Position numbers and translations under genes: made by a program
Shown: positions 1 through 37,842 of the stretch, in pieces
Position numbering within the stretch: the stretch's first letter is position 1
How the letters are laid out: every line of letters begins with the position of its first letter
NCBI GenBank assembly: GCA_023489335.1
Contig: JAMDCP010000003.1
Location: forward strand, 1 to 37,842
Reading direction: 5' to 3'
DNA from: Deltaproteobacteria bacterium
GTDB lineage: Bacteria; SZUA-79; Acidulodesulfobacterales; Acidulodesulfobacteraceae
DNA length: 37,842 nucleotides
The notes under the pieces: generated by a model
Told to the model about the DNA's origin: nothing
Databases searched by the model: none
Seen by the model: only the letters and a program-made list of their open reading frames with translations

Positions 1-1
1 G

Positions 2-376
2 GAAGATATTGGCATATCTAAACTTAGAAAATTTATTATTGATAAAATTGATATCTTAGGGAAATGCTCCGATTATACAACGAAATGGATAAAAATATTA
101 GCTGAATATAATAATTCAAAAAAATATGAACCAAAAGAAATAAAAAAAATTAATTTTGATAAAGATATATTTTCTGATTCCGAGATTTTATACCTAAGAG
201 CTTATAATAATGAAATATTTTTTTGTAATCCAGACTATACAGAAAAAATAAAAATTGAAGATAAAAATAGTTTTGATGATAAAATTGTCGATAACCTAGG
301 GGTATTTTTTGAATATGACTCTTCTTTGCAATCGTGGGGGATGAAAATAAGAAACCCATATATAATTTTCAAATAA
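2..376 (+). CDS. 3' end of an unrecognised protein (partial)
   Basis: An open frame enters from the left edge and runs for 124 codons to a TAA at 374-376. It has no ATG near the edge and is clearly the C-terminal part of a longer protein. The fragment is rich in Lys, Ile, Asp and Asn and ends in RNPYIIFK; I see no membrane segment and recognise no domain. It is strongly AT-rich like the restriction genes beside it, and it converges on the restriction enzyme gene with no base between the two stop codons. That tight junction suggests both were carried together on the accessory element. Function unknown. The frame could be chance in AT-rich DNA, but its length and Asp/Glu/Lys-rich composition make a real gene more likely. 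Confidence 0.6.
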   Translation, partial: EDIGISKLRKFIIDKIDILGKCSDYTTKWIKILAEYNNSKKYEPKEIKKINFDKDIFSDSEILYLRAYNNEIFFCNPDYTEKIKIEDKNSFDDKIVDNLGVFFEYDSSLQSWGMKIRNPYIIFK

Positions 377-1888
377 TCATAAAGTTGCCTCGTTTAGTGT
401 TGTTTTTCCTTCAAGATTATAGACAAATTTATCTATATCTAAAATTCGTACTTCGATGCCTTCAGGTTTAATAAACTCAGCATATCTATAGGTATCAATA
501 AAGGCTTTTGGCGAAATAAGAACCGAATAAGCTTTTATGCCATTTGCAATATATTCTTCTAAATGCCTGTGCACAGAAAATGATTCTCTGATATGTTGTT
601 GTGCCCCCGTTAAAAGTGTAACTTCAACTAAAACTGTGTCATTATTTTCCATACATTCTATATCAGGTTTTCCGCCAGATGCAAAACTTGTAGGCAAACC
701 TTCATCATCAGAAATAAAGTTAGGCTTTACTCGCACCTTTGGCAACTTCTTAAGGATAGCTAATGAGGTCAAAAATTCTAATCTTAAAGGTTGGTCTATA
801 ATTTTTAGAATTTCGTCTTTAGAAGATTTTTTTTGGGCCAAATTGAGCATCTCTGCTTTTATAATTTCCCATTCATAATATTCTACCCATTTCTCCAGCT
901 CTCTATCGGTAATTATGACAGGAGCTTTATAAACCGAAAGTGTCCCAATTAAATTATTATCGACCTTGCTGATATAATCAAAAAAATCCTCTTCAGTAGT
1001 GAAATCCGGGTGCAAGCTATAATTTTTTACGATGTAATCAATAGCTGCCAACTCTTTAGTGTTTAAATCAATAAAACGGCCGCCGCCGCGCAAAGAAATT
1101 AAACCTGTCAAACGCATCTTGCGGATAAAATCGTCCGGATAATCTCCTATAATTGAATTATCGTTCCGTTTGGTTTTATCTAATAAATCATAACAAAGCC
1201 CTAAAATTATTTCATTACTTGGTGAATATCCATATTTATTTCGCAACTTTTTTATTTCTTGATATAGACTTTCCGCATTGTCATCTTTCCAACATAATAG
1301 CAAAGGGATTTCTAATCTTGAAATACCTGTATTATTAAAATCTCGGTCTTTATTTAAAAGTTGGATTGTCTTAATAAGTAGAATTAAAGGGACATTTCTA
1401 TTTAAAACATGGCGAAATGGATTATGGCGTTGATATTTAGCAAAAGCATTAGCGAAAACCATGAGTTCGTTTTCTGGCTTTTCCTTGTCTAATAACATTT
1501 TTCCGCTTTCAGAAAACCCTATTTTCTCGTTTTGCCGATACCATACAAAACCTAACTCTTTGGCTATTTTAAACCAGGTATCAAATCTTGAAGGCCATCC
1601 TTTATCGAAACCTGCCTCTTTATGACTTTGTGGGTTTTCAGCAAATAAACGTTCAGTTTCTTCTTCGCTTAATTCTAATTCATTTTTCCATTTTTCTTTT
1701 ACTCCAGAAATAATTCTGGTTGGCTTATATATACCTTTTCTGATTAGGGTCTTGGATATTATTGTGATGATTTCATTAGTCAAAACTTTACCATCAAATT
1801 CCATAAGAACGGTTAAAAAATTCTTTAGCCGTTCTGGAGTGCGCATGGTTGTTGTAAATAAAAGGGGTTTATATTTATTATCTCCCAT
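377..1888 (-). CDS. AlwI-family type II restriction endonuclease
   Basis: A 503-residue protein that I place in the AlwI/PleI/MlyI/BspD6I family of type IIS enzymes, which bind a short asymmetric site and cut a few bases away. The C-terminal block around residues 399-445 carries the family-like nuclease signature: SGGKPDIEC (Asp409) followed by LVEVTLLTGAQQHIRES (Glu422), a PD-(D/E)xK-type arrangement with Thr424 at the usual lysine position. The N-terminal two thirds would hold DNA recognition. Its ATG lies inside the end of the methyltransferase gene (11-base overlap), so translation is probably coupled and protection is made first. No separate small nicking subunit, as in BspD6I, is visible. 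Recognition sequence cannot be read from the sequence. Confidence 0.82.
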   Translation of the reverse strand: MGDNKYKPLLFTTTMRTPERLKNFLTVLMEFDGKVLTNEIITIISKTLIRKGIYKPTRIISGVKEKWKNELELSEEETERLFAENPQSHKEAGFDKGWPSRFDTWFKIAKELGFVWYRQNEKIGFSESGKMLLDKEKPENELMVFANAFAKYQRHNPFRHVLNRNVPLILLIKTIQLLNKDRDFNNTGISRLEIPLLLCWKDDNAESLYQEIKKLRNKYGYSPSNEIILGLCYDLLDKTKRNDNSIIGDYPDDFIRKMRLTGLISLRGGGRFIDLNTKELAAIDYIVKNYSLHPDFTTEEDFFDYISKVDNNLIGTLSVYKAPVIITDRELEKWVEYYEWEIIKAEMLNLAQKKSSKDEILKIIDQPLRLEFLTSLAILKKLPKVRVKPNFISDDEGLPTSFASGGKPDIECMENNDTVLVEVTLLTGAQQHIRESFSVHRHLEEYIANGIKAYSVLISPKAFIDTYRYAEFIKPEGIEVRILDIDKFVYNLEGKTTLNEATL

Positions 1889-3953
1889 AATTAGTTACCA
1901 AAACTTCCTGAAAATTTTTAGTGGAATTATCATGATAGCTAATGTAATTGCTTTTAATAGAATTAGTTATATATTTCTTTGCCCATCCTGTGAAGATACC
2001 GTTTCTTTTGCCTTTATAGTGCGTAACATTGGAAATAGCAAATCTAAACCCCTTACTGTTTAATGAATCTAGAAATTCTAATAATCGTCTCTCTTTCTCT
2101 TCATCCCACAATTTATTATATTCACTGGAAGTTATTAAATATGGCGGGTCGAGATAGATAAAATCCTCCTTTGAAATATCAATAGAACTTATGAAGTTGA
2201 CATAATCTAAATTAAACCAATAAACAGATTTATTTTGAGTCCATTGAAAATAATTATTTAAAGCATCAACTACGTTTTTATTAAAATCTACGTTGCCTAC
2301 CGGCAAATTGAACTTTCCGGCACTATTAAAACGTGTCATTCTATTAAACCCATAAATAAGCAAAATGTATAATATTAAGATATTTTCTTGATTTTCATTA
2401 AAATCATTTCTTAATTTTCCATAAGCCATTTTATTAAATTGGGCATAATAGGTTTTTTTAAATTTCTGCTTAAGTTCTAAGGGGACAATATCCTCTCTAT
2501 AAGATTTTGACAAACTATATTTATCTATAATGCTATCAATTTGGCCCATAAAACAATTTTGATCTTTTGCGCTTTCTAATAATAATTTATGCAATTTAAA
2601 TATATAACTATCAATATCGTTAAGAAAATATTCTTTAGCTCTAACATTTAGAAAAACAGAGCCGCCGCCGGTGAATGGCTCAATAAATCGATTTATATTT
2701 CCAGGAAAAAAAGATTGAATTTGCGGAATTAATTTAAATTTATCACCAACATAAAACAAAGGCGAGCGGTAAATTTTAGGTTTTCTATGAATTGGATTAA
2801 TTTTAGTGATAAATAAAAATTCTTTGTGGTCATTAAATTCTGTTTTTCCGGTATTAAAAAAATTATGTGAATGCTCGAAAACTGTTGTATCGCCTTTCCT
2901 TTTTAATATTTCTTCAATTTCTTCTAACCTTATTTTGTTTTTAGAAGAATTACTTTTAGAGTTATAGGTATTGTTATAAGAAACCGCTATGTATTTGACA
3001 TTTAAATCCTCGATTAATTCATTAAAGGCTTTTTTTGCATTAACGGTGCAATATCTACTCATATTTTCAGTTGGAGGTTTTAATGCAACGCCGAAAAGTT
3101 GCGGTTTTTCCCATTTTACTAAATTTTCATAAATATGATAGAAACGGCTATACTGGCGGGAATTATAAGGCGGGTCTATATAGGCAACATCAGCTGTTAC
3201 TTTACTAGCCAATGAATTGGCATTTTCCTTATGTATTTCAATTCCATCGAAATCAATTGTTTCGATTAAACGTAATTGTAATTTTTGATTCTGAAAAGGT
3301 TTTTTAATATAAGCATCAAAATGTCCAACCGTGTTGGCAATTTTATCGATGTTGTAAATTAAAGTTGCCAATAAGATGCTATATTCCTTTTCCGTTAAAT
3401 GCGCTTTTTTATTTTCAATATCTTCTCTTATATAGCCAATAATTTTAGCATTATTATAATCAAAAAATTTACCGCCAAAATTTTCAGAAAAATAATTTTC
3501 TCCTAATTCATTTGGATTCAATATATTATATTGTACTATTAAATCTTCAATTTTTTTTCTATTCCATGAGCCGACTTTAAAAAACGCCTTATAAATAATA
3601 TTATTGGAATACAAAATATCATTTACGACTACTTTCTTAAAATAATCAAAGGCTCTTTTGGAAACCGTGGCGGTTCCTGCAAAAATATCAAAAAAAGAAT
3701 TGCAATTCCCTGTTTGGGTTAAAATAGTTTCTATTATCCAATTCGCTAATTTGCTTTTATTGCCAATATATCTTCTAGATTCTAATTTAATTAGATTATC
3801 ATTATAATCTTCGATGTCAGGCTGAAAATCAAATGCAAAATCAAAAGATTGTTGTATAGGATATTTTGTTATTACACCAGAAATGGCTCTTTGAATATCC
3901 ATATTATTTCCATTATCATTTGAAATTTGCGGTTGCCGAATGGTTTTTATCAT
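1878..3953 (-). CDS. Fused two-domain DNA adenine methyltransferase
   Basis: A 691-residue protein with two complete D12-class N6-adenine methyltransferase domains in tandem. Domain 1 has SAM-binding motif X at residues 60-69 (RRYIGNKSKL), motif I at 89-95 (DIFAGTA) and catalytic DPPY at 260-263. Domain 2 has motif X at 401-408 (YVGDKFKL), motif I at 425-432 (EPFTGGGS) and DPPY at 602-605. The halves are quite different from each other. By analogy with M.FokI, such fusions protect an asymmetric type IIS site by methylating one adenine on each strand, which matches the downstream AlwI-family nuclease. The start is supported by AGGTG about five bases upstream and a promoter before it. No controller protein is present. 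Confidence 0.88.
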   Translation of the reverse strand: MIKTIRQPQISNDNGNNMDIQRAISGVITKYPIQQSFDFAFDFQPDIEDYNDNLIKLESRRYIGNKSKLANWIIETILTQTGNCNSFFDIFAGTATVSKRAFDYFKKVVVNDILYSNNIIYKAFFKVGSWNRKKIEDLIVQYNILNPNELGENYFSENFGGKFFDYNNAKIIGYIREDIENKKAHLTEKEYSILLATLIYNIDKIANTVGHFDAYIKKPFQNQKLQLRLIETIDFDGIEIHKENANSLASKVTADVAYIDPPYNSRQYSRFYHIYENLVKWEKPQLFGVALKPPTENMSRYCTVNAKKAFNELIEDLNVKYIAVSYNNTYNSKSNSSKNKIRLEEIEEILKRKGDTTVFEHSHNFFNTGKTEFNDHKEFLFITKINPIHRKPKIYRSPLFYVGDKFKLIPQIQSFFPGNINRFIEPFTGGGSVFLNVRAKEYFLNDIDSYIFKLHKLLLESAKDQNCFMGQIDSIIDKYSLSKSYREDIVPLELKQKFKKTYYAQFNKMAYGKLRNDFNENQENILILYILLIYGFNRMTRFNSAGKFNLPVGNVDFNKNVVDALNNYFQWTQNKSVYWFNLDYVNFISSIDISKEDFIYLDPPYLITSSEYNKLWDEEKERRLLEFLDSLNSKGFRFAISNVTHYKGKRNGIFTGWAKKYITNSIKSNYISYHDNSTKNFQEVLVTNYGR

Positions 3954-3980
3954 TTTAACACCTATAATAACCTTTTTTTA

Positions 3981-4008
3981 ATTATATATAAATATTCGTC
4001 TTAAACAA
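3981..4008 (-). promoter_or_regulatory. Sigma-70-type promoter for the restriction-modification genes
   Basis: On the minus strand TTGTTT (4003-4008) and TATAAT (3981-3986) are separated by 16 bases. Transcription would start near 3974, about 20 bases before the methyltransferase ATG. The surrounding DNA is very AT-rich, so a chance match is possible. Confidence 0.45.
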
Positions 4009-4039
4009 CAAATTAATAAAGAATTTTAGAAAATATTTA

Positions 4040-5071
4040 CTATTTTCCCCACACATCATTAACCGCTTTCCGTAGTGTATCTGGCACCAAATGGCTGTAT
4101 CGCTTCGTCATCTGCGTAGTCCGATGTCCCAAAAGTTCCCCGGTAATATAAAGGCTCGTTCCGCCCATAACCATCTTGCTTGCGAATACGTGTCGTAAAT
4201 CGTGTATCCTTAAATCCTTTAATCCGGCATTGCGGCAGGCTGTCTTGAATGAATGCTTAAAATCGACGATTTTTCTGCCGGAATTGTTAAACACATACAA
4301 ATAATCGTCCTCTCTCTCAATCCCGCTTAAAAGGTCTTTTAAAGGTCTGGAAACGGGTATGTAGCGGTCATGCTTCGTCTTCGTCGCCTTTATTGCGATT
4401 ACGCCGTTCTGTAAGTCCACGTCGTCCCATTTAAGGTTGAGAACCTCTCCTTTTCGGCAGCCGGTGTAAATTAAAAAAGTAATAATGTCGCGGGTAAGTT
4501 TATTCGTGGCGCCGGCGATGAGTTTCTGCATATCTTCATCGGACAGGGTTTTGAGGCGGGAAAGTTCGTTTAGTTTTTTAACACCGGCACAGGGGTTTTT
4601 GTCGGTATATTTTTTCTCTATGCAGTAATTAAAAAAATTGCGCATTATGGCAATTTCGTAATTAATAGACCTTAAGTTTATCTCCGATTCCTTTTTCCCT
4701 TTATTTTTCGCCAGGCCCATTATTTCGCGCATTCTTTCGAACTGGTAATTTTTAATATCCGGCGTTGCTATATTATTAAACGCTTTGTTTCCGAATACGG
4801 GTAGGAAATGATTTGCGGCGGTTCTTTTTCTTACATCGGGATTAATTTGCGTCTTTAAATATTCCTGCCAGAGTATAGCAAAATTTGCTATACTTTTTTT
4901 CAGGACCGGAATCCTGTGTTCTTCTCTTGCCATATCGGTTTGCTTAGCTTCCGCGATAAGTTTGGCCGATTGCTTGTCCGAGGTTTTAGTGCTGCCCTGG
5001 TAGTGCTTTCCCTGGTAGGTTATGCTATAGTACCAGTTTTTAGAGTTTTTAGGCCTGTAAATGCTTGCCAT
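4040..5071 (-). CDS. Tyrosine recombinase / site-specific integrase
   Basis: A phage-type integrase of 343 residues when started at the ATG at 5071. That start has AGAGGGG about 10 bases upstream and gives MASIYRPKNSKNWYYSI, a common integrase opening; a TTG 33 bases further out is open but less likely. The catalytic set is complete in this numbering: Arg206 (TGCRKGE), His290 and Arg293 (HDLRH), His316 (LGHR) and Tyr325 (KRYSHL). The N-terminal arm-binding and core-binding regions are present, so it is not truncated. The gene begins about 140 bases from the 3' end of tRNA-Gln, the standard position for an integrase whose element recombines into that tRNA. It probably mobilises the restriction-modification genes to its left. 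Confidence 0.92.
   Translation of the reverse strand: MASIYRPKNSKNWYYSITYQGKHYQGSTKTSDKQSAKLIAEAKQTDMAREEHRIPVLKKSIANFAILWQEYLKTQINPDVRKRTAANHFLPVFGNKAFNNIATPDIKNYQFERMREIMGLAKNKGKKESEINLRSINYEIAIMRNFFNYCIEKKYTDKNPCAGVKKLNELSRLKTLSDEDMQKLIAGATNKLTRDIITFLIYTGCRKGEVLNLKWDDVDLQNGVIAIKATKTKHDRYIPVSRPLKDLLSGIEREDDYLYVFNNSGRKIVDFKHSFKTACRNAGLKDLRIHDLRHVFASKMVMGGTSLYITGELLGHRTTQMTKRYSHLVPDTLRKAVNDVWGK
4873..4893. repeat. 21-bp palindrome inside the integrase gene
   Basis: Perfect 10-bp arms GTATAGCAAA / TTTGCTATAC around a single central base. The arms repeat the GTATAGCAA motif found twice in the integrase leader. It codes for SIANFAI, so the protein sequence is compatible. It could be a binding site for the integrase or a repressor; this is inference. 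Confidence 0.5.
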
Positions 5072-5094
5072 TGCCGATTTACCCCTCTTTAAAA

Positions 5095-5116
5095 AGTATA
5101 GCAATAGTATAGCAAA
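5095..5116. promoter_or_regulatory. Tandem AGTATAGCAA repeats in the integrase leader
   Basis: Two direct copies of AGTATAGCAA (5095-5104 and 5106-5115) spaced 11 bp apart, about one DNA turn. They lie between the predicted integrase promoter and its ribosome-binding site, a good position for an operator. The same motif forms the palindrome at 4873-4893. Confidence 0.45.
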
Positions 5117-5137
5117 ATAATGTCATACCTATTCATT

Positions 5138-5167
5138 TTTATACATTTTTTTGCATAGGCTTGTCAA
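5138..5167 (-). promoter_or_regulatory. Sigma-70-type promoter for the integrase
   Basis: TTGACA (5162-5167) and TATAAA (5138-5143) on the minus strand with an 18-base spacer. The predicted start near 5131 gives a leader of about 60 bases that contains the tandem AGTATAGCAA repeats. Confidence 0.55.
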
Positions 5168-5212
5168 GAGGAAAATCGTCGGAACGGCTTTTTTTACTGC
5201 GGTTTTTTTAAA

Positions 5213-5286
5213 TGGCTGGGGGAGAAGGATTCGAACCTCCGTAATGGGAGTCAGAGTCCCAGGTCCTGCCGCTAGACGATCCCCCA
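5213..5286 (-). tRNA. tRNA-Gln (anticodon CTG)
   Basis: A 74-base tRNA on the minus strand with encoded CCA. The acceptor pairs TGGGGGA with TCCCCCA, including the U1-A72 pair typical of tRNA-Gln. The anticodon stem TGGGA/TCCCA encloses loop CTCTGAC, giving anticodon CTG for codon CAG. The T arm is GGAGG-TTCGAAT-CCTTC with one G-T pair. Overall it resembles E. coli glnV. The integrase lies just beyond its 3' end, so the 3' half of the tRNA is the likely attachment site and has been restored by the insertion. I did not find the duplicate attachment site within the window. Confidence 0.96.
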
Positions 5287-5329
5287 TTTTTGATAAATTC
5301 TTGTTTTTCCTGCAAGAAATCGTTTTCAT

Positions 5330-5359
5330 ATTATACAATAAGATCTTAAAAAAGGTCAA
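5330..5359 (-). promoter_or_regulatory. Promoter of tRNA-Gln
   Basis: TTGACC (5354-5359) and a perfect TATAAT (5330-5335) on the minus strand with an 18-base spacer. Transcription would begin near 5322, about 36 bases before the tRNA. Confidence 0.65.
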
Positions 5360-5438
5360 TAAATAAAAGCGCTAAGCTATAAAAAAAATAATGCAAATCA
5401 TATCGATTTTCAATCAAGTAATCGAATAATACGGATAT

Positions 5439-5467
5439 TTGCAAAAACTTATTAATATTGATATATT
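5439..5467 (+). promoter_or_regulatory. Candidate promoter of the L,D-transpeptidase gene
   Basis: TTGCAA (5439-5444), a 17-base spacer, then TATATT (5462-5467). The predicted start near 5474 leaves a leader of about 45 bases. The rest of the 5287-5518 gap holds the tRNA promoter and otherwise shows nothing recognisable. Confidence 0.4.
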
Positions 5468-5518
5468 TAAAAACAGTATTGACTTTACACATGCAAATTA
5501 ATCGGAAAGCAAGCTTAC

Positions 5519-6586
5519 ATGTATCTTAAAACTCGGCATTTTTATATTTGGGTTATATCTATCGTTATTATTTTTATTTTGCTTATCGCAGGTTTTACGC
5601 AATACCTTTCGTCTATACACAAAGCGTCCGCCATTTCGGACAAATCAAAATCAAAATCCGCCGCCGCCTTATCCGATAAATACTCCGGTCCTTTAAAGTG
5701 CGGCGGTAAAGCCGTATTCTCCTGCACCGTGAAATATTTGCATTACCTGCATTATCTTCCGATTTCCCATGCCGGTAAATACGGTTATGAATTTTCATTC
5801 CCTGTTCCCGAAGTTTTACAAAAAGTTGCCGACTCATATACATGGAACTCCCGGAATCCTTTTATACTGGGGGCAATTACGCAATATCTTGAGGCGTCGG
5901 GCAGGCTGCGCGACGGGGAATATGCAAACCCGCAGATAAATGCAAAGCTTTTGTCCGAATTGAAGAAAAGTGCGGCAAACGGGGAATTTGACCCGTACCC
6001 GTGGAAATGGGTTCTGGTTAGGCAGGCCATAAAGGGGGAAATGGTAGAGCTTTATGAAAACGGAAGGGAGGTTTTTTCGTCTCCGGCAAATACGGGGGAA
6101 TTTGCGACCACTCCCGACGGAACATGGTATGTTTTTCTCCGCTTTCGCAAAACGGCAATGAGCGGCCTCTCTCCGTCCCGAATTTCCCTAAAAGTTTACG
6201 AATCGCTGAAATCAAAAGATCCCCGCATGGTCGGCTGCTTAGACGGACACCCTGTAAAATGGGTTGCATACAAAGATTCCGGCATCAAATATGTGGATTA
6301 TTTTGACGGAGGGATAGCATTGCATTATATTTCCCGCCCCCGTTACGGATTTCCTCAATCGGCCGGGTGCGTGGAGCTGCCGTACAGCAATGCCAAATTC
6401 TTACACAAAAACATAGGTTACGGAACAATAGTCACGGTGTCGGGAGTCGCCGGGCAGGCGGCGGCAAAACGGCGTAACGGCGCAAATGCCCAGGATGCCT
6501 GCTCCCAACCCAGCCCCAAAGTTAAACCTGTCAAACCGCTTCCGCAAATCGAAATTAAAGCTAACGCGTTAAACGAGCATATATGA
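5519..6586 (+). CDS. L,D-transpeptidase (YkuD domain), membrane-anchored
   Basis: A 355-residue protein with an N-terminal membrane anchor at about residues 8-30, so the rest should be periplasmic. The C-terminal YkuD domain carries the catalytic signature: His269 (ALHYI) and Cys284 in SAGCVEL, matching the S/T-x-G-C pattern with a following Glu. Such enzymes cross-link peptidoglycan between meso-diaminopimelate residues or attach proteins to it. The middle region (about 90-170) is alpha-helical and unassigned. The last 45 residues, after the catalytic domain, are Lys/Pro-rich and low-complexity, possibly a cell-wall contact. The gene stands alone and converges on the radical SAM gene. A weak GGAAAG lies 12 bases before the ATG. 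Confidence 0.85.
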   Translation: MYLKTRHFYIWVISIVIIFILLIAGFTQYLSSIHKASAISDKSKSKSAAALSDKYSGPLKCGGKAVFSCTVKYLHYLHYLPISHAGKYGYEFSFPVPEVLQKVADSYTWNSRNPFILGAITQYLEASGRLRDGEYANPQINAKLLSELKKSAANGEFDPYPWKWVLVRQAIKGEMVELYENGREVFSSPANTGEFATTPDGTWYVFLRFRKTAMSGLSPSRISLKVYESLKSKDPRMVGCLDGHPVKWVAYKDSGIKYVDYFDGGIALHYISRPRYGFPQSAGCVELPYSNAKFLHKNIGYGTIVTVSGVAGQAAAKRRNGANAQDACSQPSPKVKPVKPLPQIEIKANALNEHI

Positions 6587-6622
6587 TTAATATAATTTTT
6601 TAAAAATACCGATAAAAATGAA

Positions 6623-7666
6623 TTAGAACGCTCCGTATATCTTATACCCGCAGAACTTGCATTTTCCGCCTTCTATAATATTATTTTCTAAGATATTATA
6701 TCCTTCCCTTTTAACCAAAAGGCTTCTGCATGAAGGGCAAACGGTGTCCTCATAGCCGTCAAGCCTTATATTGCCCACATAGATATATTTAAGCCCCGCA
6801 TCCTTGCCGATGTTTGCGGCAGCCGTAAGGCTTTTTTCCTGCGTAACGCGCCCGTCCTGCATCTTATAAAGCGGAAAGAACCTCGAAATATGCCATGGGA
6901 TGTTTGCATCGACCGATGCTATAAAATCCGCTATCGCCCTGATTTCTTCCGGATTATTATTGTACTCGTCTATCAAAAGCGTCGTAATCTCGAGATGAAC
7001 CCCGTTTTTATAGAACATCTTTACCGCTTCCAGGACCGGTTCCAGTCTTCCGCCGCATATTTTTCTGTAATTGCTATCATTAAAAAATTTTATATCTATG
7101 TTGGCGGCGTCCAAAAGCCCTTTTGTTGCGCCAACGGACTCCTCAGTGTAATAGCCGTTCGTAACGAATACATTTTTTATCCCGTTTTTATGGGCAAGTT
7201 CCATAACATCCAAACTGTAATCGAAAAAAACCGCCGGGTCGGTGTAAGTGTATGCAATAGATTTGCAATTCGACCTCAGCGCACTTTTCACCACATCTTC
7301 CGGGGGCACCCTTTCAAGGTCTTTAAAATATTCAAGATGAGATTCATAGCCTTCATCCCTATAACTCTGGGAAATATCCGCATTTTGACAGCCTAAACAT
7401 CTGAAATTGCAGCCGGGCGAGGCAATCGAATAAGAAAAAGTTCCCGGTAAAAAATGAAATAGCGGCTTTTTTTCAATCGGGTCAACGCCCTGCGCCACTA
7501 AAATTCCGTAATTTATGCTGTATAGCTTACCGCCTTTATTGGCAATCGTCCTGCAAACCCCCGACTTGCCCTCTTTAATCCTGCACTTATGCGCGCATAT
7601 CAGGCATTGGGTATATTCCCTTTCCTTCTCTTCTCCGGTTTTTTTGAAAAGCCTTATCTCGTGCAT
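6623..7666 (-). CDS. amrS: AmmeMemoRadiSam-type radical SAM enzyme (AmrS-like)
   Basis: A 347-residue radical SAM protein related to pyruvate formate-lyase activating enzymes. Cys86, Cys90 and Cys93 (CNFRCLGC) form the CxxxCxxC iron-sulfur site. Additional cysteines near the N-terminus (CLICAHKC, then GVC) and at the C-terminus (CPSC, CKFC) would bind metal and are characteristic of the group found with AMMECR1 and Memo proteins. Those two partners are absent from the window. The biochemical product is not something I can state from sequence. A strong GGGGAGG precedes the ATG. The gene starts 41 bases after the stop of the diguanylate cyclase gene on the same strand, so they are probably co-transcribed. 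Confidence 0.87.
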   Translation of the reverse strand: MHEIRLFKKTGEEKEREYTQCLICAHKCRIKEGKSGVCRTIANKGGKLYSINYGILVAQGVDPIEKKPLFHFLPGTFSYSIASPGCNFRCLGCQNADISQSYRDEGYESHLEYFKDLERVPPEDVVKSALRSNCKSIAYTYTDPAVFFDYSLDVMELAHKNGIKNVFVTNGYYTEESVGATKGLLDAANIDIKFFNDSNYRKICGGRLEPVLEAVKMFYKNGVHLEITTLLIDEYNNNPEEIRAIADFIASVDANIPWHISRFFPLYKMQDGRVTQEKSLTAAANIGKDAGLKYIYVGNIRLDGYEDTVCPSCRSLLVKREGYNILENNIIEGGKCKFCGYKIYGAF

Positions 7667-7707
7667 TTTTTTTTACCTCCCCTTTTCCTTCCGCCGCTCT
7701 ATTTCTA

Positions 7708-10700
7708 CTACCCGACTACCCTGTCCCTTCCTAAATCTTTCGCCTTATAAAGATTGTCATCTGCAACCTTTAAAAGATTATTTAAAATGTCTTCGGCCGC
7801 ACCGTTGCCGTCCGCGACTTTAGGTTCAAACGGCCCTTTTACCGACGAAACGCCCGCCGACACCGTAATACTTATACTAACATTATTTTCGAAAGCGTAT
7901 ATCTTGCTTTTAATATAATTCCTTAGTTTTTCCATAAGACCTACGGCATTTTGCTTATCCGTATCCGGCAGGATTATAACAAATTCATCCCCTCCATACC
8001 TTGTGATAATATCCTGCCCCCTCATCAGGATATGTTTTAAATCTACGGCAAATGCCGCCAGCATGCCGTCGCCTATTTGATGTCCGTAATTATCGTTGAT
8101 ATTTTTAAAGCTATCTATGTCTAAAATCGCCATGGAAACATTGGCCTTATTCCTATGCGCCCTTATAATCTCCCTTTTGGCAAACTCGTACATATATCTC
8201 CTGTTGTATATCCCCGTTAAAGGGTCGGTAATTGCAAGGTCTTTATTTGTTTCAATTAGTACCAGCTTTGCAAAAACGGGCGAAGCTATATTAATTATCT
8301 CTTTTATCAATGCGGTTGCTTCTTCCGTGAAGAAATCTTTATCCTTCGAATCGACTGTAACCGTTCCGACAACCTCGTTGCTAATTTTTAACGAAAAACA
8401 GGTATAACTGCCGTCCGTCCCATGAAATTCACAGTCATTAACCGTGTTATCCTTTCCCCCGCCTTTCCCGTCATTTTTTAAGAGCTTGCAGTTCGATAGA
8501 TAATCGTCGTAGTCGATATTATTTGTTGCCATAACCACTTTTTCCTGCCGTTTTCCATTTCCCGTGCAAATCAAATTTGTACAAATCAAAGAAGTTACGG
8601 TCTTTTTATCTATCGTATCGAATATGTTTATATGAAGCGAGGCTACCTCGCCCCCCCTTTCATTTTTTACCGAGTACAGCCCCTCCGCAAATATTTTTAA
8701 GGCATATTCAAGAGTAAAAGCCGCGGATAACTTATACGACAAATCGTTTAATAAATTAAGCTTGTTAGTCGAACCCTGCAAGTTTTTTATGTAATTTTTT
8801 GAATCCGTGATGTTTCCGAACACAAGGAGCCTGATAACTTTGTTATCTTTAGTTAAAAACAGGCTTGATTTCATGCTTAGTATTATCCCGCTTTTAAGAT
8901 TGATTTCCACGCTTTCGATTGTAGTTACATACCTGTTTTTTATATATGTTTCAAAGATATTGTAAGCAAAATTTTCCTCTTCGAAAGCCGGTTTTATATC
9001 TTCATAAAATTCATCTAAACTTATCGGGACGGAAAACTTGCCCAAATTAAAAACCTGAGCAAAGTAATCGTTGTAAAGGCCAACGACTTTATCCGTCAAA
9101 TTTATGGAAACGACCCCGAACTCGACCATCTTATTTATCAAATTTTCCCTATTTTCTAATAATCTCAAAGACGAATCCAATTTCTCGAAAAGCAGATTAT
9201 TCTCAAAATATGTGGCAAAAAGGTTTATCCCGTCCCTAAAAAATTCTAAATCTTCATTATAAAACGCCATTTTTCTTTTTATTGCGCCTGTTACCGCCAG
9301 ATACCTTTTGCCCTCCGTTCCTTCGAATGCGTAAAGAATTATGTCTCTGACGCCCATATTTTTAAAAACCTCCGTCGCAAATTCGTCATCCTGATAATCA
9401 TAGGCATCCAGCCTGTTTTCCGCAATTCTTTTTTGAATAAATAAAGTCGGGGCAGGCGCTATGGCGCTTATACCCAGGTTATAATCCCATCCCTTTGAAA
9501 ATACGGCTTCCGTAACCTCATTTTTAACCTTGTCGTAAACTATAAACTCAACAAAATCGGTTTTTAAATTATCTTCCAGATTATTTAAAAATTCTTGATT
9601 GCCAAGTTTAGCAGCCGGGCCGCCCTTTTCATACCCCGCCGTCATGGAAAATAATATTTGTTCCGCCGTTTCGGATAAAACCTGCGACCTTTTAAGGTTT
9701 TTCAGATAAGTTATTAAATATGAAACATAATTTGCCAGATTAAAAATTGCGCCGGCCTTAATACTGTCAAAAGCATCTTTCTTGCCCGAATATACCACCA
9801 GTACGCCCGTTATCCGACCATGAGCGATTAACGGAAACGCCCCGAGGGATAAAAATTTATATTCCAAAAGCCTGTCTTTATAAAGCGGAATGGTTTTGTC
9901 GCTGGAGGTATCGTTTATCACCGCATAATCCTTAGATTTTATTGCCCTTGCGGTCGGGTTTTCCGCATATTTCGAGTCGTCGTATTTAAGAATAAGGTTT
10001 TTTGTATAACTAAAATCGTTATTATAGGCGTTGATTATTTTAACATCCTTACTGCCCTCGTCTAAAACACCGAACCATGCGTAACTGTACCCCATCCTTT
10101 CCACTATTAGGTTTATAAGTTTGAGGGTTATCGAATTTACATCATCCTGCCCCGAAACGATTTTAGAAAAATAATTTACATTAGATACGATAAGGTTGTT
10201 TTCTTCCTGTTTTTCTATTATCGCGTTATTTAGAGCCGTAATAGCCTTTGCAAACTCGTAAAATTCGCTTTCCCTATTTTGATATTTGGCCGCCAAATCC
10301 TGCCTTTCCGGGTTATTCGGGTCTATTTTTTCGACGCTTTTTAAAAGGTCGTAAAACGGGTCCGAAAATTTTTTATTAACTAAGTAAAAAATCAGGATTG
10401 TAAAAATGGATAAACCGATGAAAAAAAGTATCGGAATATAAAGTTTCGAAAGATACCGGAACCATCTGTATTTTTCTATTCCTGAGCCTAAAATTCCTAT
10501 TATCCTGCCGTTATAGTTTTTTATCGGTTTATTGTATATATAAAATGGGATGCCGTTTGCGGTTACGGATGTATAAATGCTTGCGCCGCTTTTTAAAACT
10601 AAGAGCTGTTTTTTAACGGCGCTCTGGCCTAAACCCACATACTTATTGTTTTTAACGGTTGAAACCGCCGACCTCCTCGTCCCGTAATAGACGCCCAAAT

Positions 10701-11280
10701 TCACCGCCATATGATTTTTTAGGACTAGGCTTCTCAAATAATCGCTGGTTATATGCTTATTCAATATAATTATGAACCCGGTTTTATTATGTATCAGCCA
10801 GTAAATTACCCTGAGTTCGATAAGCCTGTCCGATTTATCCCTCCCAAACCCGGTAAATATATGCCTGTTTTTTGCTGAAACAATCCCTGAAAACCTATAA
10901 TAGTTATAGTAGCTTAATCTTTTTACTTTATTATCATATTTATATTTAAATTTTTTTAAATAGGCGGCTCGTCCGTTTTTTATCCTTATAAGTACAATGC
11001 TCGACATCTCTTTCGAAGGCAAGAGCTTTTGTATAAACAGGCTTTTAAAGTTATGGGCGACAATGTCGTTAGCCTTTTCGAGCATATAATTCCTCTCGTG
11101 GATAAACTCCATTTCGCCGGTCATTAACCCTGACTTTAACTGCTCCCTTAAAGATTTACGGCTATACAGCGCAATATAATGGACGGCTAAAAATATGCCT
11201 ATCGAAAAAACAATAAGGTTCGATATGATAAAAAGAAAATATATTTTAAATTTTATGGAATTAATATTTATTCTTAACAT
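7708..11280 (-). CDS. Large membrane diguanylate cyclase (sensor-GAF/PAS-GGDEF)
   Basis: A 1190-residue signalling protein. A first membrane helix at about residues 10-33 and a second at about 277-300 enclose a roughly 240-residue extracytoplasmic sensor, probably Cache-like. The cytoplasmic side begins with a HAMP-like linker, then GAF-like regions (about 385-535 and 545-700), a PAS-like region (about 705-830) and another GAF-like region (about 840-1005). The C-terminal GGDEF domain (about 1015-1190) has an intact active site, GGDEF at 1096-1100. It also has a product-inhibition I-site RGQD at 1087-1090, exactly five residues upstream. It should therefore make cyclic di-GMP under feedback control. 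AAAGGAAA precedes the ATG. GAF/PAS assignments rest on size and pattern only. Confidence 0.88.
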   Translation of the reverse strand: MLRININSIKFKIYFLFIISNLIVFSIGIFLAVHYIALYSRKSLREQLKSGLMTGEMEFIHERNYMLEKANDIVAHNFKSLFIQKLLPSKEMSSIVLIRIKNGRAAYLKKFKYKYDNKVKRLSYYNYYRFSGIVSAKNRHIFTGFGRDKSDRLIELRVIYWLIHNKTGFIIILNKHITSDYLRSLVLKNHMAVNLGVYYGTRRSAVSTVKNNKYVGLGQSAVKKQLLVLKSGASIYTSVTANGIPFYIYNKPIKNYNGRIIGILGSGIEKYRWFRYLSKLYIPILFFIGLSIFTILIFYLVNKKFSDPFYDLLKSVEKIDPNNPERQDLAAKYQNRESEFYEFAKAITALNNAIIEKQEENNLIVSNVNYFSKIVSGQDDVNSITLKLINLIVERMGYSYAWFGVLDEGSKDVKIINAYNNDFSYTKNLILKYDDSKYAENPTARAIKSKDYAVINDTSSDKTIPLYKDRLLEYKFLSLGAFPLIAHGRITGVLVVYSGKKDAFDSIKAGAIFNLANYVSYLITYLKNLKRSQVLSETAEQILFSMTAGYEKGGPAAKLGNQEFLNNLEDNLKTDFVEFIVYDKVKNEVTEAVFSKGWDYNLGISAIAPAPTLFIQKRIAENRLDAYDYQDDEFATEVFKNMGVRDIILYAFEGTEGKRYLAVTGAIKRKMAFYNEDLEFFRDGINLFATYFENNLLFEKLDSSLRLLENRENLINKMVEFGVVSINLTDKVVGLYNDYFAQVFNLGKFSVPISLDEFYEDIKPAFEEENFAYNIFETYIKNRYVTTIESVEINLKSGIILSMKSSLFLTKDNKVIRLLVFGNITDSKNYIKNLQGSTNKLNLLNDLSYKLSAAFTLEYALKIFAEGLYSVKNERGGEVASLHINIFDTIDKKTVTSLICTNLICTGNGKRQEKVVMATNNIDYDDYLSNCKLLKNDGKGGGKDNTVNDCEFHGTDGSYTCFSLKISNEVVGTVTVDSKDKDFFTEEATALIKEIINIASPVFAKLVLIETNKDLAITDPLTGIYNRRYMYEFAKREIIRAHRNKANVSMAILDIDSFKNINDNYGHQIGDGMLAAFAVDLKHILMRGQDIITRYGGDEFVIILPDTDKQNAVGLMEKLRNYIKSKIYAFENNVSISITVSAGVSSVKGPFEPKVADGNGAAEDILNNLLKVADDNLYKAKDLGRDRVVG

Positions 11281-11390
11281 ATTTTTTATTTCCTTTTAAT
11301 TCAATTCATATCGTTTTGAATAGCATTATCTATATTATATCTTATTTTATCTTTATTAATAATATACGACAATGTTGTTTTATCTTTAAA

Positions 11391-11419
11391 TTGCATTTTA
11401 TTTTTAATTTATGTAAAAT
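11391..11419 (+). promoter_or_regulatory. Candidate promoter of the IclR-family gene
   Basis: TTGCAT (11391-11396), a 17-base spacer and TAAAAT (11414-11419) in the divergent gap between the diguanylate cyclase and the regulator. A good TATAAT for the opposite strand also lies at 11334-11339, with only a weak -35 box. Confidence 0.4.
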
Positions 11420-11477
11420 TAGAATAAATTATATTTTTAAATAAATTAAAACAAAAATAAATGGGTGAAAAGGGGAT

Positions 11478-12314
11478 ATGCGGGCAAAAAGTAAAATGGA
11501 TATAAAAGATACCATTCATAAAAAAAAGGATAAAGCAAGCTACATCATTAAAACCGTTTTAAATTCACTGGAACTCTTAGAGGCTTTTAAGGGAGAAAAA
11601 CCGGAACTCGGCGTCAGCGAATTAAGCAAAATCCTCAAGCTTCACAAAAACAAGATTTTCAGGCTTCTTGCAACATTAGAACACATGGGATACATCGAAC
11701 AGGACCCTTTTACGGAAAACTACCGCTTAGGATTAAAAAGCCTGGAACTCGGACAATCCTTTATTCACCATTTAAGATTATTAAGCATCGCAAAACCCGT
11801 GCTTAGGGAATTAGTGGATAAAATTAAGGAATCGGCTTATGTGGGGGTTATAAGGGAAAAAAATGTTATTTATCTCGATATAGTCGAAGCCGACCAGGTA
11901 TTAAAGGTTGCTTCGAGGGTCGGAAACATGCTTCCGATTTATGCCACGGCTATAGGGAAATCCCAGATAGCTTTTGAATCGAAAGATTCCATAGAAAAGC
12001 TCTTACCCGATAAACTTAATGCATTTACAAAAAACACTATAACCGATAAGGAAAATTTATTTAAAGAATTGGAAAAAATAAAAAAGCAGGGGTATGCGAT
12101 AGACAACGAAGAGCTTGACGAGGGTATTATATGCGTCGGCGCGCCTTTAAGGGACTATACCACCCATATCATCGGCGGCATATCGATATCTGCGCCAGTA
12201 ATAAGGACATCGCCGGAAAAACTTAAAAACCTGATTATACCCCTTACGATTGAAGCGAGCAATACTATTTCGGGAAAACTCGGCTACGAAATCGGGAAAA
12301 AATATTCGGAATAA
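11478..12314 (+). CDS. IclR-family transcriptional regulator
   Basis: A 278-residue protein with the IclR arrangement. An N-terminal winged helix-turn-helix occupies about residues 25-85 (GVSELSKILKLHKNKIFRLL, then GYIEQD and YRLGLKSLELG). It is followed by the GAF-like effector domain, with the family motif region DEELDEGIICVGAPL at about 213-227. These proteins usually control catabolic genes in response to a small aromatic or organic acid, but the ligand is not evident here and no catabolic genes adjoin it. It is divergent from the large diguanylate cyclase. Start choice is uncertain: GGGG lies only two bases before the ATG at 11478, and another in-frame ATG follows at 11496. Confidence 0.9.
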   Translation: MRAKSKMDIKDTIHKKKDKASYIIKTVLNSLELLEAFKGEKPELGVSELSKILKLHKNKIFRLLATLEHMGYIEQDPFTENYRLGLKSLELGQSFIHHLRLLSIAKPVLRELVDKIKESAYVGVIREKNVIYLDIVEADQVLKVASRVGNMLPIYATAIGKSQIAFESKDSIEKLLPDKLNAFTKNTITDKENLFKELEKIKKQGYAIDNEELDEGIICVGAPLRDYTTHIIGGISISAPVIRTSPEKLKNLIIPLTIEASNTISGKLGYEIGKKYSE

Positions 12315-12322
12315 TCCCCAAT

Positions 12323-12351
12323 TTGAATTTTCACGACTTTTAGGTTATAAT
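12323..12351 (+). promoter_or_regulatory. Promoter of the 88-residue protein gene
   Basis: TTGAAT (12323-12328), a 17-base spacer and perfect TATAAT (12346-12351). Transcription would start near 12358, giving a leader of about 100 bases that opens with a stem-loop. Confidence 0.6.
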
Positions 12352-12358
12352 ACATCAT

Positions 12359-12401
12359 ACAGGCATTAATCATTTAGCAAATATTAATTTTGCTTGCCTG
12401 T
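12359..12401 (+). promoter_or_regulatory. Stem-loop at the 5' end of a leader RNA
   Basis: ACAGGCA (12359-12365) pairs with TGCCTGT (12395-12401), and inside this AGCAAA pairs with TTTGCT. The outer stem begins at the predicted transcription start. It could stabilise the mRNA 5' end or bind a regulator; no known riboswitch family is recognised. Confidence 0.4.
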
Positions 12402-12459
12402 TGTGCAGGTTTTATTCTATTCAATCAAAAAAAATATAAAATATACGGAGGATTAAAAA

Positions 12460-12726
12460 ATGCTTTTAAAAGACGAGAAATCCTTTAGAGAAAAGAGGTC
12501 CGAATTCAGGCACAGGGTTGTTGACGCAATATACGATAGAATCCCCGCAGATGTCGTCGAGCATTTGGGAAATGCCAATAAAGAAATGGTTTTTGCGCTC
12601 GAAGGTGTTTTAAATAGCTTTGTTAAAAGAATAGACAACAGAATCGAAAGGACAAAAGCGCGCCACTCCAAGCTCGACAGCGGTGAAAACCCCGATGAAG
12701 CCGGCGAAGAAAATGAAGAAGATTAA
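12460..12726 (+). CDS. Small acidic-tailed protein of unknown function
   Basis: An 88-residue protein with an excellent ribosome-binding site (GGAGG, seven bases before ATG), its own TTGAAT-17-TATAAT promoter and a hairpin terminator after it, so it is very likely expressed. The body is predicted helical and charged (residues 1-70). The last 15 residues are mostly Glu and Asp. It has no signal peptide or membrane helix and should be cytoplasmic. I do not recognise the family. The charged helical body with an acidic tail would suit a small protein-binding or DNA-mimic role, but that is speculation. Confidence 0.8.
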   Translation: MLLKDEKSFREKRSEFRHRVVDAIYDRIPADVVEHLGNANKEMVFALEGVLNSFVKRIDNRIERTKARHSKLDSGENPDEAGEENEED

Positions 12727-12731
12727 AACGA

Positions 12732-12786
12732 CAAAACGCTTTTAAATTAAGGCGTTGGAAAACTCCTTAAAAATAAAAGCGTTTTG
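12732..12786. terminator. Bidirectional hairpin terminator
   Basis: CAAAACGCTTTTA (12732-12744) pairs with TAAAAGCGTTTTG (12774-12786), with inner TTAAGG/CCTTAA pairing. It lies between the convergent 88-residue and 20-codon genes and has A/T runs in both arms, so it may stop transcription from both sides. Confidence 0.6.
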
Positions 12787-12818
12787 CCGCAAGACGATCC
12801 AAAAACGCAAACCTTTCC

Positions 12819-12881
12819 TTATTTGCCTTTTTCTTTTGCCGGTTTGCTTTTAGATGTAGATTTTTTTGAAGCACAAGCCAT
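12819..12881 (-). CDS. 20-residue basic peptide gene
   Basis: ATG at 12881 on the minus strand opens a 20-codon frame encoding MACASKKSTSKSKPAKEKGK, ending in TAA. It is preceded five bases upstream by GGAGGTGAT, the longest Shine-Dalgarno match seen in the window. Nine of twenty residues are basic or paired Ser/Lys repeats, resembling the lysine-rich tails of histone-like proteins. A TATACT box at 12956-12961 could be its -10 element, though no clear -35 box is seen. The hairpin at 12732-12786 would end its transcript. No family is recognised. The alternative is that the region is a leader with a fortuitous frame. Confidence 0.55.
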   Translation of the reverse strand: MACASKKSTSKSKPAKEKGK

Positions 12882-13045
12882 TTTAATCACCTCCGTAAGC
12901 CTTTATAAATTAAACGGTTAATTTCCAAATATCTTTAATCGTTTACATTAATTAAAGTATATCATAATTAAAATTAAAAAAATGTTTTTAACAAAATTTT
13001 TAATAAAATAATTATATTAATTTCTAAATCGGGATCTGGGTTAAT

Positions 13046-14710
13046 TTAAACCTCGGTTATCATCGGGAAAATAAAGGGGTGCCTGTCTATCGTCTTATTC
13101 AGATATTTCTTTAGGGCCTTCCTGATGTCATCCTTAACTTTAACCCAATCGATATTGTCATACTTCTGGTTTTCCTCAATAACATGGACTACTAACTTAT
13201 GAAGCGTTTCGTTTAACTCTTTAAAATAATCCTCGAAGACAAAGCCTTTTGAGACGATTTCGGGGCCTGATATTATGCTCGATGTTTTAGCATCTACGAC
13301 AAGTAAAACTATAATCATCCCGTTTTCCGAAAGATGCGCCCTTTCCTTTAAGGTGCGGGTTCCGACATCGCCGATACCTTTTCCGTCGACAAAAATGCGG
13401 CCGGCATAAACATGCTCATCCGCATAACATTCCTTATCTTCCGTAAATACAAGGCTGTTGCCGTTTTCCAGAACAAAAACATTGCCCGCCGGAATGCCCG
13501 CGCTTACGGCAAGTTTTTTATGCTGGTATAAATGCTTTAATTCCCCGTGCACCGGAATAAAATATTTCGGCTTTACTATATTTATCATAAGTTTAAGCTC
13601 TTCTTTGCTTGCATGGCCGGATACGTGGATTTCGGATATGTTTTCGTAATAAACTTCGGCGCCCCTTTTATAAAGGTTGTTTATAATTTTTGATATGGCT
13701 TTTTCATTTCCGGGAATAAATTTCGAAGATAAAAGGACGAGGTCGCCAGGCTTGATTTTTATATATTTGTGGTCATCTACGGATATTCTCGAAAGCGCGG
13801 ACATTGCTTCGCCCTGCGTTCCAGTCGTTAATATTAAAAGCTCATCCGGCTTATAATAATCAATTGTCTCCTCGTCTATTAAAATATCCTCCGGAATTTT
13901 TAAATACCCCAACTTCCTTGCGACTTTGGTATATGTAAGAAGGCTTCTTCCGCTGAATATGACCTTTTTGTTAAATTCTACGGCAAGGGAAAGAAGTTCG
14001 GAAATCCTGTGTATGTTTGACGCAAAAAGGGCTACTATAACCCTTCCGCTATGGTCGCGAAAAATATTTCTGAATGTTTTTTTTATATCGTTTTCCGATA
14101 TCGTAAACCCTTCCTTTTCTATATTTGTCGAATCGGAAAATAACGCCAGAACGCCGTTATCTCCATAATGGGCAATTCTGTTAATGTCGGTTACGGAGTT
14201 TTTATCCAAGGTCTGGTCTATCTTAAAATCGCCCGTATGTATTATGGTTCCAACCGGGGTTTTGATGGCAAGGCTCGCCCCGTCGATTATCGAGTGCGCT
14301 ACCCTTATAAACTCGATTTCAAAATCTCCCAGCGTAATAGAATTACCTGTCTTTACGGTAAATAGCGATACTTTAAAAGGCAAATCGTGTTCTTTTAATT
14401 TTTCTTCAAGTATTCCGAGGGTGAAAGGCGTGCCGAATATAGGAAGGTTAAGCTCCCTTAATATGTAAGGTATGGCGCCGATGTGGTCTTCATGCCCGTG
14501 GGTTAAAACAATTCCCCTTATTTTCCGTTTTTTCTCGGGGTCGTATAAATACCTTACATCGGGAATAACCATATCTATTCCGAGCATATAATCCTCGGGA
14601 AACATAATTCCCGAATCGACTATTATAATATCTTTTTCGGTCTCGTAAACCATCATATTGAGGCCGATCTCACCGAGTCCGCCAAGCGGTATTGCTTTTA
14701 ACCTTTCCAT
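13046..14710 (-). CDS. rnj: Ribonuclease J
   Basis: A 554-residue metallo-beta-lactamase/beta-CASP ribonuclease, the full family length. The metal site HGHEDHIG is at residues 71-78, preceded by the typical opening RLKAIPLGGLGEIG and followed by later metal ligands in HTGDFKID, the beta-CASP region, and HVSGHAS. The C-terminal domain is present. RNase J trims and degrades mRNA from the 5' end and matures rRNA. The only Shine-Dalgarno match, AAGGAGAT (14732-14739), is 21 bases from the ATG and no other in-frame start codon lies between. The start is still right on homology grounds, so initiation here may be unusual. It lies downstream of plsC on the same strand. Confidence 0.95.
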   Translation of the reverse strand: MERLKAIPLGGLGEIGLNMMVYETEKDIIIVDSGIMFPEDYMLGIDMVIPDVRYLYDPEKKRKIRGIVLTHGHEDHIGAIPYILRELNLPIFGTPFTLGILEEKLKEHDLPFKVSLFTVKTGNSITLGDFEIEFIRVAHSIIDGASLAIKTPVGTIIHTGDFKIDQTLDKNSVTDINRIAHYGDNGVLALFSDSTNIEKEGFTISENDIKKTFRNIFRDHSGRVIVALFASNIHRISELLSLAVEFNKKVIFSGRSLLTYTKVARKLGYLKIPEDILIDEETIDYYKPDELLILTTGTQGEAMSALSRISVDDHKYIKIKPGDLVLLSSKFIPGNEKAISKIINNLYKRGAEVYYENISEIHVSGHASKEELKLMINIVKPKYFIPVHGELKHLYQHKKLAVSAGIPAGNVFVLENGNSLVFTEDKECYADEHVYAGRIFVDGKGIGDVGTRTLKERAHLSENGMIIVLLVVDAKTSSIISGPEIVSKGFVFEDYFKELNETLHKLVVHVIEENQKYDNIDWVKVKDDIRKALKKYLNKTIDRHPFIFPMITEV

Positions 14711-14794
14711 ATAAGTGAACTTAAGACTTAAATCTCCTTTTAAAAAATTATTTAATATAGATTATACACTAAAATGATTTAATTTTTGTATCTT

Positions 14795-15535
14795 TTAAAC
14801 TGCTTCCCCAATTTTTTTTTCAATATTTAGAATAAAATCTTCGTCCGATTTTATTCCTTTAGTATCCGCCGCATTTACATTTATTTGATTTAATATCGTA
14901 AGTTTTACGGGATTTTTTGGATAAATCATAATCGACCCCTTTTTTAATATATCGTAAGTTCCATTTATTGCAACAGGAAGTATATAATCGCTGCTTATAA
15001 TTAGTTTATTAAGCCCGCCCTTTTTAAAACTTGAAAGCTTTCCGTCGTTTGAGCGGGTGCCTTCCGGAAAAATCAAAATGGACCAATTTTTATCTGTTTT
15101 TAATGTCGGCGTTAAATTTCGAACGGTTTTAAGCGCGCTTTTAAGGTTCTTTCTATCGAGCGGGATATAGCCGAGCCTTTTCATCGACCAGCCCAAAAAT
15201 GGGATTTTAAAAAGGGACGCTTTTGCGATAAATTTGAAATTTAAATCTAAACAGGCAAGCAGAACAAATATGTCGAAATAGCTTTGATGATTAGAAACAA
15301 TTAAGTAGGATTTCGAAGGGTCGGCATTCTCTATGCCGCTAATATCAACTTTAATTCCTAAGAGTTTAATTATTGTTTTTCCCCATAGCCTTGCAACTTT
15401 TTGGGTATTTTCGGCGCTGCCGAAAAGCGAAACGAAAATTGCGGCGGCGGCAAAAAAGATTGTGCAGGTTATTATTATAGCCCAGGACTTAATGCTGACG
15501 GCTATATCTTTAATCTCTTTTATTAACTCTACCAT
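14795..15535 (-). CDS. plsC: 1-acyl-sn-glycerol-3-phosphate acyltransferase
   Basis: A 246-residue membrane acyltransferase of the PlsC family, which adds the second acyl chain to form phosphatidic acid in phospholipid synthesis. The catalytic NHxxxxD motif is at residues 82-88 (NHQSYFD), and the substrate motif PEGTRS is at 157-162. A hydrophobic segment at about 17-40 anchors it in the inner membrane. Its ATG overlaps the stop of the preceding small secreted-protein gene by one base (TAATG), so the two are translationally coupled. The next gene on the strand is RNase J, 84 bases on. Confidence 0.93.
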   Translation of the reverse strand: MVELIKEIKDIAVSIKSWAIIITCTIFFAAAAIFVSLFGSAENTQKVARLWGKTIIKLLGIKVDISGIENADPSKSYLIVSNHQSYFDIFVLLACLDLNFKFIAKASLFKIPFLGWSMKRLGYIPLDRKNLKSALKTVRNLTPTLKTDKNWSILIFPEGTRSNDGKLSSFKKGGLNKLIISSDYILPVAINGTYDILKKGSIMIYPKNPVKLTILNQINVNAADTKGIKSDEDFILNIEKKIGEAV

Positions 15536-15924
15536 TAGAAAAAAACTTCGTTAATCTCGGTTGCGACTAACTGCCCGCTCGCATTTTCGACGGCGGAGAT
15601 AGACACGGTTTCCCCTTTAGTGAAGGATGAACAGGAAACGGTTTGCATATTCATCATGCTTCCGCCGGACATGGGAGCCTTGCATACGGTTGAACCTGTA
15701 ATAATGCAGGTTACGCCGTTATAAAGGGTTATGGACGAACTGCTTATATTTTTAATCATGCCGGCATATGAAAGTCCCGGGGCAGGTTTGCTTAATGCGG
15801 GACTACTTGTATTTGTCCCTGCCGCAAAGGCGGCAGTCCATTTTAAGCCCGAAATAGAAAGACTAATCATTATAAATAAAATAACAAGTAATATTATCAA
15901 AAATCTTTTTTTCGCAAGTATCAT
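15535..15924 (-). CDS. Small secreted protein, DUF5666-like
   Basis: A 129-residue protein with a signal peptide (basic start, hydrophobic stretch at about 7-26, then an AFAAG cleavage region near 34). The mature part is about 95 residues and appears to be a small beta barrel. The pattern G-x-I, ITLYNG, FTKGETVSI and GQLVATEI resembles DUF5666-type periplasmic domains, though that is a pattern judgement. Two cysteines flank the central strand and could form a disulfide. AAGGAGC precedes the ATG. It is coupled to plsC by a one-base overlap, which suggests an envelope role but does not define one. Confidence 0.7.
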   Translation of the reverse strand: MILAKKRFLIILLVILFIMISLSISGLKWTAAFAAGTNTSSPALSKPAPGLSYAGMIKNISSSSITLYNGVTCIITGSTVCKAPMSGGSMMNMQTVSCSSFTKGETVSISAVENASGQLVATEINEVFF

Positions 15925-16004
15925 TTTGCTCCTTCCTTATTAATTATAAATTATACTATATTTTTAGAAAATAAATAAATCAGGTACATTTAATTCCTTT
16001 AGCA

Positions 16005-16065
16005 CCCCCATTCCCCTTTTTTAAAAGTGGTGTCAGTCCGCCGCAAGCGGACTGACGGGGTATTT
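16005..16065. repeat. Half copy of the AAATACCCCGTC hairpin element
   Basis: A C-rich arm, then perfect stem GTCAGTCCGC (16032-16041) / GCGGACTGAC (16047-16056), then the boundary GACGGGGTATTT (16054-16065). It lies just after the pilY1 stop and may also act as its terminator. Confidence 0.75.
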
Positions 16066-16079
16066 AAAAGGGAAATGAT

Positions 16080-19000
16080 TTACGGCAATTGAAACCATGA
16101 AGTCGGGATTAATTTTGACGGAAGCGACGGTATTTTTTGTGTTAAAACCGCCCCCGTCGATGTCGTTATTATAAGGTTGCCGTTCGATATAACAGGCGAC
16201 GACGGCACTCCGGAGCCAATAGTTATCGATTGCGCCGCACTGCCGGATGTGGTTGTATTCGATATCGTCGTTCCCGTGCTGCTTGTAAGAATCGTTCCTC
16301 CGCCGTTTAAATAATAAACTGCATAAAGCTTTGCCGTTCCGTATCCGCAGGCATTTGTCGCGGCGGTTGGGGTAAAGGTAACAAAATATACTACGCTGTC
16401 ATACACTAAAGGCGAACCTACCATCTTTTCGCCCTGGCTTAATGTTATATACCAGCCGTCGGTTGTTACATTCCCTACACCGCTTGTGCCGGTTGCATTG
16501 GTTAAATTTGTTTCGTTATACGGACCTGTTTTAGCACATTCCCCGATTCCCTGAGTTCCTATCGTATTTAATCCTATTAATTCATTATCCCTTGTAGTAT
16601 TTACTTCAGTCAAGTTTTCCCTGTTGCCCGTGCCGAAATACAGCCATAAATTGCCAGATGTATCGTAAGATATTGCAGGCGGGAAAAAGATATTCAGCGG
16701 TGCGGTCGTTGACGCATCCGAATCAAAAACCCTGCACCCGGTCCAGTTTTGGGTATTTCCGTTTCCTTGCGGCAGTTTTCCATAGGGTATATTAAACGCC
16801 CACATCTGTCCGCCCAGATCTCCCGCATAAAAGGCTTGAAGCCTGAAATTAGGACTTAAAACAGGTGATATGGTGGAAGGTATGGAATATGTCATGTTGC
16901 TGTCGTTTGCGCTGTCGAATTTCCACAACTCCTGCTCATCGGCATAAACCGGAGCCGATGTAGTTCCGGTATTTACCGGATTAGGTTCGACATATAGGGA
17001 ATAGACCGCCTGTCCTGCCGAATTATTCGACGAATAGCCGCCTCCCATAAAAGCGGTGTAAGTTTTAACATACTGAGGGGCGGCTGTCGGACTTGCCGGG
17101 GTTGGATCATTTCCGCATACCCCCGTTCCGCCGTTTTTCGAATCATAATTTGGATTTGGAAGACATACATAACTTATCAGCGGCTTTGACCAGGTCTGCC
17201 CCATAGGCGCGGTAGTTGCGGATGAATCGGAAAAGTCCCATAAAGGGTCCGGATATGTGCTTCCGGCATTTGCGGGGTTTGTTAAGCCGACGGCGAAATA
17301 ACCGTTGCCCCCGTTTCTTTCGCCGGCAACAGCAACCGTATGCCAACTGCTCGTAGGCGTGCCTGTCGTTGAAATAGGATAACTCGAGGCATCTACGCTG
17401 TTTGTCGTCCCGTTAAATATATTGCCAAAAAATACATCGTTAACGGACGGCGTCGAATCTACAAACTCATAAATAGACGGCGTAGAAATGGAGCTTTCGT
17501 ACCAGCATGTAAGTTTAGGCAGTTCAAGAGCGGTATCTGACGGAACGCAAGCCGAAAGGTCCGAACTCGGAGTAATGCCCGGGGTATCTAAAAAATCGGG
17601 CGGGATGTAGCCGAAAAGCTCGGCGCCCGTTCCGTCGCTGTATGAACTTGTACTGCTATTCCACGAACCCGCGTCAAAACCGTGAAGCATGCCGTCGTTA
17701 GCCCCGACTAGTAAAACCTGCTGTCTTGTCGCATACTGGGTTTTAAACGCCTGATACGACGCGCTCGAATACGGATAAGGCGGCGGGCCAACCAAAACCG
17801 GGTCGGAATGGAATATCGCCCCCAACTTCCAGTTATCCGTCGCGCTATCGGGATTTAATACAAAATTTATAATATCGTTGGCACACGCGCTTTCGGAAGC
17901 CGCGCCCGGACAAACGGATGTATAATTTGCCGATGTCAATCCTAATAAGGATTCCAAATTTGCCGTATTAGATGTATTAAACGAGACGGCGGCATTTGAA
18001 CCGGTGGTTGAATTAAGAGCGGATGTAATTATATATCTCGATGAGGGGGATTTCGTTTGAAGCGCTCCTCCTGCGCCATTGCCGTTATCCCAGTATGAAT
18101 CGCTTGTAATTATCTGGCCGTTGGCGGTAACGGCAGGACCGTTAGGCCCTATTAACTGCCCCTGGGCATTTAACTTAAACAGAAAAATGTTCCCCTCGCC
18201 CCATAAAGGCTGGTTTAACGCCTTAAAGTCGGCATAATAGACATCTCCGTTCCCGCCGTAAACCTGGTGAACGACGGGGGAAGTAAAAGAGGTCGACTGC
18301 GCCTCAATCTGGTCGAATATCGTAGTAAGCGAGCTTATAAGCTGATTATAATTAAAGGTTAAATAAACTGTGCCGGAAACGGTAACGGTGCCGGAATTTC
18401 CGCTTGTATTTAATGTATTTAGAGAATTTGATAATAATATCTCGTCGGTATTGGGATAAATCCCCGTAACCACGGCACAGTCATTGCCGTTTGCGTAAAC
18501 CCCGCTGTTATTGTTGGCAACTTCACAATCGGAACTTTGGTCGCCGTTATCGGAAATCGTATCGCCGACTAAAACCCCGTTTGTTGAGGAAAAGGCGGAT
18601 GCTGGTAAAACAAGCGTAGTTGACGAACTGCCAACAGTTGCGGAAAATGTCAACGGATTGAACGTACCTGTTGTTCCCGTAACATTCTGACCAATTCCCG
18701 CACCTGCATTCGCCATCTGTTGAATATAAGAAGGCCCTCCTAAACCTCCCGCGTAACCGAATCCTATCATGAATGTTTCGATTGGATAAGTTGTGTCCAC
18801 ATTCTCATATAAATCGTAAAGGGCGTTGGGTGTTTCTGACGCATTATAACCGTTCGCTTCGCCGTCCGTAATGATAATGGAAAAATTCCTCCTGCAGGCT
18901 GCTGCGCTATCGGCTTTTAACGAATTGGTAAAATAGGTTGTCATGTTTTCAACCATTGACCACATCGGAGTGCCGCCGCCCGCTTTAAGCCCGGAGACTA

Positions 19001-19892
19001 CTGTTCCTGCAGGGTCTGTTAATCCCCCATAATCCGGCGCTGTCCATAAAACATAATTTATCGCAGGTCCGGCTATTGTGGCAGGATCGAAATAAGTGTC
19101 GGTAGAGTTGTTTGTATTAGAAGTTATTGTCTCCGTGTTGGCGGTATTAAGAGTGCCGTTTACTGTAAGAGGAACATATAAACGCCATGAGGATATGCTA
19201 TTGAAATTGTCAATATCTCCAATATAAGGCATATAGTCATAAGATATAAAATACCCGCCCGTAGGATTAGCTGAGCTTGTGCACCCGCTAAACCCGCTAA
19301 CGTAAAAAGAGTAGTTACTGTTGACTGAACCGTTGGGCAAAATGTAGGCACCGGTCTCGTCCGGGGTTCCCGTTCCCGTGCTTCCGCTATATGGGTAATA
19401 TGGTGCATTTGCAGGATTTTGAAAAGAGGGGTCGTTAGCATACATGCATTGGTCAGTTGTTCCGCTTGCGCTTGCCCCGTCCCCCTGGTCAAATGTTGCG
19501 AACGCAAAATTAAGATTTGAAAAGGACGGGTCGGTTACTATTTTAGACAAAGCCATTTTTGCGTTATATATCTTTGAAAATACGCTGTTCGACCCCGGTG
19601 CCCAAACGCTGAAGCCCCCCAAAACGCTGAAGCCCCCCAGCCAGCTTTCCGGCGCGTCGTAGCCGCTTGCGGTAGAGTTTTTCCAATCCACCCCTTCGTT
19701 CCACATCATCGAACCTGAAGTATCGAGGAAAATTAAAACATTCGGGTTATTAAGATTTGTGAGCAATGATGTATCTCCCGCCTCCGCAACGGACGGCACA
19801 ATAAAAAAAAGGCTAAGGCTTAACACGCTCACGGAAACCAGCAATAAGACCGCTATTTTAAACATCCTTAAACCCTCATGAAAAACCGGCAT
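16080..19892 (-). CDS. pilY1: Type IV pilus tip adhesin PilY1
   Basis: A 1270-residue secreted protein. The ATG at 19892 is chosen because AAGGAG lies about 10 bases upstream and it starts a proper signal peptide (cleavage after about residue 38, AEA/GD). The frame is open for 75 more codons upstream, but these are encoded by a hairpin repeat and are unlikely to be translated. Near the N-terminus a von Willebrand A domain has the metal site DTSGS (Asp57, Ser59, Ser61). The C-terminal half is a PilY1/PilC beta-propeller, recognised by VGANDGMLHGFDAG and ELFGYIPP. PilY1 sits at the pilus tip for adhesion, surface sensing and pilus extension. It is the last gene of pilV-pilW-pilX-pilY1. Confidence 0.9.
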   Translation of the reverse strand: MPVFHEGLRMFKIAVLLLVSVSVLSLSLFFIVPSVAEAGDTSLLTNLNNPNVLIFLDTSGSMMWNEGVDWKNSTASGYDAPESWLGGFSVLGGFSVWAPGSNSVFSKIYNAKMALSKIVTDPSFSNLNFAFATFDQGDGASASGTTDQCMYANDPSFQNPANAPYYPYSGSTGTGTPDETGAYILPNGSVNSNYSFYVSGFSGCTSSANPTGGYFISYDYMPYIGDIDNFNSISSWRLYVPLTVNGTLNTANTETITSNTNNSTDTYFDPATIAGPAINYVLWTAPDYGGLTDPAGTVVSGLKAGGGTPMWSMVENMTTYFTNSLKADSAAACRRNFSIIITDGEANGYNASETPNALYDLYENVDTTYPIETFMIGFGYAGGLGGPSYIQQMANAGAGIGQNVTGTTGTFNPLTFSATVGSSSTTLVLPASAFSSTNGVLVGDTISDNGDQSSDCEVANNNSGVYANGNDCAVVTGIYPNTDEILLSNSLNTLNTSGNSGTVTVSGTVYLTFNYNQLISSLTTIFDQIEAQSTSFTSPVVHQVYGGNGDVYYADFKALNQPLWGEGNIFLFKLNAQGQLIGPNGPAVTANGQIITSDSYWDNGNGAGGALQTKSPSSRYIITSALNSTTGSNAAVSFNTSNTANLESLLGLTSANYTSVCPGAASESACANDIINFVLNPDSATDNWKLGAIFHSDPVLVGPPPYPYSSASYQAFKTQYATRQQVLLVGANDGMLHGFDAGSWNSSTSSYSDGTGAELFGYIPPDFLDTPGITPSSDLSACVPSDTALELPKLTCWYESSISTPSIYEFVDSTPSVNDVFFGNIFNGTTNSVDASSYPISTTGTPTSSWHTVAVAGERNGGNGYFAVGLTNPANAGSTYPDPLWDFSDSSATTAPMGQTWSKPLISYVCLPNPNYDSKNGGTGVCGNDPTPASPTAAPQYVKTYTAFMGGGYSSNNSAGQAVYSLYVEPNPVNTGTTSAPVYADEQELWKFDSANDSNMTYSIPSTISPVLSPNFRLQAFYAGDLGGQMWAFNIPYGKLPQGNGNTQNWTGCRVFDSDASTTAPLNIFFPPAISYDTSGNLWLYFGTGNRENLTEVNTTRDNELIGLNTIGTQGIGECAKTGPYNETNLTNATGTSGVGNVTTDGWYITLSQGEKMVGSPLVYDSVVYFVTFTPTAATNACGYGTAKLYAVYYLNGGGTILTSSTGTTISNTTTSGSAAQSITIGSGVPSSPVISNGNLIITTSTGAVLTQKIPSLPSKLIPTSWFQLP

Positions 19893-19910
19893 TTTATCAT
19901 TCTCCTTTTT

Positions 19911-20049
19911 AAATACCCCGTCAGTCCGCTCAAGCGGACTGCCACCCCTTTTAAAAAAGGGGAATGGGGGTATCATTTCGCCTGTGGCATATCTTTGCCT
20001 GCGTTTATAAAACCACGGTTTTATGCAGGCAAAGATGGACGGGGTATTT
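19911..20049. repeat. Composite hairpin element with inverted boundaries
   Basis: 139 bp starting AAATACCCCGTC (19911-19922) and ending in its inverse GACGGGGTATTT (20038-20049). Inside are a stem CAGTCCGC/GCGGACTG, a central CCCCTTTTAAAAAAGGGG palindrome, and a second long stem (ATCTTTGCCTGC pairing with GCAGGCAAAGAT). It lies between pilX and pilY1 and accounts for the spurious upstream extension of the pilY1 frame. Confidence 0.75.
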
Positions 20050-20153
20050 TTTAAGCCGCCCTGCAACTTTATAAGCACGCCAAAGGCGTGCGAGAGCTTT
20101 GCCATCGTCTTTGCCATTTTTCCTCCACTGTTTTATGGAATATCATATTTAAG

Positions 20154-20717
20154 TTAATACCCGACCTGAACAGGTCCATAGCTGAATGTCATTCCTGTCC
20201 GGGCGGTTTTTGAACCGCTTTGGTTCTGCGTTATCGTGTTTATCTGCCCGTTATAAAAATGATAATTCAAGCTATAACCAGGGATGCCGCCGTATGTTCC
20301 GTTATATTCAAAGCCAAAATTACCGCTGTTTATCGTAAATCCTAAAACATTTGAAAAATTGGAGTCGATATTTGCCGCGGTCAATGCAACATAATTATTA
20401 CTTTGTTGAAGCGTATTGTTCACCTGCGGCGTATAATAATAAACATTCGGCGACGGCATACCTATTCCCGCATTGGTTTGCTGGCTTGTGTTTAACTGGG
20501 CCAATACGATATTCATAGCCGAGTTCGATATGCTTAATGTCTGTTCCGAACTCGTATAATTTCCCGCATTGATAATATCCGTGCCGGTCGTCTCGATAGC
20601 CACCGCAGCCAATATCCCTAAAATTGCAATAATCAGTATTACGGTAATAAGGGCTATGCCTCTATCATTTTGTAAAACCGTTTTGACCGATTTTTCTTTA
20701 TTTTTTGTTTTAAGCAT
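20154..20717 (-). CDS. pilX: Minor pilin PilX
   Basis: A 187-residue pilus assembly protein. The N-terminal motif NDRG/IALITVILII is the PilX-type prepilin signal: cleavage after Gly, a hydrophobic helix, and Thr rather than Glu at position 5, as in PilX and GspK-type minor pilins. The remainder is a short periplasmic globular part rich in Asn, Gln and Thr. With PilV, PilW and PilY1 it would form the pilus-tip priming complex. No clear ribosome-binding site precedes the ATG. Confidence 0.85.
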   Translation of the reverse strand: MLKTKNKEKSVKTVLQNDRGIALITVILIIAILGILAAVAIETTGTDIINAGNYTSSEQTLSISNSAMNIVLAQLNTSQQTNAGIGMPSPNVYYYTPQVNNTLQQSNNYVALTAANIDSNFSNVLGFTINSGNFGFEYNGTYGGIPGYSLNYHFYNGQINTITQNQSGSKTARTGMTFSYGPVQVGY

Positions 20718-20735
20718 ATTGATTAATCTGTCCCA

Positions 20736-20782
20736 ACCCGCTTCGGCGGGTACGGTTTAAAGCCGTCAGTATTTGGACGGCT
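20736..20782. repeat. Two hairpins between pilW and pilX
   Basis: ACCCGC-TTCG-GCGGGT (20736-20751), a C(TTCG)G tetraloop stem, and AGCCGTC (20761-20767) pairing with GACGGCT (20776-20782). They occupy the 111-base gap between the two pilin genes and could protect or process the transcript. Confidence 0.55.
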
Positions 20783-20828
20783 CATCCAGTCTTTTTTAAA
20801 TTATATTAATCAACTCAAATAAATATTA

Positions 20829-21878
20829 CTAACTGCCGTAAAAAACATTTCTTAAAAATACGCTCGAGTTAAGGGTTTTTAAAATATTGTTTCCCACAAT
20901 CTGCCCGGCATTTCCTTTAGCATTGGCTCCGTTTGCATTGGCATTATACGGAACATGGACACTATAAGCAGGCGAATCGGATAACGCAACATTGGATTCG
21001 CCTGTAATAGATAGATTATATAAGTAGGGCTGCTTATATTGATTTAACTGATTAGACGGAGTAACGACGAAAGCATTTATATAATCGCTCAGTGTAATCG
21101 TAGTATTTGCGGCGCAAGTCGGAGCAGTCGGGGAGATAACCACCGGATTTACCATACATTCGTATAAATTCCCCGGAACATTAAACGGGGGATTAAATCC
21201 CGAATTTTGAGTTCCATAACTTTGATTTCCCCAATAAAATAATATCTGGTTTATAGATGACACGCTACCCCCGCCGATATTTTTCGGAGGCACAGGATTA
21301 GCGGGACACACGCCGGGACCGGCGGCGGCACCTGGGGGATTTGTTTGAATCTTGTTGCCCGCCGGAATCGCGGTCACACAAAGGGTTATAGGTAGCGTCG
21401 GCAACGGTTGATTAGGAAGAGGGACGGGGTTTGTAATATTTAAAATTTGTCCTACATAAAAGTTATTTACATTACAATATTGCCCAAGATTGAATTCTCC
21501 GGCAACAGCACCGGTTGGCGTTAAAATACAGGGGGAAGCGCCATTAACCACCGAACTATAACTAACTAAAACTTCATAAGGATTGGTAGGATAAACCGCC
21601 TGGACTATCTGCACTGGAGGAACGGAGCCTGTTTGGATATAATAATTCTGCCCGTAATCAAAACCCGCCATCCTTAAAGAATACCTGACGGTATTAAAAG
21701 CCGTATTCAGTCTTTGCTGTTCGGTCGAAACGGATTTGGTCAGCCTTATGACGCCGGACTGCGTAAGAAGTATAAACCCTGCGGCGGCAACCACTAAAAG
21801 GGATATCGCAAGAGCGATTACCAACTCGACCACTGACAAACCTTCCTGATTTTTAAGAAGCTTCATATAAAAATTCAT
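20829..21878 (-). CDS. pilW: Minor pilin PilW
   Basis: A 349-residue type IV pilus protein with prepilin motif NQEG/LSVVELVIALAISLL: cleavage after Gly, Glu at position 5 and a long hydrophobic helix. The segment RLNTAFNTVRYSLRMAGFDYG just after the helix is typical of PilW. Most of the rest is a periplasmic domain rich in Pro, Asn and Gly with a few cysteines. The gene follows pilV after 8 bases, so both are in one operon. No Shine-Dalgarno sequence is visible before the ATG. Confidence 0.88.
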   Translation of the reverse strand: MNFYMKLLKNQEGLSVVELVIALAISLLVVAAAGFILLTQSGVIRLTKSVSTEQQRLNTAFNTVRYSLRMAGFDYGQNYYIQTGSVPPVQIVQAVYPTNPYEVLVSYSSVVNGASPCILTPTGAVAGEFNLGQYCNVNNFYVGQILNITNPVPLPNQPLPTLPITLCVTAIPAGNKIQTNPPGAAAGPGVCPANPVPPKNIGGGSVSSINQILFYWGNQSYGTQNSGFNPPFNVPGNLYECMVNPVVISPTAPTCAANTTITLSDYINAFVVTPSNQLNQYKQPYLYNLSITGESNVALSDSPAYSVHVPYNANANGANAKGNAGQIVGNNILKTLNSSVFLRNVFYGS

Positions 21879-21886
21879 AATATTAT

Positions 21887-22408
21887 TTATGAAATTAAAT
21901 CATTCATTACTATAACATGCTGGCTTGTATCCCGCCAGCTAACCTCTACCTGAGCGTTAATAACGGTGGTGGAAGCCGGATTGGGGTTATATGAAAGGTT
22001 GACCGTTACCGTATAAGGCAATGTTACCCCCAGTCCCGACGGGGGAACGGAGTTCGGGGCGGGGCCTCCCGCTGCAAGCGCGGGATTTATACAGGTTGCA
22101 ACTTTATTTCTCGTGTCTGGATTCACAGTCGGAGAAACCGTATAATTAAAGGTTCCCGGCAGCGCAGCAATCCCCCAAACGCCAAGATTGTTCTGAATCC
22201 CTAAAACTCCAAGGCAGTTAAGCTGGCTGACTTCCGCCTGCGCAATCGCAGTTGCCGTGTTTATCTTTCCCGCAGTGGCGTCATTATTGGTAAGGGCAAG
22301 GGAGAGGGCCATTACGCCCAAAAACCCCACGGTAAGAATCACCATGGCTATTATTACTTCAAGAAGCGACGCCCCTTTATTATTAATTTTAACGATATTT
22401 TTATTCAT
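21887..22408 (-). CDS. pilV: Minor pilin PilV
   Basis: A 173-residue prepilin-like protein with the motif NNKG/ASLLEVIIAMVILTVGFLGVMAL: processing after Gly, Glu at position 5, and the PilV-like helix. The periplasmic part has two cysteines that may pair. It is first in the minor-pilin operon, behind a sigma-70-type promoter at 22510-22537. No clear ribosome-binding site lies before the ATG. Confidence 0.87.
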   Translation of the reverse strand: MNKNIVKINNKGASLLEVIIAMVILTVGFLGVMALSLALTNNDATAGKINTATAIAQAEVSQLNCLGVLGIQNNLGVWGIAALPGTFNYTVSPTVNPDTRNKVATCINPALAAGGPAPNSVPPSGLGVTLPYTVTVNLSYNPNPASTTVINAQVEVSWRDTSQHVIVMNDLIS

Positions 22409-22509
22409 ACGCTGAATAGCTATTAATAAACCGTATTTAATACAAAACCGTTAAATTTACTATATTTACCGATATTTTTACAAAACACGGATGTATATTC
22501 TACGATTTA

Positions 22510-22537
22510 ATTATATCCCATTATCAAAAAAAGTAAA
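22510..22537 (-). promoter_or_regulatory. Promoter of the minor-pilin operon
   Basis: TTTACT (22532-22537), 16 bases, then perfect TATAAT (22510-22515) on the minus strand. The start near 22502 leaves a leader of about 95 bases before pilV. It shares the 352-base divergent gap (22409-22760) with the ssb promoter; the rest of the gap is AT-rich and shows no gene. Confidence 0.55.
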
Positions 22538-22670
22538 GTAAAATTATTATGTTACCATTATATATTATTATATACGGCATACCTATTTTTTTTATTTATG
22601 ATATTTAATTTTAACAAAAATGTAATAAAATTGAAACATTACCGTAACAAAAATTTAAAATAATTTTAAC

Positions 22671-22699
22671 TTGCCAAATAGGTTTACTTAAATTATCAT
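22671..22699 (+). promoter_or_regulatory. Promoter of ssb
   Basis: TTGCCA (22671-22676), a 17-base spacer and TATCAT (22694-22699), giving a start near 22706, inside the perfect inverted repeat that follows. Confidence 0.5.
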
Positions 22700-22729
22700 A
22701 GTTTTTATAAACATTATTTATAAAAACTA
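22699..22729. promoter_or_regulatory. 13-bp perfect inverted repeat at the ssb transcription start
   Basis: TAGTTTTTATAAA (22699-22711) and TTTATAAAAACTA (22717-22729) around five bases. It overlaps the predicted start of the ssb transcript. It could be an operator for a dimeric repressor or a 5' hairpin. It does not match a LexA box that I recognise. Confidence 0.5.
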
Positions 22730-22760
22730 ACTAATAAAAATAATAAAATTTGGAGGTACT

Positions 22761-23225
22761 ATGGGCAGTCTTAATAAGGTATTATTAATCGGAAACCTGG
22801 GCAAGGACCCTGAGCTTCGCTACACTCCCGACGGATTGGCGATTCTCAGTTTTCCGATGGCAACCACGGAATATTTTAACGATAAATCCGGCGCAAAAAC
22901 GGAAAGAACGACATGGCATAATATTACAGTTTTTGGAAAAATGGGGCAAAGTATCGCAAATTATTTGACCAAAGGAAAACAAATTTTTTTAGAAGGCAAA
23001 ATAAGAACCTCTTCTTATGACGACAAAGACGGTGTTAAAAGATATAGGACTGACATCGTTGCAACAAATATTGTCCTGCTGGGCGCTAAAGGTGCGGGAA
23101 GCGGCGCCGAAATTACCGAAGAAGGCAATAGAAACGAGGGGAGCAATTATGCGGCTCAAGGGGGCGGGGGCGAAAGCGGCTACGGTTCCGCCGGACATCA
23201 GGATGACGACGATATACCTTTTTAA
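22761..23225 (+). CDS. ssb: Single-stranded DNA-binding protein
   Basis: A 154-residue SSB. The N-terminal OB fold (about residues 1-108) has the conserved opening SLNKVLLIGNLGKDPELRY and the WHNITVFGK segment. A Gly-rich linker follows, and the C-terminal tail DDDDIPF recruits replication and repair partners. It coats single-stranded DNA during replication, recombination and repair. GGAGGT lies six bases before the ATG. It is transcribed alone and ends at a hairpin terminator. Confidence 0.97.
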   Translation: MGSLNKVLLIGNLGKDPELRYTPDGLAILSFPMATTEYFNDKSGAKTERTTWHNITVFGKMGQSIANYLTKGKQIFLEGKIRTSSYDDKDGVKRYRTDIVATNIVLLGAKGAGSGAEITEEGNRNEGSNYAAQGGGGESGYGSAGHQDDDDIPF

Positions 23226-23258
23226 AAAAGGGTCGGAATTGAATTACGACCTCTTTTT
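23224..23258. terminator. Hairpin terminator after ssb
   Basis: An imperfect stem with an A-rich left arm and T-rich right arm around the core GGTCGGAATT / AATTACGACC. The core resembles the hairpin at 23803-23835 on the other side of the next gene. Confidence 0.6.
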
Positions 23259-23270
23259 CCAAAACCTCGG

Positions 23271-23299
23271 TTGATATTAAACAGCATTTCAAGTATAAT
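23271..23299 (+). promoter_or_regulatory. Promoter of the heptad-repeat gene
   Basis: TTGATA (23271-23276), 17 bases, and perfect TATAAT (23294-23299). The predicted start near 23306 leaves a leader of about 13 bases. Confidence 0.65.
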
Positions 23300-23318
23300 T
23301 TAAAAAAGGCTAATAAAA

Positions 23319-23795
23319 ATGAGCGGAGTTATGGATAGCGGAATCTCACTCTATAAAGAACTTAAAGAAAAGATCGGCGAGAAGGAAGCCGAGCATCTTG
23401 TCGAGTACATAAAGTCGACGACAAGGGATAGGGAAATCTTTGCGAGATTTGATGTAGTTGATGAAAAATTTGATAAAATCGATGATAGGTTCGACAGAGT
23501 TGACGAGAAATTCAATAAAATCGATGAAAGATTTGATATAATAGACGAAAGGTTTAAGGGTGTCGATGAAAGATTTGCTAAAATCGATTTGAGATTTAAC
23601 GAATTACATAATGAGATACTATCGGTAAGAACCGAATTAAAGGAGGATATCGCTAACTTACGGGCTGAATTTAAACAGGATATTACTTTAATCTATAAGG
23701 CAATTTCAGATAATAACAAATGGCTAATAGGGCTTATTTTTACTTTATGGCTCATTGGCACGCTCTCGATTATTATTACGATATTTTTAAAGTGA
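23319..23795 (+). CDS. Heptad-repeat coiled-coil protein with C-terminal membrane anchor
   Basis: A 158-residue protein. Residues about 46-96 form seven near-identical seven-residue units of the type (D/E)(K/R)F(D/N)xID. They predict a continuous coiled coil, and they appear in the DNA as a 21-bp periodicity. A further helical stretch leads to a single C-terminal membrane helix at about 134-156, so the coil should project into the cytoplasm from a tail anchor. The pattern resembles DUF1640-like coiled-coil proteins, some of which are encoded near toxin or mobile genes, but no partner is nearby. It has its own promoter and is isolated between two related terminator hairpins. Function unknown. 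Confidence 0.75.
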   Translation: MSGVMDSGISLYKELKEKIGEKEAEHLVEYIKSTTRDREIFARFDVVDEKFDKIDDRFDRVDEKFNKIDERFDIIDERFKGVDERFAKIDLRFNELHNEILSVRTELKEDIANLRAEFKQDITLIYKAISDNNKWLIGLIFTLWLIGTLSIIITIFLK

Positions 23796-23802
23796 AAAAA
23801 GT

Positions 23803-23835
23803 AAAAGGGGTCAGAATTCAATTCTAACCCCTTTT
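23803..23835. terminator. Bidirectional terminator between convergent genes
   Basis: AAAAGGGGT / ACCCCTTTT arms with inner AGAATT/AATTCT. It serves the heptad-repeat gene on one strand and glnA on the other. The GGGGTCAGAATT palindrome resembles a dispersed repeat common in proteobacterial genomes. Confidence 0.7.
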
Positions 23836-23868
23836 CCAACACTTTTTCTATTTAACAAGGTTACTGCA

Positions 23869-25281
23869 TTAAATATCGTAATACAACGCAAATTCGTAAG
23901 GCACTGGCCTCATGCGAACGGGCTGGACATCGTTTTCCATTTTGCGGTCAATCCATGTCCGTATTACATCTTCCGTAAACACCCCGCCCTGAAGCAGGAA
24001 CTTATGGTCTTTTTCAAGTTCTTTCAACGCCTCTTCGAGAGAACCCGGAGCAACGGGAATATTCTTAAGCTCCTTTTTAGATAATGTAAATAAATCCTTA
24101 TCGACAGGCTTGCCCGGGTGAATTTTATTTTGGATGCCGTCTAAACCGGCTAAAAGCAATGCGGAAAAAGCGATATAGCAATTTGAAGTCGGGTCTGGAG
24201 TTCTATATTCTATTCTTTTCGCCTTTGGAGAATTTGAATACATTGGGATTCTGACTGCGGCGCTTCTGTTTCTCGAGGAATAGACAAAATTAACGGGCGC
24301 CTCGAAGCCGGGGACTAATCTTTTATACGAATTTGTCGTTGAATTGGTAAAAGCGCATAAAGCCTTTGCGTGTTTTAATATCCCGCCGATATAATAAAGC
24401 CCCATTTCCGACAATCCTGCGTATTCTTTGCCCGCGAATAGCGGCTGTCCGTTTTTCCACAAGGATTGATGGACATGCATGCCGGAACCGTTATCGCCGA
24501 AAAGCGGCTTTGGCATGAATGTGGCGGTCTTGTCATACCTTCTTGCAACATTTTTAATTATGTATTTATACCACATAAAGCTGTCGCCCATAGCCGTTAA
24601 AGAATTAAACCGCATGTCGATTTCTGCCTGGCCGCCCGTTGCAACCTCGTGGTGAGCTGCCTCGATCCTAATGCCTACATTTTGCAATTCCATAACCATC
24701 TCGTTTCTTATATCGGTCTGGGTATCGATTGGCGAAACTGGAAAATAACCTTCCTTATACCTTGGCTTATGCCCCAAATTTGGCATTTCGTCCCTTCCGC
24801 TGTTCCAGATTCCCTCTTCCGAATCTATGTAATAATAGCCGCTATTGGAAGTCTGGTCGTATCTTATATCGTCGAATATAAAAAACTCCGCTTCAGGCCC
24901 AAAATATGCCGTATCGGCGATGCCTGTGGATTTCAAATACTTTTCGGCCTTCTGCGCTATATAACGCGGGTCTCTATCATAAAAATTACCGGTTATAGGG
25001 TCTTTAATATTGCATGTCAAAGATAAAGTTTTAGCCTCGATAAAATTATCTATAACTGCGGTAGAGGCATCCGGAATAATTAACATATCTGATGCTTCGA
25101 TTGCCTGCCAGCCCCTGATACTCGAACCGTCGAATCCAAAACCCTCCTTAAAAACATCTTCCGACAATTCGCTTATCGGCACCGTAAAATGCTGCCATGT
25201 TCCCAATAAATCGCAAAATTTAACATCGATGAGCTGGATTTCCTGCTCTTTGATATACTGCATAACTTCGTTTTCCGTCAT
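23869..25281 (-). CDS. glnA: Glutamine synthetase, type I
   Basis: A 470-residue GlnA of normal length, which makes glutamine from glutamate, ammonia and ATP as a dodecamer. Conserved segments include FDGSSI (50-55), the metal-site [20 protein letters not shown] (264-273) and the NRSAAVRIP region. The peptide that carries the adenylylated tyrosine in E. coli (NLYDLP) reads DLFTLS here, with Phe398 (codon TTT at 24088-24090). That covalent switch is therefore absent, although the protein otherwise resembles the adenylylated subclass in length. GGAGGGA precedes the ATG. It lies 184 bases after glnB on the same strand, with a hairpin between. Confidence 0.97.
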
Positions 25282-25360
25282 TTTCCCTCCGTAAAATTTA
25301 AAAAATTAAGATTTATTGAATTTATAAATAAAAAGAATTTTAAGGTTTCTGGATTCTCTC

Positions 25361-25435
25361 TCCCTCCCCTAACCCATAAAAGCATCGCCTTATTCCCTTT
25401 GGGCGCTCTGCTTTTACATCCATAAAGGGAGGGGA
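25361..25435. repeat. Palindromic spacer between glnB and glnA
   Basis: TAAAAGCA (25377-25384) pairs with TGCTTTTA (25409-25416), with inner CGCC/GGCG, flanked by CTCCCTCCCC and GGGAGGGG. This dispersed-repeat style hairpin may attenuate or stabilise the glnB-glnA transcript. Confidence 0.55.
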
Positions 25436-25465
25436 ATAAAATATGCGGTAATGACAGTTGTTCTC

Positions 25466-25816
<351 letters not shown>

Positions 25817-25824
25817 TTAATTTG

Positions 25825-25840
25825 AGCAATAAATATGCCA
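25825..25840 (-). promoter_or_regulatory. Sigma-54 promoter of glnB
   Basis: On the minus strand TGGCATATTTATTGCT matches the TGGCAC-N5-TTGCA consensus, with GG and GC separated by exactly ten bases. With C at -12, transcription would begin at 25814, leaving only 10 bases before the ATG with the ribosome-binding site at the very 5' end. No clear NtrC site is seen upstream. Confidence 0.7.
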
Positions 25841-25968
25841 TATCGTAAAAATTAACTTAAAATTATCATAAATTTAAGTTTTTCATAACAAATATAACTA
25901 ATTTTAGCTTAATTTTAAATAAAATAACATTAATTGAAATAAAAATATAGCTAAAATTTATTTAATTA

Positions 25969-26048
25969 TGAGATTGCTTTGCTTCGCTCGCAATGAAAAT
26001 GCGCTTAAAATTTAGGCAATAATAAAAAACATGCTTAAAATTTGGGCT
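25969..26048. repeat. Dispersed palindrome plus short direct repeats
   Basis: TGAGATTGC...GCAATGA (25969-25996) is a widespread bacterial dispersed-palindrome type. It is followed by two copies of a GCTTAAAATTT(A/G)GGC motif (about 26002 and 26033). This 273-base gap between yajQ and glnB holds no gene. Confidence 0.5.
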
Positions 26049-26077
26049 ATTTCCCGCTCACGACCCCCCTAATCTTT

Positions 26078-26563
26078 CTAATCTCTAAAATTTATAAAGG
26101 ACAATTCTATGGTTAACGGGAAAGCCCTTAGATGCGAAATTATATTCTGAAGCTCGTCTTTAGATTTTGAACTTACCCTTAAATGGTCTTTAAGGTTTTC
26201 GACCGCCGCTTTAGGGGCTATCTTTTTTATTTCCTGAATTATTTTTTTCGAAGCCTCTTTATCTATCCCCTCTTTAATTTCAACCTCTTGCCTCACCATG
26301 CCCTTAGATGCTTCTTCCTTCTTTTTAAAATCTAAGAATTTTACAGAAACGCCCCTTTTTATAAGTTTTCCCTTTAATATGTCGATAACGGCGGTAAGTT
26401 TATAATCGTCGTCGCCTAAGAGGGTAATAATATTTTCCTGCCTTTTAATTTCGCTTTTTGTGCCTTTAAAATCATATCGCCCCGTTATTTCTTTAACAGC
26501 CTGGTTTATTGCATTATCGACTTCCTGAAGGTCTGCTTTTGAAACTACATCGAAAGACGGCAT
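26078..26563 (-). CDS. yajQ: YajQ-family nucleotide-binding protein
   Basis: A 161-residue protein matching YajQ from end to end: MPSFDVVSKADLQEVDNAIN at the start, TGRYDFKGTKSEI, and a C-terminal FPLTIELSFINFRD. It has two ferredoxin-like domains. Members bind nucleotides or RNA, and some bind cyclic di-GMP (shown for family members, not here). AGGAGA precedes the ATG. It lies 29 bases after lolA on the same strand and probably belongs to the serS-ftsK-lolA run. Confidence 0.93.
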   Translation of the reverse strand: MPSFDVVSKADLQEVDNAINQAVKEITGRYDFKGTKSEIKRQENIITLLGDDDYKLTAVIDILKGKLIKRGVSVKFLDFKKKEEASKGMVRQEVEIKEGIDKEASKKIIQEIKKIAPKAAVENLKDHLRVSSKSKDELQNIISHLRAFPLTIELSFINFRD

Positions 26564-26592
26564 TTTAATCTCCTGCGGATTTACTTTTAATA

Positions 26593-27300
26593 TTAGTTTT
26601 CTTTGATTATTTTATAACTCGCCGGAAAATTGACGCTAAAAATATGGCTATTTATATGCCTGTTAAACCGGACACCCGCGTAATGAAATATTATTGTTTG
26701 ACCCTGGTATGTTAAAATTTTTAATGATGTTATCTTAAGGCTGTTTATTGCAAAATCGATGTAAATCTCTTTTGCCCTTTGAAGGCTTAAGGGCTTTAAC
26801 CCGACACCCACAATTCCTTTCACCGCATCTTTCTTCACGCTTTCAACGCTAAAATACTTAGTCAAACTTCCGATTACGGCAACAATATTAGGGGGGAACC
26901 CACCTCTTTCTTTACCCACATTAATAACCGTAACCTTTTTGATATCGCTGTCGATAATATAAAGCTCATTGCCTTTTAAAACCTGTCTTTTATGCATAGG
27001 ATAAGTATAAACCCATGCCATATTGCCCGGTTCTTTATAATAAAAATTACCTTTAAAGGACATATTTTGAGAATACCCCGGAATAATCTCTTTTTGAACA
27101 AAATATGCGCTTATGGAATGAACGGTTTTATATTTTGCTTCGATTTTCCCGATTATATTATTATTGCCTTCCTTACCGTAAGATTTCGGTATAAAACCTA
27201 TTAAAAACAGTACGGGTAAAATTAAAAACAGTACGGGTAATTTAGTTAATTTGGCAGTTATGGATTCCCGCCTACGCGGGAATGACAACTTTTTCTTCAT
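26593..27300 (-). CDS. lolA: Outer-membrane lipoprotein carrier LolA-like protein
   Basis: A 235-residue periplasmic protein. The half-barrel LolA pattern is seen in FKGNFYYKEPGNMAWVYTYP, NELYIIDSDIKKV and the later hydrophobic strands; it would ferry lipoproteins from LolCDE to LolB. The start is fixed by GGGAGA inside the end of ftsK, with the ATG two bases after the ftsK stop. The signal peptide is odd. Residues 5-13 (LSFPRRRES) are encoded by a dispersed palindrome, and the hydrophobic core contains a seven-residue duplication (VLFLILP then VLFLIGF). Cleavage should follow about residue 41 (SYG/K). Confidence 0.85.
   Translation of the reverse strand: MKKKLSFPRRRESITAKLTKLPVLFLILPVLFLIGFIPKSYGKEGNNNIIGKIEAKYKTVHSISAYFVQKEIIPGYSQNMSFKGNFYYKEPGNMAWVYTYPMHKRQVLKGNELYIIDSDIKKVTVINVGKERGGFPPNIVAVIGSLTKYFSVESVKKDAVKGIVGVGLKPLSLQRAKEIYIDFAINSLKITSLKILTYQGQTIIFHYAGVRFNRHINSHIFSVNFPASYKIIKEN
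27200..27241. repeat. 21-bp tandem duplication in the LolA signal-peptide region
   Basis: Two nearly exact copies of a 21-base unit (27200-27220, 27221-27241) containing AAAAACAGTACGGGTAA. Each copy encodes seven residues of the hydrophobic core. Confidence 0.85.
27262..27286. repeat. Dispersed palindrome encoding part of the LolA N-terminus
   Basis: GGATTCCCGCCTACGCGGGAATGAC-type sequence with stem ATTCCCGC/GCGGGAAT, a repeat found in many bacterial genomes. It is read in frame as SFPRRRES in the positively charged start of the signal peptide. Confidence 0.8.
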
Positions 27301-27302
27301 TT

Positions 27303-29534
27303 TTATGTTCTCCCTTTTTTTGTCAATATACCGTCATTTTGAAGTTTTTCCATAATTCTTGCAGCCCTGTTAAAACCTATCCTGAACCTTCGCTGGATAT
27401 AAGATATGGATATATTATTATTGCTGTCCGAAGATGCGACCATATTTAACACCTCGCCGTATATTTCGTCATCCGGGTCGTCCGTAATCATTCTATCAAA
27501 ATTGCCTGCATTGTCAAACTCATTTATTAATAACTCGTTTTTCGAGGACGGGAAATTCTTTTCTTTTATAAATTCTAAAACCTTTTTAATCTCGTCTTCG
27601 GATATGTAAGAACCGTGAATTCTCGCAAGCCTGCCCTGTCCCGGCGGCATAAACAGCATATCGCCGTTTCCCAAAAGCTCTTCCGCGCCGTTGGCGTCTA
27701 ATATCGTTCTTGAATCAACCTTGGAAGAAACTAAAAAGGCTATGCGGGACGGCATATTGGCCTTTATAACCCCCGTAACTACATTTACCGACGGTCTTTG
27801 AGTCGCTATTACAAGATGAATTCCACAGGCGCGGGCCATCTGGGAAAGCCTTATTATGGATGTTTCTATGTCTTTGGGGCTGACAAGCATTAAATCGCTT
27901 AATTCGTCTATTATAATGACAAGGTAGGGCATCGGTTTTTGATTTTGTTTTTCCAATCGTTCATTATACTGCTCGATATTTTTAACGCCTGCCTTCTGTA
28001 ATTCCCTGTATCTCCTTTCCATTTCGGAAACAGCCCATTTAAGCGCAATGCCTGCCTTTTTTGCATCGTAAACGACATCGCAAATAAGATGCGGTAATTC
28101 TTCAAACGGCGTCAGTTCTAACCTTTTAGGGTCTATCATTAAAAAATTAAGCTCCTCGTAATTCGCTTTAAAAAGAAGGCTCATGACAAGCGTATTAATA
28201 AACACGCTTTTCCCCGCCCCCGTCGCCCCGGCTATCAACAAGTGCGGGCATTTTGCAAGGTCAAACAGGACATTTCCCCCCGTAGTATTTTTGCCGAGAA
28301 TTATCGTAAGCAAAGACTTCGAATCTATAAACTCTTTCGAGTTTAATCCTTCCGAAAAATAAACCGTTTCCCTTTTATTATTTGGAACTTCGATGCCTAC
28401 GGCCGATTTACCCTCTATGACCCCCGTTATCCTGACCGGTTTTGACTTTAAAGCCATCGTAAGGTCTTCCGAAAGGGATAAAATTCTTCCGATTTTAACG
28501 CCGCTTGCCGGTTCGAACTCATACATCGTTATGATGGGTCCAGGGTTTATCCCTGTAACCTTTCCTTTCACGCCAAAATCTAAAAGTTTTTTTTCTATTA
28601 ATGTCGCATTCCCCAGAAGGGAAAGTTTATCGGGCTTTTGGGCGTCCTTAACCCCTACAAAGCCGATTAAGGAAATCGGGGGGATTTTTGTTTCCCTGTC
28701 TCCCACAAAATCAAAAGAGCCGTCCTTTTCCCTAATTACTTTATCCTTATAATCCATCCCCGTCTTTTTATTAATCCCGGAAAAATCGTCTTTTTCATCC
28801 AAATCCTTTATTAAATCCTCTCTTGAACCTCCGAATAGCTCTTTATTTAAGATGAAACTTCTTTTCCTTTTTTTTAATCCTTTTCTCTTTTCAATCTTTA
28901 ATGTTATCAAGGAAAGGGTAGAATTCAATTTATTTGTTATTTTATTTGTTATTACGGCCATGTTTAACCACTTTATCTCTTTTATGCCCTTTTTAAACAG
29001 ATTATAAATGCCGTAAATCGGGGCAATCAGGTTTTCCACCCCTATATTTTTAAAGACAAGATAAAAAGAGGTTAGAAATAACATAATAATTATAATTATG
29101 CTTCCCGCTTCGCCAAAAAATCTAAAAAGATAATAATAAATTCCGCTTCCTATCAGCCCGCCGGCCGGGGTTATAAACCCATGGTACCGAAATTTAGGAA
29201 ATAAAGCGCTAAGAAATATTAAAAAGGCGGTGAGGAAGGTAAAGAGCCCTGCATAAAATCTTAACTTTGACCGGGCAATTTTATTAAATATTAAGAGTAC
29301 CCCGATTAATAAAATGAAAAAAACTAACAGGAAAGAGCCGATACCCGCAATCGTTAAAAGCAAATTCGAAAGAATTCCGCCGGCAAAGCCGCCCCAGTTT
29401 ATTTTATGGACGCTTGAAATCGAGTATGAATTGGATGTCTCTTGCAATATGGAGAAAGAAAAAAGCGATAAAAAAGAATATATCGAAAAAAAAATAATTA
29501 GAAGCGCTAAGGTTATCCTTTTATGACCATACAT
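27303..29534 (-). CDS. ftsK: DNA translocase FtsK/SpoIIIE
   Basis: A 743-residue translocase that pumps chromosomal DNA through the division septum and promotes dimer resolution. The N-terminal part has about four to five membrane helices between residues 8 and 162. A short linker (about 165-300) precedes the motor. Walker A is GATGAGKS at 436-443, with the Walker B region LVIIIDELSDLM and the later ATQRPSVNVVTGVIKAN. The C-terminal gamma winged helix is present (about 675-743), so orientation-guided translocation is expected. It starts seven bases after serS and ends two bases before lolA. No Shine-Dalgarno sequence is obvious. Confidence 0.96.
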   Translation of the reverse strand: MYGHKRITLALLIIFFSIYSFLSLFSFSILQETSNSYSISSVHKINWGGFAGGILSNLLLTIAGIGSFLLVFFILLIGVLLIFNKIARSKLRFYAGLFTFLTAFLIFLSALFPKFRYHGFITPAGGLIGSGIYYYLFRFFGEAGSIIIIIMLFLTSFYLVFKNIGVENLIAPIYGIYNLFKKGIKEIKWLNMAVITNKITNKLNSTLSLITLKIEKRKGLKKRKRSFILNKELFGGSREDLIKDLDEKDDFSGINKKTGMDYKDKVIREKDGSFDFVGDRETKIPPISLIGFVGVKDAQKPDKLSLLGNATLIEKKLLDFGVKGKVTGINPGPIITMYEFEPASGVKIGRILSLSEDLTMALKSKPVRITGVIEGKSAVGIEVPNNKRETVYFSEGLNSKEFIDSKSLLTIILGKNTTGGNVLFDLAKCPHLLIAGATGAGKSVFINTLVMSLLFKANYEELNFLMIDPKRLELTPFEELPHLICDVVYDAKKAGIALKWAVSEMERRYRELQKAGVKNIEQYNERLEKQNQKPMPYLVIIIDELSDLMLVSPKDIETSIIRLSQMARACGIHLVIATQRPSVNVVTGVIKANMPSRIAFLVSSKVDSRTILDANGAEELLGNGDMLFMPPGQGRLARIHGSYISEDEIKKVLEFIKEKNFPSSKNELLINEFDNAGNFDRMITDDPDDEIYGEVLNMVASSDSNNNISISYIQRRFRIGFNRAARIMEKLQNDGILTKKGRT

Positions 29535-29541
29535 AATTTAT

Positions 29542-30807
29542 TTAAATAAATTCTTCTATTCCGAAATAGGGTTTTAACGAATTAGGAATCCTGATATAAC
29601 CATCTTTTGTCTGATAATTTTCGATTATCGCTATCATAACCCTTGGAAGAGCGAGTCCCGAACCGTTAAGCGTATTTACAAACTCGGCTTTTGAATTTTT
29701 GTCCCTTTTAAATTTAATATTTGCCCTTCTGGCTTGAAAAGAACCAAAATTCGAGCAAGAGCTAACCTCAAGCCACTCGTCCATCCCGGGGGCATAAACC
29801 TCTACATCGTATTTCTCTTTTGCCGAAAAACTTAAATCCCCGGTACAAATTTTAACTAATCTGTGGGGAATATCGAGCCTGTTTAAAATATCCTGAACAT
29901 CGTTGATGAGATTAAATAATTCATCCTTTGCCGTTTCCGGGGTGGTAATTTTTACAAGTTCTACCTTGTCAAACTGATGCCCTCTTTTTATGCCCCTTGT
30001 ATCCTTGCCCGCGGACATTTTTTCTTTTCTGAAGCATGCGGTATATGCCGCATGTTTTATGGGAAGCATCTTAATATCTATTATCTCATCCCTGTACATA
30101 TTAGTAACCGGAACCTCGGCGGTCGGAACAAACCATAAGCCTGAATCGTCATCCTTGTACAGGGTGTCCGAAAATTTAGGCAGCTGCCCCGTCCCGACCA
30201 AACAGGCTTCATTAACCATATAAGGAGGATATACCTCTTCGTAGTCGTGATAAGTTATATGGGTATCGAGCATAAAATTAATAAGCGCCCTCTGGAGCTT
30301 GGCAAACCCTTTTTTCAGCACATAAAAACGGGTCCCGGATATCTTTACCCCCCTTTCAAAATCGATTAAGTCTCTTTTTTCTCCGATTTCAAAATGGGTT
30401 TTTGGCTTAAAATCAAATTTTTTCTTTGCATTGAAATAAGAAACAACGACATTTTCCGTTTCGTCCCTGCCGACCGGCACATCGCTGTCCGGAAGGTTTG
30501 GCACATTTAGCATTAGCGCGTTAAGTTTTTGTTCTATAGCGCTTAATTCATCTTCCTGCGTTTTGATCAGCTCATTTATTCTTTTTACCTCATTTTTTTT
30601 TGCTAAAATTACCTCTTCATTTTTTTCCGCGGCTATCTCTTTTGAAAGTATTTTCCTTGTATTCCTAAGGCACTCGGTATCGTATAAGAGCTTTCTTTTT
30701 GACTCGTCGAATTCGTAAATCTCGTCGATTTGGACCGGAACAAAAAGTTTTTCCATTTCCTTTTTAACAAACTCTCTTTGTTCCCTGATAAGCTTAATGT
30801 CAATCAT
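29542..30807 (-). CDS. serS: Seryl-tRNA synthetase
   Basis: A 421-residue class II synthetase of normal length. The N-terminal coiled-coil arm that grips tRNA-Ser is at about 30-105. Motif 2 lies around CFRKEKMSAGKDTRGIKRGHQFDKVEL and motif 3 is GSGLALPRVMIAIIENYQ. It charges tRNA-Ser with serine and supplies the substrate for selenocysteine formation. The upstream region has only AT-rich sequence with no ribosome-binding site. It follows atpC by 121 bases and leads into ftsK. Confidence 0.97.
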   Translation of the reverse strand: MIDIKLIREQREFVKKEMEKLFVPVQIDEIYEFDESKRKLLYDTECLRNTRKILSKEIAAEKNEEVILAKKNEVKRINELIKTQEDELSAIEQKLNALMLNVPNLPDSDVPVGRDETENVVVSYFNAKKKFDFKPKTHFEIGEKRDLIDFERGVKISGTRFYVLKKGFAKLQRALINFMLDTHITYHDYEEVYPPYMVNEACLVGTGQLPKFSDTLYKDDDSGLWFVPTAEVPVTNMYRDEIIDIKMLPIKHAAYTACFRKEKMSAGKDTRGIKRGHQFDKVELVKITTPETAKDELFNLINDVQDILNRLDIPHRLVKICTGDLSFSAKEKYDVEVYAPGMDEWLEVSSCSNFGSFQARRANIKFKRDKNSKAEFVNTLNGSGLALPRVMIAIIENYQTKDGYIRIPNSLKPYFGIEEFI

Positions 30808-30928
30808 AATATTTAAATATATCTTATTTACTATTTTATTATCTTATTTATGTATTTATGTTTTTATTCCTGAGACGAACGGAACGGACAGTAATATAAT
30901 AATATTTTTAAAGGCTAATATCAATCGT

Positions 30929-31171
30929 TTAATCGTTTACCAAAATATTAATAAAATTATTGCTTATTTCCACAAATCCACCGTTGATATCTATTTCCTG
31001 AACAGTCTCGCCGATTTTATATTTTACGGCGCCCTTAGAGACATTAGAAATAAAGTTGACATGCCCGGGCAATACCCCTTCTATGCCCGATTCGGCAGGA
31101 ATTTCGCAAAAATCCACCGACCCGTCATAAATTACTTCCCTCGGACTGACAATTTTTAGCGTAAGGGACAT
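30929..31171 (-). CDS. atpC: ATP synthase epsilon subunit, beta-sandwich only
   Basis: An 80-residue F1 epsilon subunit. It has the N-terminal beta sandwich, including the conserved GIEGVLPGHVNFIS segment, and ends at INILVND. The usual C-terminal pair of helices, about 50 residues, is missing. The bases after the stop do not encode it in another frame, so this is a short form rather than an obvious frameshift. In other species the helices inhibit ATP hydrolysis, so that brake may be absent. It is last in the ATP synthase operon and is separated from atpD by a hairpin element. Confidence 0.9.
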   Translation of the reverse strand: MSLTLKIVSPREVIYDGSVDFCEIPAESGIEGVLPGHVNFISNVSKGAVKYKIGETVQEIDINGGFVEISNNFINILVND

Positions 31172-31221
31172 CCCGGCACCCTGTTTATTTTATATAAATT
31201 TAGATTGAATGGTTTAATTAT

Positions 31222-31277
31222 AAATACCCCGTCAGCCCGCATCAAGGCGGGCTGACACCCCTTTTAAAAAAGGGGAA
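31222..31277. repeat. Half copy of the AAATACCCCGTC hairpin element (atpD-atpC gap)
   Basis: Starts with AAATACCCCGTC (31222-31233), then stem CAGCCCGC/GCGGGCTG, then CCCCTTTTAAAAAAGGGG. Compared with the copies near pilY1, both stem arms have changed together, so pairing is kept. Confidence 0.8.
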
Positions 31278-31307
31278 TTAAAGACAAATACCAGATTGAT
31301 TGACTTC

Positions 31308-32711
<1,404 letters not shown>

Positions 32712-32763
32712 TTACTGCCTCCGTAATCTTCGTAATTTCCAACATTTATAGCCCCCGAAAAAT

Positions 32764-33630
32764 TTATTTTAACGCGCTTACGCCGTTTATTATATCAAGA
32801 ATTTCAAGCGTAACCGCGGCTTGCCTTGCCTTGTTATAGGCAATGGTTAATTTATTTATAAGTTTTCCTGCATTCCTCGTCGCGTTATCCATTGCATTCA
32901 TTCTTGAAGCCTGCTCCCCTGCAAAAGACTCTACTATTTTAAAATAAATTTTGGTTTGAATATAGTTCTTAAAAATTTTATCGATTATCTCGTCTTCGTA
33001 AGACACAGGCTCCACCAAATAACCGCCGCTATCTTTGCTTTCAAAAGAGGAATTGAACGGTAAAATCTTTTCTATCGCCGCCCTCTGGTGAAGCGTAGAA
33101 ATATAATTATTGGATATTATATAAAGCTCGCCTGCTTTTTCATTTATAAAATCGGCAGATATTTTAACCGCCAATGTTTCGGATAAATTTTCCGTTATGT
33201 TATTTTCGGAGAAATTGGCGGTAAATTCAACGGAATAATTATGCCTTTTAAAAAAATCCGCTCCCTTCTTGCCGAGTATATACAGTTTTATCCGGCGGCC
33301 GTCCAACCCTCTGGCTTTAAGCTCCTCAAAAAAAAGTTTAAAAAGATTCATATTAAAAGAGCCGCAAAGGCCCCTGTCCGTTGAAATTATAATAATGCCG
33401 GCGACGCTGTTGCCCGAATTTTTTTTAAAAAATGGATGATTGTATAAGACCGTATTTCTTGAAATATTTTTTATGACGCCGCCGTAGATTTCCGAATAAG
33501 GCCTGAGGGCATTCATAGCCGCCTGATTTTTTTTAAATTTTGCCCCCGCCACCATTTTCATAGCCTTTGTTATTTGCCTCGTATTTTTGATGCTGGCGAT
33601 TTTTCTTTTTATAGATTTTAAATTCGGCAT
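32764..33630 (-). CDS. atpG: ATP synthase gamma subunit
   Basis: A 288-residue rotor shaft subunit. The N-terminal helix has IKRKIASIKNTRQITKAMKMVAGAK, the Rossmann part includes STDRGLCGSFN, and the C-terminal helix has the conserved ASRMNAMDNATRNAGKLINKL signature. No Shine-Dalgarno sequence lies before the ATG, and the 150-base gap to atpA is filled by a composite hairpin element. That may make its expression differ from that of its neighbours. Confidence 0.97.
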   Translation of the reverse strand: MPNLKSIKRKIASIKNTRQITKAMKMVAGAKFKKNQAAMNALRPYSEIYGGVIKNISRNTVLYNHPFFKKNSGNSVAGIIIISTDRGLCGSFNMNLFKLFFEELKARGLDGRRIKLYILGKKGADFFKRHNYSVEFTANFSENNITENLSETLAVKISADFINEKAGELYIISNNYISTLHQRAAIEKILPFNSSFESKDSGGYLVEPVSYEDEIIDKIFKNYIQTKIYFKIVESFAGEQASRMNAMDNATRNAGKLINKLTIAYNKARQAAVTLEILDIINGVSALK

Positions 33631-33659
33631 ATATAAGTTGAAAAAAGAAATTTATTTAT

Positions 33660-33760
33660 AAATACTCCGTCATTTTGCCTTAAGGCAAAATGCCACCCCC
33701 CCCCATTCCCCTTTTTCAAAAGGGGTGGCGGTCCGCCGCAAGCTGACCGACGGGGTATTT
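33660..33760. repeat. Composite hairpin element in the atpA-atpG gap
   Basis: 101 bp from AAATACTCCGTC (33660-33671) to GACGGGGTATTT (33749-33760). The first stem is CATTTTGCC-TTAA-GGCAAAATG, unlike any other copy. The centre is a C-run and CCCCTTTTTCAAAAGGGG. The second stem (GTCCGCCGCAAGCTGAC) is decayed. Confidence 0.8.
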
Positions 33761-33780
33761 AAAAAAAGGGGAATTTTTGA

Positions 33781-35292
33781 TTAACCTTCCACAAATATAT
33801 TTTTAAATTTATCTAAAGATGCAATAAGATTGGATTTAATGGATTCGTCGATTGCTTTTTTTTCCCTTATGTCATTATATATTTCAGGATTATTATTTTC
33901 GATATATAATAAAAGCTCCTTTTCATATTCTTTTATAGAGGTAAGCTTATAATCCGCCAAATAGCCGTTATTTGCGGCAAATAATATTACGACCTCTTTC
34001 TCGATAGGCATCGGCTGATATTGGCCCTGCTTAAGAAGTTCCGACATCATCCTTCCGCGGGCAAGCATCTCCTGCGTTGTTTTATCGAGTTCGGATCCAA
34101 ACTGTGAAAACGCGGCCAACTCTCTATATTGCGCCAGAGAAAGCCTTAAACCGCCAGAAACCTGTTTCATCGCTTTTATCTGCGCATCGCCGCCGACTCT
34201 TGATACCGAAAGGCCTACATTTACCGCAGGCCTGACGCCCGCATAAAAAAGATCGGTTTCAAGAAATATCTGTCCATCCGTAATAGATATAACATTGGTC
34301 GGAATATATGCCGAAACATCCCCCGCCTGAGTTTCGACTACCGGCAGCGCCGTAAGCGACCCCCCGCCTTGAGCATCGTTTAGCTTGGCCGCTCTTTCCA
34401 AAAGCCTTGAATGCAGGTAAAAAACATCCCCGGGATACGCTTCCCTGCCGGGAGGCCTCCTTAAGAGCAGCGACAACTCCCTGTAGGCAACGGCATGTTT
34501 CGATAAATCGTCGTATATTATAAGGCAATGCATGCCGTTATCCCTGAAGTATTCCCCCATCGTAGCCCCGGTGTAAGGCGCAAAATATTGAAGGGTGGCG
34601 GGGTCGCTCGCATTGGCCGCAATTATCGTGGTATATTCCATTGCCCCTTCCCTCATAAACCTGTCATAAATGAAAGATACGCTTGACTGTTTTTGTCCTA
34701 TCGCCACATAAATGCAATAAACGCCTGAATTCTTTTGGTTTAGTATCGTATCTATGGCTATGGCGGTCTTTCCGGTCTGCCTGTCGCCTATTATAAGTTC
34801 TCTCTGCCCCCTGCCGATAGGAATTAGCGCATCTATAACCTTCAAGCCTGTATATAAAGGCTCGTTAACCTTTTTCCTGTGAACTATGCCGACCGCCTTT
34901 TTTTCGATGGAAGAGTATTTATCGGTTTTAATGGGGTTTTTGCCGTCGATAGGCCTTCCAAGCCCGTCAAGAACCCTTCCTATAACCTCTTTGCCAACCG
35001 GAACTTCGGCAATTTTTCCCGTTCTTTTTACGGCGTCCCCTTCTTTAACATAAGATTCCTCTCCAAGAATTGCGACGCCGACATTATCCTCTTCCAAGTT
35101 TAATACATAACCGTACACATCCGGGGTAATCTCTAACATTTCTCCCACCATGACATTCTTGAGTCCGTATATTTTTGCCACATTGTCGCCCACGGATAAA
35201 ACCACCCCTGTTTCGCTTATATCGATTTTTTTCGTATAGGCTTCGATTCTTTTTTTAATAATCTCGGTATTTTCCGATGCCTTAACCGCCAT
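33781..35292 (-). CDS. atpA: ATP synthase alpha subunit
   Basis: A 503-residue F1 subunit when started at the ATG at 35292, which is nine bases after GGGAG; the ATG six bases earlier leaves only three bases of spacing. The P-loop GDRQTGKT is at about 169-176, and the [23 protein letters not shown] segment is intact. It forms the regulatory nucleotide sites with beta. Its 5' end overlaps atpH, consistent with translational coupling. Confidence 0.97.
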
Positions 35293-35851
35293 AAACATAT
35301 GCTCCCTGTTTTAAATAATTATAGAAATTCTCTAACTGGGTCTTTATACTGCCATCGTACGACTTGCCTTCCACATTTATAATATATCCGCCGATTATTT
35401 CGGGCGAAACCTTCTCGTTTATAACAATTCTTTTGCTCAAAGCCTTTTCGAACATATTTTTGATTTGAAGGGCTTCTTCGTCTTTTAACTTTTTGGCTGA
35501 AATAACATTAACTATTATAATCCCAAGAAAATCATCTCTAAGCCTCGAAAATTCTTGTAAAATTTTTGGCAAATATCTTGTTCTTTCATTTTCTATCAAT
35601 AGATGCATAAAGCTTACAAATTCCCGGCTCAAAGACAGTTCTTTGCTTAAAAGATTAATTACTTCCCTTCTTTCTTTTTTATCTACAAAGGTTTGCGATA
35701 AAAATTCTTTGAGGCATATCTCGTTCTTGCAAAAATCAATAAAATTATTAAGTTCTTTAAAAATCCCCTCTATCCTGCCCGCATCATGGGCTATCTTAAA
35801 AAGGGCTCCCGCATACCTCTTTGCTAATTTGTTATCTAACAATTGCTTCAC
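35282..35851 (-). CDS. atpH: ATP synthase delta subunit
   Basis: A 189-residue stator subunit linking F1 to the peripheral stalk. It opens with the typical [13 protein letters not shown] helix and ends with the conserved [18 protein letters not shown] signature. It appears to start at GTG (35851) inside the end of atpF (20-base overlap) and overlaps the start of atpA. Confidence 0.93.
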
Positions 35852-36308
35852 CGCTAAGTTTAAGGAGATTATCGTTTACTTTATCTAAAACCTCTCCCTT
35901 AAGCTCCCTGTTTGTAATATCCCTGGCAACCTTAAAAGACATATCGAGAGCCTCTTGATAAAGCTCTCTTTTTTGTTTGTCTATTTCCGATTTTGCGAGG
36001 GTTAAATAATTTTCTAAAATCTTTCCGGCAGAGGCCTTTGCCTCTTCTATGATACGGGTTTTCTCTATTTCAGCCTCTTTGAGCGCCTCTTTTTTTATTT
36101 CTTCTATTTCTTTTTTGACCTCGCTAAGCCTATTTTGCGCGTCTTTATAAAGTTCCTCCGCCTGCTTTTCCGCCTCTATAGCCTTTTCTATTGAAAGTTC
36201 AATGTCTTTCTTTCTTTGAGCGAAAAAGGGATTTATATATCTTATAAATATATAAGCAAGCCCGATTAGAAGTAATACGCTATCGAATATCCGCCAAAAA
36301 AGTTCCAT
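35832..36308 (-). CDS. atpF: ATP synthase b subunit
   Basis: A 158-residue peripheral-stalk subunit: an N-terminal membrane helix at about 8-28, then a long Glu/Lys/Ala-rich coiled coil with the GKILENYLTLAKSEIDKQKRE dimerisation region. It pairs with the b' gene just upstream. No Shine-Dalgarno sequence is visible. Confidence 0.92.
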   Translation of the reverse strand: MELFWRIFDSVLLLIGLAYIFIRYINPFFAQRKKDIELSIEKAIEAEKQAEELYKDAQNRLSEVKKEIEEIKKEALKEAEIEKTRIIEEAKASAGKILENYLTLAKSEIDKQKRELYQEALDMSFKVARDITNRELKGEVLDKVNDNLLKLSGEAIVR

Positions 36309-36345
36309 ATAATTTATGTTGATTTACAATTGGATGATTGTCATT

Positions 36346-36771
36346 CTATTCTATAATTTTTTTAGAAATTAAAATGGATAATTCTTCGGATTTTTCTTTA
36401 ATAGAATGTAATATTGCAATTTTTTCTTCGTTAAATTTTTCTATTGCATCTTTGAGCTTAGCGGCCGCATTAGTTTTGGTATCCGATAAGATTTTATTTG
36501 CTTCGGCTTGAGCTTCCTTGCGAAACCTTTCTTTTATCCCGTTTATTTCAAATCTTAAATTTTTTCTTTCGTTGCCGGCTTCTTCATTTAGCGTTTCCGC
36601 TAATTTTTCAAGGTTATCTTGCCGGGCCTCGTTTGAGCCGATAATTTCCACTCTTTTTTTTAAGATAGCCCGCACAGGCCTGAACAGAAACAAATTTAAG
36701 AAATAAGTGAAAATCAGAAATGCTGCGGCTTCAAATAAAAGCCCCTGCCATGTTATGATTAATTCGGTCAT
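36346..36771 (-). CDS. atpF': ATP synthase b' subunit
   Basis: A 141-residue second b-type subunit. One membrane helix at about 8-28 is followed by FRPVRAILKKR and a long helical coil. With atpF it would make a b/b' heterodimeric stalk, as in several deltaproteobacteria and photosynthetic bacteria. It is the first gene of the F1 cluster; subunits a and c are not in the window. A TTTACT-16-TATTAT promoter candidate lies close upstream, with no ribosome-binding site before the ATG. Confidence 0.9.
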   Translation of the reverse strand: MTELIITWQGLLFEAAAFLIFTYFLNLFLFRPVRAILKKRVEIIGSNEARQDNLEKLAETLNEEAGNERKNLRFEINGIKERFRKEAQAEANKILSDTKTNAAAKLKDAIEKFNEEKIAILHSIKEKSEELSILISKKIIE

Positions 36772-36907
36772 ATGATAAATTATAATATATTATAAATAAA
36801 TAAAGTAAACAAGATATAAGCCTATATCACCGAATTATATCAAAAATAAATTAAATATCAATTTATTTATATATAAATATAAATATTTTTGTGTTTTGAT
36901 TATAATT

Positions 36908-36936
36908 TTTACGGATTATATGGTAATATTTATACA
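36908..36936 (+). promoter_or_regulatory. Candidate promoter of the PilZ gene
   Basis: TTTACG (36908-36913), a 17-base spacer and TATACA (36931-36936), in the divergent gap between the ATP synthase operon and the PilZ gene. Confidence 0.4.
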
Positions 36937-36986
36937 GTAAATCCTTCTAAGTAATTAAATGTAGTTAAACGGGGGCTTGTCATTTA

Positions 36987-37718
36987 ATGGACGGACAGGA
37001 ACGGGAACAAGACAATCATAGCGATTCCACTATTAACGATGTCAGAATAAAAAACGCCGAGGCGATAGAGCAAATAATTAACAATATTTTAATTTCAAAA
37101 AAAGAACTCGGCATCACGCTTTATCCGTCGAAAGGGTATTTTAAATCCTATTTATTAGAAATAAAACCAAAATTTTTGCTTATAGACAGCCTTATGCCTT
37201 TTTACGGAAATAAAATAATTCCCAAATCGGAGTTTATAAAAGTTGGCGTGGACTCAGGAAACAACAATATTGAACGATATTTTTTAACTAAATTTAAGGA
37301 AGAAATAATTAACGGCGAAGATATTAATTTTTTAATTTTTAAGCCCGTAGAGGTTGTTTTAATTGAAAAGAGGACGGCTTTAAGGGTCTCGACAAGCCAG
37401 TCAAATATGGCTTTTATTAATTTCTCGCATAACGGCCAAAATTATTTTATGCCCGTTTACGATTTATCATGGAACGGCTTGTCATTTAATTCCGGATTCA
37501 AAATAGAAACGGGATATGTTATAAAAAATGCGTTAATAAAACTTTCGGAAAAATCTATTAACGCCGATTTAAAAATTGTGCATTCCACATACTTAAGCGG
37601 CCAATACCGGGTTGGATGCATGATTATCAATATTTCGAATAACGATAGGGATAGGCTGATTAATTTTATTTTAACGATCGAAAGGCAGGATATTAATTCT
37701 AACCTTGGATTAGATTAG
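36987..37718 (+). CDS. PilZ-domain cyclic di-GMP receptor (YcgR-like layout)
   Basis: A 243-residue protein. The N-terminal part (about 20-120) has the size and strand pattern of a YcgR-N-type domain. The C-terminal PilZ domain carries both ligand motifs: RTALR at 129-133 (RxxxR) and DLSWNG at 159-164 (DxSxxG), so cyclic di-GMP binding is expected. There is no membrane helix. Its target is not evident: the neighbours are the divergent ATP synthase operon and convergent parB. GGGGG lies 12 bases before the ATG, a long spacing. Confidence 0.85.
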   Translation: MDGQEREQDNHSDSTINDVRIKNAEAIEQIINNILISKKELGITLYPSKGYFKSYLLEIKPKFLLIDSLMPFYGNKIIPKSEFIKVGVDSGNNNIERYFLTKFKEEIINGEDINFLIFKPVEVVLIEKRTALRVSTSQSNMAFINFSHNGQNYFMPVYDLSWNGLSFNSGFKIETGYVIKNALIKLSEKSINADLKIVHSTYLSGQYRVGCMIINISNNDRDRLINFILTIERQDINSNLGLD

Positions 37719-37726
37719 CGTGAACT

Positions 37727-37842
37727 TTATTTTTTTATTAATTTGATTAGCCTTTCGAGTTCTTCCGCGGAAGAAAAGCTAATTTCAATCTTTCCTTTTA
37801 GTTCATTTCCCTTATTTTTGTAGTCTATTCTTACTTTAGCTT
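37727..37842 (-). CDS. parB: ParB C-terminal end (partial)
   Basis: A minus-strand frame enters from the right edge and ends in TAA at 37727-37729. The visible 37 residues include VRIDYKNKGNELKGKIEISF and SSAEELERLIKLIKK. This matches the C-terminal dimerisation domain of chromosomal ParB. ParB binds parS sites near the origin and works with ParA in chromosome segregation. The gene order parB next to atpF'-atpF is known from deltaproteobacteria. Only the last part is in the window, so the DNA-binding and CTPase regions cannot be checked. Confidence 0.82.
   Translation of the reverse strand, partial: AKVRIDYKNKGNELKGKIEISFSSAEELERLIKLIKK

Follow-up and report, generated by a model that had tools for sequence, protein, structure and literature searches.

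The window, that is, the whole 37,842-nucleotide stretch of deltaproteobacterial DNA that was analysed, carries members of a family of about 50 short non-coding repeats in which a fixed outer sequence encloses a hairpin that is swapped as a block. The family probably consists of non-autonomous mobile palindromes working like CGTC-tagged REPs, with a fixed frame, an exchangeable stem-loop and a recent spread. Their boundary, AAATAC(C/T)CCGTC, had been noticed in the initial annotation at four loci of the window, directly or as its inverse; all four are present, and the search for further copies that it proposed returns 45 exact occurrences in the whole assembly (G000; 1.80 Mb, 92% complete) against 0 for the reversed control, and 50 matches, including a few weak ones or antisense duplicates, for a covariance model built from the units. 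With all boundary sites read, the unit is laid out as AAATACCC, CGTC, a stem-loop, G(A/C)CA and CCCCTTTTAAAAAAGGGGAATT, where CCCCTTTTAAAAAAGGGGAATT is a companion hairpin of the CCCC..GGGG type; the conserved sequence runs beyond the first hairpin into G(A/C)CACCCCTTTTAAAAAAGGGGAATT, that is, into this second hairpin, and the CGTC tag is found in nearly all copies. Rfam has no match at the units, viral contigs have none to the frame, and a search for the frame sequence as text in published papers found nothing relevant.

The boundary sites of the window lie at 16054-16065 (-), 19911-19922 (+), 20038-20049 (-), 31222-31233 (+), 33660-33671 (+), where the boundary reads AAATACTCCGTC, and 33749-33760 (-). 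Two loci, 16005-16065 (-) and 31222-31278 (+, 3' of atpD), are single units: the former consists of AAATACCCCGTC, an AGTCCGC/GCGGACT stem and GACACCACTTTTAAAAAAGGGGAAT, with GGGGGTGC coming next as in dimers, and the latter has an AGCCCGC/GCGGGCT stem. The other two, initially described as composites with inverted boundaries at both ends like a miniature transposable element, are head-to-head dimers with CGTC outside (19911-20049 and 33660-33760), and the implied mobile behaviour is backed by the empty sites described below. Specifically, the first dimer joins a left unit (19911-19966, +), with an AGTCCGC/GCGGACT stem and companion hairpin, to a right unit (19967-20049, -) in which a larger hairpin, A, takes the place of the outer left arm; the second, between atpA and atpG, joins a left unit (33660-33694, +), with a ATTTTGCC/GGCAAAAT stem and a shortened companion hairpin, to a right unit (33705-33760, -) with a GGTCAGC/GGCGGACC stem and companion hairpin. 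Further dimers lie at C1:110.7-110.8 kb and C1:119.7-119.9 kb and a partial one at C1:304.2-304.3 kb; since only about 5 head-to-head dimers are recognised genome-wide among about 50 units, most copies are single. Folded as single-stranded DNA, the four loci of the window are all much more stable than shuffled sequence (z -5.5 to -9.5).

As to the surroundings, the 19911 dimer stands directly upstream of the likely Shine-Dalgarno sequence and start (ATG 19892, minus strand) of a PilY1-family gene, and the long open reading frame that runs through the dimer is probably an artefact of start-site choice. The stretch 27260-27287 contains a separate repeat, one of the classic CGTC-1 type (GTCATTCCCGCGTAGGCGGGAATCCA), which is in frame with the beginning of a LolA-family reading frame and there encodes SFPRRRES. 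Lastly, an AlwI-type restriction endonuclease (Pfam), a two-domain adenine methyltransferase-like reading frame and an integrase-like reading frame occupy 377-5286, adjoined by a tRNA-Gln gene, and are probably an integrated restriction-modification island, with profile support for the endonuclease only.

The arms of the stem differ between copies, and the initial claim that each still pairs with its partner holds for nearly every copy, with two corrections. The copy at 33749 has one mismatched pair, and the CTTTGCCTGC arm, counted initially as a stem variant, belongs to a separate nested hairpin. This hairpin A (CATCTTTGCCTGC...GCAGGCAAAGATA; 19990-20036, -, in the first dimer) is a repeat of its own that in about 12 units stands immediately after CGTC in place of the outer left arm, while a hairpin B (CATATTCACCTGC...) substitutes for the outer right arm in other units and the unit at C20:107.5 kb contains both. 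Other genomes of the family contain dozens of copies of hairpin A, placed within the arms or loops of other, unrelated palindromic repeats (for example CATTCCCG, hairpin A, TGCGGGAATGAC), as if it targeted hairpins. At about 260.5 kb of contig C8 in the source genome, a hairpin laid out like A (CATCTTT..AAAGATATA, with different arm letters) adjoins a TnpB gene and a TnpA remnant, and this resemblance in layout suggests that hairpin A may derive from an IS605-type end.

The covariation of the stems, also proposed at the outset, is borne out by an alignment of 24 units from the source genome and other genomes, in which 87% of cells pair against 58.5% after shuffling, 8 of 10 pairs change on both sides, and cells with two-sided changes number 58 against 14.3. 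The covariation score is 0.653, against 0.136 for shuffled arms and less than 0.1 with the partner slid, and in none of 500 shuffles did the pairing, the number of two-sided cells or the score rise to the observed level; the counts cannot be read as probabilities, because the sequences are related and were picked by their frame. In the source genome alone, of 7 positions 6.4 pair between the two arms of one copy and 5.4 between arms taken from different copies; 0 of 2000 shuffles reach the own-arm value. Selection for a structure and a mechanism that swaps hairpins had both been offered as the cause; covariation by itself cannot tell selection from exchange or from quasipalindrome correction, and on balance the evidence favours swapping. 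Whole hairpins are often exchanged: the units at C20:142.6 kb and C20:144.0 kb, 1.4 kb apart, agree in the boundary and, apart from one indel, over about 95 nt comprising right frame and spacer, with a ATTTTGCC..GGCAAAAT stem in one and a AGTCCGCC..GGCGGACT stem in the other. Moreover, among pairs of units whose frame and near flanks differ by less than 15%, the hairpin core differs by more than 40% in 24 of 99 pairs in the source genome and in 28 of 42 in Ignavibacteria-type genomes. Part of this apparent exchange could be older divergence with homogenised frames. It is unlikely that quasipalindrome template switching, which copies one arm onto the other, made the covariation as a mutational by-product, with neither block exchange nor selection at work: such mutation is established in E. 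coli (PMC7202029), and single compensated changes occur here (for example AGTCTGCC/GGCAGACC and AGTCAGCC/GGCTGACT), but template switching edits imperfect palindromes and alone does not give wholly different stems in frames that otherwise match. Since single compensated changes exist besides block exchange, both processes probably act, quasipalindrome template switching thus adding to the exchange. Stem covariation among dispersed repeats, then, need not imply a selected RNA.

The insertions are recent, as the congener G002 has empty sites at several loci, which answers the check for such sites suggested initially. At atpG/atpA, the flanks are joined in the congener and the 148-nt insert is wholly absent; likewise, no unit is found in the matching places of G002 3' of atpD, at C1:110.8, 117.8 and 126.7 kb or at C9:60.6 and 73.4 kb. 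The covariance model finds no convincing unit in the family's other 29 genomes, so that, among the family genomes examined, the expansion is in the source species only; single weak model matches in G002 and G005 are not units, nor are the exact boundary matches in relatives, among those inspected. The aligned flanks at the empty sites are 74-95% identical, and because intergenic divergence blurs the edges at most of them, the termini and the target site are not fixed: no target-site rule is established at the empty sites examined, one of which has a possible CAATTAA repeat. That the units are MITEs derived from a common kind of DDE insertion sequence, its ends lying near AAATACCCC/GGGGAATT, is a reading of very low probability: the ends are near-complementary and the 215-nt repeats of Ignavibacteria-type genomes look element-like, but clean target duplications are absent at these empty sites, no insertion sequence with such ends was noticed (the transposase searches covering Y1 only), and head-to-head and apparent tail-to-tail pairings both occur.

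By crude reading-frame calls, the neighbouring genes point the same way at 30 units, converge at 11 and diverge at 3, which is the usual REP distribution. This bias towards unidirectional and convergent genes, together with the stable folds, would suit hairpins that selection keeps at the ends of genes for transcript stability or termination. Such a role at the RNA level is nevertheless improbable as the explanation of the family, since the ATP operon carries, between its atpA and atpG genes, a dimer that the congener lacks, the expansion is confined to a single species, and in the plus orientation the companion hairpin is followed by GGGGAATT, with no T-run.

The same frame is found in other phyla. 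A pattern that joins the two halves of the frame by any 14-26 nt, that makes no demand on arm complementarity or the GGGGAAT edge, and for which about 0.2 chance matches are expected (our own estimate, with uniform base composition), matches 23 stretches in metagenome-assembled genomes (MAGs) labelled Ignavibacteriae, Endomicrobium, Elusimicrobia, Dehalococcoidia, Bacteroidetes and, in one case, just 'bacterium'. The arms are complementary in 23 of 24 matches, a GGGGAAT-type edge is present in nearly all, and the frame is multi-copy, with unrelated stems, in the Ignavibacteriae, Endomicrobium, Elusimicrobia and Dehalococcoidia MAGs. The covariance model finds 19, 8, 20, 10, 43, 11, 63 and 1 copies in eight of these genomes; in 3 of the 8, all eight being MAGs of unstated completeness, Y1_Tnp was not found. 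Stems shorter and longer than 8-9 bp occur in the other phyla. In Ignavibacteria-type MAGs, repeats some 215 nt long have the unit as their right end; their left part is conserved while the stems differ. A frame common to distant phyla may reflect either horizontal transfer or a shared recognition rule. A wider reading, which we hold only tentatively, would make the family cross-phylum mobile DNA in which the frame is recognised, the hairpin is a cassette, the larger foreign hairpins A and B enter at the same points, and movement is due to an enzyme other than a RAYT or a linked transposase.

On the mover, the initial suggestion of a Y1/RAYT protein gains an indirect link and finds no support as a direct one. 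No unit or frame sequence lies within about 1.5 kb of any of the 42 Y1 loci examined, and linkage to a RAYT or IS605 end was dropped on this ground. The sole intact Y1 gene of the source genome is an IS605 TnpA with TnpB, accompanied by a TnpA remnant; no RAYT-type gene is found in the 92% complete assembly, nor any mobilising gene for the units (the Y1 class being searched), and the missing gene is weak evidence because of that completeness. The indirect link comes from an outer palindrome, GGTRTCCGATTTATT, which occurs 58 times at no more than 1 mismatch (control 0), also exists as a bare palindrome, and is found 60 nt or less from at least 24 of the 55 unit entries, a count probably too low since the ends of some hairpin A/B units are approximate and hand-entered. 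It stands on both sides of 10 units, making a palindrome around them, and more than half of the units have no recognisable outer palindrome. Very similar repeats, GGTGTCAGATTTATTTATT and TATCCGATTTATTTATT, flank the RAYT-type Y1 genes of the relatives G021 and G009 (the Y1_Tnp profile matches the G009 gene and that of another relative), so the outer palindrome is, judging by this likeness, most likely a RAYT/TIRYT terminal repeat.

Under the favoured reading of non-autonomous mobile palindromes, the units would move and swap hairpins as single-stranded hairpins, recognised by their frame and not by the sequence of their stem. The agent would be either a trans-acting enzyme or template switching from one copy to another at two conserved blocks, CCCCGTC and CACCCC. 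Roughly half of the copies would probably have spread as cargo in RAYT/TIRYT-type palindromes, whose transposase gene is absent from the assembly.

Among known systems, the terminal inverted repeats of TIRYT/RAYT elements (PMC3733652; subclass 2.1 in PMC6006769) resemble the outer palindrome, which matches the repeats flanking RAYT-type genes in G021 and G009; unlike them, the palindrome here holds a CGTC unit mid-way and the transposase gene was not found in the source genome. REPINs, which have GTAG tags and their RAYT (PMC3116915), share the short paired palindromes and the species-specific expansion, but the tag here is CGTC, with no GTAG, and no RAYT is flanked by the unit. The closest likeness is to the CGTC-tagged REPs of Di Nocera, De Gregorio and Rocco (2013), which include dRS3 and RPE-4/RPE-6 and are defined by an unpaired CGTC at one end of the palindrome, an 8-9 bp stem with AT at its first two positions, a 4-5 nt loop and a short unpaired tail of consensus CCA; head-to-head dimers predominate among them, some within longer palindromes, and no transposase gene is associated (PMC3733652). 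Here too there are a CGTC tag, a 7-9 bp stem, a mostly 4-5 nt loop (8-9 bp and 4-5 nt hold mostly in the source genome), a short tail with CA at its end, dimers carrying the tag on the outside, intergenic placement, stems varying by paired changes and no linked transposase, in that the 42 loci of the Y1 class, the only one searched, have no frame nearby. The family departs from these REPs in its long conserved frame and companion CCCC..GGGG hairpin, in stems swapped as blocks and in head-to-head dimers being a minority; moreover, its stems start mostly with AG or GG, with AT only in the ATTTTGCC class and one other copy, and about half of the copies allow the GTC of the tag to pair with GAC, whereas the tag of the REPs is unpaired. 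The tail is GCCA in some copies and GACA, which can pair, in others. Since tag, stem, loop and the absence of a linked Y1 transposase agree, the family behaves like the CGTC-tagged REPs and fits best next to them as a variant. The survey of 2013 (PMC3733652) did not settle which agent moves CGTC repeats or whether movement continues; with an expansion in one species after the split from its congener, empty sites and interchangeable stems, this family makes the question of their mobility testable in a few genomes.
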